Below, piece by piece: positions 1 to 64,000 of a DNA stretch of 64,000 nt. A program made the translations under genes and the position numbers. The stretch's first letter is position 1. The number at the start of each line of letters is the position of its first letter. Source of the stretch: Arenibacter antarcticus (lineage in GTDB: Bacteria; Bacteroidota; Bacteroidia; Flavobacteriales; Flavobacteriaceae); the NCBI RefSeq assembly GCF_041320605.1, contig NZ_CP166679.1:2714001-2778000 (forward strand). Reading direction: 5' to 3'. The notes under the pieces were generated by a model. It was not told where the DNA came from. It was given only the letters and a program-made list of their open reading frames with translations, and did not search any database.

Positions 1-490
1 CGCTTAAAAAGTAGGGTTTTTTTGAAGGGTATTCTTTTAGAACCTCCCAACTAAATACATAGCCATTCCCCCCTGGTAGCTTCCCTTTAGTGTCGAATAA
101 AAAATAATCGCATACTGCCTCATAGGCCTGTAGTTGACCAAAATTGAAATCGTCCTTTATGGAAAAAACTTTAATAATTTCTACTTCCCTCTTGGGCTTG
201 TTTATTTCAGACTTATTGGCCCCCTTTAATTGCTTACAAAAATCCGGACTTTCCTTTCCGTGCAACTGAACTGCCTGCAAATTGTATCTCTTTATTGTAT
301 TTATTATCTCTTCTAATGAGGCATCTACGAAAACGCCCACCTTTTTAATGTGATTTGGAATTTCGGAAATAGTTGTATTAAAAAAACGGGATGAGGGTTC
401 CCAAAAGATAAAACCCATATAATCTGGACCTACGCTGGCTACTTCCAGCATATTATCTGGGTATTTCATACCACATACTTTCAGTTTCAT
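1..490 (-). CDS. trpF: phosphoribosylanthranilate isomerase, partial (3' end off the window)
   Basis: Third step of the tryptophan branch: isomerises N-(5-phosphoribosyl)anthranilate to CdRP in the cytoplasm. The minus-strand frame opens at an ATG (488-490) and stays open to the left edge. The N-terminus MKLKVCGMKYPDNM carries the family's K-VCG-M signature with the catalytic Cys near residue 6, and later GVFVDA, VQLHG and a DYFLFDTKG segment fit the TIM-barrel family. The ATG overlaps the trpC stop by four bases (ATGA), so the two are translationally coupled. About 163 of the usual 200-210 residues are present. Confidence 0.93.
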   Translation of the reverse strand, partial: MKLKVCGMKYPDNMLEVASVGPDYMGFIFWEPSSRFFNTTISEIPNHIKKVGVFVDASLEEIINTIKRYNLQAVQLHGKESPDFCKQLKGANKSEINKPKREVEIIKVFSIKDDFNFGQLQAYEAVCDYFLFDTKGKLPGGNGYVFSWEVLKEYPSKKPYFLS

Positions 491-1272
491 GAGGTTAGCT
501 GCTTTATGAATTGGGTAGCACTCTCTCCAGGATCATCGGTCTTCATAAAATTCTCTCCGATCAAAAATCCTTGGTATCCATAGGGTAGTAGCTCCTTTAT
601 TGCGTCAACGGAACTAATTCCGCTTTCAGAGACTTTTACAAAATCATCTGGGATAAGGGCAGAAAGGGTTTTACTGGTATCTAGGCTCACCTCAAAAGTT
701 TTTAAATTTCTATTGTTGACGCCCAAGAGATCCAAACTAGGCATTATGGATTTATGCAGTTCTTCCTCATTATGTACTTCCAACAGGACATTAAGTGCCA
801 AGCTTTGGGCAAATTGGGAAAGCGCTTTTATTTGTTCCCTAGTTAAAATGGAGGCGATCAATAAAATAACATCGGCACCATAGGCCTTAGCTTCCAAAAT
901 CTGGTATTCATCTACTACAAATTCCTTGCGCAATAATGGCATTTGGACAGAAGCTCTCGCTAGCAATAGGTCATCAAGTGATCCGCCGAAATATTTGCCA
1001 TCGGTCAAAACAGACATGCCACAAGCACCTGCTTTTTCATAACCCTGGGCAACATCGTAAACACTATTGTTCTGATTGATTACCGATCTGGATGGAGATC
1101 TTCGTTTGTGTTCGGCAATAATTCCACTGGTACTATTCCTTAGGGTGTCAACCAATGAAAAAGTAGTTCTTTCGAATAAAATGGAAGCTTCCAATTGGGA
1201 AGCTGGTATGATGGATTTTTTTAATGCTACCTCTTTACGTTTATCAACAACTATTTTGTCCAGTATATTCAT
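487..1272 (-). CDS. trpC: indole-3-glycerol phosphate synthase
   Basis: Closes the indole ring: converts CdRP to indole-3-glycerol phosphate with loss of CO2. At 261 residues it is full length for a monofunctional TrpC. Visible signatures are the IIAEHKRRSPS segment with the catalytic Lys, LLRKEFVVDEYQI, GVNNRNLKTFEV and the phosphate-binding SESGI and GFLIGENFM segments. It lies 31 bases after trpD and overlaps trpF by four bases, within one minus-strand trp operon. Confidence 0.97.
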   Translation of the reverse strand: MNILDKIVVDKRKEVALKKSIIPASQLEASILFERTTFSLVDTLRNSTSGIIAEHKRRSPSRSVINQNNSVYDVAQGYEKAGACGMSVLTDGKYFGGSLDDLLLARASVQMPLLRKEFVVDEYQILEAKAYGADVILLIASILTREQIKALSQFAQSLALNVLLEVHNEEELHKSIMPSLDLLGVNNRNLKTFEVSLDTSKTLSALIPDDFVKVSESGISSVDAIKELLPYGYQGFLIGENFMKTDDPGESATQFIKQLTS

Positions 1273-1303
1273 GTTTTTATTTTAAATAAAGGAGGATTTA
1301 TTC

Positions 1304-2299
1304 TTAATTACTGCTTAGTGATTGTAATTTTTTAAGCGCCTGTAGTGCTTTGCCACTAACTAAGGATTCTTTAGCCATCTCAAATCCCTCTATAGGGCTA
1401 ATTCCCTTTACGGTAGCAATGGCGATACCGGCATTGGCACAGACCACATTGTTCTGTGGAGCGGTTCCCTTACCCTGAAGCACGTTCATAAATACTTGAG
1501 CAGATTCCTCTATACTATCGCCTCCAACAATATCGGTAGCTGAGATGGTGTCGACGCCAAAATCGGAAGGTTTTAACATGCCTTCGGAGGTATTGGTGAT
1601 CGTTTTGGTGTTGCAGGTCAGGGAAATCTCATCATAACCGTCCAACGCATGTAGTATAGTAAAGTTCTTATCCGTTTTCTGGTATAAATAGCCGTACATT
1701 CTGGCGAGTTCCAAATTGAAAACCCCGACCATTTGATTTTTTGGAAAGGCAGGGTTTACCATGGGTCCCAACATATTGAAAAACGTTTTTACCGCTAATT
1801 CCTTACGAATGGGGGCTACATTTTTCATGGCTGGGTGAAATAACGGTGCATGTAATACACAGATTCCACTTTCCACCAAACATTTCTCCAAAAAACCTGG
1901 ATCATTGCTGAAACGTATGCCTAAAAATTCCATTACGTTGCTGCTGCCACATTTTGACGACACCCCATAATTGCCGTGTTTGGTAACGGGTATTCCCGCC
2001 CCTGCCGTAACAAAACTTGCAAGGGTAGAGATGTTAAAAGTATCCTTGCCATCACCTCCAGTGCCGCAAAGGTCAACGGGATTATAGGCTGAAAGGTCTA
2101 CTGCTAAACAGAGTTCCAACAATGCATCCCTAAAGCCCTCCAATTCTTCAATGGTGACACTTCGCATCATATAAACGGTGAGGAATGCCGCAATCTGACT
2201 GGTGTTATAATCTCCTTTTGCTATATTGACCAATACTTGCTTTGCTACCTCCTTGGGAAGTACATCATGGTTGATCAATTTGTTTAATATTTCTTTCAT
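1304..2299 (-). CDS. trpD: anthranilate phosphoribosyltransferase
   Basis: Transfers phosphoribose from PRPP to anthranilate. The 331-residue length is normal. The PRPP-binding DLCGTGGDGKDTFNIST segment lies near residues 77-93, and KHGNYGVSSKCGSSNVME and a conserved RKELAVKTFFNMLGP segment follow. It is a stand-alone enzyme, not fused to TrpG as in enterobacteria. The gap to trpG (115 bases) is the widest inside the operon and contains a short tandem repeat. Confidence 0.97.
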   Translation of the reverse strand: MKEILNKLINHDVLPKEVAKQVLVNIAKGDYNTSQIAAFLTVYMMRSVTIEELEGFRDALLELCLAVDLSAYNPVDLCGTGGDGKDTFNISTLASFVTAGAGIPVTKHGNYGVSSKCGSSNVMEFLGIRFSNDPGFLEKCLVESGICVLHAPLFHPAMKNVAPIRKELAVKTFFNMLGPMVNPAFPKNQMVGVFNLELARMYGYLYQKTDKNFTILHALDGYDEISLTCNTKTITNTSEGMLKPSDFGVDTISATDIVGGDSIEESAQVFMNVLQGKGTAPQNNVVCANAGIAIATVKGISPIEGFEMAKESLVSGKALQALKKLQSLSSN

Positions 2300-2386
2300 T
2301 TCTTGTTTTTACTAATTAGGAACTAGAGCTATAATTCAGAATAGGATTCGCAACCATTCCCTGTGTTTCCCCTAAATTTTATTTTA

Positions 2387-2411
2387 ACTCACTACTCACT
2401 ACTCACTACTC
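2387..2411. repeat. 7-bp tandem repeat between trpG and trpD
   Basis: The unit ACTCACT is present in 3.6 perfect copies and ends three bases from the trpG stop codon. It is outside any coding frame. Such a short array could change length by slippage. No function can be read from the sequence. Confidence 0.8.
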
Positions 2412-2414
2412 CAG

Positions 2415-3035
2415 TTAATTCCCGACCCAATTTTTTAATATTTCCTTTCCCATGGGGGTAAGTACCGATTCTGGATGAAACTGTACGGCGCATACATCGT
2501 AGCTGGTATGGCGTAGGGACATTACCTGTCCGTTTTCATCATAGGAAGTAGCAATAAGGACCTCGGGAAGCTTAGGGTCCACTACCCAAGAATGGTAACG
2601 ACCTACTTCCAGTTCTTTTGGAAGGCCTTTGAATAAAATGTCGTCCTTAACGATATTTATTTTGGTAGCAATACCATGGTATACCTGATCTAAGTTTATT
2701 ATGCTTCCACCAAATACTTCGGCAATAGCCTGTTGTCCCAGACACACTCCAAAGATACTTTTGGTTGGTGCATATTCTGCGATAATAGCCTTAAGCAATC
2801 CGGCTTCATCCGGTATACCAGGGCCTGGTGATAATACAATTTTGTCGAACACCGCCACCTCGTCAAGGGTTATTTGGTCATTTCTTCGTACAACTACCTC
2901 GCAATCTAGATCTTCTAGATAATGTACCAAGTTATAGGTAAAGCTATCGTAATTGTCTATAACAAGAATGGCTCCTTTTTGTCCTCCCAAAGCGGGAGAG
3001 GAGATTGTATTTTCTTTATTTTGATGTTTATCCAT
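2415..3035 (-). CDS. trpG: anthranilate synthase component II (glutamine amidotransferase)
   Basis: Supplies ammonia from glutamine to TrpE. This is a class I amidotransferase: the domain opens with ILVIDNYDSFTYNLVHYLED, the nucleophile Cys is in FGVCLGQQAIAEVFGG, and the His/Glu pair is in AVQFHPESVL. About 22 residues precede the usual start (MDKHQNKENTISSP...). I see no ATG, GTG or TTG closer to the domain, so either the extension is real or an unusual start (an ATT after AAAAAGGAGCC) is used. It lies 76 bases downstream of trpE. Confidence 0.95.
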   Translation of the reverse strand: MDKHQNKENTISSPALGGQKGAILVIDNYDSFTYNLVHYLEDLDCEVVVRRNDQITLDEVAVFDKIVLSPGPGIPDEAGLLKAIIAEYAPTKSIFGVCLGQQAIAEVFGGSIINLDQVYHGIATKINIVKDDILFKGLPKELEVGRYHSWVVDPKLPEVLIATSYDENGQVMSLRHTSYDVCAVQFHPESVLTPMGKEILKNWVGN

Positions 3036-3111
3036 TAGAATTGAATATTGTACTTTTCCTATTGATTTTTTTTATCTTCCATCAGTTCCCATTACTTGTT
3101 GGGAATGTGGT

Positions 3112-4509
3112 TTATATGGACTCTGCTATTTCTAAAGCTTTGGTAAGGGCTCCTAGTTTGTTGTAGGTTTCCTGTAGTTCATTTTCGGGGATGGAGGCAG
3201 CCACTAGGCCCGCCCCAGCCTGATAGTGCAATTGATGGTTTTTACTTAAAAAGGTACGGATCATAATAGCATGATTAAAATTGCCGTTAAAATCCATAAA
3301 ACCGATAGCCCCACCATAATATCCACGGTTTGTCTTTTCGTATTTTTCAATTAGTTGCATGGCCATATGTTTAGGTGCACCACTTAAGGTACCGGCAGGA
3401 AACGTGTCAGCCACCACTTTCATAGTGGGGATATGCGCTTTCTTTTGTCCGGTAACTTTAGATACCAGATGGATGACATGAGAGAAGAATTGAACCTCTC
3501 TATAATTTTCTACCTGTACCATATTCCCATTTCTACTGAGATCGTTCCGGGCCAGATCAACCAGCATTACGTGCTCGCTATTCTCCTTATCGTCTATTTT
3601 TAATTTTTTTGCCAGCTCAGCATCCTGTTCATCGTTTCCAGTTCGTTTAAAGGTGCCGGCAATGGGGTGAATTTCGGCCTTTCCATCCTTTACGATCAAT
3701 TGGGCTTCGGGCGAACTTCCGAATATTTTAAAATCTCCATAATCAAAATAGAACAAATAGGGCGATGGGTTTATGGATCGTAGGGCGCGATAAACATTAA
3801 ATTCGTCTCCCTTAAATTCTTGGGAGAATCGCTTTGATAATACCAACTGAAAAACATCCCCTCTATGGCAGTGTTTTTTCGCCAATTCTACCTGCTCCTT
3901 ATATTCGTCGTCCATTAAGTTAGAAACTGGATCGCCACTCTTACTAAAGTTATAAGAGGCAAAGTTTTTGGCACTGAGGATCTGCTCTATCTCTGCAATA
4001 TTACTTTCTGATTGGTAACAATGAGCGAAAATATAGGCTTCATTTTTAAAGTGGTTGATGGCCACTATATTACTATATACGGCATAATATATATCCGGGA
4101 TGGAAATGCTATTGTCTTTTTTGGAGATGGTTATATCCTCAAAATATCGAACGGCATCATAGGCCATATAGCCAAACAATCCATTGTTTATAAACTTGAA
4201 GTCATTGTTGGAAGCTTGGAACCGTTGACTGAATTGGTGCAATAGTGCTGGGATATCCGTATCCTTGTTTACGGGTATTTTCTCTGTACTACCATCTGGG
4301 AACTGTTGTACCAACAACTCATTCTCTAGGGCGATAGAAGCAATTGGATTACAACAGATATACGAAAAACTATTATCGTTAGCATGGTAGTCGCTACTCT
4401 CCAATAAGATGCTGTTGGGAAAACGATCTCTTATTTTTAAATAAACACTTACAGGGGTAATGGTGTCTGCAAGAATCTTCTTATGATGCGAAACTAAAGG
4501 GTATTTCAT
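3112..4509 (-). CDS. trpE: anthranilate synthase component I
   Basis: Makes anthranilate from chorismate and ammonia; the first committed step and the usual point of tryptophan feedback. At 465 residues it is normal for flavobacteria. An LLESSDYH segment near residue 35 matches the N-terminal LLES element that binds tryptophan in feedback-sensitive TrpE. The chorismate-binding domain is recognisable from GDVFQLVLSKRF, ...PIAGTFKRTGNDEQD, HVMLVDLARNDLSRNG and FPAGTLSGAPK. It is the first structural gene of the operon, behind a leader peptide and attenuator. Confidence 0.97.
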   Translation of the reverse strand: MKYPLVSHHKKILADTITPVSVYLKIRDRFPNSILLESSDYHANDNSFSYICCNPIASIALENELLVQQFPDGSTEKIPVNKDTDIPALLHQFSQRFQASNNDFKFINNGLFGYMAYDAVRYFEDITISKKDNSISIPDIYYAVYSNIVAINHFKNEAYIFAHCYQSESNIAEIEQILSAKNFASYNFSKSGDPVSNLMDDEYKEQVELAKKHCHRGDVFQLVLSKRFSQEFKGDEFNVYRALRSINPSPYLFYFDYGDFKIFGSSPEAQLIVKDGKAEIHPIAGTFKRTGNDEQDAELAKKLKIDDKENSEHVMLVDLARNDLSRNGNMVQVENYREVQFFSHVIHLVSKVTGQKKAHIPTMKVVADTFPAGTLSGAPKHMAMQLIEKYEKTNRGYYGGAIGFMDFNGNFNHAIMIRTFLSKNHQLHYQAGAGLVAASIPENELQETYNKLGALTKALEIAESI

Positions 4510-4564
4510 GTTAAATTTTTATTTCTGTCCGTACAAACGGGAATTTTTACTTTTATGATAAACG

Positions 4565-4596
4565 AAAAAAAGGCCTGTCGTGATGACAAGCCTTTT
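4565..4596 (-). terminator. trp attenuator terminator
   Basis: On the minus strand AAAAGGCTTGTC and GACAGGCCTTTT form a 12-bp stem (one G-U) around a 5-base loop, followed by a T run. It lies between the trpL stop (4625) and the trpE start (4509), so it is an internal terminator of the trp leader. A TCACGA in its loop and 3' arm (4578-4583) is complementary to TCGTGA at the end of trpL (4625-4630), a possible but short competing pairing. Confidence 0.9.
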
Positions 4597-4624
4597 ATAT
4601 AGTTATACTACAATGATGCTCCTC

Positions 4625-4681
4625 TCACGATGTTTTTCGTAAGTTGTTCCACCACCAAGTATTTGAAATCGAGTTCTTCAT
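4625..4681 (-). CDS. trpL: trp operon leader peptide (three tandem Trp codons)
   Basis: An 18-residue reading frame, MKNSISNTWWWNNLRKTS, with three consecutive TGG codons. It starts eight bases after the -7 promoter element and is followed within 30 bases by an intrinsic terminator ahead of trpE. Position, size, Trp run and downstream terminator are those of a classical attenuator leader peptide: when charged tRNA-Trp is scarce the ribosome should stall at the Trp codons and prevent the terminator from forming. No competing antiterminator of convincing length was found by eye. Confidence 0.88.
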   Translation of the reverse strand: MKNSISNTWWWNNLRKTS

Positions 4682-4688
4682 TATAAGC

Positions 4689-4719
4689 CAAATATAAGAA
4701 GGAATTTTAAAAGTACAAA
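4689..4719 (-). promoter_or_regulatory. trp operon promoter
   Basis: On the minus strand TTTG (4716-4719), a 19-base spacer and TATATTTG (4689-4696) match the Bacteroidota -33 TTTG / -7 TAnnTTTG consensus exactly. The predicted transcription start falls only a few bases before the trpL ATG at 4681, so the leader mRNA would be leaderless or nearly so. Confidence 0.82.
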
Positions 4720-4733
4720 CGAAGTGTTACGTA

Positions 4734-4764
4734 AAAAATAAAAAACCCCACAAATGTGAGGTTT
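4734..4764 (-). terminator. terminator of the marR-nitroreductase-yceI operon
   Basis: On the minus strand AAACCTCACA and TGTGGGGTTT pair (10 bp, one G-U, 2-base loop) and run into an A/T-rich T stretch. It lies 25 bases beyond the yceI stop and just upstream of the trp promoter, separating the two units. Confidence 0.88.
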
Positions 4765-4788
4765 TAAACAATTTAATTTCAGTATTTC

Positions 4789-5367
4789 TTAGAATTCCAA
4801 ATCTACCACTAGGTCAAATTCGTCATATATAGTTTTGTCCCCTAAATTGTCGAAGAAACTACCAGACCCAAATTTTACATCGTATAATGAGCGATCTACT
4901 TTCATGGTTGCGGTAGCTTTACTCCCGTAAACGGAAAGGTTAAAAGTAATAGGATTGGTCTTCCCTTTTATAGTAAGGTTGCCTATAACCTCATAGGAGT
5001 TTTTTCCGGTAGCGGTTACTTTTGTAAAAACTAGATTAGAGGTAGCATGTTTATCTACTCCAAAGAAATCGTCGGATTTTAAGTGATTTTCTAATTTTCC
5101 TTTGTATTCCCCCTCTAAGTCGTGAGAAACCAAGGTAGTCATGTCTACTACAAATTCCCCGCCTACTAATTTATCGTCGTTAAAGATCAAGGCGCCTTCC
5201 TTTAGGTCTATAACACCATAATGGGAACCAGTAACCTTATACCCTTTCCAGGTTACGGAGCTTTCCGAGGCTTTTACTATTTTCTTGTCGTTTTCAACTG
5301 GGTTAGACGCTATTGCAGTGAATCCTGTAACTACGGCCAATACTAATGATAATGTTGTTTTTCTCAT
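4789..5367 (-). CDS. YceI family periplasmic protein
   Basis: A 192-residue exported protein with a signal peptide (MRKTTLSLVLAVVTGFTAIAS). The mature part is a YceI-like lipocalin-fold domain, a family that binds isoprenoid-type lipids in the periplasm; typical segments are VTWKGYKVTGSHYG, F.VDMTTL, NLVFTKVTATG and LTIKGKTNPITF. It is the last gene of a marR-nitroreductase-yceI unit, 33 bases after the nitroreductase, which suggests a shared stress response. The ligand is unknown. Confidence 0.9.
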   Translation of the reverse strand: MRKTTLSLVLAVVTGFTAIASNPVENDKKIVKASESSVTWKGYKVTGSHYGVIDLKEGALIFNDDKLVGGEFVVDMTTLVSHDLEGEYKGKLENHLKSDDFFGVDKHATSNLVFTKVTATGKNSYEVIGNLTIKGKTNPITFNLSVYGSKATATMKVDRSLYDVKFGSGSFFDNLGDKTIYDEFDLVVDLEF

Positions 5368-5400
5368 AATTCTAATTCTTGTTTAAGGTTTATATTTAAT

Positions 5401-6036
5401 TTATATGTGGGTAATTAACTCTTTTTTAGGCTTTCGCACTTTTTTATTGTGTTGGGTGGTATCTTCTTCAGATCTATACCCTATGGCTACCAATACCGCG
5501 GCGTTTAAGCCCTTTTCAGTAAGTCCAAGGATTTCATTTATATCTGGAGCGTCAAACCCTTCCATCGGGCAGCTATCTATTTTAAGATCTGCGGCTGCAG
5601 ACAATAGATTTCCCAGAGCAAGATATGCTTGTCTAGCGGTCCAAGAAGCCTTTTCAGACTCGGGCAATGTTACCAGTTTAGATTTCATAAAGTCAGCACG
5701 ACCTCCTAAACTCTCAAGTGGGATATTACGGGTGGCACTAACATTCTCTAAATAATCATCTACTAATTCTTCGCCAAAAGTGGATTGATTTGCTAATATG
5801 ATAACATGAGATGATTCGGTGATCTGAGCTTGGTCCCATGCAGCAGGTCTTAGTTTTTCCCGCACCTCTTTATCTTCAATAACAAAGATTTCATAAGGCT
5901 GTAACCCGTAAGAGGAGGCGCTTAAGGAAATAGCATCCAATAAGCTTTCTAATTTTTCGGGTGAAACTTTTTTGGAGGTATCAAATTTTTTGGTGGCATA
6001 TCGCCAGTTTAAGGTATCTAAGTAGTTGCTCATCAT
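5401..6036 (-). CDS. NAD(P)H-dependent nitroreductase family protein
   Basis: An FMN-dependent oxidoreductase of the NfsB/nitroreductase fold, 211 residues. Visible features are the N-terminal NWRYATKKFD, SLSASSYGLQPYEIFVIED (FMN contact region), QITESSHVIILA and the C-terminal GYRSEEDTTQHNKKVRKPK. These enzymes reduce quinones and nitro compounds with NAD(P)H; the native substrate cannot be told. Two adjacent ATG codons could start it. It lies 33 bases after the MarR gene, its likely regulator. Confidence 0.93.
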   Translation of the reverse strand: MMSNYLDTLNWRYATKKFDTSKKVSPEKLESLLDAISLSASSYGLQPYEIFVIEDKEVREKLRPAAWDQAQITESSHVIILANQSTFGEELVDDYLENVSATRNIPLESLGGRADFMKSKLVTLPESEKASWTARQAYLALGNLLSAAADLKIDSCPMEGFDAPDINEILGLTEKGLNAAVLVAIGYRSEEDTTQHNKKVRKPKKELITHI

Positions 6037-6069
6037 TAATATATTTGTATGGTATTTTAATCTTTATCT

Positions 6070-6516
6070 TTAAAACTTGTCCAAGAGCCTGTTTAATTCC
6101 TGTAGTTCTTGTAGATTAAAATTTTGGATTATTTTCCTTTCTGCTTCAATAATGTTCTTATCAATTTCTAACAGATCTGCCTCACCTTTAGGGGTAATAG
6201 TGATTTCTATTTTCCGTCTATTACTGGGGCAAACTTCTCGGTTTACATAATCCTTTAGAATCAATTTGTCCACAAGTCTGGTTGTGTTGCTCATTTTGGT
6301 CACCATTCTATCATTTAACGTGGAAAGATTTGCAGGTTTCCCTTTTTGTCCCCTTAAAATTCTAAGGACGTTAAACTGTTGTAGTGAAACACCGAAGGGT
6401 TTAATCGCTTGCCCCATTATGTCATTGATTTTATTTTCCACAAGACTAATGTGAATCAGCGTCCTACTTTCTAAGGGAATTGACTTTTCGGTTTTTATAA
6501 TTTCCTCTACATCCAT
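6070..6516 (-). CDS. MarR family transcriptional regulator
   Basis: A 148-residue winged-helix regulator. The region QQFNVLRILRGQKGKPANLSTL through MSNTTRLVDKLILKDYVNREVCPSNRRKIEITITPKG is the MarR DNA-binding domain including the beta wing, flanked by dimerisation helices. It is the first gene of the unit with the nitroreductase and YceI genes. A perfect palindrome overlaps its own promoter, so it probably represses the whole operon and is relieved by a quinone, oxidant or phenolic ligand; the ligand is inference. Confidence 0.95.
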   Translation of the reverse strand: MDVEEIIKTEKSIPLESRTLIHISLVENKINDIMGQAIKPFGVSLQQFNVLRILRGQKGKPANLSTLNDRMVTKMSNTTRLVDKLILKDYVNREVCPSNRRKIEITITPKGEADLLEIDKNIIEAERKIIQNFNLQELQELNRLLDKF

Positions 6517-6520
6517 GTCT

Positions 6521-6535
6521 ATACAATAATTGTAT
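6521..6535. promoter_or_regulatory. probable MarR operator
   Basis: ATACAAT-A-ATTGTAT is a perfect 15-base palindrome five bases upstream of the marR start and at the predicted transcription start. An adjoining ATTGTATGTACAAAT (6529-6543) is a near-palindrome sharing one half-site. Symmetry, A/T-rich arms and position fit a MarR-family autorepression site. Confidence 0.7.
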
Positions 6536-6538
6536 GTA

Positions 6539-6569
6539 CAAATGTATGTCGTATTCCTTGATCTCCAAT
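6539..6569 (-). promoter_or_regulatory. promoter of the marR operon
   Basis: On the minus strand ATTG (one mismatch to TTTG), a 19-base spacer and TACATTTG match the Bacteroidota consensus. The -7 element abuts the operator palindrome, so a bound repressor would block initiation. Confidence 0.65.
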
Positions 6570-6654
6570 TTAGTTTTGTGCTAATTTTGTGTTAAATACG
6601 ATTTAAGGGTTTTCTGAGGGCTTAAGTTTTTCGGAAAGCTTAGCAAAAATAAGG

Positions 6655-6685
6655 CTTGGATTTTTTTTAAATATCGTTATTTTTG
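6655..6685 (+). promoter_or_regulatory. promoter of the rhodanese gene
   Basis: CTTG (one mismatch to TTTG) at 6655-6658, 19 bases, then TATTTTTG at 6678-6685 fit the Bacteroidota promoter pattern. The start codon follows 20 bases later. Confidence 0.6.
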
Positions 6686-6704
6686 AAAACTTAAATTAAA
6701 TGAA

Positions 6705-7019
6705 ATGGCAGATTTATCACAAGAAGAATGGAATGCACAATTGGAAGGCGACCAGAATGCTTTTGTATTGGATGTTAGAACAGCGGAAGAGGTAGAGGAA
6801 GGGTATATTCCCAACATGACAAATATTGACATACATCTGGGGCAGGAGTTCATGACTGAGCTGGAAAAATTGGATAAGACCAAGAATTATTATGTGTACT
6901 GTAGGTCTGGACAGCGAAGTGGTCAGGCATGTGCCATTATGAACAAATTAGGTTTTAAGAACGCTTATAATTTGCAGGGCGGTATTATGAATTGGGAAGG
7001 TGAGATCGTAGAGGAGTAG
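6705..7019 (+). CDS. rhodanese-like domain protein
   Basis: A 104-residue single-domain rhodanese, cytoplasmic (no signal peptide). The active-site loop is YCRSGQRSGQA with the persulfide-forming Cys at about residue 66; FVLDVRTAEEVEEGYIPN and the C-terminal NLQGGIMNW are the other family hallmarks. It probably carries sulfane sulfur, but the partner is not evident. It stands alone between the divergent marR operon and an insertion sequence. Confidence 0.92.
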   Translation: MADLSQEEWNAQLEGDQNAFVLDVRTAEEVEEGYIPNMTNIDIHLGQEFMTELEKLDKTKNYYVYCRSGQRSGQACAIMNKLGFKNAYNLQGGIMNWEGEIVEE

Positions 7020-7212
7020 TGGTCTATCTAGAAATTATTCATTATACGTTATAGTTGTCCAAAGTGTTAAACAACATTATGGGGAGTTTTCCATTCCTAT
7101 TTTATTGTTGTTTGATGTTGGTTCTAACTTAACCGGTGTATTAAGGGATCAAGCTCAAAAGTTGTGTGTGAATTGAAATAGGAGTTCGATATTTGCAGTA
7201 AAACGAACAGCA

Positions 7213-7566
7213 TTGGAATTATCTATCGACCTATTAAAGCTTATACTGCCGGAACTTTTAATAACCCACTTTAAACTAGTTTCCCATAAAACTGAAGATG
7301 GTACGCTTCATTTATATTTTGAAGAAAAAGAGGATAGCCCTAAAGAGGAAAAACACCGCATTTTAATAGGTCATGGCTTTCATAAGGAGATCGTCGTCCA
7401 GGATTTCCCATTACGGGGAAAATCAGTCTTTCTCCACATTAAGCGCCGCCGTTGGCTGGACAAGGCCACGAGGCAAGCCGTGCAAAGAGATTGGGAGCTG
7501 GTGGCACAGGGAACTCGTATGACCGTAGAGTTCGCTGCTTTTTTAAAAGTACTTGGTCAGTACTAA
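7213..7566 (+). CDS. transposase N-terminal frame (ISAon1-type)
   Basis: 117 residues starting at TTG, basic towards the end (HIKRRRWLDKATRQAVQRDW). It resembles the separately encoded N-terminal region of ISAon1-type transposases, which recall the zinc-finger/DNA-binding end of ISL3 transposases, although I see no clear Cys cluster here. It ends in TAA and overlaps the DDE frame by 14 bases in a different phase, so the two may be joined by a +1 (or -2) frameshift or translated separately. Confidence 0.8.
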   Translation: MELSIDLLKLILPELLITHFKLVSHKTEDGTLHLYFEEKEDSPKEEKHRILIGHGFHKEIVVQDFPLRGKSVFLHIKRRRWLDKATRQAVQRDWELVAQGTRMTVEFAAFLKVLGQY

Positions 7567-8539
7567 AGCAAATGACTGCCATACCATCGGCCAATTCTAT
7601 GGGGTAAACGGCAAAAATCTACAACGACAGTTTAGGGATTACCTAAGCGATTTTAAGCAGTGGAAGGAGAAATCCCATGCTAAGCAATGGCTTGTATTCC
7701 CCGAAAACATAGGGCCTTACCTGTCCATTGACGAAACAGCGCTTTCCAAGGGAGAACTCTACACCATAATCACCAATAAAAAAGCCAAGGGCAAGAAAGG
7801 ATCCATAGTAGCCATATTCTCCGGAACCAAGATGGAACCGATTATAAAGCAGCTACTTAAGATACCTCCCAAGAAAAGGGCAAAGGTCAAGGAAATCACC
7901 TTGGACATGGCAAACTCCATGAAGACCATCGCTAGCAAATGCTTCCCAAAGGCGATACAGGTAACGGACAGGTTCCATGTGCAAAAGCTGGCTTCGGAGG
8001 CCGTTCAGAATATCCGGATCAAACACCGATGGGAGGCCATAGATCAAGAGAACCAACAGATAAAACAGGCAAAGACACAGGGAGAGCAATTCGTTCCAAA
8101 AGAATTCAGCAATGGCGATACAAGAAAACAACTCTTGGCCAGAAGCAGGTACCTATTGTATAAAGCTCCTTCCAACTGGACCCAAAACCAATCCGAAAGA
8201 AGTAAAATATTGTTTGCCGAATATCCCGACATAAAGGTAGCCTTCGACCTGGTACAGGGGCTCAGGAACATATTCAATACAGCCACTACTATACAAACGG
8301 CATATACGAAACTGGCACACTGGCACAAGGACGTAGAGGCTTCGGGCTTTAAAAGCTTCCAAACAGTGGCTAACAGTATCAGCGTTAATTACAGATCTAT
8401 ACTGAACTATTTTATAAATAAAAGTACGAATGCCTCGGCAGAATCATTCAATGCAAAAATTAAAGCGTTCAGGGCACAATTCAGAGGGGTGAAAAATGTA
8501 GAATTCTTCCTTTACAGATTAACTACAATTTTTGCATAA
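7553..8539 (+). CDS. transposase catalytic (DDE) frame, ISL3/ISAon1-type
   Basis: A 328-residue DDE transposase. The probable catalytic residues are the Asp in YLSIDETAL, the Asp in VTDRFHVQKLASEA and the Glu in NASAESFNAKIKAFRAQFRG, all in the arrangement of the ISL3 group, and the C-terminus VEFFLYRL looks complete. The nominal start is a TTG; an in-frame TAA at 7544-7546 limits any frameshift from the upstream frame to 7547-7563. It ends just before the right inverted repeat. Confidence 0.9.
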   Translation: MVSTKANDCHTIGQFYGVNGKNLQRQFRDYLSDFKQWKEKSHAKQWLVFPENIGPYLSIDETALSKGELYTIITNKKAKGKKGSIVAIFSGTKMEPIIKQLLKIPPKKRAKVKEITLDMANSMKTIASKCFPKAIQVTDRFHVQKLASEAVQNIRIKHRWEAIDQENQQIKQAKTQGEQFVPKEFSNGDTRKQLLARSRYLLYKAPSNWTQNQSERSKILFAEYPDIKVAFDLVQGLRNIFNTATTIQTAYTKLAHWHKDVEASGFKSFQTVANSISVNYRSILNYFINKSTNASAESFNAKIKAFRAQFRGVKNVEFFLYRLTTIFA

Positions 8540-8606
8540 ACACAACAATTGGTCATGATCCGTATTAAGCCGTCCCCAGAGTCGATCGGTATTACAAAGA
8601 TAGGAT

Positions 8607-8645
8607 AGCATATTTTCATAGCAGGGTTGGCTATGAAAATATGCT
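8607..8645. repeat. perfect 15-bp inverted repeat (stem-loop)
   Basis: AGCATATTTTCATAG (8607-8621) and CTATGAAAATATGCT (8631-8645) are exact complements around a 9-base loop. No T run follows at once on either strand, so it is not a textbook intrinsic terminator. It lies outside the insertion sequence, 40 bases before the DUF2851 start; it could be a remnant repeat, a protein site or an mRNA leader structure. Confidence 0.75.
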
Positions 8646-8684
8646 CGAAGTAGTATTTTTCAAAAAAAATTCTTACTTTGGATT

Positions 8685-9968
8685 ATGCGGGAAGATCTTT
8701 TGCATTATATCTGGAAGTACCGAAAATTGCAGGTTAGTAATGTCTACACCTCTACCAATGAGCCTATTCGGATTATGGAGGTAGGTGCCCATAATTTATT
8801 GGCAGGTCCAGATTTTTTTAATGCCAAAATTGTTATTGGAGAACAACTATGGGCAGGGACGGTGGAAATTCATGTAAAATCCTCCGATTGGTATGCTCAT
8901 CATCACGAACAAGATCCCAATTATAACAATGTAATTCTTCACGTTGTTTGGGAGGACGATGTAAATGTATATAGAAAAGACAATACTATTATCCCCACCC
9001 TAGTCTTGAAAAATTACATTTCTCAAGAAGTTCTGGATACTTATCTTGAATTATTCCAGCAGAATGGAGGCAAGTTTATCAATTGCGGTCACGCCATTGA
9101 AAATGTATCCCAATTGATTTGGAGGAATTGGTTAGAGCGACTCTATTTTGAGCGTCTGGAAAACAAGTGGCTATTGGTTTCCCATCTTCTGTTAGAATCC
9201 AAGAACGACTGGGAGAAGGTGTTTTTCATAATGTTGGCGAAGGGTTTTGGGCTAAAGATCAATGGTGATGCTTTTTACGAAATTGCAAAACAGTGCGATT
9301 TTTCCATGATACGCAAAATTCAAAACGATACCCTGCGTCTGGAAAGTGCATTTTTTGGATTAGCAGGATTTTTGTCCCAAGATATTCAGGGAGATGACTA
9401 CTATAATAGTCTGAAAAAGGAATTCGAGTTTTTAAGTACCAAATTCCTTATTTCGGAAAGTCAGGTGCAAAAACCTCAATTCTTTCGGTTAAGGCCTTCC
9501 AATTTCCCCACCATTAGACTGTCCCAATTGGCCAATTTGTATTTCGTTCAAAGAAATATTTTCAGCAAGATCTTGGCGGCAAAATCTATAGAGGAACTAT
9601 ACCGATTATTTGCGGTCTCGGCTAGTCCTTATTGGGATCGGCATTACACCTTTGGAAAGGAGTCTGGTTCCAGTCCTAAAAAACTGAGTAAAAAATTTAT
9701 GGATCTACTGATAATAAATACCGTTTTGCCGATTAAAATAGGGTATTCAAAGCATTTTGGAGAAGATATTGGCGAGGAAATTATACAGATTATGTCCGGG
9801 GTCAAGGCAGAGAATAATAGTGTAATATCCAATTTTAAAAGCCTTAAGGTTTCCTTCCCTTCTGCTTTGGAAAGTCAGGCTGTGTTACAGCTGTACAATG
9901 ATTACTGTGTAAAAAATAAATGCCTGCAATGTGTGGTAGGACATGGATTATTGAATGGAAAAGCCTAA
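8685..9968 (+). CDS. DUF2851 family protein
   Basis: A 427-residue cytoplasmic protein of a conserved Bacteroidota family of unknown function. The N-terminal MREDLLHYIWKYRKLQ, EVGAHNLLAGPDFFNAKI, GTVEIHVKSSDW and NVILHVVWEDD segments are strongly conserved in this family as I know it; the middle and C-terminal parts are helical, and the C-terminus carries a CVKNKCLQC motif. It is followed after 9 bases by a PspC-like gene. No activity can be assigned. Confidence 0.88.
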   Translation: MREDLLHYIWKYRKLQVSNVYTSTNEPIRIMEVGAHNLLAGPDFFNAKIVIGEQLWAGTVEIHVKSSDWYAHHHEQDPNYNNVILHVVWEDDVNVYRKDNTIIPTLVLKNYISQEVLDTYLELFQQNGGKFINCGHAIENVSQLIWRNWLERLYFERLENKWLLVSHLLLESKNDWEKVFFIMLAKGFGLKINGDAFYEIAKQCDFSMIRKIQNDTLRLESAFFGLAGFLSQDIQGDDYYNSLKKEFEFLSTKFLISESQVQKPQFFRLRPSNFPTIRLSQLANLYFVQRNIFSKILAAKSIEELYRLFAVSASPYWDRHYTFGKESGSSPKKLSKKFMDLLIINTVLPIKIGYSKHFGEDIGEEIIQIMSGVKAENNSVISNFKSLKVSFPSALESQAVLQLYNDYCVKNKCLQCVVGHGLLNGKA

Positions 9969-9977
9969 TTTTAGATC

Positions 9978-10205
9978 ATGAATATTTTTTATAGATTACT
10001 TTACTATTTTCAGAAACGGGGCTTTGAAGTATGCAGGCGTATTGCAGAACGTCTAGGGATTAGGACGAGGGTGGTAAGGACTTCTTTTATCTACCTCACT
10101 TTTGTAACCCTCGGTTTTGGATTTGCCCTTTACCTATTTATGGCCTTTTGGCTTAGAATAAAGGATCTGGTATATACAAAAAGAACTTCTGTTTTTGACC
10201 TTTAA
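9978..10205 (+). CDS. PspC domain small membrane protein
   Basis: 75 residues with one hydrophobic segment (about 38-60, SFIYLTFVTLGFGFALYLFMAFWL) behind a basic N-terminus. The arrangement RRIAERLGIRTRVVRTSFIYLTF matches the PspC domain, whose founding member is a membrane sensor of envelope stress; here no other psp genes are near. It follows DUF2851 closely and is likely co-transcribed. The next 291 bases hold no gene I can support. Confidence 0.8.
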   Translation: MNIFYRLLYYFQKRGFEVCRRIAERLGIRTRVVRTSFIYLTFVTLGFGFALYLFMAFWLRIKDLVYTKRTSVFDL

Positions 10206-10496
10206 GGAAAATTAGACTTTTTCGTCCCACAAGTTATCTGCTGCTATTTTTTAGGATGTTGGGGTATTGGTTCTTTCCTGATCGTGCCTGAGTAGTTTGG
10301 TTTTACTGGACCATCATTAAAGTGACTGCGGTTGGTTTTTTGGTGGTTAGGTCCTGAAAGATTAAATAATTGAATGAAATGCACCCTTTTTATTGAAATA
10401 TTTTCAAAAGATATATTTTTTTGCATTGATTATTTTTATGATATTGCTAAAATCATGTACTTATAGCCAACTAAAACTTAACCTTTTTATCGAATT

Positions 10497-12560
10497 ATGA
10501 AGAAAAACCTAGCTTTTATTATCTCCCTATTTTCTCTTACCGTCTTTTCGCAAGAATTATTAGTAAAGGAAACACTTTTAAATCCCTCAGTAAATATCAA
10601 TGATGGGGTTATTAAATTAGAAGTGGAAGGAGGTACCCCGCCCTATCAATATAAATGGAGCAACCAAGCAACAGCATTAACCTCTAACCAGGCGGTTGGA
10701 CTGGTGGAGGGATTGGCCTATACGGTCAAGATTACGGATGCTAAAGGGTTGACCATAACCAAGGAGTATAAGGTGCCATCGGAGGCTATAACTGAAGTGT
10801 TTAATGGGGTTATGACCCCGGCTGTTAGTGCATTGGGATCCATTCTTTTTTGGGACCCCTTTGCTGCAATCGGCATTTACGACCCAGTAGTCCATGCAGA
10901 CGTAAAACTGATAGGAGTACCCAATTGGTCTCCTGAGTTGAAGGATAAGTTTATGTTGAAGAAATGGTTGCTGCCCGAAGGCCATAAAGTGAAAAAGGGA
11001 GATAAAATAGCTATTGTGTCTCGTAACAGTGGTGCAGTTGATACCATAATCGCCCCGGTGGCGGGAGAACTCCAGTATCTTGCTAAGGAAGGTAAAGTAG
11101 TCTATAATTCTGAAAATATTGAACATGTTATAGAGCAAGGAGCACATTTTTTGGCCAGTATAAAGTATGATGAACCTGTTGCCATTTTACACCCTAATGG
11201 AGATGCACAAGAGAAAGCAATCCCATTTATTGTGATCTGGTTGGTTATTGGTGCTTTCTTTTTCACCATTAGAATGGGCTTTATCAATTTTAGGGGGTTT
11301 AGGCACTCCCTAGATCTTGCTAGAGGAAAATATGATGATCCCGATGCTCCCGGTCAAGTAACCCATTTTCAAGCATTGGCCACTGCGGTATCAGGTACAG
11401 TAGGTCTTGGTAATATTGCGGGGGTTGGGGTTGCTATTTCATTAGGGGGAGCCGGAGCTACCTTTTGGATGATTGTTTGTGGCTTACTGGGAATGTCATC
11501 AAAATTTGTAGAATGTACCTTAGGAGTAAAATATAGAGATATTCTTCCTGACGGAAGGGTTTTTGGTGGACCTATGAACTATTTGAGATATGGTCTGGAA
11601 AAGAGGAATATGAAGGGGTTAGGGAAGGTGTTGGCAGGATTATTTGCTGTATTGGCGGTTGGAGCCTCCTTTGGTGGAGGTAATATGTTTCAGGCCAATC
11701 AGTCCTTTGAGCAGCTTTCAGGGCAATTTCCCGCCTTACAGGGGATGGGGTTTTGGTTCGGAATTATTACTGCGATATTGGTAGGGGTAGTGATTATTGG
11801 AGGTATTAGTAGTATAGCCAAGGTGACCGGTAAAGTTGTGCCTATTATGGCATCTATCTATATTGTAGCAGCTATGGCCGTTATCATAATGAATATAGAA
11901 AATATAGGTCCGGCATTTACTGCCATTTTTGATGGGGCATTTAGTCCCAGTGCTCTAAAAGGTGGGGTGATCGGAGTGTTGATAGTTGGATTCCAAAGAG
12001 CTGCTTTCTCGAATGAGGCAGGAGTGGGGTCCGCTGCAATTGCTCATAGTACGGCCAAGACAAATCATCCTCCTTCAGAAGGGTTTGTTGCGCTATTGGA
12101 ACCGTTTATAGATACTGTGGTTGTTTGTACCTTGACCGCGTTGGTGTTAATTTTTACAGGTATGCACGAAGTGGGCGGCTTAGGTGGCGCACAGTTGACC
12201 TCTGATGCCTTTGCAAGTCAAATCTCATGGTTCCCCTATGTGTTGGCCCTCGCAGTATTCCTGTTTGCTTTTTCAACTATGATATCCTGGTCGTATTACG
12301 GGATGAGGGCGTGGACCTATCTTTTTGGGAAAAGCAAAAAGGTGGAGTTTGTGTATAAAATGTTGTTCTTAGTTTTTGTGGTTATCGGGGCTTCCGTTAG
12401 TTTGGGGGCTGTGTTGGACTTTTCCGACATGATGATCTTGGCAATGTCGTTTCCTAATATAATAGGCTTATACATTATGTCCGGAGAGGTGAAAACTGAT
12501 CTTAAGGGCTATTTAATTAAACTGAAGTCGAACCAATTGTACAAAAAGCAAAAGGCCTAG
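10497..12560 (+). CDS. alanine/cation symporter with periplasmic N-terminal extension
   Basis: A 687-residue membrane protein. From about residue 242 it is a normal AGCS-family sodium/amino-acid symporter ([48 protein letters not shown]). Ahead of this are a signal peptide (about 1-19), a segment with [12 protein letters not shown] like SprB/PKD-type adhesin repeats (about 38-90), a hydrophobic stretch, and a module of about 135-220 resembling a lipoyl/biotinyl barrel ([15 protein letters not shown]...APVAGEL) without the modifiable Lys. The core function is sodium-coupled uptake of alanine or glycine; the role of the extension is unknown. Confidence 0.88.
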
Positions 12561-12595
12561 GTTATATAATTCAAAAATAGTTGTGATTCTTATCG

Positions 12596-12644
12596 ATAAT
12601 TCCGCCTAATCCTGCATTAAATGCAATGTGTTGGGCGGAATTAT
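12596..12644. other. nested stem-loop between the two amino-acid transporters
   Basis: ATAATTCCGCC (12596-12606) and GGCGGAATTAT (12634-12644) form a perfect 11-bp stem; inside it TGCATT-A-AATGCA is a second palindrome (12613-12625). No T run follows directly. It may end or protect the symporter mRNA, or act as a leader structure for the NSS transporter 81 bases on. Confidence 0.65.
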
Positions 12645-12725
12645 ATATTAAAGGTGGTATAAATGTATTTTTTCCCGAACTTGCGCCACTTAATAAAATT
12701 ACCCATTAATAAGATTAGGTAAAAG

Positions 12726-14540
12726 ATGGCAAAATCAACGGAATCTTGGGGCTCGCGTGTGGGGCTTATTTTGGCAATGGCCGGGAACGCAGTAGGATTG
12801 GGGAATTTTTTAAGATTTCCTATTCAAGCTGTTGAAAATGGGGGAGGGGCATTTATTATTCCGTATTTGGTCTGTTTTTTATTAATGGGAATTCCCTTAT
12901 TGTTTATAGAGTGGTCCTCCGGTCGTTATGGCGGTAGGTTTGGAAATCATAGTACTCCGTATATTTTGGATTCTATGGTAAAAGGGAGGGCACTTAAGTA
13001 TATTGGAGTGTTTGGTATTTTCACCAATTTAGCCATAGTGGCCTATTATTCCTATATAGAGTCGTGGACCATGTCCTACGTTTATCATTCTTTAAAAGGG
13101 ACTTTTTCTGGGATGTCTCAGGGGGAAGTCGCAGGTTTTTTCAATTCCTATGTAGATGTAACACATAGTACCACTGGTATTCCTTACGAAGCGGTTGTTT
13201 TCTTTGTGCTCTGTCTGGCCTTCAATACTTTTATATTATCTAAAGGTATCCGAGGGGTAGAGAAAGTCGCGAAAATTGGTATGCCATTACTGATTCTTTT
13301 TGGAATACTTTTAGCAATACGGGGATATACCTTAGGTACTAGCGGGGCATCAGATCTTTTCCCAAATGCCAACGCTTGGGATGGATTAAATTTTTTATGG
13401 ACACCTCAATATGATTCCTTGCTCAACCCAAAAGTGTGGTTGGCAGCGGCCGGACAAATATTCTTTACCCTATCCGTTGGCCTGGGGACCATTCATTGCT
13501 ATGCTTCCTATGTTAGGAGTAAGGACGATATAGCCCTCAACTCGGTCACTGCAGGCTTTATGAACGGATTTGTTGAGGTGGTTATTGGAAGTGCTATCGT
13601 TATACCGATCGCTGCAGGTTATTTAGGGTTAGATTGGGTGATGAACAATGCAGGATTTGGAATGGCTTTTCAGACCATGCCGTATTTATTTCAACAATGG
13701 GGACCTGTCCTCGCGGCGGTTGCAGGAGTTATGTGGTTTGGATTATTGTTCTTTTCCGGAATTACCAGTTCCTTGGCAATGGGGACTCCTTGGCTGGGCT
13801 TTATGAGAGACGAATTTGGATGGAGCAATACAAAAGGGGCGTGGTCTTTTGGAGTAATGGCACTGATACTGGGTTTGCCGACGGTCTTTTTTTATCAGGA
13901 AGGAGTATTTGATGATTATGATTATTGGGCCGGGACCGTGAGTTTGGTGTTCTTTGCATTTTTTGAAGTTATTTTGTACTCCTGGGTATTTGGGATCGAT
14001 AAGGGTTGGCGTGAAATTAACCTAGGTGCCGATATTAAAGTGCCAACCATCTATAAATACGTTATCAAGTATGTCACACCCCTGTTGTTGGGGTGGGTCT
14101 TCTTTGCTAGTATTCCAAGCATGTTCGATAAATTAACCCATCAGGATACCTTCAATAGATCTTCCTTTGCCGATGTTTATTATGCAGAGAATTTTGACAG
14201 GACTGGAACTGCAATTGGTACCGTGGAGGAAGTTGGTGCTCGCTATATTAAATTTTCCTTTGAAAACACTCGAAAAAGGTTCGATAAGGATAGTAATATG
14301 GCATTGTACGAAGAATTTATCGACGCTAAAGAGTATGCCTTTTCCGAGGACCAAAAAGCAACAGTTGTTGTAGGGGATCAAATTAAACCTGGTGATGTTA
14401 TTGCTGAGGGCAATTTTATAAATAATGTCTTTTATAAAAATATTGGTAGGTCAATTTTGGTCTGCTTGTTTTTATTTATTTCATTATTAGTATATTTAGC
14501 CTATAATAAAAGATTAAAAGAAGGGAGGGCTACATTATGA
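12726..14540 (+). CDS. neurotransmitter:sodium symporter (NSS) family transporter, MetP-like
   Basis: A 604-residue sodium-coupled amino-acid transporter. The start WGSRVGLILAMAGNAVGLGNFLRFP holds the unwound TM1 substrate/sodium site of the LeuT fold, followed by ENGGGAFIIPYL. About 12 membrane segments. Unusually, a loop of about 100 hydrophilic residues (about 465-572) lies before the last helix and includes VVVGDQIKPGDVIAEG, reminiscent of a lipoyl-type beta half. A small membrane protein gene overlaps its stop by four bases, as in the MetP-MetS importers of methionine and alanine. Confidence 0.9.
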   Translation: MAKSTESWGSRVGLILAMAGNAVGLGNFLRFPIQAVENGGGAFIIPYLVCFLLMGIPLLFIEWSSGRYGGRFGNHSTPYILDSMVKGRALKYIGVFGIFTNLAIVAYYSYIESWTMSYVYHSLKGTFSGMSQGEVAGFFNSYVDVTHSTTGIPYEAVVFFVLCLAFNTFILSKGIRGVEKVAKIGMPLLILFGILLAIRGYTLGTSGASDLFPNANAWDGLNFLWTPQYDSLLNPKVWLAAAGQIFFTLSVGLGTIHCYASYVRSKDDIALNSVTAGFMNGFVEVVIGSAIVIPIAAGYLGLDWVMNNAGFGMAFQTMPYLFQQWGPVLAAVAGVMWFGLLFFSGITSSLAMGTPWLGFMRDEFGWSNTKGAWSFGVMALILGLPTVFFYQEGVFDDYDYWAGTVSLVFFAFFEVILYSWVFGIDKGWREINLGADIKVPTIYKYVIKYVTPLLLGWVFFASIPSMFDKLTHQDTFNRSSFADVYYAENFDRTGTAIGTVEEVGARYIKFSFENTRKRFDKDSNMALYEEFIDAKEYAFSEDQKATVVVGDQIKPGDVIAEGNFINNVFYKNIGRSILVCLFLFISLLVYLAYNKRLKEGRATL

Positions 14541-14692
14541 ATTCATCCGCATTGACTATTATGATATTAGCGCAGGGAGTCTTTTTTTTCTTTGCGATAT
14601 ATTTTTTTTATAAGGTATTGACAACGCCTCCCAAGCAAGAGCCGGATTCCTATTCGGAGAATGATGATATTGTGCGTAGGCAAAACGATTAA
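14537..14692 (+). CDS. MetS-like small subunit of the NSS transporter
   Basis: A 51-residue protein, MNSSALTIMILAQGVFFFF..., with one membrane helix (about 5-28) and a charged tail ending RRQND. It starts inside the NSS stop codon (ATGA) and ends three bases before the next gene. Size, single helix and coupling to an NSS transporter match the MetS family, the small subunit needed by MetP in Corynebacterium. Similarity is by pattern, not alignment. Confidence 0.75.
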   Translation: MNSSALTIMILAQGVFFFFAIYFFYKVLTTPPKQEPDSYSENDDIVRRQND

Positions 14693-14695
14693 GTT

Positions 14696-15625
14696 GTGAG
14701 CAGAAAATCAATAAAATCCCATTTCAGTTTTAATAAACAAGAACGAAATGGGATTTTCTTTTTGTTATTTATCATACTTTTTCTACAATTGTTGTATTAT
14801 GTTTGGGCTACTAATTCTCCAACGCTTCACCAGCCACAACTAAAGTTTGATCCCGAAGTTCAGTGGAGAATGGAGCAGCTTAAGATAGCGTTTACTCAGC
14901 AGGATTCGGTAGTCATTTACGACTTTAACCCCAACTTCATTACAGATTATAAAGGATATGTATTGGGAATGTCGCCTATCGAAATAGATAGGCTGCACAG
15001 CTTTAGAGCCGAAAGGAAATTTGTGAATTCCACCCAAGAATTCCAAGAGGTAACCTTGGTCTCGGATTCATTATTAAAAGTATTGTCGCCCTATTTTAAA
15101 TTTCCCGATTGGACACAAAAGCCCAAACGAACAATAAATAATAAAGAGAGACAATCTTCAGAAAATAAGTTAGAAGGCGCAATATATGTTGGTGGAAAGG
15201 AGGTTAAAGTGCCTAAAGTGGGTTTGGAGTTTAAGAATATTAACCTAGCAACAGCGGCAGATTTAAGGACAATTTCAGGGGTTGGTGAAATATTGTCTAA
15301 CCGTGTTATAAAATTTAGGGATCGCCTTGGAGGATTTGTAGTGGAAGAACAATTGGAGCATGTTTATGGTTTGGAAAAGGAGGTTGTCTTAAAGGTGTGG
15401 GAGCGGTTTAGGATTGTGGATGCACCGAGGATAGTCAAGATAAATATAAATGATGCCTCTGCTGCAGAATTGGTGAAACTAGTGTATATAAATTATAAGT
15501 TGGCCAATAGGATAGTTGCTTTTAGGGAGTTTAATGGGGTCATTTCTTCATTCGAGGAATTGTTAGATTTAGAGGATTTCCCTTCCGAAAAAATAGATAT
15601 AATTCAGTTATATTTGCAATTATAA
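14696..15625 (+). CDS. helix-hairpin-helix (ComEA-like) membrane-anchored protein
   Basis: 309 residues from a GTG start. One membrane segment near the N-terminus (about 20-40, [18 protein letters not shown]), a linker, then two or three helix-hairpin-helix units: [33 protein letters not shown] and [28 protein letters not shown]. This is the ComEA-type DNA-binding fold, but flavobacterial proteins of this kind have not, to my knowledge, been shown to act in DNA uptake. It starts three bases after the MetS-like gene. Confidence 0.85.
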
Positions 15626-15644
15626 AATAGTAACAGCAAATACA

Positions 15645-16808
15645 ATGGTAATTGATACCCCTAGTTCAATGAGTTTTGATTATTCGGAAACACAAAAAAT
15701 GGTGGCTACCTCTGCAATGGAGTTCGCTGAACAGTACATACGACCTTTTGTAATGGAATGGGACGAGGCGCAAACCTTCCCGGTAGAAGTTTTCAAAAAG
15801 GCTGGGGAGATGGGCTTTATGGGTGTGTTGGTTCCAGTAGAGTTGGGGGGCTCTGGCTTAGGTTATCATGAATATATAAGTATTATTGAGGAGATCTCTA
15901 AAGTTGATCCTTCCATTGGTCTTTCAGTTGCCGCACATAATTCTTTGTGCACTAATCATATTCTAACCTTTGGAAGCGAAGAGCAAAAACAAAGATGGAT
16001 TCCTAAATTAGCTACTGCTGAATGGATCGGTGCTTGGGGTTTAACCGAGCATAATACGGGTTCTGATGCGGGTGGAATGAATACTACAGCGGTAAAAGAA
16101 GGAGATTCTTGGGTGATTAGCGGAGCCAAGAATTTTATTACCCACGGAAAAAGTGGGGATATAGCAGTGGTTATAGTGAGAACTGGTGAAAAAGGGGATA
16201 GCCGTGGAATGACCGCCTTTGTTATTGAAAAAGGCACGGTGGGATTTTCTAGCGGTAAAAAGGAAAATAAATTGGGGATGCGGGCAAGTGAAACGGCCGA
16301 ATTGATCTTTGATAATTGTAAAATTCCAGATGCCAATAGATTGGGAGAGGTAGGAGAGGGATTTGTTCAGTCTATGAAAATATTGGATGGTGGAAGAATT
16401 TCGATCGGGGCATTGTCACTTGGTATCGCCAAAGGGGCTTATGAGGCTGCCTTAAAATATTCTAAGGAAAGGGTTCAGTTTGGAAAACCAATCAGTCAAT
16501 TTCAAGGAATTTCCTTTAAATTGGCAGATATGGCAACGGAAATTGAAGCTGCAGAGTTGTTGCTTCATAAATCAGCATTTCTTAAAAATGAGGGTCGTAA
16601 TGTTACTAAATTGGGAGCTATGGCAAAAATGTTTGCTTCTGAAGTCTGTGTAAGAGCTGCGAATGAAGCAGTCCAAATTCACGGTGGATATGGGTATACC
16701 AAAGATTATCCAGTGGAAAAATTTTACCGAGATTCCAAGCTGTGTACTATTGGAGAAGGTACTACCGAGATCCAAAAGATTGTAATCGCAAGAAATATTT
16801 TAAAGTAA
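15645..16808 (+). CDS. acyl-CoA dehydrogenase (short-chain type)
   Basis: A 387-residue flavoenzyme that introduces the alpha-beta double bond in acyl-CoA during fatty- or amino-acid breakdown. Signatures: [15 protein letters not shown] and [12 protein letters not shown] (FAD/substrate loop), [54 protein letters not shown], and [15 protein letters not shown] with the probable catalytic Glu near the C-terminus. The length and sequence resemble butyryl-CoA dehydrogenases. An internal ATG at MSFDYSETQ (9 codons in) is an equally plausible start. Confidence 0.95.
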
Positions 16809-16935
16809 GTTTGCCTTTCCTTCCAGATCTCACAAAATCTTGTTAATCGACTTCCATTTTATGGGGTGTCACCTGTGGGGAGTGTAAAACTATATTTGAT
16901 TTGGTTACAAGGCCTAATTCTACTATTATATCATT

Positions 16936-17283
16936 ATGAGCATTAATTGGATACTATTGATCCTTGGTGGATTGTTTGAGACCGGGTTTGCTATAAGTTT
17001 AGGGAAGGCGCAACAGACAACGGGCAAGGAGATGTGGCTGTGGTTGGTGGCCTTTGCCATTTGCGTGTGTATTAGTATGTATCTTCTTTTTAAGGCTATG
17101 GGGGGTGAAAGAGCTATTCCTGTAGGTACCGCTTATGCTGTCTGGGGTGCTATTGGGGCAATTGGAACCATCATTGCCGGTATCCTCCTATTTAAAGAAC
17201 CAGCTACTTTTTGGCGGCTATTCTTTCTCTCTACGCTTGTTATTTCAGTAATCGGGTTGCAGGTAGTTAGTAGTAATGCTTAA
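16936..17283 (+). CDS. small multidrug resistance (SMR) family exporter, SugE/Gdx-like
   Basis: 115 residues with four membrane helices. The essential Glu is in GLFETGFAIS (about residue 14-15) and the GTAYAVWGAIGAIGTIIAGILLFKEP segment is typical. The sequence is closer to SugE/Gdx, whose characterised members export guanidinium, than to EmrE-type drug pumps; the substrate is not certain. I looked for a guanidine riboswitch in the 127-base leader and saw none. Confidence 0.85.
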   Translation: MSINWILLILGGLFETGFAISLGKAQQTTGKEMWLWLVAFAICVCISMYLLFKAMGGERAIPVGTAYAVWGAIGAIGTIIAGILLFKEPATFWRLFFLSTLVISVIGLQVVSSNA

Positions 17284-17420
17284 GTTAAGGGTTGGTTAAT
17301 TTCAATTAGAAGTGTTTTTCCTGTAATTTTTAAATGGCGTAATATTCTACGGGCTAAGTCTTTAGTGGGTTTGGTAGTGTAGGGGGTTTGAAGAGTTTGA
17401 AAAATATTCTGAAATAATTA

Positions 17421-17450
17421 TTTGATTTTCATTATTAAGGCATATATTTG
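17421..17450 (+). promoter_or_regulatory. rpsU promoter
   Basis: TTTG (17421-17424), 18 bases, TATATTTG (17443-17450) match the Bacteroidota consensus. The start should be near 17456, giving a 5' leader of about 30 bases that holds the ribosome-binding site. Confidence 0.75.
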
Positions 17451-17470
17451 CAGCCTTAATCACAAAAGAG

Positions 17471-17476
17471 AGGAGG
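17471..17476 (+). promoter_or_regulatory. perfect Shine-Dalgarno of rpsU
   Basis: AGGAGG followed by TT, nine bases before the ATG. Genes in this phylum generally lack such sites, because bS21 and neighbours sequester the 16S anti-SD. In Flavobacterium johnsoniae the rpsU site allows ribosomes lacking bS21 to make it, and the same autoregulation is likely here. Confidence 0.88.
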
Positions 17477-17485
17477 TTATCGCCC

Positions 17486-17680
17486 ATGTTAATTATACCA
17501 ATAAAAGAAGGAGAGAATATAGATAGAGCTTTAAAGCGTTTTAAGCGAAAGTTCGATAAAACAGGTACAATGCGTCAGTTGAGAAAACGTCAGCAGTTTA
17601 CTAAGCCGTCTGTGTTGAATAGAGCACAAAGACAGAAAGCTCAGTATATTCAAGGTTTAAGAGATCAAGAAGAAATCTAG
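17486..17680 (+). CDS. rpsU: 30S ribosomal protein bS21
   Basis: 64 residues, MLIIPIKEGENIDRALKRF, then a very basic RKFDKTGTMRQLRKRQQF and a C-terminal helix: a complete bS21. In Bacteroidota ribosomes bS21 helps to hide the anti-Shine-Dalgarno tail of 16S rRNA. Its own mRNA carries a strong SD, and a terminator follows 28 bases after the stop, so it is transcribed alone. Confidence 0.98.
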   Translation: MLIIPIKEGENIDRALKRFKRKFDKTGTMRQLRKRQQFTKPSVLNRAQRQKAQYIQGLRDQEEI

Positions 17681-17708
17681 ATCCTAATACCGTACTTAGT
17701 AAAAATTT

Positions 17709-17738
17709 AAACGTCTTACCGTAACGGTAAGACGTTTT
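17709..17738 (+). terminator. rpsU terminator
   Basis: AAACGTCTTACCG and CGGTAAGACGTTT form a perfect 13-bp stem with a 3-base loop, followed by TTTTCTTGTTTT. Confidence 0.92.
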
Positions 17739-17829
17739 CTTGTTTTGTAGATTTTACTTATCATTTATGGGGTGTTGAAAAAGCTTGATCTAGAGGTTTT
17801 TCTAAGTTATACTTTTGTAACTTTGGATT

Positions 17830-18723
17830 ATGTCCATAGCATCCTTTATATCTTATTTGTCCCTGGAGAAAAATTACTCTCCCCATACGGTTCTCGCCTA
17901 TGAGAAGGATATTCTTGATTTTAAAGATTTCTCAACACTTCAATTTGGTTTAACTGATATTGATGAGGCTTCCTATGGATTAATAAGAACTTGGATCATA
18001 TCGTTGGTGGAATCTGGTATTTCTAATAGGTCGGTCAACCGGAAGGTGGCTTCCTTAAAAGCGTATTACAAGTTTCTTTTAGGATTGGAGAAATTAACTA
18101 TTAATCCCTTGGCAAAGCACAAGGCTTTAAAAATTCCCAAAAAAGTTGAAGTGCCATTTTCTGAATTGGAAATGGAACGGGTGTTGGGGCAGGTGAACTA
18201 CGGGAATACGTTTAAGGGAAAGCGGGATAAGTTGATAATAGAATTGTTGTATGCCACAGGAATCAGGAGGGCGGAGCTAATCAATCTGAAGATGAAGGAT
18301 GTTGACTTGGACGGGAACACTATTAAAGTGCTGGGAAAGAGAAGCAAGGAGCGAATAGTGCCGCTTCTGGAGTTGGTGAAACAATCGTTTCTGGAGTATG
18401 AGGTAGTGCGTAATGAGTTAAATGCAATTCAAGATGAGGCGTATGTTTTTCTTTCTTCCAAGGGGAATAAAATATACGAAACGCTTGTTTATAGAGTTAT
18501 AAATAGGTATTTTAGTGAGGTGTCTACGAAGGTAAAAAAAAGTCCGCATATTTTGCGACACACCTTTGCGACGCATTTATTAAACAAAGGAGCGGATTTA
18601 AATGCTGTCAAAGAATTGTTGGGTCATTCTAGTCTGGCTTCTACTCAGGTTTATATCCACAATAGTATAGCGGAATTGAAAAAAGTTCATTTCAGTGCTC
18701 ATCCTAGGAATAAGAAATTGTAG
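17830..18723 (+). CDS. xerC: tyrosine recombinase XerC
   Basis: A 297-residue site-specific recombinase that, with XerD, resolves chromosome dimers at dif. The N-terminal SAM-like core-binding domain (1-95) is followed by the catalytic domain with Arg (about 146, TGIRRAEL), Lys (GKRSKERIVPL, 170-173), HxxR (240-243, HILRHTFATHL), His (266, LLGHSSL) and the nucleophile Tyr (275, TQVYIH). It sits in a housekeeping context (rpsU-xerC-hpf), not next to an integrative element, so it is the chromosomal Xer protein. Confidence 0.93.
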   Translation: MSIASFISYLSLEKNYSPHTVLAYEKDILDFKDFSTLQFGLTDIDEASYGLIRTWIISLVESGISNRSVNRKVASLKAYYKFLLGLEKLTINPLAKHKALKIPKKVEVPFSELEMERVLGQVNYGNTFKGKRDKLIIELLYATGIRRAELINLKMKDVDLDGNTIKVLGKRSKERIVPLLELVKQSFLEYEVVRNELNAIQDEAYVFLSSKGNKIYETLVYRVINRYFSEVSTKVKKSPHILRHTFATHLLNKGADLNAVKELLGHSSLASTQVYIHNSIAELKKVHFSAHPRNKKL

Positions 18724-18766
18724 TATAGTATGTATTGTATTGTTTAACTCTAAAAAATTTTATTGT

Positions 18767-19069
18767 ATGAAAGTAAACACGCAATCGGTAAATTTTACAG
18801 CTGATGGTAAACTAATTGATTTTGTTCAGTCCAGATTAAATAAAATGGAACAGTTTTATGATAAGGTAATTAGTTCGGATGTGTATCTTAAGGTGGAGAA
18901 CACAAGTGCAAAGGAAAATAAAATCGTGGAAATCAAGGTATTGGTTCCTCGAGATAAGTTTGTAGTAAAGAAACAATGCAAGTCTTTTGAAGAGGCGATC
19001 GATACCGCTTGTAGTTCGCTGGAGCGACAATTGGTGAAGCGAAAGGAAAAAATACGGCTAAACGCATAA
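18767..19069 (+). CDS. hpf: ribosome hibernation promoting factor (short HPF/RaiA family)
   Basis: 100 residues from the ATG at 18767: MKVNTQSVNFTADGKLIDFVQSRL..., ending in a basic RQLVKRKEKIRLNA. This is the short HPF/YfiA fold that binds the decoding site of idle ribosomes in stationary phase. I reject the longer frame from 18695 because it would overlap xerC and add 24 unrelated residues. The gene lies 43 bases after xerC, likely in the same transcript. Confidence 0.92.
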   Translation: MKVNTQSVNFTADGKLIDFVQSRLNKMEQFYDKVISSDVYLKVENTSAKENKIVEIKVLVPRDKFVVKKQCKSFEEAIDTACSSLERQLVKRKEKIRLNA

Positions 19070-19087
19070 AGTTTTTTTAAAAAATGT

Positions 19088-19117
19088 TTTGATTAGAAAA
19101 ATAAATATCTACATTTG
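19088..19117 (+). promoter_or_regulatory. promoter of the tRNA-tuf cluster
   Basis: TTTG (19088-19091), 18 bases and TACATTTG (19110-19117) fit the Bacteroidota consensus. It lies 50 bases upstream of tRNA-Thr and is the best promoter candidate for the tRNA-tuf operon. Confidence 0.75.
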
Positions 19118-19118
19118 C

Positions 19119-19147
19119 AGTCCGTTAGAAATAGCGGACTTTTTTTT
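19119..19147 (+). terminator. terminator-like hairpin between promoter and first tRNA
   Basis: AGTCCGTTA and TAGCGGACT form a 9-bp stem (one G-U) with a GAAA loop, followed by eight T. It could end the hpf transcript, but it lies just downstream of the tRNA promoter, so it may also act on that transcript. Confidence 0.78.
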
Positions 19148-19166
19148 GACAGAATAAGTAGTTAGT

Positions 19167-19240
19167 GCCGATGTAGCTCAGTTGGCTAGAGCAGCTGATT
19201 TGTAATCAGCAGGTCGTGGGTTCGAGTCCCTCCATCGGCT
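19167..19240 (+). tRNA. tRNA-Thr (anticodon TGT)
   Basis: 74 bases with a 7-bp acceptor (GCCGATG/CATCGGC), D loop TAGCTCAGTTGG, anticodon stem CTGAT/ATCAG around TTTGTAA and T loop GGTTCGAGTCC. CCA is not encoded. Confidence 0.97.
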
Positions 19241-19347
19241 CAAGTGAAAACAAAAATTATTATTATTTTTGTTGAAATTTTGAAAAGGGTTTGAAAAGCG
19301 TCCGGGACGAGAAGTTTGTTTCGAATGTAGTTGAAGGGAAGCCTTCT

Positions 19348-19358
19348 ATCGGCTCAAG
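19348..19358 (+). repeat. possible tRNA-Thr 3'-end relic
   Basis: ATCGGCTCAAG repeats the last bases and trailer of the tRNA-Thr (19234-19244), 114 bases downstream. Upstream of it a CGAATGTAGTTGAAGGG stretch vaguely resembles the D-arm. It may be a decayed tRNA copy. Confidence 0.4.
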
Positions 19359-19416
19359 GTAAATTAAAGTAAATTTAGTTTGCTTACGTTCATTAAAGTA
19401 TTAGTTAAAAAACATT

Positions 19417-19501
<85 letters not shown>

Positions 19502-19576
19502 TATTTTTGCAATAAAAAGCAGAATATATTTTTGAAATGATGAAATAAATTTTTAGGTTTGCCTAAAAATTGCAAT

Positions 19577-19649
19577 GCGGGAGTAGCTCAGTTGGTAGAG
19601 CGTCAGCCTTCCAAGCTGAATGTCGCCGGTTCGAACCCGGTCTCCCGCT
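19577..19649 (+). tRNA. tRNA-Gly (anticodon TCC)
   Basis: 73 bases; acceptor GCGGGAG/CTCCCGC, anticodon stem TCAGC/GCTGA around CTTCCAA, T arm CCGGTTCGAACCCGG. Confidence 0.97.
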
Positions 19650-19830
19650 CAAAATTTTAACGCAAAAGGCTCCTTAATATGGGGCTTTGTGCGATTAGGA
19701 TTGATTTGACTTGAATTTGGTTATTCAGTCATAGACAAAGTTAGAGATGACTTTGTCTGAGTTCATTTAACTTTGGGTTGAAGGCGTTATGAGAAGTTGG
19801 GGTTTAGCTCGACTTTGAAAAATATTAAAA

Positions 19831-19902
19831 GCCGGTGTAGCTCAGGGGTAGAGCGTTTCCTTGGTAAGGAAGAGGTCATGAGTTCAAATCTCATCATTGG
19901 CT
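19831..19902 (+). tRNA. tRNA-Thr (anticodon GGT)
   Basis: 72 bases; acceptor GCCGGTG pairs with CATTGGC using two G-U pairs, anticodon loop in TTTCCTTGGTAAGGAA, T arm ATGAGTTCAAATCTCAT. It lies 54 bases before tuf and is probably co-transcribed with it. The 181 bases before this tRNA hold nothing recognisable. Confidence 0.96.
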
Positions 19903-19956
19903 CAATTAAGGCATTATTTGTACACTAATATAAACTAAGAATTAAATTTAACAAAC

Positions 19957-21144
19957 ATGGCAAAGGCAACATTTGATCGTTCCAAACCGCATTTAAATAT
20001 AGGTACTATTGGACACGTGGATCACGGTAAAACTACATTGACTGCAGCTATTACTACGGTATTGGCTAACGCAGGATTTTCTGAAATGAGAAGTTTCGAT
20101 TCTATCGATAACGCTCCGGAAGAAAAAGAAAGAGGTATTACCATTAACACTTCTCACGTAGAGTACGCAACTGCTAATCGTCACTATGCTCACGTTGACT
20201 GTCCTGGTCACGCGGATTACGTAAAGAACATGGTTACTGGTGCTGCTCAAATGGATGGTGCTATATTGGTTGTTGCTGCTACAGATGGTCCTATGCCACA
20301 AACTCGTGAGCACATCCTTCTAGGACGCCAGGTTGGTATTCCAAGAATTGTTGTTTTCTTGAACAAAGTTGACATGGTTGATGATGAGGAGCTTTTGGAG
20401 TTGGTTGAGATGGAAGTAAGAGAATTGCTTTCTTTCTATGAGTATGATGGTGACAATGGTCCTGTTGTTTCTGGTTCTGCATTAGGTGCGCTTAACGGAG
20501 AGCAGAAATGGGTTGATACAGTTTTGTCTTTGATGGAAGCTGTTGATTCTTGGATCGAATTGCCAACTAGAGATGTTGATAAGCCTTTCTTGTTGCCTGT
20601 TGAAGATGTATTTACAATTACTGGTCGTGGTACTGTTGCAACTGGTCGTATTGAAACTGGTGTTGCCAACACAGGTGATCCAGTTGAGATCATTGGAATG
20701 GGTGCTGAAAAATTGACTTCTACAGTTACTGGAGTTGAGATGTTCCGTAAGATTTTGGATAGAGGTGAAGCTGGAGATAACGTTGGTATCCTTTTGAGAG
20801 GTATTGAAAAATCTCAAATAAAAAGAGGAATGGTAATCTGTAAGCCAGGTTCTGTTAAGCCACATGCTAAATTTGAAGCTGAGGTTTATATCCTTAAAAA
20901 AGAAGAAGGTGGACGTCATACTCCATTCCATAATAACTACCGTCCTCAGTTCTATGTAAGAACCACAGATGTTACTGGTACAATTAATCTTCCAAGTGGA
21001 GTAGAGATGGTTATGCCAGGTGATAACCTTACTATTACTGTTGATTTATTGTCTCCAATTGCACTTAGCGAAGGTTTGCGTTTTGCGATCCGTGAAGGTG
21101 GTAGAACTGTTGGTGCAGGTCAGGTTACAAAGATTATAGACTAA
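19957..21144 (+). CDS. tuf: elongation factor Tu
   Basis: A 395-residue GTPase that delivers aminoacyl-tRNA to the ribosome. GTP-binding motifs GHVDHGKT (P-loop), RGITINTSH (switch I), DCPGHADY (switch II), NKVDM and SGSALGAL are all present, followed by the two beta-barrel domains ([30 protein letters not shown]). It lies between tRNA-Thr and tRNA-Trp, the usual Bacteroidota arrangement. Confidence 0.99.
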
Positions 21145-21165
21145 TCAATTTAGGATAGTTTAATT

Positions 21166-21210
21166 TTACATTGAGGGTGTCTTGCTAAAGCGGGATACCT
21201 TTCAATGTAA
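21166..21210 (+). other. stem-loop between tuf and tRNA-Trp
   Basis: TTACATTGA (21166-21174) pairs with TCAATGTAA (21202-21210), with further pairing inside (GGTGTC/GATACC). No T run follows, so it is more likely an RNA-processing or stability element ahead of the tRNA than a terminator. Confidence 0.55.
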
Positions 21211-21216
21211 ATATAA

Positions 21217-21289
21217 ACGGGTGTAGCTCAGTTGGTAGAGCACTGGTCTCCAAAACCAGGTGTCGGGAGTTCGAGCCTCTCCGCCCGTG
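21217..21289 (+). tRNA. tRNA-Trp (anticodon CCA)
   Basis: 73 bases; acceptor ACGGGTG/CGCCCGT, anticodon loop TCTCCAAAA on stem CTGGT/ACCAG, T arm GGAGTTCGAGCCTCT. G discriminator, as expected for bacterial tRNA-Trp. Confidence 0.97.
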
Positions 21290-21373
21290 CAAAATAAAAT
21301 GGGTTTCCATTTATGGTTATGGGAATCTTTAGGGGTTGATAAGATATGTTGGTATTCCCTAAATATCATTTTA

Positions 21374-21381
21374 TAATTTTG
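21374..21381 (+). promoter_or_regulatory. possible -7 element of the secE-nusG-ribosomal protein unit
   Basis: TAATTTTG matches TAnnTTTG 75 bases before secE. The upstream TTTG element is poor (only a TTGG at 21349-21352), so this is tentative. Confidence 0.4.
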
Positions 21382-21456
21382 CAGAAGACTCCAAAAATGG
21401 TAGGTTATCCTGTAAAATCCCTTTCGGAATAGTTAAGAAAATAAATAACTCGCTGC

Positions 21457-21645
21457 ATGATTACGTATATAAAGGAATCTATAGATGAACTTAGAAATAA
21501 TGTTACTTTGCCTTCTAGGGCGGAATCTTCCAATCTTATGGTTATCGTAGCGGTATTCTCTATAATTTTTGCGTTGGCGACTTGGGCTGTGGATAGTTTG
21601 TTTGGCGAATTAATACAGCTCTATTTCAATAATATAATCAATTAA
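21457..21645 (+). CDS. secE: preprotein translocase subunit SecE
   Basis: 62 residues with a short amphipathic helix (YIKESIDELRNNVTLP) and one membrane helix (about 27-50), the minimal single-span SecE. It braces SecY in the inner-membrane translocon. It is 10 bases ahead of nusG, as in most bacteria. Confidence 0.96.
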   Translation: MITYIKESIDELRNNVTLPSRAESSNLMVIVAVFSIIFALATWAVDSLFGELIQLYFNNIIN

Positions 21646-21655
21646 GGGAAGCTCT

Positions 21656-22207
21656 ATGTCAGAAGTATTGGATAAGAAATGGTATGTTGTAAGAGCTGTA
21701 AGTGGTCAAGAGAATAAGATTAAAGGCTATATAGAGGCTGAAGTAGCTCGACTTGGTTTTGGGGATTATTTGGAAGAAGTCCTTGTGCCGACCGAGAAAG
21801 TGGTTCAGATTAGAAACGGAAAAAAAATTAACAAAGAACGTGTTTATTTTCCAGGTTATATAATGGTGAAAGCCAATCTTGGGGGTGAAATGGTGCATAT
21901 TATCCGTTCCATTACCAATGTGATTGGATTTTTGGGTGAAACCAAAGGTGGGGATCCAGTTCCTTTGAGGAAATCCGAGGTAAATAGGATGTTAGGGAAA
22001 GTCGATGAATTGGCGGTAACGACCGATAGTGTTGCAATTCCTTTCGTTTTTGGAGAAACCGTAAAAGTAATAGATGGTCCTTTTAATGGTTTTAATGGAA
22101 CTGTTGAGAAGATTAACGAGGAAAAACGTAAGCTGGAGGTAATGGTGAAAATTTTCGGAAGAAAAACGCCATTAGAACTCAGTTATATGCAAGTAGAAAA
22201 AGTATAA
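21656..22207 (+). CDS. nusG: transcription termination/antitermination factor NusG
   Basis: 183 residues: an N-terminal NGN domain opening KKWYVVRAVSGQENKIKGYIE and a C-terminal KOW domain (VKVIDGPFNGFNGTVEKINEEKRKLEVMV). It binds RNA polymerase and couples it to Rho or the ribosome. No extra domain is present. The RNA gap to rplK is 106 bases. Confidence 0.98.
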   Translation: MSEVLDKKWYVVRAVSGQENKIKGYIEAEVARLGFGDYLEEVLVPTEKVVQIRNGKKINKERVYFPGYIMVKANLGGEMVHIIRSITNVIGFLGETKGGDPVPLRKSEVNRMLGKVDELAVTTDSVAIPFVFGETVKVIDGPFNGFNGTVEKINEEKRKLEVMVKIFGRKTPLELSYMQVEKV

Positions 22208-22313
22208 TATCCGTTGAAGTTTTTCAACAAAAGAATATTTTAGTAAGAACTGTTACATAAGTAAAGGTAGTGTTGCTTCCAAATTAGCACGACTTTAATT
22301 TTAATTAGAAACA

Positions 22314-22751
22314 ATGGCAAAAGAAATTAGTAAAGTAGTTAAACTACAAGTTAGGGGAGGTGCAGCGAATCCGTCGCCACCGGTTGGACCCGCTTTAGGT
22401 GCTGCCGGGGTCAATATAATGGAGTTCTGTAAGCAATTTAATGCGCGTACACAGGATAAACCAGGCAAAGTATTGCCAGTTGCGATCACGGTTTATAAAG
22501 ACAAGTCGTTCGACTTCGTTGTAAAGACACCGCCGGCGGCAGTTCAATTAATGGAAGCGGCTAAGGTTAAAAAAGGATCTGGCGAGCCTAACAGAAACAA
22601 GGTTGCCAGTGTCACTTGGGACCAAGTCAAAGCAATCGCTGAGGACAAAATGGTAGATCTAAATGCCTTTACGGTAGAATCCGCAATGAGTATGGTTGCT
22701 GGTACAGCAAGATCTATAGGTTTAAAAGTGGCAGGTACTAGACCTTTTTAA
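22314..22751 (+). CDS. rplK: 50S ribosomal protein uL11
   Basis: 145 residues; the N-terminal domain has [19 protein letters not shown] and [15 protein letters not shown], the C-terminal rRNA-binding domain ends [10 protein letters not shown]. It forms the GTPase-centre stalk base. First of the rplK-A-J-L series. Confidence 0.99.
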
Positions 22752-22771
22752 AATCTTAAACGCAATTTAGA

Positions 22772-23461
22772 ATGGCAAAATTAACAAAGAAGCAAAAAGA
22801 AGCTCATGGCAAGATAGATAAGAATAAATTCTATTCTGTTGAAGAGGCTTCCGCTTTAGTAAAAGAGATAACCAATACAAAATTCGATTCATCTGTAGAA
22901 TTGGCTGTACGTTTAGGCGTAGATCCAAGGAAAGCTAATCAAATGGTACGTGGGGTAGTAACACTTCCTCATGGAACAGGTAAGGATGTTAAAGTTTTGG
23001 CTTTGGTAACGCCGGATAAAGAAGCAGAGGCTAAGGAAGCTGGTGCTGATTTTGTAGGCTTAGATGAATATTTGGATAAAATTAAAAACGGTTGGACCGA
23101 TGTTGATGTAATTATCACCATGCCAAGCGTTATGGGTAAGTTAGGTCCTTTAGGTAGGATCTTGGGACCAAGAGGTCTTATGCCCAATCCAAAGACTGGT
23201 ACAGTTACTATGGATGTAGCCAAGGCGGTTGCAGAAGTGAAAGCTGGTAAAATTGATTTCAAGGTAGATAAAACAGGAATTGTGCATGCAGCTATCGGAA
23301 AGGTTTCTTTCACAGCAGATATGATTGCGGAAAATGCCAATGAATTGTTGGATACTTTGATGAAATTGAAGCCATCAGCATCTAAGGGAATATATGTGAA
23401 GACAATTTTTATGTCCAGCACTATGAGTCCTAGCGTTGCATTAGATCCAAAAGTAGTTTAA
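22772..23461 (+). CDS. rplA: 50S ribosomal protein uL1
   Basis: 229 residues, L1-stalk protein. The conserved [14 protein letters not shown] motif and the [17 protein letters not shown] segment identify it. It lies 20 bases after rplK. In other bacteria L1 represses translation of this operon; I cannot locate an L1 site here by eye. Confidence 0.99.
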
Positions 23462-23487
23462 GTAACTGGTAGTCAAAAGTTTAAATT

Positions 23488-24003
23488 ATGACAAGAGAAG
23501 ATAAATTAAATGTTATACAGGATTTAACTGCGCAGTTGGGGGAAAACCCTGTTATATACTTAGCTGACATTTCTGGAATGAATGCCGTGACAACAACGGC
23601 TTTAAGAAGGGCTTGTTACAAAGCGGATATTACGCTTGCTGTAGTTAAGAATACTTTGCTTTCAAAAGCAATGGAGGCTTCGGATAAAGATTTCGGTGAT
23701 CTTCCGTCAGTATTGAAAGGGAGTACCTCTTTAATGTTTTCGGAAACTGGAAATGCGCCCGCAAAGCTTATCAAGACTTTTAGGAAGAAGTCTGATAGAC
23801 CTTTGTTGAAAGGAGCATATATAGCTGAAGCAATATACATTGGTGATGATCAATTGAATGCTCTAGAGAGTATTAAGTCTAAAGACGAAATGGTTGGCGA
23901 AATTATTGGATTGTTACAATCCCCAGCCAAGAATGTTATTTCTGGACTTAAATCTGGTGGTGGAAAACTTGCCGGAATTCTTAAGACATTATCAGAAAGA
24001 TAA
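23488..24003 (+). CDS. rplJ: 50S ribosomal protein uL10
   Basis: 171 residues. It anchors L7/L12 dimers to the ribosome; MTREDKLNVIQDLTAQL, ADISGMNAVTTTALRRACY and the C-terminal helix ILKTLSER are typical. The upstream gap of 26 bases leaves no room for the long L10 leader known in E. coli. Confidence 0.98.
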   Translation: MTREDKLNVIQDLTAQLGENPVIYLADISGMNAVTTTALRRACYKADITLAVVKNTLLSKAMEASDKDFGDLPSVLKGSTSLMFSETGNAPAKLIKTFRKKSDRPLLKGAYIAEAIYIGDDQLNALESIKSKDEMVGEIIGLLQSPAKNVISGLKSGGGKLAGILKTLSER

Positions 24004-24055
24004 TAAGTACGCACTAAAAACAATTATATTTTAAAATTTATTAAACGATAGAAAA

Positions 24056-24433
24056 ATGGCAGATTTAAAAGAATTCGCAGAACAATTGGTTAACCTTACA
24101 GTAAAGGAAGTAAATGAGTTGGCTAATATATTGAAAGATGAGTACGGTATAGAGCCTGCAGCTGCTGCAGTTGCTGTTGCTGCTGGTGGTGGAGCCGATG
24201 GTGGTGAAGCTGTTGAAGAGCAAACTGAATTCGACGTAATTTTGAAAGCAGCTGGTGCTTCTAAATTAGCAGTAGTTAAATTGGTTAAGGAATTGACTGG
24301 TTTAGGTTTGAAAGATGCTAAGGACATCGTTGATAGCGCGCCAAAAGCAGTTAAAGAAGGTGTTTCTAAAGACGAAGCTGAAGGTATTAAAAAATCTTTG
24401 GAAGAAGCAGGAGCAGAAGTTGAGCTTAAATAA
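24056..24433 (+). CDS. rplL: 50S ribosomal protein bL12 (L7/L12)
   Basis: 125 residues: N-terminal dimerisation helices ([22 protein letters not shown]), an Ala/Gly hinge ([12 protein letters not shown]) and the C-terminal factor-binding domain ([35 protein letters not shown]). Followed by a terminator-like hairpin before rpoB. Confidence 0.99.
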
Positions 24434-24458
24434 TTGCGACAACCATAATTATTTTGGT

Positions 24459-24499
24459 TTAGGTCTTTCCACTTTTTGTGGCTAGACCTAAGCCTTTTT
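24459..24499 (+). terminator. rplL-rpoB attenuator hairpin
   Basis: TTAGGTCT/AGACCTAA and CCAC/GTGG form a long stem with a 2x2 internal loop (24459-24491), and five T follow at 24495. It sits between rplL and rpoB, where partial termination lowers rpoBC relative to L12 in other bacteria. A smaller AACCATAAT/ATTTTGGTT hairpin precedes it at 24441. Confidence 0.75.
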
Positions 24500-24565
24500 A
24501 TACATATCGTGTATAGAGGAGTGCACGACCCAATTAAGTATTCACGATCAAAATTTTGTCCATCG

Positions 24566-27500
24566 ATGTTCACAAATCAGACTGAAAGAATAAGTTTCGC
24601 ATCCGCTAAGAATACGCCGAATTATCCGGATTTCTTGGACATTCAGATTAAATCGTTTCAAGATTTTTTTCAACTTGAGACCAAATCTGACGAAAGGGGC
24701 AATGAAGGGTTGTACAACACCTTCATGGAAAACTTTCCAATTACAGACACCAGGAACCAGTTCGTACTAGAATTTTTAGACTATTTTATTGATCCACCTA
24801 GATATTCCATCCAAGAATGTATAGAGCGTGGACTTACTCATAGTGTTCCATTAAAAGCAAGATTAAAATTATATTGTACAGATCCTGAGCATGAGGATTT
24901 TGAAACAATTGTACAGGATGTATACTTAGGTACTATTCCTTACATGACTCCTAGTGGTACCTTCGTTATCAATGGTGCTGAACGAGTTGTAGTTTCTCAG
25001 TTACACCGTTCTCCAGGGGTTTTCTTTGGTCAATCCTTTCATGCAAACGGTACAAAGTTGTATTCTGCCAGGGTGATTCCATTTAAAGGATCTTGGATAG
25101 AATTTGCAACGGATATCAATGGTGTTATGTACGCCTATATTGATAGAAAGAAAAAATTACCCGTTACTACCTTGTTCAGAGCTATTGGCTTTGAAAGGGA
25201 TAAAGACATATTGGAAATATTTGACCTTTCTGAGGAAATTAAAGTTTCCAATGCCGGGTTAAAAAAGGTGTTGGGCCGTAAATTGGCGGCAAGAGTATTG
25301 AACACATGGCACGAAGATTTTGTGGACGAAGATACCGGCGAAGTGGTTTCTATAGAACGTAATGAGATTATTTTGGACCGTGATACCGTTTTGGAAAAAG
25401 ATCACATAGCCGAAATTTTGGATGCAGATGTTAAGACCATCCTACTTCATAAGGAAAATAATGCGCAGAGTGATTATGCTATTATTCATAACACCCTTCA
25501 AAAGGATCCAACAAACTCGGAAAAAGAGGCTGTTGAACATATTTACCGTCAGTTACGTAATGCCGAACCGCCAGATGAGGAAACTGCACGTGGAATTATA
25601 GATAAATTGTTCTTTTCAGATCAACGTTACAACTTAGGTGAAGTTGGGCGTTATAGAATGAACAAAAAACTTGGTCTTGATATTGGAATGGACAAACAAG
25701 TCCTTACCAAGGAAGATATTATTACCATTATAAAATATTTGATAGAATTGATCAATTCCAAAGCGGAGATCGATGATATTGACCACCTTTCAAACCGTAG
25801 GGTAAGAACTGTTGGAGAACAATTGTCACAACAATTTGGTGTAGGTCTTGCCCGTATGGCTAGAACGATACGTGAACGTATGAACGTTCGTGACAACGAG
25901 GTGTTTACCCCGATCGATTTGATCAACGCAAAGACCTTGTCTTCTGTGATCAACTCTTTCTTTGGTACCAACCAGTTGTCCCAGTTTATGGACCAGACCA
26001 ATCCCTTGGCTGAAATTACGCACAAGAGAAGATTGTCAGCATTAGGGCCAGGAGGTCTATCTAGGGAAAGAGCAGGTTTTGAGGTACGTGACGTTCACTA
26101 TACCCACTACGGAAGACTTTGTCCTATTGAAACTCCCGAGGGACCGAATATTGGACTTATTTCCTCACTTTCTGTGTTTGCGAAGGTTAACCCAATGGGA
26201 TTCCTTGAAACACCATATAGAAAAGTGGTAAATGGAAAGGTGAACATTAACGATTTCATATACCTGAGTGCTGAGGAGGAAGAGGGAATGAAAATAGCCC
26301 AAGCCAACATCCCTATGGATGAGGAAGGGACCATTACTCCAGAGAAAATTATTGCAAGAGAAGAAGGTGATTTCCCAGTTATAGATCCATTAGAATTGGA
26401 TTATACAGATGTAGCACCAAACCAGATTGCTTCTATTTCAGCATCGTTGATTCCGTTTTTGGAGCATGATGATGCCAACAGGGCATTGATGGGATCTAAC
26501 ATGATGCGTCAGGCAGTACCGTTGCTAAAACCAGAGGCTCCTATTGTAGGAACCGGGTTAGAGCGTCAGGTGGCTTCTGATTCCCGAGTATTGATAAATG
26601 CTGAAGGTGATGGGGTTATAGAATATGTTGATTCTCAAAAGATTACCATTAAATACGATAGGACAGAGGATGAAAAACTAGTTAGTTTTGAAGAGGATTC
26701 CAAAACCTATGAGTTGGTGAAATTTAGAAAAACCAACCAAGGTACTAGTATTAACCTTAAACCTATTGTTAAAAAAGGATATAAGGTTAAAAAAGGACAA
26801 GTACTTTGTGAAGGATATGCAACTGAAAATGGAGAACTGGCCTTGGGTAGAAACTTGGTAGTGGCATTTATGCCATGGAAGGGATACAATTTTGAGGATG
26901 CTATCGTAATTTCTGAAAAAGTAGTTAGAGAGGATATCTTTACTTCTATACACGTAGATGAATACGCGTTGGAGGTGAGGGATACTAAATTGGGAGCAGA
27001 GGAATTGACTAATGATATTCCTAACGTTTCTGAGGAGGCTACCAAAGATCTTGACGAATACGGTATGATCCGTATTGGTGCAGAAGTGAAGCCTGGTGAT
27101 ATTCTTATTGGAAAGATTACTCCAAAAGGAGAATCTGATCCTACTCCGGAAGAAAAATTATTACGTGCTATTTTTGGAGACAAGGCAGGAGATGTTAAGG
27201 ATGCTTCCTTAAAAGCTTCACCTTCTTTACGAGGAGTGGTTATCGATAAAAAGTTATTCTCTAGATCGGTTAAGGATAAGCGTAAGCGTTCCGAAGATAA
27301 AGAAGAATTGGCGAAATTAGAGTTGGAATACGAAGTTAAATTCCAACAGCTAAAAGATGTATTGGTAGAGAAGCTGTTTACATTGGTCAATGGTAAAACT
27401 TCACAAGGTGTATTGAACGACCTTGGGGAGGAAGTACTTCCAAAAGGAAAGAAATACACCATGAAAATGTTGAACGCAGTGGATGATTTTGCCCATTTGG

Positions 27501-28375
27501 TTGGCGGAGTCTGGACTACGGATAAGGACTGTAATATATTGGTAACCGATCTATTGCACAATTATAAGATTAAATTGAATGACCTTCAGGGGAACCTTAG
27601 AAGGGATAAGTTTACAATTTCAGTTGGGGATGAATTGCCTGCTGGAATTATGAAACTGGCCAAAGTTTATATCGCTAAAAAGCGAAAATTAAAGGTTGGG
27701 GATAAGATGGCAGGACGCCACGGTAACAAAGGTATTGTATCTAGAATTGTACGTCATGAAGATATGCCGTTCTTGGAAGATGGAACACCAGTAGATATTG
27801 TCTTAAATCCACTTGGGGTACCTTCCCGTATGAACATTGGACAGATTTACGAGACTGTTTTAGGATGGGCCGGATTAAAATTGGGCAAGAAATATGCCAC
27901 TGCAATTTTTGATGGTGCAAGTTTGGATCAGATCAATGCCTACACGGATGAAGCTGGAATTCCGAGATATGGACATACGTATCTATATGATGGGGGTACT
28001 GGTCAGCGTTTTGACCAGGCTGCAACGGTAGGGGTAATCTATATGTTGAAATTAGGACATATGGTAGATGATAAGATGCACGCACGTTCTATAGGACCTT
28101 ACTCGCTTATTACGCAACAGCCATTAGGTGGTAAAGCGCAATTTGGGGGTCAGCGATTTGGAGAGATGGAAGTATGGGCCTTAGAAGCCTATGGTGCCTC
28201 GGCAACCCTTAGGGAAATATTAACGGTTAAATCAGATGATGTTATTGGTAGGGCCAAGACATATGAGGCCATCGTTAAGGGAGAAACCATGCCAGAACCT
28301 GGTTTACCAGAATCTTTCAACGTATTGATGCACGAACTTAAAGGATTAGGTTTGGACATTAGATTGGAAGAATAA
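24566..28375 (+). CDS. rpoB: DNA-directed RNA polymerase subunit beta
   Basis: 1269 residues from the ATG at 24566 ([16 protein letters not shown]), the start that fits flavobacterial RpoB; the frame is open 30 codons further up, but that part runs through the attenuator hairpin and is unlike RpoB. The rifampicin region [32 protein letters not shown] has the usual sensitive residues. C-terminal [13 protein letters not shown] and GLDIRLEE are intact. Confidence 0.98.
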
Positions 28376-28437
28376 TAAGAATAGGGTTTGAGCACTATTC
28401 CTAACAATTAGAATTAAATTAGTATCAGAATATAGTT

Positions 28438-31400
28438 ATGGCTAGACTAAAAGATAATAATACCGTTAAAAGGTTTAATAAAATTTCAATCGGTTTGGCC
28501 TCTCCAGAATCTATTTTGGCAGAGTCCAGAGGTGAGGTTTTAAAACCCGAAACTATTAACTATAGAACGCACAAACCAGAGCGTGACGGTCTTTTTTGTG
28601 AGCGTATTTTTGGGCCTGTAAAGGACTATGAGTGTGCTTGTGGGAAATACAAGAGAATTCGTTACCGCGGTATTGTTTGTGATCGTTGTGGCGTAGAAGT
28701 GACAGAGAAAAAAGTACGTAGGGATAGGGTAGGACACATTAACTTGGTTGTTCCTGTTGCCCATATCTGGTATTTCCGTTCCCTGCCAAATAAAATCGGA
28801 TACCTTTTGGGATTGCCCTCCAAGAAATTGGATATGATCATTTACTACGAACGATATGTAGTAATTCAGCCGGGAATTGCCAAAGGTCCGGAAGGAGAGG
28901 AAATTCAAAAATTGGATTTCTTGAGCGAGGAGGAATATCTAAATATTTTGGAAACCATCCCTCAGGAAAATCAGTATTTAGAAGATTCCGATCCCAACAA
29001 GTTTATCGCGAAGATGGGTGCAGAATGTCTTATAGACCTATTGTCTAGGATAGATTTGAGCGAATTGTCGTATGAACTTAGACATAAGGCCAATACTGAA
29101 ACATCTAAACAGCGTAAAACTGAAGCTTTAAAAAGACTTCAAGTTGTTGAGGCCCTAAGAGAGTCTCAAGAAAATAGAGAGAATAAACCAGATTGGATGA
29201 TCATGAAGGTCATTCCTGTTATTCCTCCAGAATTACGTCCTTTGGTGCCGTTAGATGGTGGTCGTTTTGCGACTTCGGATCTTAACGACCTTTATAGGAG
29301 AGTTATTATTAGAAATAACCGTCTAAAAAGATTGGTTGAGATAAAAGCACCTGAAGTAATTCTTAGAAATGAGAAACGTATGCTTCAGGAAGCGGTGGAT
29401 TCCTTATTTGATAATACACGTAAGGCATCAGCTGTTAAAACTGAATCCAATAGACCGTTAAAGTCACTTTCGGATTCATTAAAAGGTAAGCAAGGACGTT
29501 TCCGTCAGAACCTTTTGGGTAAACGTGTGGATTATTCTGCTCGTTCGGTTATTGTTGTTGGACCTGAAATGAAACTGTCCGAATGTGGTCTGCCAAAAGA
29601 TATGGCTGCAGAACTGTACAAACCTTTTGTAATCCGTAAGTTGATTGAAAGAGGGATTGTTAAAACAGTGAAATCCGCTAAAAAAATAATAGACAGAAAA
29701 GAGCCTGTAGTTTGGGATATTCTGGAAAATGTATTGAAAGGACATCCTGTATTATTGAACAGAGCTCCTACTTTGCACCGTTTGGGTATTCAAGCGTTTC
29801 AGCCAAAACTAATAGAAGGTAAGGCAATTCGTCTGCATCCATTGGTTTGTACGGCATTTAACGCGGATTTTGATGGTGATCAAATGGCGGTTCACCTTCC
29901 GTTGGGACCAGAAGCAATTCTAGAAGCACAACTGTTAATGTTGGCTTCCCATAATATTTTGAACCCGGCAAATGGTTCCCCAATTACCGTACCTTCACAG
30001 GATATGGTCTTGGGTCTATATTATATGACCAAGGAAAAGAAATCTACCCCCGAAGTTAAAGTTAAAGGGGAAGGACTTATTTTCTATTCCTATGAGGAAG
30101 TAGTAATAGCCTTTAATGAGGGACGTTTAGATCTTAACGCGGGCATTAAGGTGCGCGCAAAAGATTTTAATGAAGCTGGGGAGTTGGTGAATCAAATTAT
30201 ACCAACAACCGTAGGTAGGGTCTTGTTTAATATGGTTGTACCAGAAGAAGCAGGATATATCAACGAAGTATTGAATAAAAAATCGTTAAGGGATATTATT
30301 GGTGATATTTTAAGTGTTACCGATGTACCTACAACGGCGGATTTCTTGGATAAGATCAAGACTATGGGGTACGAATTCGCCTTTAAAGGTGGACTTTCCT
30401 TTAGTTTGGGGGATATTATTATTCCACCCGAGAAACACGAAATGATTGCTGATGCTAACACCCAAGTAGATGGTATTATGGCCAACTATAACATGGGTCT
30501 TATTACCAATAACGAACGTTATAATCAGGTGATTGATGTTTGGACTTCCACCAACTCAATGTTGACCGAATTGGCTATGAAGCGAATTCGTGAGGACAAG
30601 CAAGGGTTTAACTCAGTGTATATGATGTTAGATTCTGGTGCAAGGGGTTCTAAGGAGCAGATTCGTCAGTTGACCGGTATGCGTGGATTAATGGCGAAAC
30701 CTAAAAAATCTACTGCTGGTGGAGGGGAAATTATTGAAAACCCTATTCTATCCAACTTTAAAGAGGGATTGTCCATTTTGGAATACTTTATATCTACTCA
30801 CGGTGCGCGTAAAGGTCTTGCGGATACGGCGTTAAAAACGGCGGATGCGGGTTATCTAACACGTCGTTTGGTAGATGTTTCACAAGATGTCATTATCAAT
30901 ATTGAAGATTGTGAAACGCTAAGAGGTGTACAGGTAGAAGCGCTTAAGAAAAACGAAGAAATCGTTGAAACTTTAGGGGAACGTATCCTTGGAAGGGTTT
31001 CTTTGCATGATGTTTATGATCCTATTTCTGAGGAGTTGCTTTTAAAAGCTGGTCAAGAAATTATGGAATCAGATGTTAAGAAGATTATGGCTTCTCCAGT
31101 TGAAAAGGTAGAGGTTCGTTCGGCACTGACATGTGAAGCCCAGAAAGGTATTTGTGGTAAATGTTATGGAAGAAACTTGTCTACCAATAAAATGGTACAA
31201 CGAGGTGAAGCCGTTGGTGTAGTTGCCGCTCAATCGATTGGTGAACCAGGGACACAGTTAACCCTTAGAACCTTCCACGTAGGTGGTATTGCTGGTAACA
31301 TTTCCGAAGATAATAAGCTTGAAGCTAAATTTGGAGGTATTGCCGAAATTGAGGATCTAAGAACGGTAAAGAATCAGGAAGCAGAAGGTAAAGGGTCTGA

Positions 31401-32736
31401 GATTGTAATCTCCAGAACATCTGAAATTAAGGTCGTAGATCCTAAATCGGGTATTACCCTAAGTACCAATAACATACCTTATGGGTCTCAATTATTCATT
31501 AAAAATGGTGATAAAGTTGAAAAAGGTCAGGTAATTTGTTCATGGGATCCCTATAACGGGGTGATCGTATCGGAATTCCCAGGTCAAATAGCCTATGAGA
31601 ATATAGAACAAGGAATAACCTACCAGGTAGAAATTGATGAGCAGACTGGTTTCCAAGAGAAAGTAATTTCGGAATCGAGAAACAAAAAACTAATTCCTAC
31701 TTTATTGATCAAGAACAATAAGGATGAAGTGTTGCGTTCTTATAACCTTCCAGTTGGTTCACATATCATGGTAGATGATGGTGATAAGATTAAAGAAGGT
31801 AAAATTTTGGTTAAGATTCCACGTAAATCGGCTAAATCCGGTGATATTACGGGAGGTCTTCCAAGGGTGACCGAATTATTCGAAGCGCGTAATCCGTCTA
31901 ACCCTGCTGTAGTTTCTGAAATTGATGGTGTTGTTTCATTCGGAAAAATTAAGAGAGGTAACCGAGAGATCATTATCGAATCCAAATTGGGTGAGGTTAA
32001 AAAATACTTGGTAAAATTATCTAATCAGATCCTAGTTCAGGAAAATGATTATGTACGTGCAGGTATGCCATTGTCCGATGGGTCCATTACCCCAGAAGAT
32101 ATTTTGGCGATCAAAGGACCATCTGCAGTTCAGCAGTACTTGGTAAACGAAGTGCAAGAAGTATATCGTTTACAAGGTGTGAAGATCAATGACAAGCATT
32201 TTGAGGTGGTAGTTCGTCAAATGATGCGTAAGGTGCGTATCCAAGATCCAGGAGATACCATTTTCTTGGAAAATCAATTGGTGCACAAAGACGACTTCAT
32301 CAAAGAGAATGATGATATATTCGGACAAAAGGTAGTAGATGAAGCCGGTGATTCGGTGAATCTAAAACCAGGTCAGATTATTAGTCTACGAGAACTTAGG
32401 GATGAAAACTCTATCTTGAAGCGTACAGATAAGGAATTGGTATCGGCCAGGGATGCGATTGCAGCAACTGCCACACCAATTCTTCAAGGGATAACAAGGG
32501 CATCGCTACAAACGAAGTCATTTATATCGGCTGCTTCTTTCCAAGAAACGACCAAAGTATTGAACGAAGCTGCTGTTAGCGGGAAAGTGGATACGTTGGA
32601 AGGATTAAAGGAGAATGTGATAGTTGGGCATAAAATACCAGCAGGAACAGGAATGAGGGATTATGATAATATCATTGTGGGCTCTAAAGAGGAATACGAT
32701 GAAATCATGGCTCGAAAAGAAGAACTGAAATTCTAA
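28438..32736 (+). CDS. rpoC: DNA-directed RNA polymerase subunit beta'
   Basis: 1432 residues, complete. N-terminal zinc site ([20 protein letters not shown]), catalytic NADFDGDQM binding Mg2+ (about residue 481), the trigger-loop/bridge-helix region and the second zinc site ([13 protein letters not shown]) are all visible. It lies 62 bases after rpoB, and a strong terminator follows at once. Confidence 0.99.
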
Positions 32737-32741
32737 AAATT

Positions 32742-32775
32742 AAAACCTCGATGTTCAACATCGAGGTTTTTTTTT
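32742..32775 (+). terminator. rpoBC operon terminator
   Basis: AAAACCTCGATG and CATCGAGGTTTT (12 bp, 5-base loop) begin five bases after the rpoC stop, followed by nine T in total. Confidence 0.95.
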
Positions 32776-32836
32776 GATTATCCTTTAATTTCCCTAATTT
32801 AACGGTTGCGAATTAGAATAATAAATCATTGTAAGA

Positions 32837-33148
32837 ATGAGCGAGAAAGACGAAAATCAAAATCAGATCAACATAGAATTGGACGAAAAAATTGCAGAGG
32901 GGATTTACTCCAACCTCGCAATTATTAACCATTCTGTTTCCGAGTTTGTGGTAGATTTTATAAGTATGATGCCTGGGGCACCAAAAGCTAAGGTTAAAAG
33001 TAGAATTGTACTTACTCCCCAGCACGCCAAAAAATTTTTAAAGGCCTTAAGCGATAATGTAAGTCGGTTTGAAAAGAGCCATGGTACGATCAAGGATTAT
33101 GATCAACCTCCAATTCCAATTAATTTTGGACCTACTGGTGAGGCATAA
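32837..33148 (+). CDS. DUF3467 family protein
   Basis: 103 residues, cytoplasmic, of a small conserved family of unknown function. INIELDEKIAEGIYSNLAIINHSVSEFVVDF and ...KSRIVLTPQHAKKFLKALSDNV are the family core; the C-terminus is Pro/Gly rich. It has its own terminator and commonly follows rpoC in flavobacteria, in my recollection. Confidence 0.88.
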   Translation: MSEKDENQNQINIELDEKIAEGIYSNLAIINHSVSEFVVDFISMMPGAPKAKVKSRIVLTPQHAKKFLKALSDNVSRFEKSHGTIKDYDQPPIPINFGPTGEA

Positions 33149-33151
33149 CAC

Positions 33152-33188
33152 AAAAAAAAGCCCTAAGCATATGCTTAGGGCCTTTTTT
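33152..33188. terminator. bidirectional terminator
   Basis: GCCCTAAGCAT and ATGCTTAGGGC are perfect complements with no extra loop (33160-33181), flanked by eight A on the left and six T on the right. It lies between the convergent DUF3467 and prfC genes and can serve both. Confidence 0.93.
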
Positions 33189-33315
33189 ATAGAACTATTT
33201 AAGAAAAGGCTGGGCTAGTTAAATAAGTCCGCTATATATGAATGAGGCTCCTGTTGAGCCCAATAGTCATTAATTCACTTTGTCCTATTTATTAAGGCGT
33301 TAAGTAAAGTTGTAC

Positions 33316-34905
33316 TTAATTAAACTCTGAGGTAAAGTGCAATTTCACGTTTGGATATTTCTGTTGGGTCATCTGCAATGAAAATTGGGAGTCTGCAAGA
33401 AATACCAATTGTTTGCGCTTGTCTTTTGCTAAAAACTTCTGTTTCACCCTTTTAAATTCCTTAAACTCTTCACTTTTAGGATCTTTGGCCTCTATCCAGC
33501 ATGCCTTGTATACTGGGAAATTTTCATAAGAACATTTGGCGCCATATTCATGCTCCAAACGGTATTGTATAACCTCAAATTGTAAAGCCCCTACGGTTCC
33601 TATTATTTTTCTGTTGTTCAGTTCCAAGGTAAACAATTGGGCCACACCTTCATCCATAAGCTGATCGATACCCTTGTTTAATTGTTTGGATTTTAACGGA
33701 TCCGCATTGTTTATGTATCTAAAATGCTCAGGTGAAAAACTTGGAATTCCCTTGTAGTGTAATATTTCACCTTCGGTCAAAGTGTCACCAATTTTAAAGT
33801 TACCGGTATCGTGTAACCCTACTATATCCCCAGGATAGGAGATGTCCACAATTTCCTTTTTTTCCGCAAAAAAGGCGTTGGGACTAGAAAATTTCATTTT
33901 TTTTCCTTGTCGTACATGTAAGTAAGGTTTGTTTTTTTCAAAAGTACCGGATACAATTTTGACAAAAGCCAGTCGATCTCGGTGTTTTGGATCCATATTG
34001 GCGTGTATTTTAAATACAAATCCCGAGAGTTCAGTTTCATTGGCTTGCACGAGACGCTCTTCCGCCATTTTAGGTTGAGGAGTTGGAGCAATAGCAATAA
34101 AACAGTCTAAGAGTTCCCTCACACCAAAATTATTAAGGGCAGAGCCAAAAAACACGGGCTGCTGCTCTGCCTTCAAATAAAGCTCTTTGTCAAAATCTGG
34201 ATAAACCCCGCTAATCAACTCTAGGTCATCTCGTAATTCATTGGCGGCTTTTTCCCCTATAATTTTCTCTAATTCTGGGCTCTCTATATCGTTAAAAGCT
34301 ATTGTGTCCTCTATTTTCTTTTTGTTATCCCCTCTAAATAGATTAATGTTCTTTTCATATATATTATAGATTCCCTTAAAATCGTACCCCATTCCAATAG
34401 GAAAACTTAAAGGGACTACTTTTAGGCCAAGTTTTTGTTCCACCTCGTCCAGTAGATCAAAAGCGTCTCTCCCTTCCCTATCCATTTTATTTATAAAAAC
34501 AATCATGGGTATTTTCCGCATTCTACAAACTTCAACCAATTTTTCGGTCTGTTCTTCCACACCTTTGGCAACATCTATAACAACAATTACACTGTCTACC
34601 GCTGTTAGGGTCCTAAAAGTATCCTCAGCAAAATCTTTATGTCCGGGAGTATCCAAGATATTTATCTTCTTATCCTTATAAATGAATGCCAAGACGGAAG
34701 TGGCAACGGAAATTCCTCTTTGCCTTTCAATCTCCATAAAGTCGCTTGTAGCGCCTTTCTTTATTTTATTGTTCTTAACGGCACCTGCTTCTTGTATGGC
34801 CCCACCAAATAGAAGTAGTTTTTCTGTAAGGGTGGTTTTGCCTGCATCGGGATGTGATATGATCCCGAAAGTCCTTCTTCGCTGAATCTGATTCTTAAAA
34901 CTCAT
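33316..34905 (-). CDS. prfC: peptide chain release factor 3
   Basis: A 529-residue GTPase that removes RF1/RF2 from the ribosome after release. G motifs SHPDAGKTTLTEKLLLFGG, RGISVATSV, DTPGHKDFAEDTFR and NKMDREGRD, then RF3-specific C-terminal domains (VGALQFEVIQYRLEHEYGAKC). A -7-like TATTTTTG lies at 34923-34930 on the minus strand. Confidence 0.97.
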   Translation of the reverse strand: MSFKNQIQRRRTFGIISHPDAGKTTLTEKLLLFGGAIQEAGAVKNNKIKKGATSDFMEIERQRGISVATSVLAFIYKDKKINILDTPGHKDFAEDTFRTLTAVDSVIVVIDVAKGVEEQTEKLVEVCRMRKIPMIVFINKMDREGRDAFDLLDEVEQKLGLKVVPLSFPIGMGYDFKGIYNIYEKNINLFRGDNKKKIEDTIAFNDIESPELEKIIGEKAANELRDDLELISGVYPDFDKELYLKAEQQPVFFGSALNNFGVRELLDCFIAIAPTPQPKMAEERLVQANETELSGFVFKIHANMDPKHRDRLAFVKIVSGTFEKNKPYLHVRQGKKMKFSSPNAFFAEKKEIVDISYPGDIVGLHDTGNFKIGDTLTEGEILHYKGIPSFSPEHFRYINNADPLKSKQLNKGIDQLMDEGVAQLFTLELNNRKIIGTVGALQFEVIQYRLEHEYGAKCSYENFPVYKACWIEAKDPKSEEFKEFKRVKQKFLAKDKRKQLVFLADSQFSLQMTQQKYPNVKLHFTSEFN

Positions 34906-35289
34906 TAATCAATTGATTTGTGCAAAAATAGGCCAAATAAATTTTCTTCATCCTCCAAAATCAACTAAAAAACCCAAAGTATTTAGCTTCAGGACAATAT
35001 TTACTTTTCGTTAGAATTTTTATTTAGCTGTTGTATTTGGAAAGCTGGTAATAGGACCTATTGTTTTGGCTACGATGAGTTGTAATTGTTTTAGGATGAT
35101 GGTATTTAGAATGGGTACTTAGTCGGACATTAAGGTTATTGATAGATTATATAATCTATATAAGGGTAAATTATACGGGAATAAATATTTTACATTTATA
35201 TTGCACCTACTTATGAAGTAGCCCTATCTTCTTACATTTGTATCTCCCTATTTCGCCATGGTGATTAGTTTAAGAAAAACTATCATTTT
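34906..35289. other. 384-bp intergenic region with divergent promoters
   Basis: Lies between prfC (minus) and the large surface protein (plus). A TACATTTG at 35233-35240 is a good -7 element for the surface gene, 50 bases before its ATG; no clear TTTG is 19 bases upstream. The minus-strand TATTTTTG for prfC is at 34923-34930. I see no gene and no strong hairpin in the middle. Confidence 0.6.
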
Positions 35290-38200
35290 ATGGGAAAAAT
35301 TACTTTATTCAATAGTAAGGAAAAAGCACAAACAGGCATTATGCCGTTTATGGTCTTTTTGCTTTTTGGACTATTAACTTCGTTTAGCGAATTACCTGCC
35401 CATTTGGACGAAAGTCTTACGTTGTTGGATAATAATAGAATTCATGACTCAAATGTCAGTGGGAAAGGTGAAAATGCCATTATTAGTAAAGTGGAATGTA
35501 CAACACTTGAATCGAAAGCCCTTAAGGGATCTACTTTTGGTTTTCCTAAAGAGACTAATAACGGTAGTTTATCGGTAACAAATAAAGACTTGATTGGGAA
35601 ATTTGAGAATCAAGTCGATAAGGGAGGAAGATTCTTTTGGCATTCAGAGTCCGTGGTGACCCAAAAGGAATTTTATACAATGGCTCCTTATTTTTCAAAT
35701 GATATTGGCATAAGTCCTATTGATTATGTAAATAAGGATAGTGATAGTGATGGGGATGGTGTAACCAATAAAAAAGAAAAGGAAGATGGTACAGACCCTC
35801 AAGATCCATGCGATTTTATTTTGGCTCATCAAGACTGTGCTCCATCAGCAGCATGGAAGGCATTGGATTGCGATCGTGACGGAGTAATCAATGAAAAGGA
35901 AATTGAAGATTGTACAGATCTCAATGATTCTTGTGATCTTATATATACCAGTATGACACAATATCCTTCCTACGCCTGGAAAAAGGGGGATTGTGATGGG
36001 GACGGAGTGACCAATTGGCAAGAAGTCCAAGATAAGACGGACCCAACTGATCCGTGCGATTATTTGGTGACAAGCGTTACCTTACCCCAGAGCGGTGCTT
36101 TCCTAACTGCAGATTGCGATGGTGACGGAGTAATCAATGAAAAGGAAATTGAAGATTGTACAGATCTCAATGATTCTTGCGACCTTATATATACCAGTAT
36201 AACTATATTGCCCTCCTATTCTTGGAAAAAGGGCGATTGTGATGGGGACGGAGTGACCAATTGGCAAGAAGTCCAAGATAAGACGGACCCAACTGATCCG
36301 TGCGATTATTTGGTGACAAGCGTTACCTTACCCCAGAGCGGTTCTTTCCTAACTGCAGATTGCGATGGTGATGGAGTAATCAATGAAAAAGAAAAAGAAG
36401 ACGGGACAGACCCCTTGGATCCTTGCGACCTTATATATACCAGTATAACTATATTGCCCTCCTATTCTTGGAAAAAGGGCGATTGTGATGGGGACGGAGT
36501 GACTAATTGGCAAGAAGTCCAAGATAAGACGGACCCAACTGATCCGTGCGATTATTTGGTGACAAGCGTTACCTTACCCCAGAGCGGTGCTTTCCTAACT
36601 GCAGATTGCGATGGTGATGGAGTAATCAATGAAAAAGAAAAAGAAGACGGGACAGACCCCTTGGATCCTTGCGACCTTATATATACCAGTATAACTATAT
36701 TGCCCTCCTATTCTTGGAAAAAGAGCGATTGTGATGGGGACGGAGTGACCAATTGGCAAGAAGTCCAAGATAAGACGGACCCAACTGATCCGTGCGATTA
36801 TTTGGTGACAAGCGTTACCTTACCCCAGAGCGGTGCTTTCCTAACTGCAGATTGCGATGGTGATGGAGTAATCAATGAAAAAGAAAAGGAAGACGGAACA
36901 GATCCTCTAGATCCTTGTGAATTTGTATTGGAACACCAAACGGTACCTACTACATCCGAATGGAACGCGCTTGACTGCGACGGTGATGGGGTGACCAACG
37001 AAGATGAAAAAGAAGACGGTACAGATCCGTTAGACCCATGTAGTTATGACCCTGAAAGTGTTAGCTTGCCCCAGAGCGGTGCTTTCCTAACTGCAGATTG
37101 CGATGGTGATGGAGTAATCAATGAAAAAGAAAAGGAAGACGGAACAGATCCTCTAGATCCTTGTGAATTTGTATTGGAACACCAAACGGTACCTACTACA
37201 TCCGAATGGAACGCGCTTGACTGCGACGGTGATGGGGTGACCAACGAAGATGAAAAAGAAGACGGTACAGATCCGTTAGACCCATGTAGTTATGATCCTG
37301 AAAGTGTTAGCTTGCCCCAGAGCGGTGCTTACCTAACTGCGGATTGCGATGGTGATGGAGTGACCAATGAAAAAGAAAAAGAGGACGGGACAGATCCCCT
37401 AGATCCTTGTGAATTTGTATTGGAACACCAAACGGTACCTACTACATCCGAATGGAACGCGCTTGACTGCGACGGTGATGGGGTGACCAACGAAGATGAA
37501 AAAGAAGACGGTACAGATCCATTAGACCCATGTAGTTATGACCCTGCAAGTATTACATTATCTCCTTCTAAGGAATGGGAAGGGCTGGACTGTGATGATG
37601 ACGGTAACCCTAATGGAACAGATCCAGATCCGCTGGTAGCTACTGCTAGAGACGATTCTGACTCAACTCCAGCTTTGACCGAGGTAGCGATCAATATTTT
37701 AGAAAATGATGATTATCTGCCTAATAATGATCCTAATAATGTAGGTACTACTAGTTTGTCACAAATTGGCGGTACCGCCATTGGTAGTGTAACCTTGGAT
37801 GCTTTGACTGGTATGTTGACCTATATCCCAACCGTGTTAGAATCCAATACAACTGTCACCATTATTTATGAGGTTTGTAATGTTGATCCAGACCCTAGTG
37901 TTTGTGCATCGGCTATAGTTAGTATTCAAGTTGAGGCAAATACTCTTGATGCGGTAGACGATGATTTTAATGGAAATACTACTGGAGGAACAATTCCCGA
38001 TAGCAATGTGCTTTCTAACGATACTTTAAACGGTGTAACGGTACTACCCGAAGAGGTAACAATAACATCGACCCCTACGAATGAGCTTACGATCAATGAG
38101 GATGGAAGCATAAGTATCAGCCTAGGTACTGCCGAAGGGACCTACGCTATTGGCTATACCATCTGCGAAGTAGCCAATCCCACCAACTGCGATTCTGCTA

Positions 38201-39126
38201 CAGTAACGATCAGTGTTGGCCCAGGTAGTGGCAATACTCTTGATGCGGTAGATGATGATTATAGTGGAAGTACTACTGGAGGAACAATTCCCGATAGCAA
38301 TGTGCTTTCTAACGATACTTTAAACGGTGTAACGGTACTACCCGAAGAGGTGACTTTAACCTCGACTTCTACAGATCAGCTTACAATCAATGAGGATGGA
38401 AGTATAAGTGTCAGCCCAGGTACTGCCGAAGGGACCTACACTATTGACTATACCATCTGCGAAGTAGTTAATCCCACCAACTGCGATTCTGCTACAGTAA
38501 CGATCAGTGTTGGCCCAGGTAGTGGCAATACTCTTGATGCGGTAGATGATAATTATAGTGGAAGTACTTCTGGAGGAACAATTCCCGATAGCAATGTGCT
38601 TTCTAACGATACTTTAAACGGTGTAACGGTACTACCAGAAGAGATAACAATAACATCGACCCCTACGGATGAGCTAACGATTAATGAGGATGGTAGCATA
38701 AGTGTCAGCCCAGGTACTGCCGAAGGGACCTACACTATTGGCTATACCATCTGTGAAGTAGCCAATCCGTCCAACTGCGATTCTGCAACGGTAACAGTGG
38801 AGGTTGTAAAAGTAAATGAGGACGAAAAAATTGAGGTTAATCAATTGGTAACTCCCAATGCGGATGGCAAAAATGATTTCCTTTTTATTAGAGGGGTTAG
38901 AAATGCCAAAAACAATTCCTTACAAATCTATAATAGATGGGGGGTTGCTGTTTATAAAGGGAGTGGTTATAATAACCAAAATAATGTTTTTGATGGTAGA
39001 TCTAAAGGTAGATCGACGGTTACAGGTAGTGATTATTTGCCTGCCGGTGTTTATTATTACATTTTCCAGTACGAAAATAATCAAAGGAATATTACTGACA
39101 GTGGTTATATTTATTTGAGCCAATAA
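35290..39126 (+). CDS. large T9SS-secreted surface protein with calcium-type repeats and type-B C-terminus
   Basis: 1278 residues. A hydrophobic export segment (about 17-34); residues about 145-783 are thrombospondin-type-3-like DxDGDGVTNxxExxDGTDPxDPC repeats, many with two Cys; about 785-1165 holds one Ig/cadherin-like unit and three near-identical 98-residue units (DAVDDDYSGSTTGGTIPDSN); the last 98 residues are the gliding-motility-associated C-terminal domain (VTPNADGKNDF...IYNRWGVAVY...GVYYYIFQY), the type-B T9SS sorting signal. A PorP/SprF gene follows 15 bases later, its probable partner in secretion or anchoring. Probably a calcium-binding adhesin; the ligand is unknown. Confidence 0.9.
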   Translation: MGKITLFNSKEKAQTGIMPFMVFLLFGLLTSFSELPAHLDESLTLLDNNRIHDSNVSGKGENAIISKVECTTLESKALKGSTFGFPKETNNGSLSVTNKDLIGKFENQVDKGGRFFWHSESVVTQKEFYTMAPYFSNDIGISPIDYVNKDSDSDGDGVTNKKEKEDGTDPQDPCDFILAHQDCAPSAAWKALDCDRDGVINEKEIEDCTDLNDSCDLIYTSMTQYPSYAWKKGDCDGDGVTNWQEVQDKTDPTDPCDYLVTSVTLPQSGAFLTADCDGDGVINEKEIEDCTDLNDSCDLIYTSITILPSYSWKKGDCDGDGVTNWQEVQDKTDPTDPCDYLVTSVTLPQSGSFLTADCDGDGVINEKEKEDGTDPLDPCDLIYTSITILPSYSWKKGDCDGDGVTNWQEVQDKTDPTDPCDYLVTSVTLPQSGAFLTADCDGDGVINEKEKEDGTDPLDPCDLIYTSITILPSYSWKKSDCDGDGVTNWQEVQDKTDPTDPCDYLVTSVTLPQSGAFLTADCDGDGVINEKEKEDGTDPLDPCEFVLEHQTVPTTSEWNALDCDGDGVTNEDEKEDGTDPLDPCSYDPESVSLPQSGAFLTADCDGDGVINEKEKEDGTDPLDPCEFVLEHQTVPTTSEWNALDCDGDGVTNEDEKEDGTDPLDPCSYDPESVSLPQSGAYLTADCDGDGVTNEKEKEDGTDPLDPCEFVLEHQTVPTTSEWNALDCDGDGVTNEDEKEDGTDPLDPCSYDPASITLSPSKEWEGLDCDDDGNPNGTDPDPLVATARDDSDSTPALTEVAINILENDDYLPNNDPNNVGTTSLSQIGGTAIGSVTLDALTGMLTYIPTVLESNTTVTIIYEVCNVDPDPSVCASAIVSIQVEANTLDAVDDDFNGNTTGGTIPDSNVLSNDTLNGVTVLPEEVTITSTPTNELTINEDGSISISLGTAEGTYAIGYTICEVANPTNCDSATVTISVGPGSGNTLDAVDDDYSGSTTGGTIPDSNVLSNDTLNGVTVLPEEVTLTSTSTDQLTINEDGSISVSPGTAEGTYTIDYTICEVVNPTNCDSATVTISVGPGSGNTLDAVDDNYSGSTSGGTIPDSNVLSNDTLNGVTVLPEEITITSTPTDELTINEDGSISVSPGTAEGTYTIGYTICEVANPSNCDSATVTVEVVKVNEDEKIEVNQLVTPNADGKNDFLFIRGVRNAKNNSLQIYNRWGVAVYKGSGYNNQNNVFDGRSKGRSTVTGSDYLPAGVYYYIFQYENNQRNITDSGYIYLSQ
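35870..37560 (+). repeat. 246-bp tandem coding repeat
   Basis: Identical stretches recur exactly 246 bases apart: TTGGCAAGAAGTCC at 36015, 36261, 36507 and 36753, then GCGCTTGACTGCGACGG at 36967, 37213 and 37459. The unit encodes 82 residues (two 41-residue calcium-type modules). Some copies are almost identical at the DNA level, pointing to recent duplication or gene conversion; the second half uses a diverged version of the unit. Confidence 0.9.
37939..38815 (+). repeat. 294-bp tandem coding repeat (three copies)
   Basis: AATACTCTTGATGCGGTAGA occurs at 37939, 38233 and 38527. Each 294-base unit encodes a 98-residue Ig/cadherin-like domain; the copies are nearly identical. Confidence 0.9.
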
Positions 39127-39141
39127 AATATTTAATACTAG

Positions 39142-40095
39142 ATGAACTACAAAAAAAGTCTCTCCGTCACCGCTATAATGTTGTTTTCCCTATCTGTTGG
39201 GTTATATGCACAACAAGATGCCCAATTTACTCAGTATATGTATAATACCATGAGTGTAAATCCGGCCTATGTAGGATCTAGGGGGCAATTGAGTATTGCA
39301 GCATTATACCGATCACAATGGGTTGGACTGGAAGGTGCCCCCAAAACGCAAACCTTAAACCTACATTCGCCTATACGGAATAGTAGATTGGGCTATGGAA
39401 TCTCAGTGATAAATGACAACATTGGGAATGGAGTAGTTCAGGAAACCCAGTTTGATGCCGTATTGTCCTATACCATAGATTTGTCCATGGATGCTAAATT
39501 ATCCTTTGGATTAAAAGCAGGGGGTAATTTATTGAATTTAGATTTTAACGGATTGAACAATTTTGATTCGGAGAATATAGAAGGGGATAATATAGATAAT
39601 AAATTTTCACCCAATTTTGGGGTAGGAGTGTATTATCACTCTGATCAATTTTATGCTGGATTGTCTGCGCCAAATCTTATTGAAACACAGCATTTTGACA
39701 ATTCACAAAGAGATGCTAATTCCGTGCAGTTTCTCTCAACCGAAAGGATGAATTTCTATTTTATAACGGGCTATATCTTTGATTTGAATAACAATTTTAA
39801 ATTTAAACCGGCTTTGTTAACTAAAGTGGTTGGCGGGGCCCCATTACAGGTTGATGTGTCCGCAAGTTTTTTATTCAATGATGTATTTAGCTTTGGGGCA
39901 GCCTATAGATGGGATGCTGCTATAAGCGGTCTGGTAGGCTTTCAAATCAGCGAGCAGTTAATGATTGGCTTGGCTTATGATCGTGAGACCACGGAATTAG
40001 GGGGGACACAGTTTAATGATGGCTCATTTGAGGTGTTTTTAAGATTTGAATTGATAAGGTCCTTCAGCAGAATGGTATCGCCCCGTTTCTTCTAA
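39142..40095 (+). CDS. PorP/SprF family outer-membrane protein
   Basis: 317 residues with a signal peptide (cleaved near YAQ). The start of the mature part, QQDAQFTQYMYNTMSVNPAY, and the beta-barrel end RWDAAISGLVGFQISEQLMIGLAYDRETTELG...SPRFF are diagnostic of the PorP/SprF family. In Flavobacterium johnsoniae SprF is needed for SprB secretion; members next to type-B cargo usually serve that cargo. Here it follows the 1278-residue surface protein and overlaps the same transcript as the OmpA protein. Confidence 0.95.
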   Translation: MNYKKSLSVTAIMLFSLSVGLYAQQDAQFTQYMYNTMSVNPAYVGSRGQLSIAALYRSQWVGLEGAPKTQTLNLHSPIRNSRLGYGISVINDNIGNGVVQETQFDAVLSYTIDLSMDAKLSFGLKAGGNLLNLDFNGLNNFDSENIEGDNIDNKFSPNFGVGVYYHSDQFYAGLSAPNLIETQHFDNSQRDANSVQFLSTERMNFYFITGYIFDLNNNFKFKPALLTKVVGGAPLQVDVSASFLFNDVFSFGAAYRWDAAISGLVGFQISEQLMIGLAYDRETTELGGTQFNDGSFEVFLRFELIRSFSRMVSPRFF

Positions 40096-40105
40096 AAAAG
40101 ATAAA

Positions 40106-42043
40106 ATGATAAAAAGATTATTCTTATTGACGATTTTATTTTCTGGTTTTGGACTTGTTACCAATGCTCAGGAAAGATTGGTAAATAAGGCAAATGAAAA
40201 GTATGGGGATTACTCTTTCAGTCCGGCAATAGATATATATAAAAGAGTAGTGGACAAAGGGTATATTTCTGCAGATTTGTTGATGAAGCTTGGGAACTCC
40301 TATTACTTTAATGCCGACTATACCGAAGCATCGGAAACATACCAACAGTTGCTGGAAGAATATCCTGAAGCTATGGGTGCTGATTATTTCTTTAGGTATG
40401 CTCAAACCTTAAGGTCCCTAGGGGAATATGATAAATCAAAAGAGATTATGTCAAAATTCTCGGAAATAAAATCTACAGATATTAGGGCCACACTCTATAA
40501 AACGGAGAGGGATTATTTGGAAGAAATCGCGAAAAATTCTGGACGCTACCAAATAGGAGAATTTAAATTTAATTCAAAATATTCCGATTTTGCCCCTTCC
40601 TATTATAAGAAGGGACTACTATTTGCCTCGGATAGGGATACCGGAAATTTGGCAAGAAATAGGCATACCTGGAATTCCAAAGATTTTTTGGATCTCTACA
40701 AGGTAAATGTCGATAGTATCTCAGAAAATAAAGTGCTTAAATTTGATAAAGGAATAAACACCCGATTGCACGAATCTACCTCGGCCTTCACAAAAGATGG
40801 CAGCACACTTTACTTTACAAGAAATAATTCTTTTGAAGGAAAAACGGTAAAGGATAAAGGGGGAGTGGTCCGCTTAAAATTGTTTAAAGCGACTCAAATT
40901 GATGGGGTATGGACGCAGGTTGAGGAGCTCCCATTTAATAGTGATTCCTATTCCGTTGCGCATCCGACCCTGAGTCCAGATGAAAAGGTTCTATATTTTA
41001 CGTCCGATATGCCAGGAACTTATGGGGAGTCCGATATTTTTAAGGCAGCCATTAATGACGATGGTACCTATGGGACTCCTGTAAATTTGGGAAATATAAT
41101 AAATACGGAAGCCCGGGAGAGTTTTCCGTTCCTTTCTGCTGATAATATTTTATATTTTTCTTCCGATGGACATCCAGGCTTAGGTGGTTTGGATGTATTT
41201 GCAACAAAGATTTCCAAGAATCAATTTATTGGCAATGTGTTAAATGTAGGGGAGCCCATAAATAGTAGTTTGGATGATTTCACCTTCATCATTGATGAGG
41301 GGACCAAGAGTGGATATTTTGCCTCAAATAGAAAAGGAGGAATGGGGAGTGACGATATTTATAGTTTTGTGGAAACCAAACCCTTGGAGTTCAATTGTCT
41401 GAAACCAGTATCGGGTACGGTAAGGGATAAAATATCAAATGAGGTATTGACAGGTGCCACCGTGAAGGTGATAAATGAAAACAACGAGGAATTAACATCG
41501 GTAATTACGGATTCTAAAGGTACTTACAAGCTGATGGTAGATTGTAGTAAAGGGAATTTTGTAAGGGCTTCCATAAACGGCTATGTTCCCTCCGAAGAGT
41601 ATCTCAATATATCCGATAGTAAACCTATGATAATCGATTTCTATTTGGAAAGGGACTTGGTTACTGCGGGATTTGGGGACGACTTGGCGAAATTACTGCA
41701 ACTTAGTACAATCTATTTCGATTTTGATAGGTATAATATAAGGCCCGATGCAGAAATTGAAATACATAAGGTAATTGCCGCCATGGAAAAGTATTCTAGT
41801 TTAAAATTGAAGGTCACTTCACATACCGATAGCCAGGGCAAGGATTCCTATAACCTATGGTTGTCACAAAAACGGGCCGAAGCTACTACCGCCTATATGG
41901 TATCTAATGGAATTTCTAGGGATAGGTTAGAGGAGGAAGGGTATGGAGAAACCCGACTAGTAAATAGATGCAGCAATGGGGTAAAATGTACTCAAGAAGA
42001 ACACCAATCAAATCGTAGGTCGGAATTCCTAATTATAGAGTAA
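40106..42043 (+). CDS. OmpA family protein with TPR and beta-propeller repeats
   Basis: 645 residues. Signal peptide (TNAQ), TPR-like helices (about 25-125), PD40-type beta-propeller repeats (ADFAPSYYKKGLLFASDRDTGN, TLYFTRNN, LYFTSDMPGTYGESDIF, LYFSSDGHPGLGGLDVF), a CarboxypepD_reg-like beta domain (SGTVRDKISNEVLTGATVKV) and a C-terminal OmpA peptidoglycan-binding domain (STIYFDFDRYNIRPDAEIEIHKV ... TSHTDSQG). This is the PorE-like layout seen beside PorP/SprF genes; it could tie the secretion unit to the cell wall. Confidence 0.93.
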   Translation: MIKRLFLLTILFSGFGLVTNAQERLVNKANEKYGDYSFSPAIDIYKRVVDKGYISADLLMKLGNSYYFNADYTEASETYQQLLEEYPEAMGADYFFRYAQTLRSLGEYDKSKEIMSKFSEIKSTDIRATLYKTERDYLEEIAKNSGRYQIGEFKFNSKYSDFAPSYYKKGLLFASDRDTGNLARNRHTWNSKDFLDLYKVNVDSISENKVLKFDKGINTRLHESTSAFTKDGSTLYFTRNNSFEGKTVKDKGGVVRLKLFKATQIDGVWTQVEELPFNSDSYSVAHPTLSPDEKVLYFTSDMPGTYGESDIFKAAINDDGTYGTPVNLGNIINTEARESFPFLSADNILYFSSDGHPGLGGLDVFATKISKNQFIGNVLNVGEPINSSLDDFTFIIDEGTKSGYFASNRKGGMGSDDIYSFVETKPLEFNCLKPVSGTVRDKISNEVLTGATVKVINENNEELTSVITDSKGTYKLMVDCSKGNFVRASINGYVPSEEYLNISDSKPMIIDFYLERDLVTAGFGDDLAKLLQLSTIYFDFDRYNIRPDAEIEIHKVIAAMEKYSSLKLKVTSHTDSQGKDSYNLWLSQKRAEATTAYMVSNGISRDRLEEEGYGETRLVNRCSNGVKCTQEEHQSNRRSEFLIIE

Positions 42044-42062
42044 TTATTGATAATATTATATT

Positions 42063-42102
42063 AAATGCAGTTACGAAAGTAGCTGCATTTTTTTTTTTTT
42101 TT
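42063..42102 (+). terminator. terminator of surface module A
   Basis: AAATGCAGTTAC and GTAGCTGCATTT pair (12 bp, one G-U) around a GAAA tetraloop and run into 15 consecutive T. Confidence 0.95.
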
Positions 42103-42177
42103 CAATTATTCAGGCATATTTATTAGTGACACAATCACTTATATATCAGATTAATAAGTCGCATATTAAGACATAAT

Positions 42178-42219
42178 AAAACCCCGAAATAGAGTCCTTA
42201 GCTCAAAAAACGGGGTTTT
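42178..42219. terminator. second hairpin, probably a terminator
   Basis: AAAACCCCG and CGGGGTTTT form a 9-bp stem over a 24-base loop. It lies between module A and the IS982 remnant and could stop transcription from either side. Confidence 0.55.
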
Positions 42220-42332
42220 AAACTTGTTCTGTAGGTCCAAGTTACGAAGAATCGACGATTTCCTGCACAGCTATACATTTTCTTCCAGACCGAACAGTTC
42301 GATGCCTTTTAACCTGAGGTTGGTCTAAGTTT

Positions 42333-42665
42333 TTAATAAATTAAGGTTAGTTGTGAGGTGTTCTCCATTTCAAATTTGATTCCTAGTTTCTTTTCTTGAA
42401 AGGAGTAGGATATAAGGTTGGCCACCAAGTTGGTATGAAGTTTCCAAAGCTTCGGTGGCGCGAATGTTCGGCTTGGCATAAATTCTTTAGCTGGTCGTTT
42501 ATCGTTTCGATGACGGATCTTTTTCGCAGTAGGACCTTGTCCCTCATATTCATCAGTACATTCTTCATATTGTTCCTGATACCGGTGACCAGGTGCAGGC
42601 CCTAGTCGAAGTGCATTTTCACGATTTTTTTCGAGATACCGGAAAGGACAAGGAGCACTACCACC
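42333..42665 (-). pseudogene. IS982-family transposase remnant
   Basis: Reading the minus strand, [48 protein letters not shown] is the C-terminal part of an IS982 transposase. It is broken by a TAG where Lys or a similar residue is expected and by a frameshift after RHRSFGNFI; in the other frame it continues [15 protein letters not shown] to a stop at 42333. The N-terminal two thirds and both ends are missing. Confidence 0.8.
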
Positions 42666-42886
42666 TTAAAAGGATAAGGGCCTGTACCAAGGAAACCGAG
42701 GTCCTTTAGATATTCTTGGGCATCCATACGGGCAACGCATTGGAGATCGGCAGGCGGATGGCGGCGGCCATGGCACAAAAAAAGCAGCTTAGGGGACAAG
42801 GATCCGAAAGGACAATGGGAAAGATATTCACTATCCTCAAAAAACCAATGCGGAAACGACCCAAAGACTACCAGAAACCTTCATGA
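42608..42886 (+). pseudogene. unrecognised broken reading frame
   Basis: A plus-strand frame, interrupted by one TAG (42707-42709), reads EVHFHDFFRDTGKDKEHYHL...(stop)...IFLGIHTGNALEIGRRMAAAMAQKKQ... and ends RKRPKDYQKPS. I do not recognise it. Its first 58 bases overlap the IS982 remnant on the other strand, so part may be a shadow; the rest may be debris of another mobile element. Confidence 0.3.
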
Positions 42887-43246
42887 TGTTAACAAATAAT
42901 AAAAATTCCAAGAATATAGAAATCCCAAGATCCGTCCTGTCCACAAATCAATAAAAATCCACCTACTCCTGAATATCTCTATTCAAGTCAAATTTTAAGG
43001 TTAGACTTTACTTTTATATGCTTGGCCTACTTTAAAGATAATAAGCGTAATCTACCGTTTTAATATTATTATTCAGAGTTTATCTAAGCATTCACATTGG
43101 TATTATCCGTGTTCACAACATTATGTTTTAATTGGTTTTCTAATTTAATATTTTCGTCTTCTATCAATTTCACGAACAATTTATGGGAAGTCTGGATATA
43201 ATTTAAAAATTGTATTTATGTGAAATTCCTGTTATCGGAAAGTTAT
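42887..43246. other. intergenic stretch without a recognisable gene
   Basis: About 360 A/T-rich bases between the mobile-element debris and the next secreted protein. I see no convincing coding frame, RNA or strong hairpin. Confidence 0.6.
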
Positions 43247-44914
43247 ATGTCACTCAAATTTAAAAATCTAAACCACAAATTTAAACGCTTAGTTTCAATG
43301 GCGTTCTTTTTGGTAATTGGCTTGCCAGTTTTGGCACAGGTTACCGGAGATTATAGATCCAAAGCTAGCGGTAACTGGAATAACCCCGGTACCTGGCAAA
43401 TATACAATGGTTCCACTTGGTTGAATGCCACGTCCTATCCTGGACAAAACAGTAATGTTGCCACCGTAACCATTGGGAGTGACAATACAGTAAGCTTAAA
43501 TACGAATATTACCACCTACACCATAGGCAAACTTGTTATTGGAGATGAATCTGGTAGCAATGACAGCTTATCGTTGCCCTCTAATCAGGATTGGTCTGTC
43601 AATATAATGCTCGTCGCCATACAAAGTGACGGAATTCTTACATGGAAAGGTAATGCAGATCTACATTTACCCTCTGAAGCTGTGATTTATAATAATGGGG
43701 GACAAATAGATACAGATAAGAATTGTACTAGTTCCCAAAGAATTTTTCTGGGAAGTAGAGAATTTTCTTCCTGTAAAGGAAATGGTAGTTTTGAGTTCTC
43801 TTTCGATGAAATAGAATCGGCCTTACCTCCCCCTACAAGTAATGGGGATATTACGGAATGTGAAGCAAACCCTATACAGACCGTAACCGCTTCCGCAACC
43901 CCTCCTTCAGGGGCCTATGTTGTGTGGTATACCTCTACTAGTGGTGGTTCTCCTGTTTCTCCAACCCTTAATACGGTGGGAAATGTTACCTATTACGGAG
44001 AAAGTGTGGACAATTCGGATTCCAGTCGAAGAAGCCTTTTCAGAACTGCGGTACAACTTACCATTCAGCCACGACCTACAATATCGGTCACTAGTTCTCC
44101 CAATTGTGTTTTTAGGCTTTTTTCGCCTACTACTTACAAATTACAGGTTACGGTTAGTACGGGAACGGTAACGAGTTCGGCGGGCACTGTGACTAATACA
44201 TCTGGTAATGTGTGGGCCATAACCAATGTGTCTTCTGGAACCAATATTGTGGTAACGGTTATCGATGCCAATGGCTGTACCAATCAACTTCCGGTAACTG
44301 CACCGAATTGTTCATGTCCGGTGGTAAGTCCGCCAACCAGTGGCGGTAATAAAGCATATTGTTCGGGAGAAGCCGTTCCAAGTATGACTGCATCGGTAGG
44401 TGTTGGAGAGACTTTGGACTGGTATGATTCGGCCAGTGGAGGAGTATTATTGTTACTTGGCAATACAACTTATACCCCTGCTGGCCCTGGTACTTTTTAT
44501 GCCGAGGCACGTAACAGGACAACGAACTGCCTAAGTGGGGCAAGGACCGCAATAATCGTTACCCAAGAAACACCTTCCACGGCTTCTATTGGACCAGACC
44601 AATCCGTTTTTACTGGAGGTAATGCCATTTTTACGGTAACTATTACTAATGCTGATACCTATCAGTGGCAGGTAAGTACCGATGGTGGATCGGTATTTAA
44701 TTCTATTGTTAATGGAGCAGAGTACGACGGAACGCAGTCAACCGCCTTGACGGTAAAGGCGATTGGGGTAAATAAAAACGGTTATAGATACCGTGTTTTG
44801 GCTTCTAAATATGGATCAAGTTGTCCAACAACAATTTCTGCTTCCGCATTATTGACGGTAAAAGTGAAAACCGTTATTACCAATAGGAAGATAACCTATA
44901 GAGTTGACCAATAA
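43247..44914 (+). CDS. secreted Ig-like repeat protein with KTVITNR C-terminal tail
   Basis: 555 residues from the ATG at 43247, which gives a good signal peptide (MSLKFKNLNHKFKRLVSM... VLAQ); a GTG at 43220 would add nine residues and is less likely. The N-terminal SKASGNWNNPGTWQIYNGSTW segment is common in flavobacterial secreted proteins. Then come Ig-like domains with conserved Cys (ITECEANPIQ, NKAYCSGEAVPS...LDWYDSASGG...YYAEARN type) and a last Ig-like unit (TYQWQVSTDGGSVF). It ends in [17 protein letters not shown], almost the same as the tail of the next protein. No standard type-A or type-B T9SS signal is visible. Confidence 0.8.
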   Translation: MSLKFKNLNHKFKRLVSMAFFLVIGLPVLAQVTGDYRSKASGNWNNPGTWQIYNGSTWLNATSYPGQNSNVATVTIGSDNTVSLNTNITTYTIGKLVIGDESGSNDSLSLPSNQDWSVNIMLVAIQSDGILTWKGNADLHLPSEAVIYNNGGQIDTDKNCTSSQRIFLGSREFSSCKGNGSFEFSFDEIESALPPPTSNGDITECEANPIQTVTASATPPSGAYVVWYTSTSGGSPVSPTLNTVGNVTYYGESVDNSDSSRRSLFRTAVQLTIQPRPTISVTSSPNCVFRLFSPTTYKLQVTVSTGTVTSSAGTVTNTSGNVWAITNVSSGTNIVVTVIDANGCTNQLPVTAPNCSCPVVSPPTSGGNKAYCSGEAVPSMTASVGVGETLDWYDSASGGVLLLLGNTTYTPAGPGTFYAEARNRTTNCLSGARTAIIVTQETPSTASIGPDQSVFTGGNAIFTVTITNADTYQWQVSTDGGSVFNSIVNGAEYDGTQSTALTVKAIGVNKNGYRYRVLASKYGSSCPTTISASALLTVKVKTVITNRKITYRVDQ

Positions 44915-45237
44915 CTTTCTTGCAAGAACCCTCTTATCTATACTTGTTATAGCTGGCTTATATCTCATGTCTTGTTGAATATATTCGCGCTTTGACGGGA
45001 TTCGTTACAGAGTTGATAGGGAGACTTATAACTCCTATTTGTCAGCTCAGGATAGGGCATTATAGTTAGATGCAGATGAGAAAATAGCTGCATTTTTTTT
45101 TGATATATTTTATGTATTCCTTTTCCTTATCATCAATACTTATAGGTTGTACACAGCAATTGACAGGTTTCACAACAAATTTTAGGTGAAGAGGGAATGG
45201 AGGTCTAAGTTTAAAGATCATATTAATTTGTTATTCC
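44915..45237. other. intergenic region (323 bp) with a terminator
   Basis: Contains the terminator at 45070-45101 and then about 135 bases leading to the next gene. No coding frame is evident. A -7 element could not be assigned with confidence. Confidence 0.55.
45070..45101 (+). terminator. terminator after the first KTVITNR protein
   Basis: ATGCAG (45070-45075) and CTGCAT (45088-45093) pair, followed by nine T from 45093. The sequence resembles the module A terminator at 42063 (shared TGCAG..AG CTGCATTTTTT). Confidence 0.78.
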
Positions 45238-48200
45238 TTGAAAAAAGATAAAAGACTTATTCATCAAGTTATATTTTATATACTAGGTGTGTTCTTCCTA
45301 ATTATTTCGATGGGAGCTATAGCTCAGACGATGACTGTACCCAAGGGATCTATTATTGTAGATTTGGGGATCGTACCCCAGACCGTAAATAATGGCTTAA
45401 AACCCTATGGTTTGGTATATGAATTAATAAATATTAGGAAAGTTCCTGTAATCTGGTCTATTAACCTAACAAAAAGCAAAGATGGTACCGATTTTACAGT
45501 CGATGGACGTAATTTTAGTGGAGGGCCATTTATCATATCTAAACTATTTCTAGCTGACCCAAATGTACAAGCCACTATTACGACCTGGCAGGCTAAGGGG
45601 GTAATTACTTATACCACACTTACCGATGTTGAGGTACCATTATATCGGGAACTAAATATATGGCCCCAATGGGTACTCGATACAAAGAATGGAAAAATAG
45701 CCCAAAATTATTTAGACCTTGCAGATATACCATCTTCCGCTTATACCACAGCCTTACCTTCTGGTTTGGATGCATGTGATGACCTCTTTATTTTGCCACA
45801 TGCCGATCCAAATTGGGGAGATCATGGTTATCTCTACGATTGGAACAAATCGTTTGCGGATGGAGGAAGTGAAGGATGGATTTGGTCTGGGTGTCATGCA
45901 GTCAGTGTTTTGGAATCACTGGTAGATCCATTAGATTCAAGCAGAAGAATGAATTTCTTATCCAATGATCCGTTACCTCATCCAGATCCAGCTCATTCTG
46001 ATTTGGATGGTTATGGCCTTATAGATTTTGGGGACCATGATGATGGATCCCCGCCATATAACTATAGCAATCCTACAGATTCGTATATGCAGTTTATGGG
46101 TGTTTTAGACGGAGCAACCAACAATGGCTCCGAACAAATATACCTGCCTTATCCTACAGGTTCTTGGCGCGCTTCCACAATTGTTTCCGTATGGGACCCT
46201 TCACATACTGATATTAGCAATGGTAATTCACCTGGTATGGCAGCAAAAATTGCATATGGCCACGCCTTCGGAGATGCTGACCGAGGTAAAGTAATGTACG
46301 AGGGAGGACACGACCTTGCTAAAGGGTCTACCCAAGAACAAGTTGCTGCTATTCGTGCATTTTTGAATTTTTCATTTGATGCCCCAGCAAAGAAAGCACC
46401 GCAATTAACAAATACCTTAATTGTTCCAGAGATAGTAGAGGGAGGGGATGCAATAAATTTCGATGTAGATGCCTCCTCAACTTCGGGAAACTCTTACACT
46501 TTTACATGGACTAGTACTTGTTCCAATGGAACGTTCAGTGGAACTACAAATAGCTCCAACAATACAAAAACTTCATTTACTACAAGTCCAGCTACTATCC
46601 ATGAAGAGTGTATTATTACCCTAACAGTGACCGACCTTTGTGGAAGGCAATCCTTTAAGTCCTATGGAATTAAAATAATCCCACCACCAGCACCACCTGT
46701 AGCGAATGATGATAATTATGTTACTTACAATTCTAACAGTATTACAATTGACGTCTTAAATAATGATACAGATGTTAATTTAAATATCAATTTTAGTACT
46801 TTCTCCCCTACCTCTTCATTAAATGTTCTTGGTGGAGAATTTTATAATAATGGCAATGGTAGTGTTTCCTTTGTTCCTAATAGTACTTTTACAGGTAGTG
46901 CAACTCTAACCTATCAAATATGTGATGATACTCCTGCGATAGACGGTGGACCTATGTGTGATACTGCCACTATTCATGTGGAAATTTATGACAGTGGATG
47001 TGCGAGTAATGAATATGTGTCCGGTACCACGTCCTATGGTCAATCTATTAGTAATGAAAAAGATTGGAAGGATTCCAAAAACGCTGAGGGAGCACCAGAT
47101 GATAAATTTTCAAGGGCAGAAAAAGATAATGCTTATGTAGTAATAGATTTAGGTGGAAATGTCCTTGTAGGGACCACTATAAAATTTAGGGTATATAGTA
47201 ATGATGATACGCCTACAAGTGGGACCCTAGATGCCAATGCGGCTTCAACTGGTTTTCCCAAGAATCCCATGAATGTCAATACAAGTGCCAAAAAGCCAGC
47301 TGTCGATATTATCTCCTATACCGTCACAGAAATGGGCACACGATTTCTAAGGGTGCAAGGTCAGAAAAATTTTGGTTTAGAGTCGGTTACTTATGAGAAG
47401 GAGACCTGTATTCCTTATCCTATTATAAACGCTATAGATGATGATTTTAGTACTAATGTTATCAACGCAAACCTTGGGGGAACGGCTGGTGATGTCACGG
47501 CCAATGATTTAATTGACGGCGCTCCATTTAATGACCCCGAGGTCTCCATAAGTGTAATTGATAACGACGGTTTAACAGGACTAACTATAGACGCCAATGG
47601 AAACTTGATGGTGCCTTTTGGGTTTAATGCAGGCACCTATAATATTGTCTATAAGATCTGTGAAACTCCAAGGTTAAACAATTGCGATAGTGCATTGGTC
47701 ATAGTAACTCTTGATAGAGACTCAGATAATGACGGTATTTTTGATGAGGATGATTTGGATGATGATAATGATGGAATTCCGGATGTAATGGAATGTGTGA
47801 TTACCGATAGTGGCCATGACGGATCTTATCCTTCCTCTAGTTTCTCATATAACATCACTAGTGCAGACCCCAGCAATGTAACTGAAAACCATGTTCTAAA
47901 CTCTATTACCTTGAACGGTGATACCTTCTCTGATTTTATCGTCCCAGATTCTTATGTGCCCAATTTCAGTAATGTCAATAATACTAAGCGTGTGTACCTC
48001 ATAGATCATTACACAGATTCCAATGATTTTAATACAGATCCAAACTTTATGACAAACATATTACCTGCGTTTCAAAGTCGAGATCTAAACTACTATCACA
48101 CCCTGAATTTGAAGAATTTTACAAATGATAATTTCACATTGACCTACAATAATCCCATTACTACAACAGGAGAGGTTTTCCTTGCCCTTACAGAAAGAAA

Positions 48201-49233
48201 TGGCAATAACCCCTATTTTGTGGAAGCCTTGGATGCAGGAAACAATGTATTGGGCAGCATAACCGTAAATGTAACGGATTATGTGGATACTGGCCACCAA
48301 TTACATCCCTCGGCAACCGGAACTGCATATCTAGCATTGTTCCCCATTGATGACATCGCACCCTTGGGGAGTAAGATAAGGGCGTTAAGAATATCTTTTC
48401 CGGGGGCTACCTCAGATGGTCCGGATGGTAAAGTGTTTTTCTTTGGGAATTTCTCTGCAGCGAATTGCGATTCCGATGGTGATGGAATCCCAGATGTTCT
48501 TGATCTTGATTCTGATAATGACGGCATTTATGATGCGGTAGAAGCCGGACATAACCAACCACACACCAATGGTAAGGTAAATGGGCCGTATGGTCCCAAT
48601 GGTCTAGCCAATGTTGTGGAAACTTCACCGGATAGTGGTGTTATTAATTATTCTTTAATAGATACTGATAGTGACGCAACGCCAGATTATTTGGATGAGG
48701 ACAGTGATGGCGACAATTGTAACGATGCCAATGAAGCCTATCACGATCCCAATACCGATGCTGACAATAATGGAATGTATGGTTCAGGACTGCCTTCGGT
48801 ATATCCTGATGGGACCGTAATGGGAGCAATGTACCAAATACCTGAAGATGCAGATGCGAACGGAATTTATGATTTTATGGAGTTTGGCGTAACGCCAACT
48901 ATTACTACCCAACCCACCGATTTTAATATTTGCCCAGGTTGTATCGGGACAATCTTTGTAGAGGCAAGCCCTTCAGTAACTTACCAATGGCAGATTTTAT
49001 TGGGGACAGAATGGACTAACATAACAGATTACGGGGTCCACAATGGCGTTGCGACAGATAAACTTACGATTACCAATCCCACACCATCGGACTCCAATAA
49101 CAGCTATAGAGTAGTGGTTTCAAATTTTGTCAATGTTTGCGGGGTAGCAACCTCCGATAGTGCCACTTTAACCATAAAAGTGAAAACCGTAATTACCAAT
49201 CGAAGAATTACCTATCGGGTGAAGAAAAACTAA
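45238..49233 (+). CDS. very large secreted multidomain protein with KTVITNR C-terminal tail
   Basis: 1331 residues from a TTG start; signal peptide [20 protein letters not shown]...AIAQ. An unrecognised N-terminal domain (about 30-380) with [13 protein letters not shown] and MYEGGHDL resembles glutamine-amidotransferase-like folds, only as a guess. Then PKD/Ig-like (about 390-480), tandem-95 repeats (about 485-590, 725-810), a discoidin-like part (about 600-715), calcium-type [19 protein letters not shown] repeats, and an Ig-like domain. It ends [21 protein letters not shown], shared with the preceding protein. Possibly a surface adhesin or enzyme. Confidence 0.8.
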
Positions 49234-49734
49234 TAGTGCGTTATTGTATAGTCAAGTTGAATTCCATTCTTTTTAAGTGGCACCTATTCGTATGTAAAAA
49301 ATTTTCGTTGTCCAATTTTGAACTAACAGAAAGTAGATTTCTTCACTGTTTTTTCATTTAGGTATGTCTCAATAATTAGGGAATCTCTGAAGGGTTATTT
49401 CAGCTGAAATATACTATCATAATGCAATAAATTTCACTTCCGTAGTTCAACACAAATCATATATATAAAGCTAATCTTTTTGTCGATAAAACACCTTGTT
49501 TAAAGGCTATATCGACCAATGACCACGGTTAAATATCGTCATTTTAATTGACCAAACCCCTAGTTTATTGCTCTATACAGTATTAAAATCCACTTACACA
49601 ACATTTATTTTCGTCAAGGCCAGGGATAGTCAATATTTGTAGGGTAAAGTTATTTCCTTTCTGGAAATTGGATAATTGAACAAATACTACACCAACAGTA
49701 TAATTAAAAGTTAGCATAAAGTAAACCAACCGTC
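49234..49734. other. 501-bp intergenic region upstream of the collagen-like gene
   Basis: A/T-rich and without a coding frame I can support. A perfect 14-base palindrome ATTTCAGCTGAAAT is at 49397-49410 and could be an operator. An AATATTTG near 49632 is one mismatch from a -7 element. The long non-coding leader suggests regulated expression of module B, but that is inference. Confidence 0.5.
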
Positions 49735-52700
49735 ATGACCAAAAAAATTCTACTACTTATTTTCCTGATATCCGGTTTTGCTTTCGCCCAAACCACAGTT
49801 ACCTTGGAAGACCAATGTAATTGTGAGGTTTTAAGCGGGACACTTGTTACAGCGGCTGCGGCGGCAACTCCATCAGGTGCAGATATTGGAGATATTTATG
49901 TAAATACAAATACCGGGACGATATACTTTTGGGATGGCGATTCTTGGGAATTGACGGCTACGGACACGAATACTACCAACACGAGCTTGACGCAAGATGG
50001 TACGGATCTTATATTGACGGACAGTGAGAACAATTCTGTAACCTTGGCCCTTGCGGATATTGCTGCGGCGACGAATACAAATACAACGAATGCCAATTTT
50101 GCGGTAGTGGGTGCGGATTTAGTGGTCACTGACAGCGAAGGAAATACAGTTTCAGTTCCAATTGTAGATATAGCAGCCAAGGGTAACGGTATAAAGTCTA
50201 CAGTGGACAATGGGGACGGTACGTTTACCTTGACCTATGATGATAATACGACATTTACTACCGCGGATTTAACTGGCCCACAAGGTTTAGCAGGAGCTGA
50301 TGGTAACGATGGTCCTACTGGCCCACAAGGTTTAGCAGGTCCCACGGGTGCTGATGGTAACGATGGCGCTGACGGTGTTCAAGGTCCACAAGGTATTCAA
50401 GGAAATGACGGTCCCGCCGGTCCACAAGGTCTAGCAGGTATTGATGGTAACGATGGCGCTCAGGGGCCACAAGGTATTCAAGGTAATGACGGTCCTACTG
50501 GTCCGCAAGGTTTAGCAGGTGCTGATGGAAACGATGGTGCAGATGGTGCTCAGGGTATTCAAGGAAATGACGGTCCTACTGGTCCACAAGGGCCAGCAGG
50601 TACTGATGGTAACGATGGTGCTGACGGCGCTCAAGGTCCAGCCGGTGCTGATGGTGCGCAAGGTTCAGCCGGTGCTGATGGCAACGATGGCGCTGATGGA
50701 GCTCAGGGTCTGCAAGGAATTCAAGGAAATGACGGTCCTACTGGTCCACAAGGGCTAGCAGGTACTGATGGTAACGATGGCGCTCAAGGTCCTACTGGAG
50801 CGGATGGTGCTCAAGGTCCCACTGGAGCCGATGGTGCTCAGGGTCCACAAGGAATTCAAGGAAATGACGGTCCCGCCGGTCCACAAGGTTTAGCAGGAGC
50901 TGATGGAAATGATGGTGCTGACGGAGCTCAAGGTCCTACAGGTGCTGATGGTGCGCAAGGTCCAGCCGGTGCTGATGGCAATGATGGTGCAGATGGTGTT
51001 CAGGGTCCGCAAGGAATTCAAGGAAATGACGGTCCTGCTGGTCCACAAGGTCTAGCAGGTATTGATGGTAACGATGGTGCTGATGGCGCTCAGGGGCCAC
51101 AAGGTATTCAAGGTAATGATGGCCCGACTGGCCCTACAGGAGCCGATGGTGCTCAGGGTCCGCAAGGAATTCAAGGAAATGACGGTCCCGCCGGTCCACA
51201 AGGTCTAGCAGGAGCTGATGGTAACGATGGTGCTGACGGTGCTCAAGGTCCAGCCGGTGCTGATGGTGCTGACGGAGCTCAGGGTCCGCAAGGAATTCAA
51301 GGAAATGACGGTCCTACTGGTCCACAAGGTTTAGCAGGTACTGATGGTAACGATGGTGCTGATGGCGCTGACGGTGCTCAAGGTCTGCAAGGTATTCAAG
51401 GAAATGACGGTCCTATTGGTCCACAAGGTCTAGCAGGTACTGATGGTAACGATGGTGCGCAAGGTCCAGCCGGTGCTAATGGTAACGATGGTGCTGATGG
51501 CGCTGACGGAGCTCAAGGTCCCACTGGAGCCGATGGTGCTCAGGGTCCACAAGGTCTACAAGGTATTCAAGGAAATGACGGTCCTGCTGGCCCACAAGGT
51601 TTAGCAGGAGCTGATGGTGCTGACGGTGCTCAAGGTCCACAAGGAATTCAAGGAAATGACGGTCCCGCCGGTCCACAAGGTTTAGCAGGTGCTGATGGAA
51701 ACGATGGCGCTGACGGAGCTCAAGGTCCTACAGGTGCTGATGGTACGCAAGGTCCAGCCGGTGCTGATGGCAATGATGGTGCAGATGGTGTTCAGGGTCC
51801 GCAAGGAATTCAAGGAAATGACGGTCCTGCTGGTCCACAAGGTCTAGCAGGTATTGATGGTAACGATGGTGCTGATGGCGCTCAGGGGCCACAAGGTATT
51901 CAAGGTAATGATGGCCCGACTGGCCCTACAGGAGCCGATGGTGCTCAGGGTCCGCAAGGAATTCAAGGAAATGACGGTCCCGCCGGTCCACAAGGTCTAG
52001 CAGGAGCTGATGGTAACGATGGTGCTGACGGTGCTCAAGGTCCGGCCGGTGCTGATGGTGCTCAGGGTCCGCAAGGAATTCAAGGTAATGACGGTCCTAC
52101 TGGTCCACAAGGTTTAGCAGGTACTGATGGTAACGATGGCGCTGACGGTGTTCAAGGTCCACAAGGAATTCAAGGAAATGACGGTCCCGCTGGTCCACAA
52201 GGTCTAGCAGGTATTGATGGTAACGATGGCGCTCAGGGGCCACAAGGTATTCAAGGTAATGATGGCCCGACTGGCCCTACAGGAGCCGATGGTGCTCAGG
52301 GTCCGCAAGGAATTCAAGGAAATGACGGTCCCGCCGGTCCACAAGGTCTAGCAGGAGCTGACGGTGCTCAAGGTCCAGCCGGTGCTGATGGCGCTCAGGG
52401 TCTGCAAGGAATTCAAGGAAATGACGGTCCCGCCGGTCCACAAGGTTTAGCAGGAGCTGATGGAAATGATGGTGCTGACGGAGCTCAAGGTCCTACAGGT
52501 GCTGATGGTGCGCAAGGTCCAGCCGGTGCTGATGGCAATGATGGTGCAGATGGTGCTCAAGGTCCACAAGGAATTCAAGGAAATGATGGTCCTACTGGCC
52601 CACAAGGTTTAGCAGGAGCCGATGGTAACGATGGTGCTGATGGAGCTCAGGGTCCCACTGGAGCCGATGGTGCAGATGGTGCTCAAGGTCTACAAGGAAT

Positions 52701-55700
52701 TCAAGGTAATGACGGTCCTACTGGTCCACAAGGTTTAGCAGGTACTGATGGTAACGATGGTGCTGATGGCGCTGATGGTGCTCAGGGTCCGCAAGGAATT
52801 CAAGGTAATGACGGTCCTACTGGTCCACAAGGTTTAGCAGGTACTGATGGTAACGATGGTGCTGATGGCGCTGACGGTGCTCAAGGTCTGCAAGGTATTC
52901 AAGGAAATGACGGTCCTGCTGGTCCACAAGGTCTAGCAGGTATTGATGGTGCTGATGGTGCTGATGGCGCTCAGGGTCCACAAGGTATTCAAGGAAATGA
53001 CGGTCCTGCTGGCCCACAAGGTTTAGCAGGTGCTGATGGTAACGATGGCGCTCAAGGTCCTACTGGAGCGGATGGTGCTCAGGGTCCACAAGGCCTACAA
53101 GGAATTCAAGGAAATGACGGTCCTGCTGGCCCACAAGGTTTAGCAGGAGCTGATGGTAACGATGGCGCTGACGGTGTTCAAGGTCCAGCCGGTGCTGATG
53201 GCGCTGACGGAGCTCAAGGTCCCACTGGAGCCGATGGTGCTCAGGGTCCACAAGGAATTCAAGGAAATGACGGTCCCGCCGGTCCACAAGGTTTAGCAGG
53301 AGCTGATGGAAATGATGGTGCTGACGGAGCTCAAGGTCCTACAGGTGCTGATGGTGCGCAAGGTCCAGCCGGTGCTGATGGCAATGATGGTGCAGATGGT
53401 GCTCAAGGTCCACAAGGAATTCAAGGAAATGATGGTCCTACTGGTCCTTCAGGAGCTGATGGAAATGATGGCGCTGACGGAGCTCAAGGTCCTACAGGTG
53501 CTGATGGTGCGCAAGGTCCAGCCGGTGCTGATGGCAACGATGGCGCTGACGGTGTTCAGGGTCCGCAAGGAATTCAAGGAAATGACGGTCCTACTGGAGC
53601 GGATGGTGCTCAGGGTCCAGCCGGTGCTGATGGCAACGATGGCGCTGATGGAGCTCAAGGTCCACAAGGCTTACAAGGAATTCAAGGAAATGATGGTCCT
53701 ACTGGCCCCACGGGCGCTGATGGCGCTCAGGGTCCGCAAGGAATTCAAGGAAATGACGGTCCTATTGGTCCACAAGGTCTAGCAGGTACTGATGGTAACG
53801 ATGGTACTGACGGCGCTCAAGGTCCAGCCGGTGCTAATGGTAACGATGGTGCTGATGGCGCTGACGGAGCTCAAGGTCCCACTGGAGCCGATGGTGCTCA
53901 GGGTCCACAAGGTCTACAAGGTATTCAAGGAAATGACGGTCCTGCTGGCCCACAAGGTTTAGCAGGTATTGATGGTAACGATGGTGCTGATGGTGCTGAT
54001 GGTGCTGACGGAGCTCAGGGTCCGCAAGGAATTCAAGGAAATGACGGTCCTATTGGTCCACAAGGTCTAGCAGGTACTGATGGTAACGATGGTACTGACG
54101 GCGCTCAAGGTCCAGCCGGTGCTAATGGTAACGATGGTGCTGATGGCGCTGACGGAGCTCAAGGTTCCACTGGAGCCGATGGTGCTCAGGGTCCACAAGG
54201 TCTACAAGGAATTCAAGGAAATGACGGTCCTGCTGGCCCACAAGGTTTAGCAGGAGCTGATGGTGCTGACGGTGCTCAAGGTCCACAAGGAATTCAAGGA
54301 AATGACGGTCCCGCCGGTCCACAAGGTTTAGCAGGTGCTGATGGAAACGATGGTGCAGATGGTGCTCAGGGTATTCAAGGAAATGATGGTCCTACTGGTC
54401 CTTCAGGAGCTGATGGAAATGATGGCGCTGACGGAGCTCAAGGTCCTACAGGTGCTGATGGTGCGCAAGGTCCAGCCGGTGCTGATGGCAATGATGGTGC
54501 TGACGGTGCTCAAGGTCCGCAAGGAATTCAAGGAAATGACGGTCCTATTGGTCCACGAGGTCTAGCAGGTACTGATGGTAACGATGGTGCTGATGGCGCT
54601 CAGGGGCCACAAGGAATTCAAGGAAATGACGGTCCCGCCGGTCCACAAGGTTTAGCAGGAGCTGATGGAAATGATGGTGCTGACGGAGCTCAAGGTCCTA
54701 CAGGTGCTGATGGTGCGCAAGGTCCAGCCGGTGCTGATGGCAATGATGGTGCAGATGGTGCTCAGGGTCCACAAGGAATTCAAGGAAATGACGGTCCTGC
54801 TGGTCCACAAGGTCTAGCAGGTATTGATGGTGCTGATGGTGCTGATGGCGCTCAGGGTCCACAAGGTATTCAAGGAAATGACGGTCCTGCTGGCCCACAA
54901 GGTTTAGCAGGTGCTGATGGTAACGATGGCGTTGATGGCGCTCAGGGTCCACAAGGCCTACAAGGTATTCAAGGAAATGACGGTCCTGCTGGCCCACAAG
55001 GTTTAGCAGGAGCCGATGGTAATGATGGCGTTGATGGCGCTCAGGGTCCACAAGGCCCACAAGGTTTAGCAGGAGCTGATGGTAACGATGGCGCTGACGG
55101 TGTTCAAGGTCCAGCCGGTGCTAATGGTAACGATGGTGCTGATGGCGCTGACGGAGCTCAAGGTCCCACTGGAGCCGATGGTGCTCAGGGTCCACAAGGA
55201 ATTCAAGGAAATGACGGTCCCGCCGGTCCACAAGGTTTAGCAGGAGCTGATGGAAATGATGGTGCTGACGGAGCTCAAGGTCCTACAGGTGCTGATGGTG
55301 CGCAAGGTCCAGCCGGTGCTGATGGAAACGATGGTGCAGATGGTGCTCAGGGTATTCAAGGAAATGATGGTCCTACTGGTCCTTCAGGAGCTGATGGCAA
55401 TGATGGTGCAGATGGTGTTCAGGGTCCGCAAGGAATTCAAGGAAATGACGGTCCTGCTGGTCCACAAGGTCTAGCAGGTATTGATGGTGCTGATGGCGCT
55501 CAGGGTCCACAAGGCCTACAAGGTATTCAAGGAAATGACGGTCCTGCTGGCCCACAAGGTTTAGCAGGTGCTGATGGCGCTGACGGAGCTCAGGGGCCAC
55601 AAGGTATTCAAGGAAATGACGGTCCTGCTGGCCCACAAGGTTTAGCAGGTGCTGATGGCGCTGACGGAGCTCAGGGGCCACAAGGTATTCAAGGAAATGA

Positions 55701-56523
55701 TGGTCCAATTGGTCCTACAGGAGCCGATGGTGCTCAGGGTCCGCAAGGTCCTACGGGCGCAGTAGGTCCAGCAGGAGATCCAGCGACAGATGATCAAACC
55801 TTGTCCACAAATGGAGATCCAGGAGATATAAGTATCTCAGGCGGAAACACTATTAGCTTAAATGTTAATGATGCCGATTTTGATCCTACCAATGAACTGC
55901 AGACCTTATCACAGACAGGTACCGATGTTACTTTGTCAAATGGTGGAGGAAGTATATCAGTAGCAGATAATGATAACGACCCTACTAACGAGATTCAAGA
56001 TGCATCCCAAGTAAGTTATACCAATACAACATCAGGATTAGCAGCAACAAATACTCAAGCAGCAATTGATGAATTGGCAGCAACAAGTACAGATGACCAA
56101 TATGATGACGAAGTTCTACTACGTGTGCCTATTGACGTTGATGATGCTGGCAAAACAGTGGTAACGAATGAAACAACCATACAGGAGGTAATACAAGCAA
56201 TTGCACCTATTACTTCAAAAGCGGCAAGGATATTTTATCCTCCTTCTATTGCGGTAGATGCTTCATCAACTGGAACAGGAAGAAAAATAGATTTACATGA
56301 TCAGTACATTACTCAATTTGGATCGCCTATGGTGTCCAGTAATTTAGCGCCTACTGCAATTCCGACCTATGCCAATACAGAACTTTATTACTATGTTACA
56401 CATTATGATAATTCGGTGTTTGACAATGTAAGTGTTGACGAATTTGGGGAAATGACCTATGATGTGATCGCAACACCAACAGATTACAATTCCTTGATCA
56501 ATGTAGTTTTTGTTGTAAAATAA
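49735..56523 (+). CDS. giant collagen-like (Gly-X-Y) secreted protein
   Basis: 2262 residues. Signal peptide (MTKKILLLIFLISGFAFAQ); an N-terminal region (about 20-180) with GDIYVNTNTGTIYFWDGDSWEL and beta-rich repeats; residues 181-2016 are Gly-X-Y triplets in one unbroken phase (about 612), built from a few modules (GPQGIQGNDG, GPQGLAGADGNDG, ADGAQGPTG); a 246-residue C-terminal region (DDQTLSTNG...AAIDELAAT...NVVFVVK) that may start trimerisation. Pro occurs only in X position, and I see no Lys and a single Arg in the repeat, which is rich in Asp. It likely forms a thin, acidic triple-helical fibre on the surface. No type-B T9SS domain is present; the next two genes provide one with a PorP/SprF. 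Confidence 0.9.
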   Translation: MTKKILLLIFLISGFAFAQTTVTLEDQCNCEVLSGTLVTAAAAATPSGADIGDIYVNTNTGTIYFWDGDSWELTATDTNTTNTSLTQDGTDLILTDSENNSVTLALADIAAATNTNTTNANFAVVGADLVVTDSEGNTVSVPIVDIAAKGNGIKSTVDNGDGTFTLTYDDNTTFTTADLTGPQGLAGADGNDGPTGPQGLAGPTGADGNDGADGVQGPQGIQGNDGPAGPQGLAGIDGNDGAQGPQGIQGNDGPTGPQGLAGADGNDGADGAQGIQGNDGPTGPQGPAGTDGNDGADGAQGPAGADGAQGSAGADGNDGADGAQGLQGIQGNDGPTGPQGLAGTDGNDGAQGPTGADGAQGPTGADGAQGPQGIQGNDGPAGPQGLAGADGNDGADGAQGPTGADGAQGPAGADGNDGADGVQGPQGIQGNDGPAGPQGLAGIDGNDGADGAQGPQGIQGNDGPTGPTGADGAQGPQGIQGNDGPAGPQGLAGADGNDGADGAQGPAGADGADGAQGPQGIQGNDGPTGPQGLAGTDGNDGADGADGAQGLQGIQGNDGPIGPQGLAGTDGNDGAQGPAGANGNDGADGADGAQGPTGADGAQGPQGLQGIQGNDGPAGPQGLAGADGADGAQGPQGIQGNDGPAGPQGLAGADGNDGADGAQGPTGADGTQGPAGADGNDGADGVQGPQGIQGNDGPAGPQGLAGIDGNDGADGAQGPQGIQGNDGPTGPTGADGAQGPQGIQGNDGPAGPQGLAGADGNDGADGAQGPAGADGAQGPQGIQGNDGPTGPQGLAGTDGNDGADGVQGPQGIQGNDGPAGPQGLAGIDGNDGAQGPQGIQGNDGPTGPTGADGAQGPQGIQGNDGPAGPQGLAGADGAQGPAGADGAQGLQGIQGNDGPAGPQGLAGADGNDGADGAQGPTGADGAQGPAGADGNDGADGAQGPQGIQGNDGPTGPQGLAGADGNDGADGAQGPTGADGADGAQGLQGIQGNDGPTGPQGLAGTDGNDGADGADGAQGPQGIQGNDGPTGPQGLAGTDGNDGADGADGAQGLQGIQGNDGPAGPQGLAGIDGADGADGAQGPQGIQGNDGPAGPQGLAGADGNDGAQGPTGADGAQGPQGLQGIQGNDGPAGPQGLAGADGNDGADGVQGPAGADGADGAQGPTGADGAQGPQGIQGNDGPAGPQGLAGADGNDGADGAQGPTGADGAQGPAGADGNDGADGAQGPQGIQGNDGPTGPSGADGNDGADGAQGPTGADGAQGPAGADGNDGADGVQGPQGIQGNDGPTGADGAQGPAGADGNDGADGAQGPQGLQGIQGNDGPTGPTGADGAQGPQGIQGNDGPIGPQGLAGTDGNDGTDGAQGPAGANGNDGADGADGAQGPTGADGAQGPQGLQGIQGNDGPAGPQGLAGIDGNDGADGADGADGAQGPQGIQGNDGPIGPQGLAGTDGNDGTDGAQGPAGANGNDGADGADGAQGSTGADGAQGPQGLQGIQGNDGPAGPQGLAGADGADGAQGPQGIQGNDGPAGPQGLAGADGNDGADGAQGIQGNDGPTGPSGADGNDGADGAQGPTGADGAQGPAGADGNDGADGAQGPQGIQGNDGPIGPRGLAGTDGNDGADGAQGPQGIQGNDGPAGPQGLAGADGNDGADGAQGPTGADGAQGPAGADGNDGADGAQGPQGIQGNDGPAGPQGLAGIDGADGADGAQGPQGIQGNDGPAGPQGLAGADGNDGVDGAQGPQGLQGIQGNDGPAGPQGLAGADGNDGVDGAQGPQGPQGLAGADGNDGADGVQGPAGANGNDGADGADGAQGPTGADGAQGPQGIQGNDGPAGPQGLAGADGNDGADGAQGPTGADGAQGPAGADGNDGADGAQGIQGNDGPTGPSGADGNDGADGVQGPQGIQGNDGPAGPQGLAGIDGADGAQGPQGLQGIQGNDGPAGPQGLAGADGADGAQGPQGIQGNDGPAGPQGLAGADGADGAQGPQGIQGNDGPIGPTGADGAQGPQGPTGAVGPAGDPATDDQTLSTNGDPGDISISGGNTISLNVNDADFDPTNELQTLSQTGTDVTLSNGGGSISVADNDNDPTNEIQDASQVSYTNTTSGLAATNTQAAIDELAATSTDDQYDDEVLLRVPIDVDDAGKTVVTNETTIQEVIQAIAPITSKAARIFYPPSIAVDASSTGTGRKIDLHDQYITQFGSPMVSSNLAPTAIPTYANTELYYYVTHYDNSVFDNVSVDEFGEMTYDVIATPTDYNSLINVVFVVK
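50275..55782 (+). repeat. 5.5-kb collagen-coding repeat array
   Basis: 9-base Gly-X-Y codon periodicity without phase break from 50275 to 55782. Higher-order copies are visible: one block of a few hundred bases at about 50,860-51,240 recurs nearly identically 792 bases (88 triplets) later. A similar pair is around 51,440-51,600 and 53,780-54,240. The array will recombine easily and may be mis-sized in a short-read assembly. Confidence 0.92.
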
Positions 56524-56558
56524 ATTAAAAAACCCAATAACCAATTACAACCAACAAT

Positions 56559-58583
56559 TTGAGACCGAACAATCTTTATAGATTATTATTAATCACGCTG
56601 GCCTTTGCTTTGCTGAACATAACGGCCTTACATGCCCAGTTTTTGTTGCAGGCATCTAACAGCAGTGATGAACACAACTATAAATGGTATGAAGCATCAG
56701 ATAGGAATACGATCTTAGGGACCGATTTCTTTTATGAGGTATCCCAACCTGGAATTTATTTTGCTACCTATGATGGGACTCTTTGTGGATCCAATGCCAG
56801 TGGTTATTTTATTGTGACCGATTGTTCCAATCCAGATAACGAGGTTGTATTGGATATTTCCAATAACGTAGGTCCAGCCGCCACCTTAAGTTGGTCACCC
56901 TCTGTTAGTGGCGATCAATTACGGCCTATGGTTACAGCCACCCAAAGTGTTGCTCGATATACCGCTACGGTAACAAAGGCGGGAAATTCTTTTGATCTCC
57001 CCAATTTTACAGTGGTATGTATACAACAGGCCAGTATTTTGGAGGACGATTTTGTGACGATGAATGAAGACGACTCTGTAGTTGTACCCATATTCGATAA
57101 TGATAGCAATATCCCATCAGATGGTATACTGACCAGCTCAAATCCGTTTAATGGCAATGTATTTATCGCGGATAATAGTACGCCCAACGATCCATCGGAC
57201 GACATAGTTACTTTTGTTCCCAACCCTAATTTTAATGGGAATACTTCTTTTACCTATACTGTTTGTAATTCCAAGGGCGATTGTAGTACTGCTATCGTAA
57301 ATGTAAATGTGCTACCAATTGTGGACGCCTTTGAGGATGCTGTAGTTACTTTAGAAAATGAAGCCATTGAGGTCGATGTTATGAGGAACGATAATGACAT
57401 ACCAGTTATCGGCACTTTTATAACCTCCATCCCACCAAATGGAACAGTGGTGGTTAATGATAACGGAACACCAAACAATCTTACCGATGATACGCTAACC
57501 TATACTCCCAATACCGATTATGTGGGAACTGACCAGTTTACCTATACCTTGTGTGACGATTCGTTAAATTGTAGTACAGCAAGCGTTAGAGTTATAGTAA
57601 ATGCGGTGGGTATAGTGAATCTAGATACTGATAACGATGGGATTCTAGATAGTTTTGAAGACCTAAATCTGGATGGCGATAACGATCCATCTACCGATCC
57701 AACGGATTCCGACGGCGATGGAATTCCTGATTATTTAGATATTGATAGTGATAATGACGGTATCCCCGATAATGTGGAAGCTCAGACTACTTTGGGTTAT
57801 ATACCACCCAGTGGTATAGATGCCAATAATAATGGTTTGGATGATGCTTACGAACAAAATGGCAACCTTGGACTGTTCCCTGTTGACACGGATGGGGACG
57901 GTATGCCCGACTATCTGGATGAGGATAGTGATGATGATGGGGTGCCCGATTATATTGAAGGGCATGACCATAATCACGATGGTATCCCAGATGTAGTTTT
58001 CATTGGATCCGATAAGGATAACGATGGTCTGGACGACGGATTTGAAGGTGCTGTACTTATCGATATAGATGTAAACGATGAAATAGACGACCCATTAAAT
58101 GACCTTCCCAATACGGATGGAGACAATGAGGTGGACTTCAGGGATCCCGATGATGATGGGGACGGTATTCTTACCAGAGATGAAGATACCAATGGCGATG
58201 GGAATTGGGCCAACGACGATTTTAATGGCGACGGTATCCCGGATTATTTAGACCCCGATATAGTTGTTTTGGAAGATGGATTGGAAGTGTTTAATGTGAT
58301 TACTCCCAATAATGACGGAATCCATGATGTGTTGACCATTAAAGGAGTTGAAAACTATCCAAATAATACGATCAAAATATACAATCGTTGGGGGGTTCTG
58401 GTATATGCTACCAAGGCTTATAATAATAATTCTAATTATTTTGACGGAACCTCTAAGGGAAGGGTAACCGTAGACCAAGACAATAAATTACCGGTAGGTA
58501 CTTATTTCTATATATTGGAGTATGCCCAAACAGATCAAAGTAAGCCTACTACCCTAACGGGATATATTTATATAAATAGATAA
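56559..58583 (+). CDS. T9SS-secreted protein with cadherin-like and calcium repeats, type-B C-terminus
   Basis: 674 residues from a TTG start; signal peptide [27 protein letters not shown]. Two tandem-95/cadherin-like repeats (about 155-345, e.g. [22 protein letters not shown]), then TSP3-like calcium repeats ([35 protein letters not shown]; about 350-570) and the gliding-motility-associated C-terminal domain (about 575-674, [17 protein letters not shown]...[15 protein letters not shown]). It lies 35 bases after the collagen-like gene and 4 bases before a PorP/SprF gene, so all three look like one operon. Confidence 0.9.
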
Positions 58584-58587
58584 ACGA

Positions 58588-59556
58588 ATGCTATACCCAA
58601 TAAAAAGACGATTTTCACATCATCAATTTTCATTTTTGTGCATGCTGATCCTTTTATTATTGGGGTTAGAAGTTAAGGCGCAACAAGATGCCCAATATAC
58701 CCAGTATATGTATAATACGGTAAGCGTAAACCCTGGGTATACAGGGTCTAGGGGCCATATAAGTATTGCGGCCCTTCATAGGTCGCAATGGGTCGGTTTG
58801 GAGGGTGCACCCACTACACAGACCTTAAATATACATTCTCCGATTGGATATAGGGGAGTAGGCTTGGGGGTTTCTGTTGTGAACGATAAGATTGGGCCTA
58901 CTTCAGAAACCTATTTTGATGGCGATTTTTCATATACCATCCATACCTCTAGTGAGGGTAGATTGAGCTTTGGTCTTAAAGCCAGTGCACATCTATTGGA
59001 TATACGGTTCTCTGAATTAAACCAGGATTATACTAATCCCGGAAAGGTCGATCCTACCTTAGAACACGATATCGACAATAAATTTTCCCCCAATATTGGT
59101 GCAGGTGTGTATTATCGCACCAATAAATATTATGTAGGACTCTCAGTCCCTAGATTTTTACAGACCACACATTTTGACGGGCAATCACTTTCAACCGCTC
59201 AAGAGCAGATGAATTTTTATCTGATAACAGGCTATGTCTTTGATTTGAATGCCAATTTAAAATTTAAGCCTACCCTATTGTCGAAAGTAGTACAAGGCGC
59301 ACCCTTGCAATTAGATTTTTCTGCCAACTTTATACTCAATGATAAATTTATTTTGGGGGCAGGGTATAGATGGGATGCCGCAGTAAGTGCTATGGCCGGA
59401 TTTCAAATATCAAGTGAGTTTTTAATTGGTATCGCATATGACAGGGAAACCACGGAATTAGGGCAAGCTGTATTTAATGATGGTTCTTTTGAGATTATTC
59501 TACGCTACGATTTTATAAAGCAATTGACCAATTTAAAATCTCCCCGATTTTTCTAA
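58588..59556 (+). CDS. PorP/SprF family outer-membrane protein (second copy)
   Basis: 322 residues with signal peptide (VKAQ). QQDAQYTQYMYNTVSVNPGYTGSRGHISIAALHRSQWVGLEGAP is nearly identical to the first PorP/SprF at 39142, as is the end (RWDAAVSAMAGFQISSEFLIGIAYDRETTELG...SPRFF); the middle parts differ. It starts four bases after the type-B protein and is its probable export or anchoring partner. Confidence 0.95.
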   Translation: MLYPIKRRFSHHQFSFLCMLILLLLGLEVKAQQDAQYTQYMYNTVSVNPGYTGSRGHISIAALHRSQWVGLEGAPTTQTLNIHSPIGYRGVGLGVSVVNDKIGPTSETYFDGDFSYTIHTSSEGRLSFGLKASAHLLDIRFSELNQDYTNPGKVDPTLEHDIDNKFSPNIGAGVYYRTNKYYVGLSVPRFLQTTHFDGQSLSTAQEQMNFYLITGYVFDLNANLKFKPTLLSKVVQGAPLQLDFSANFILNDKFILGAGYRWDAAVSAMAGFQISSEFLIGIAYDRETTELGQAVFNDGSFEIILRYDFIKQLTNLKSPRFF

Positions 59557-59619
59557 TATTCATCAATTAAGCAGTAGTTTTCCTTCCTTCTTCAAAGTTT
59601 CTTTTTAAGAAAGACTTAA

Positions 59620-59634
59620 CCCTTATAATAAGGG
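59620..59634. promoter_or_regulatory. palindrome upstream of idi
   Basis: CCCTTAT-A-ATAAGGG is a perfect 15-base palindrome 20 bases before the idi ATG. It may be an operator or a small hairpin in the leader; no regulator is evident. Confidence 0.5.
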
Positions 59635-59653
59635 AAAGCCTTATTTTTACGCT

Positions 59654-60187
59654 ATGGAAGAAGAAAATGTTATACTGGTAAATGAGTTGGATGAGCAAAT
59701 TGGGACCATGCCTAAAATGGAGGCCCATGAAAAAGCATTGCTTCATAGAGCTTTTTCGGTTTTTATCATGAACGATAAGGGAGAGACTATGATTCAGCAA
59801 AGAGCTGCCCATAAATACCATTCCCCTTTAATTTGGGCAAATACTTGCTGCAGTCACCAAAGGGTTGGCGAATCCAATATTGAAGCAGGGAAAAGGAGAC
59901 TTATAGAGGAAATGGGATTTGAGACCCCTTTAAAGGAAGTGTTTTCCTTTATCTATAAAGCCCCATTTGATAATGGACTTACAGAGCACGAGTATGATCA
60001 TGTTATGATAGGGGAATACAATGGAGAACCCAATATAAATCCAGAGGAAGTAGCCGCTTGGAAATGGATGAAACCAGAAGATATTAAAATAGATATCACG
60101 GAAAACCCCGATAAATACTCGGCCTGGTTCAAAATTATTTTTGATAAATTTTACGATCATATTACCCAAGATATAAAAGTTGTATGA
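59654..60187 (+). CDS. idi: isopentenyl-diphosphate delta-isomerase (type I)
   Basis: 177 residues, Nudix fold. Converts IPP to DMAPP in isoprenoid synthesis. The catalytic Cys is in WANTCCSHQRVGE, the metal site includes ...EEMGFETP (Nudix helix) and the catalytic Glu is in EHEYDHVMIG. Overlaps the next gene by four bases. Product would feed menaquinone and carotenoids. Confidence 0.96.
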   Translation: MEEENVILVNELDEQIGTMPKMEAHEKALLHRAFSVFIMNDKGETMIQQRAAHKYHSPLIWANTCCSHQRVGESNIEAGKRRLIEEMGFETPLKEVFSFIYKAPFDNGLTEHEYDHVMIGEYNGEPNINPEEVAAWKWMKPEDIKIDITENPDKYSAWFKIIFDKFYDHITQDIKVV

Positions 60188-60591
60188 AAGTTAAAGTAAG
60201 CAGAAAAGCGCATTTTAATGCCGCCCATCGACTGTATAGACCGGAATGGGATAATGAAAAAAATGATGCCGTCTTTGGTTTGTGCAACAATCCAAATTTC
60301 CACGGTCACAATTACGAGCTTGTAGTTAGTGTAACCGGGAAAATAGACCAAGAAACGGGGTTCGTTATGGATATGAAATTGCTAAAAGACCTTATTAAAG
60401 ATAAGGTGGAGAACGTATTAGACCATAAAAATCTAAATGTAGAGATTGAATGGTTTAAAACCGTAAATCCGACGGCAGAGAATATCGCGGTATTTATTTG
60501 GAACGAACTAAGACCGTCCATCAAATTAAGCCTCGATCTGGAAGTGGTACTTTATGAAACACCTAGGAACTTTGTAACCTTTTCTGGTTAG
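60184..60591 (+). CDS. queD: 6-carboxytetrahydropterin synthase/6-pyruvoyltetrahydropterin synthase family
   Basis: 135 residues. Zinc ligands His15, His40 and His42 (AAHRL, NFHGHNY) and the catalytic Cys34 (GLCNNPNFHGHNY) are all present, followed by VMDMKLLKDLI and LDHKNLN. The family either makes 6-carboxytetrahydropterin for queuosine or 6-pyruvoyltetrahydropterin; no queC/E genes lie nearby, so the pathway is only probable. Coupled to idi by an ATGA overlap. Confidence 0.85.
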   Translation: MKVKVSRKAHFNAAHRLYRPEWDNEKNDAVFGLCNNPNFHGHNYELVVSVTGKIDQETGFVMDMKLLKDLIKDKVENVLDHKNLNVEIEWFKTVNPTAENIAVFIWNELRPSIKLSLDLEVVLYETPRNFVTFSG

Positions 60592-60699
60592 AATAAGGAA
60601 TTATGGAGTCTTGAAAATCTAAATCCTCTAAAGTGGTTAGTAGCAAGCTGGGTCTGTAAAAAATTCTAATATAAAATTAACAATAAAATATAACTGATC

Positions 60700-61668
60700 A
60701 TGGACCTATACCCATTAAAGTTTGATCCTATCCTAAAAGAAAGGCTTTGGGGAGGAACAAAATTAAAGGAAGTGCTGGGAAAGGAAATAACTAGCGATAT
60801 TACAGGGGAAAGCTGGGAGCTGTCCGGGGTGGCAGGAGATGTTTCCCTAGTAGCCAACGGCGAATTACAAGGAATCTCATTGCAAGAACTCATAGAAAAG
60901 TACCCAGAAGACTTATTAGGAAAAAGCGTTGTTGATAGATTTGGAAGGGAATTTCCAATTCTCATCAAATTTATAGATGCCAAACAAGACCTGTCTATTC
61001 AATTGCATCCCAATGATGAATTGGCGAAAAAACGGCATAATTCTTTTGGGAAGACCGAAATGTGGTACATAATGGACGCCGATCAAGACGCAGAACTTAT
61101 TGTCGGTTTTAACAAGAACGTTAGCAAGACCCAGTATTCCAACAGTATTGAGGAAGATAAATTGTTAGATTTATTAAATTACGAGAAGGTAAAGGAAGGA
61201 GATACATTTTTCATCAATACGGGGAAGATACACGCTATTGGCGCGGGCGTCATGTTGGCCGAGATTCAGCAGACCTCCGATGTTACCTATAGGGTGTTCG
61301 ATTTTAATAGAAAAGATAAGAACGGGAATCTTAGGGAACTGCATACCAATTTGGCCTTAGATGCCATAGACTATGAGAGAAAGGAAGATTTTAAGGTTAC
61401 CTACGCCCAGAATGAGGATACTGTTAACACTATGGTTTCCTGCCCCTATTTTAATACGAACTTTCTAAATCTGACCCAGCCCTTGGAATTGGATATTGCC
61501 CAACGCGATTCCTTTTCGATCTATATGTGTGTGGATGGTTCCGCTACCATATCCAACAACTTTGGCAAAGCAAATTTGAAGAAAGGACAGACCGTATTGA
61601 TCCCTGCCAAATCTAATAATTTACATATTAATACAACGAATGCAAAACTTTTAGAGGTTACAATCTGA
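60700..61668 (+). CDS. manA: mannose-6-phosphate isomerase, class I
   Basis: 322 residues, cupin fold. Interconverts fructose-6-phosphate and mannose-6-phosphate for GDP-mannose or mannose use. Zinc ligands are visible in SIQLHPNDELAKK, KTEMWYI and GKIHAIGAGVMLAEIQQTSDVTYRVFDF. Short relative to eukaryotic PMI, normal for this bacterial class. 108 bases follow queD without features. Confidence 0.95.
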   Translation: MDLYPLKFDPILKERLWGGTKLKEVLGKEITSDITGESWELSGVAGDVSLVANGELQGISLQELIEKYPEDLLGKSVVDRFGREFPILIKFIDAKQDLSIQLHPNDELAKKRHNSFGKTEMWYIMDADQDAELIVGFNKNVSKTQYSNSIEEDKLLDLLNYEKVKEGDTFFINTGKIHAIGAGVMLAEIQQTSDVTYRVFDFNRKDKNGNLRELHTNLALDAIDYERKEDFKVTYAQNEDTVNTMVSCPYFNTNFLNLTQPLELDIAQRDSFSIYMCVDGSATISNNFGKANLKKGQTVLIPAKSNNLHINTTNAKLLEVTI

Positions 61669-61700
61669 AAATGATTACTTTTGCATAAAATATTTTACCA

Positions 61701-61970
61701 ATGGCAAGTATAAGAGATTTAAAAAAAGACATCAATTACGTTTTAGGCGATATTATTGAAGCGGTATATCTAGTAGACGCTACAGAAAATGGTCAAAATT
61801 CTAAAGAGGGAAATGCGGTCATAGATGGCGCAATCGGAACTTTTGATGACCTAATTGAAAAGGTAAACAAAAAAGATGTGGACAACAGACCGGCACATTT
61901 AAAAGAAGTTCGTAAGGAATTGGAAATCAAAGCAGCAACTTTGGTAGAGCAGCTTAATAAATTAGGCTAA
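61701..61970 (+). CDS. small conserved hypothetical protein
   Basis: 89 residues, MASIRDLKKDINYVLGDIIEAV..., mostly helical and charged, soluble, with no motif I can name. It resembles small proteins that recur in flavobacterial genomes. It follows manA by 32 bases and has its own terminator. Confidence 0.75.
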   Translation: MASIRDLKKDINYVLGDIIEAVYLVDATENGQNSKEGNAVIDGAIGTFDDLIEKVNKKDVDNRPAHLKEVRKELEIKAATLVEQLNKLG

Positions 61971-61991
61971 TCCAAAAAATACGTATCAACT

Positions 61992-62023
61992 AAAAAAAGC
62001 ATCCCGTTAAGGATGCTTTTTTT
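61992..62023. terminator. bidirectional terminator
   Basis: AAAAAAAGCATCC and GGATGCTTTTTTT pair (13 bp, 6-base loop). It lies between convergent genes and has A and T runs for both strands. Confidence 0.93.
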
Positions 62024-62051
62024 GGTTAATACAATATCTTTAATCGTTGAT

Positions 62052-62765
62052 TTACCTGTCTTTGTTGGACTTTTGATCTGCAACGTATTTTTTTAATTCC
62101 TTTCCGTATTTAGAATTGGCTACATCGGGGCTAAGTGAGTTGCTTATAGAATCCAAATATTTGATATTGGCATCCGATACTTCTTTTAAGGCGATATATG
62201 GGGCAATATAGGAATCGGTATTGTTCATGGCATAATTTAACGCGAACAGATAGCTGCGTTTTATATTCCTATCACTAAGGTTTATAAGTGAATCCATAGC
62301 GGCCTGGTCTTTTTGCGTTTTGGGATCGAGGCTAGTCCGTATATACTCTAAATTTTTGGTATTGAATTTGGACATCATTTTTTGATATTCACTTAATTTA
62401 TCTTGAGTTTTCGAGCCTTTTATTATGGCATCGAAATCAAATGTGTTCCAAGAAGTATTTATGGTAATCTCACCAGGCTCCCCAAAAAAAGTAATTCGAT
62501 CGTTAATTGCGTTGTTGTCCTTTTTGTCTAGGTATAGGTAAAAGATTTCTGGACTTTCAATATCTGTAGTAAAAGAGAAATTTCCATCCCCATTAATTGT
62601 TAGAGAATCAATATTAACCAAGCTGGTATCCGCAATGTGCTGAAGGTACAAGGTGCCCTTTTTTAATCCTTTCACCTTCCCCGAAACGGTCATGGTGTTT
62701 TCTGTAGTACCTGCACATGAGGCAATAAAAGCGGCTATTAGGCCAGTAATAAAAATTTTTTTCAT
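62052..62765 (-). CDS. DUF4369-type lipoprotein
   Basis: 237 residues from the ATG at 62765, giving MKKIFITGLIAAFIASCAGT with a lipobox (IASC, Cys at about 17); an upstream ATG at 62786 would add seven residues and spoil the signal. The mature part has an Ig-like DUF4369 domain (MTVSGKVKGLKKGTLYLQHIADTS, ...NGDGNFSFTTDIESPEIFYLYLD) and a helical C-terminus. No thioredoxin domain follows, though many such proteins have one. Probably an inner-leaflet outer-membrane lipoprotein. Confidence 0.85.
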   Translation of the reverse strand: MKKIFITGLIAAFIASCAGTTENTMTVSGKVKGLKKGTLYLQHIADTSLVNIDSLTINGDGNFSFTTDIESPEIFYLYLDKKDNNAINDRITFFGEPGEITINTSWNTFDFDAIIKGSKTQDKLSEYQKMMSKFNTKNLEYIRTSLDPKTQKDQAAMDSLINLSDRNIKRSYLFALNYAMNNTDSYIAPYIALKEVSDANIKYLDSISNSLSPDVANSKYGKELKKYVADQKSNKDR

Positions 62766-62809
62766 AGTCTGTTTATTCGTTCGCAAATATCATTAAAGTT
62801 TATGGGATT

Positions 62810-64000
62810 TTAAACTTTTGAGGCAATTTCCATTAGAATAGTACAAAGAATAGCGCCACCCGTTCCTACAACATAACCAAATACAGCCAATAGTACCCCA
62901 ACGGAGGTAAGGGAAGGATGGAATTCTGCCGCAACTATTGGGGCCGAGGCTGCGCCGCCAACGTTTGCCTGACTCCCCACAGCGAGAAAGAAATAAGGCG
63001 CTTTGATTAACTTTGCCACTAGGATGAGTAGACCAGCGTGAATACTGATCCATACAAAGCCAATTACGATCAGACCGGGATTTTCCAATACCTTGGTCAA
63101 ATCCATCTTCATTCCAATAGTAGCAACCAGGATATAGATGAATACACTTCCTATTTTACTTGCGCCGGCTCCTTCATAGCTCTTTGCCTTAGTAAATGAA
63201 AGCGCAATTCCGAGAATTGTGGCAACTACCACCATCCAGAAAAAATTGGAGCCCAAGAAGGATAAAAAACTCTTTTTATCACTTACGCTTTCAAAAGAAC
63301 CTAAAAACGAACTAATATAGTCACCAAAAAAATGGGATAAACCTACGGCGGTAAATGCAAAAAAGAGCATCATCATATAATCGGTTAGGGTAGGGACCCT
63401 AGTGATCCGCTTCGAAAACTCGGAAACTTTTATCTTTAACTTTTCTATGGCAGAAGTATCTGCCTTAAGCCATTTGTCTATTCTTTTGGTCTTCCCAACA
63501 CCAAGGAGGATAAGCGCCATCCAAACATTGGCTACCACTATATCTACAAGGACCATTCCGCCATATTTTTCAGGATTGTATTGATATATTTCTAACATTG
63601 CAGCCTGATTTGCCCCACCGCCAATCCAACTACCCGCAAGGGTAGACAAACCCCTCCAGATGGCATCAAAATCGTTTCCCCCTACAGTATCAGGTGAAAA
63701 AATAGAAATAATCAGAATTGCCAAGGGCCCGCCAATAATTATGCCCACAGATCCCGTAAAAAACATGATTAAGGCTTTAGAACCTAAATTAGAAATGGCC
63801 TTCATATCTATACTCAAAGTCATTAGGACCAACGCAGCAGGTAATAAATATCTACTAGCTACAAAATAAAGATTGGAGGTTTTATCCGAAATAAGTCCGC
63901 TGCTCGCTAGAATAGAAGGCAGTAAATAACACATTAGAACAGCTGGGACAATGTTGTAGAATTTACTCCAAAAACCAGTTTTTAGGGAGGAGGTGTAAAA
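62810..64000 (-). CDS. DUF819 family membrane protein, partial (5' end off the window)
   Basis: A polytopic membrane protein of at least 396 residues; the frame is open through the right edge (upstream of the ATG at 63934 it reads FYTSSLKTGFWSKFYNIVPAVLM), so the true start lies outside. Family segments: SGLISDKTSNLYFVASRYLLPAALVLMTLSID, GGGANQAAMLEIYQ, NVGGAASAPIVAAEFHPSL. DUF819 members look like transporters, but the substrate is unknown. It ends 45 bases from the lipoprotein start, so the two may be one transcript. Confidence 0.88.
   Translation of the reverse strand, partial: FYTSSLKTGFWSKFYNIVPAVLMCYLLPSILASSGLISDKTSNLYFVASRYLLPAALVLMTLSIDMKAISNLGSKALIMFFTGSVGIIIGGPLAILIISIFSPDTVGGNDFDAIWRGLSTLAGSWIGGGANQAAMLEIYQYNPEKYGGMVLVDIVVANVWMALILLGVGKTKRIDKWLKADTSAIEKLKIKVSEFSKRITRVPTLTDYMMMLFFAFTAVGLSHFFGDYISSFLGSFESVSDKKSFLSFLGSNFFWMVVVATILGIALSFTKAKSYEGAGASKIGSVFIYILVATIGMKMDLTKVLENPGLIVIGFVWISIHAGLLILVAKLIKAPYFFLAVGSQANVGGAASAPIVAAEFHPSLTSVGVLLAVFGYVVGTGGAILCTILMEIASKV

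Follow-up and report, generated by a model that had tools for sequence, protein, structure and literature searches.

Bacterial collagen-like proteins and the pairs of Type B proteins with PorP/SprF proteins in the type IX secretion system (T9SS) are both already known. Scl1/Scl2, BclA, Lcl and PclA are secreted and contain a Gly-X-Y region between non-collagen ends; two Scl proteins have 50 and 79 triplets, and the Bcl regions span 27-1158 residues (PMC8968730). Pneumococcal PclA must also be large, given that its two-gene cluster occupies 9634 bp (PMC9276737), and the available portion of PMC13233619 gives no lengths of collagen arrays. In SprB-SprF and other Type B CTD/PorP pairs of Flavobacterium johnsoniae, the PorP/SprF gene lies directly downstream of the Type B gene; the two Type B substrates that have been tested need the PorP/SprF shuttle, which is commonly encoded in this position (PMC12618676, PMC9143113). 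The PorE-PorP-PG1035 complex of Porphyromonas gingivalis combines a Type B protein with a PorP-like barrel, and the authors of these papers speculate that PorE-containing operons give rise to static, wall-anchored complexes (PMC12618676, PMC9143113).

The locus analyzed here shares features with all of these systems. It differs from the Scl/Bcl-type collagens, as covered in the accessible part of PMC8968730, in its 1836 collagen residues, the lack of Lys and the link to a T9SS cassette, and also in that relatives have other repeats in place of collagen at this locus. In contrast to the SprB-SprF pairs, the giant adhesin-like chain is encoded by a separate, CTD-less upstream gene and the CTD resides in a 674-aa partner. 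A PorE-like OmpA gene is present upstream in the analyzed stretch, whereas in the P. gingivalis complex, in the relevant part of PMC9143113, no long fibre is attached. The trimeric autotransporter adhesins (type Vc) likewise have a long stalk between conserved ends, the trimer being presumed for the present protein; no YadA anchor was detected in it, and membership in this class is unsupported. The literature searched contains no paper that joins such collagens with T9SS, no expression data, and no description of a T9SS cassette whose collagen fibre has an exchangeable shaft.

The collagen gene and its neighbourhood

The fibre gene of Arenibacter antarcticus is located in a 64-kb window, the whole stretch of DNA analyzed here (2714001-2778000 of a single contig of 4,694,007 bp; Table 1). 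At the level of the assembly, the location inside one such contig argues against a short-read artefact. The initial annotation described a collagen of 2262 residues that contains about 612 Gly-X-Y triplets in an uninterrupted row, and both figures are borne out by the open reading frame and the run count: the triplets are in register with zero phase breaks, and the second-longest in-register Gly run in the protein is 2 triplets. When the residues of the protein were shuffled 200 times, the longest Gly run was 5.6 on average and 12 at most, compared to 612 in the real sequence, and no further run of at least 8 triplets was listed when all six frames of the window were scanned. The Pfam Collagen family (PF01391) matches the protein with an E-value of 1.9e-277, and the GC content of the array is 0.556 compared to 0.407 across the window. 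The description of the protein as very long holds against the Bcl regions cited above and does not hold against a 5372-aa collagen encoded in the same genome, and is further qualified by a non-collagen orthologue of up to 4618 aa; we make no claim of record length for either collagen. With a helix rise of 0.286 nm per residue, the predicted length of the shaft, if fully helical, is about 525 nm. A search of the 501 bp upstream of the gene yielded no site for the consensus of the Bacteroidota -7/-33 type, and sigma-70-like sites are not enriched between positions 49000 and 60000 of the window (16 compared to 19.2 in shuffles).

Table 1. Features of the fibre locus (window positions) and of the larger collagen locus (genome positions, last two lines)
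Feature	Positions	Strand	Remarks
CHU_C Type B protein of second Type B set	35290-39126	+	13 TSP3 stretches; same orientation as fibre gene
PorP/SprF of second Type B set	39142-40095	+	
PorE-like OmpA protein	40106-42043	+	best NCBIfam matches CHU_0125_OmpA and T9SS_PorE, both below cut-offs; end of second Type B set (35290..42043)
Large Big_9 protein, 1331 aa	45238..49233	+	upstream of fibre gene
Fibre ORF	49735..56523	+	ATG start, 2262 aa
Predicted Sec signal peptide	49735..49788	+	residues 1-18, MTKKILLLIFLISGFAFA; cleavage site by eye; next region starts at 49789
N-terminal region	49789..50274	+	residues 19-180; conserved QTTVTLEDQCNCEVLSGT start, then short beta-type stretch
Collagen shaft	50275..55782	+	residues 181-2016; 612 Gly-X-Y triplets
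C-terminal stalk	55783..56217	+	residues 2017-2161; DPTNELQ/DPTNEIQ-type repeats
Conserved C-terminal domain	56218..56520	+	residues 2162-2262; ends INVVFVVK
Type B partner, 674 aa	56559..58583	+	CHU_C/TIGR04131 and two Big_9 stretches; 35 bp after fibre gene
PorP/SprF family outer-membrane protein	58588..59556	+	presumed cognate shuttle; 4 bp after partner gene
Larger collagen, 5372 aa	2629210-2645328	-	1713 unbroken triplets (residues 128-5266); about 120 kb from fibre gene
1397-aa non-collagen protein	2647349-2651542	-	N-terminus resembles that of larger collagen

The T9SS cargo and PorP/SprF genes noted next to the collagen in the initial annotation are indeed there. The 674-aa protein is assigned to the Type B cargo of T9SS on the basis of a TIGR04131 match over the cut-off (48.5 bits compared to 35) together with the PorP/SprF gene directly downstream, which itself matches TIGR03519 (E 5.1e-83). 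No CTD was found in the 1331-aa Big_9 protein; proteins that resemble it precede the fibre gene in four other loci (L061, L063, L066 and L101), and an Ig_7 protein is also encoded upstream of the fibre gene. The PorE-like set of the window is a possible cell-wall anchor. SprA is encoded elsewhere in the same genome (TIGR04189, 2882.6 bits).

The ends of the fibre protein could not be assigned to any known family by comparison with Pfam, NCBIfam and PDB sequences. In particular, neither end yielded a Pfam match over the cut-off; the C-terminal 246 aa, in which no YadA-type membrane anchor was detected, matched no Pfam family at E <= 1 and nothing in NCBIfam, including the Type A family TIGR04183, at E <= 0.1. 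The C-terminal domain had no match among PDB sequences, and the best matches of the N-terminal region were chains named Cake (E >= 0.069). A Type B TIGR04131/CHU_C domain was detected in the fibre protein by neither Pfam nor NCBIfam, and hhalign comparison of the C-terminal domain to Type B CTDs gave a probability of 0.2%. A phage tail fibre origin was considered and rejected, with no PHROG hits for the N- and C-terminal regions at E <= 0.001 and no tblastn match of the C-terminal domain at E <= 0.01 among 50,697 phage records. A first structural model of the C-terminus was weak (pLDDT 69) and had no PDB match at E <= 0.001; in a second, AlphaFold2 model (pLDDT 89.4, pTM 0.79), the domain is predicted to be compact, with strands of 6-10 residues as the last four elements, and has no clear match among solved structures, although such absence proves nothing.

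The N-terminal region contains the only two cysteines of the protein, Cys28 and Cys30, and its beta-type stretch ends with a pre-collagen motif, NGIKSTVDNGDGTFTLTYDDNTTFTTADLT, a putative hairpin recognized by eye. The mature N-terminus, of the QTTV-L-DQCNCEVL type with the two Cys, is present in 16 of the 16 loci tested, two of which (L101 and L178) represent one gene.

Conservation of the cassette and proposed export of the fibre

A scan of the genome_contigs collection for relatives confirmed 208 of 235 candidate stretches, of which the best 80 were kept. The order fibre gene, Type B partner, PorP is found in 77 of these best 80 loci, where the partner is 61-78% identical to the 674-aa protein of the window and the cassette is followed in most cases by the same genes, for NUDIX, PTPS and mannose-6-phosphate isomerase. 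The C-terminal domain is present in all 18 genomes of the genus, in 33 of 149 genomes of the family at E <= 0.001 (22 of these at E < 1e-30, with some of the weaker matches spanning stalk repeats alone) and in 13 of 395 genomes of the phylum, short frames of 192-222 aa included. When the N-terminal part of the partner was used as an independent query, 22 of the 149 family genomes matched at E < 1e-50, a set identical to the 22 genomes in which the C-terminal domain matches strongly; two extra matches are weak (E 1.5e-5 and 9.6e-4). This co-occurrence reflects shared descent and position besides function and does not amount to a significance test.

The three exceptions among the best 80 loci (L130, L154 and L187) come from two Aquimarina genomes and one metagenome genome. 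They encode complete proteins of 209-237 aa (L130:1048-1761, L154:877-1539, L187:944-1573) in which the C-terminal domain is preceded by no shaft, only by a leader and by a short head that differs from that of the cassette fibres and lacks the N-terminal Cys motif. Partner-like matches downstream are weak, at 33-34% over 183-216 aa, and PorP is absent from the matches listed. Thus, the C-terminal domain can exist without a fibre or a cassette, and these proteins are possibly minimal forms of the fibre protein.

Several variants of the cassette were observed. Partner length varies as well: three Arenibacter genomes (L094, L108, L109) encode a Type B partner of just 469-476 aa, compared to 674 aa in the window. 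Five divergent cassettes (L071, L072, L073, L110, L112) encompass a gene for the C-terminal domain, a gene for a Type B protein of about 412-426 aa, and a PorP gene. Three of them also encode, between the fibre gene and the Type B gene, a large protein in which no CTD was detected, and wherever the sequence extends that far, a PorE-like gene comes next after PorP.

Given that no known T9SS signal was found in the fibre protein, its export probably proceeds via the Type B partner, and the simplest reading of the gene arrangement is that the 674-aa protein would serve the fibre in both export and anchoring. The proposal that we favour, with a probability of roughly 0.55, is that the gene encodes a subunit of a giant surface fibre that is exported and statically anchored through the Type B partner and PorP. 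The protein would be the shaft-forming subunit of a probably homotrimeric fibre: three chains would trimerise, with the flanking domains seeding assembly and the Cys pair possibly locking it. The Type B partner would bind the conserved C-terminal domain, a contact suggested by gene linkage only, and might carry the fibre through the SprA translocon; PorP, with the PorE-like protein, would anchor the complex, which would form a static fibre of about half a micrometre with an adhesive or spacer role. The shaft would thus serve as a module of length and charge and the ends as fixed connectors. The PorE-like gene found directly after the cassette PorP in four loci (L066, L071, L110, L112) favours the static model. 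Conserved gene order and co-occurrence give good support to the link of an exported surface fibre to the T9SS neighbours, which had been suggested from adjacency.

The main competitor, which we regard as rather unlikely, is that the C-terminal domain is itself an undescribed T9SS signal read directly by PorP/SprF, the Type B protein being an independent cargo from the same operon. The domain occupies the extreme C-terminus and its final strand is almost invariant; it accompanies the same PorP in the 77 loci and caps the short shaft-less proteins, as a portable signal would. Yet profile comparison with Type B CTDs showed no similarity, the domain has no NCBIfam or Pfam CTD hit, and the PorP that would read it is missing from the matches listed near the three short proteins. 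Moreover, the larger collagen and other arrays located beside Type B genes (see below) have C-termini different from that of the window fibre, so that a rule shared by all of them fits the partner better. A generalization of the favoured proposal, in which giant CTD-less trimeric fibres, whether of collagen or of other repeats, piggyback on a Type B partner of their own and its PorP shuttle in a two-partner form of type IX secretion, is advanced only tentatively; in the pertinent part of PMC10994853, a CTD-less protein appears as a control and not as CTD-less cargo. If piggybacking were true, Bacteroidota could swap and lengthen shafts, up to 1713 triplets (about 1.5 micrometres), while leaving the export signal untouched. 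Should the partner indeed carry the fibre, the cargo of T9SS would extend beyond proteins with a signal of their own, and giant proteins would join the secretome.

Composition and exchange of the shaft

The X positions of the window array are occupied mainly by Ala (206), Pro (176) and Asn (97), and the Y positions mainly by Asp (244), Gln (225) and Ala (87). Among its 1836 residues there are 245 Asp, a single Arg, and no Lys or Glu; Asp occupies Y in 40% of the triplets, and the net charge is about -0.40 per triplet. All 24 arrays tabulated are net negative, from -0.10 to -0.42 per triplet. KGD/KGE pairs number 181 in the larger collagen and 0 in the window array. With 40% Asp at Y and no Lys, a stable triple helix of the window array is not assured; a requirement for divalent cations in sea water is a speculation that might be entertained. 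The shaft could be conceived of as a non-helical polyanionic brush, with Gly-X-Y forming an extended acidic chain, which would be compatible with the cassette and export parts of the favoured proposal and with the acidity of all tabulated arrays. We consider this improbable: the strict Gly at every third residue and the confinement of Pro to X (176 of 177) are hallmarks of collagen, many orthologous arrays carry Lys and KGD/KGE motifs, and triple helices are known from collagen-like regions that lack hydroxyproline (PMC8968730). Lys-free, very acidic collagens and the array of 1713 triplets are material for the physics of the triple helix and for biomaterials.

In the relatives, the ends of the fibre protein are conserved and the shaft is exchanged: it consists of collagen, of beta-type repeats or, in three loci, of nothing. 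Within the cassette, which is conserved in many Flavobacteriaceae, shaft type and length change freely. Collagen (at least 15 triplets) is seen in the visible part of 19 of the best 80 loci and not in that of the other 61, with 65 of the fibre frames running off the contig and 15 contained in it. The 15 contained frames comprise the 3 shaft-less proteins, 5 that are gap-cut or split (L118, L132, L150, L159, L181), one with an internal gap (L121) and 6 that are gap-free. Within the genus, 12 of 18 genomes have a collagen shaft, and a 13th (G159, L099/L181) shows collagen once the gap-broken frame is read stop to stop. Mixed shafts of beta-type repeats followed by collagen are found in Arenibacter with 69 (L100), 89 (L095) and 277 (L097) triplets, and a complete Arenibacter orthologue of 2899 aa (L101, identical to L178) has no collagen at all. 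A complete relative from the family (L061) contains 346 triplets. The nine complete, gap-free non-collagen orthologues range from 966 to 4618 aa (L160, 966; L158, 2657; L137, 2721; L152, 2799; L101, 2899; L151, 2938; L066, 3536; L063, 3923; L069, 4618), and eight of them are longer than the window protein. In a 2063-aa protein of one divergent cassette (L073:2300-8491), short collagen stretches alternate with the pre-array motif of the window protein.

The shaft types were mapped onto a phylogeny built from the two partner proteins. Of the 113 loci offered, 90 rows were kept, including the window, the rest having no strong partner, PorP or C-terminal match or a partner already included; 50 of the 90 were dropped, their shafts being too short for a call, and the 40 scored comprise 24 with collagen and 16 without, some of the latter containing assembly gaps or being incomplete (at least 2000 aa visible). 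On this tree, a quick one with long branches in some rows, shaft type changes 7 times compared to 12.8 in shuffles, and at least 5 of the 7 switches are forced by well-supported branches. A single long collagen becomes a testable system, with conserved connectors, likely export partners and a shaft that has switched at least five times.

Such variation, the existence of relatives without any shaft and the recent duplication shown by exact DNA repeats, the longest of which within the window array is 298 bp, would be expected also if the array had expanded as a neutral repeat, with no role under selection, and the ends alone mattered. This appears quite unlikely, however, given the 612 triplets (or 1713 in the larger collagen) without a phase break, against slight breaks in the truncated orthologues of the larger array. 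Furthermore, the Gly codons of the window array (GGT 395, GGA 133, GGC 75, GGG 9) have their first two bases fixed in 612 of 612 cases while the third base varies, as expected of a translated, selected protein; only this third-base count is used here, because the outcome of a codon test on identical peptides follows in part from how the test is set up. The least probable alternative is a fibre of the trimeric autotransporter type (type V) whose own C-terminal strands would insert in the outer membrane, the T9SS genes being uninvolved neighbours: the long stalk and the modelled C-terminal strands recall such proteins, but the strands are predicted to be of mere 6-10 residues within a compact fold, the 246-aa C-terminus hits neither the YadA-type nor any other family at E <= 1, and the linkage to Type B and PorP genes is strong.

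A larger collagen and other long arrays

The larger collagen of the same genome is 2.4 times as long as the window fibre protein, and its array, if fully helical, would extend over about 1.47 micrometres. It is flanked by small CHU_C Type B proteins, one of 392 aa encoded directly downstream, which passes the TIGR04131 cut-off, and one of 382 aa upstream, which falls short of it (31.4 compared to 35). The 382-aa gene directly follows the gene for the 1397-aa non-collagen protein (Table 1), and judging by the sequences, this pair has the same layout with another shaft.

The N-terminal region of the larger collagen is matched at E < 1e-50 in 15 of the 18 genus genomes. Its orthologues contain 371 triplets (L213, complete), 816 plus 23 (L210, with a gap), and 487 and 230 in two frames around a gap (L211); in two contig-cut orthologues with 944 (L209) and 723 (L212) triplets, the array consists of four runs each, with small phase breaks. 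Set against the arrays of these five loci, that of 1713 triplets is expanded, and unbroken, in the species of the window.

Collagen matches are found in 48 of the 149 family genomes at E <= 0.001, 37 of them over the cut-off, and the longest collagen frames among the matches listed are 5385, 2360, 2267 and 1568 aa. We examined 13 arrays of at least 100 triplets that lie outside window-type cassettes and whose downstream stretches could be read (L193, two in L194, L195, L196, L197, L198, two in L202, the larger collagen, L210, L211 and L213), a non-random choice from the best-scoring family rows and the genus matches; L199 ran off its contig. A Type B protein is encoded directly after the array in 8 of the 13, after one frame in two (L194, L211) and after several frames in one (L210), and none was found in the remaining two (L193 and one in L202). 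The recurrence of a CTD-less collagen ahead of a Type B gene among other long arrays is in line with the favoured proposal. Three loci (L206-L208) encode a distinct kind of small protein, which has a Cys of lipoprotein type close to its N-terminus and only 12-26 collagen triplets; in L206 and L208 these proteins are encoded in tandem pairs.
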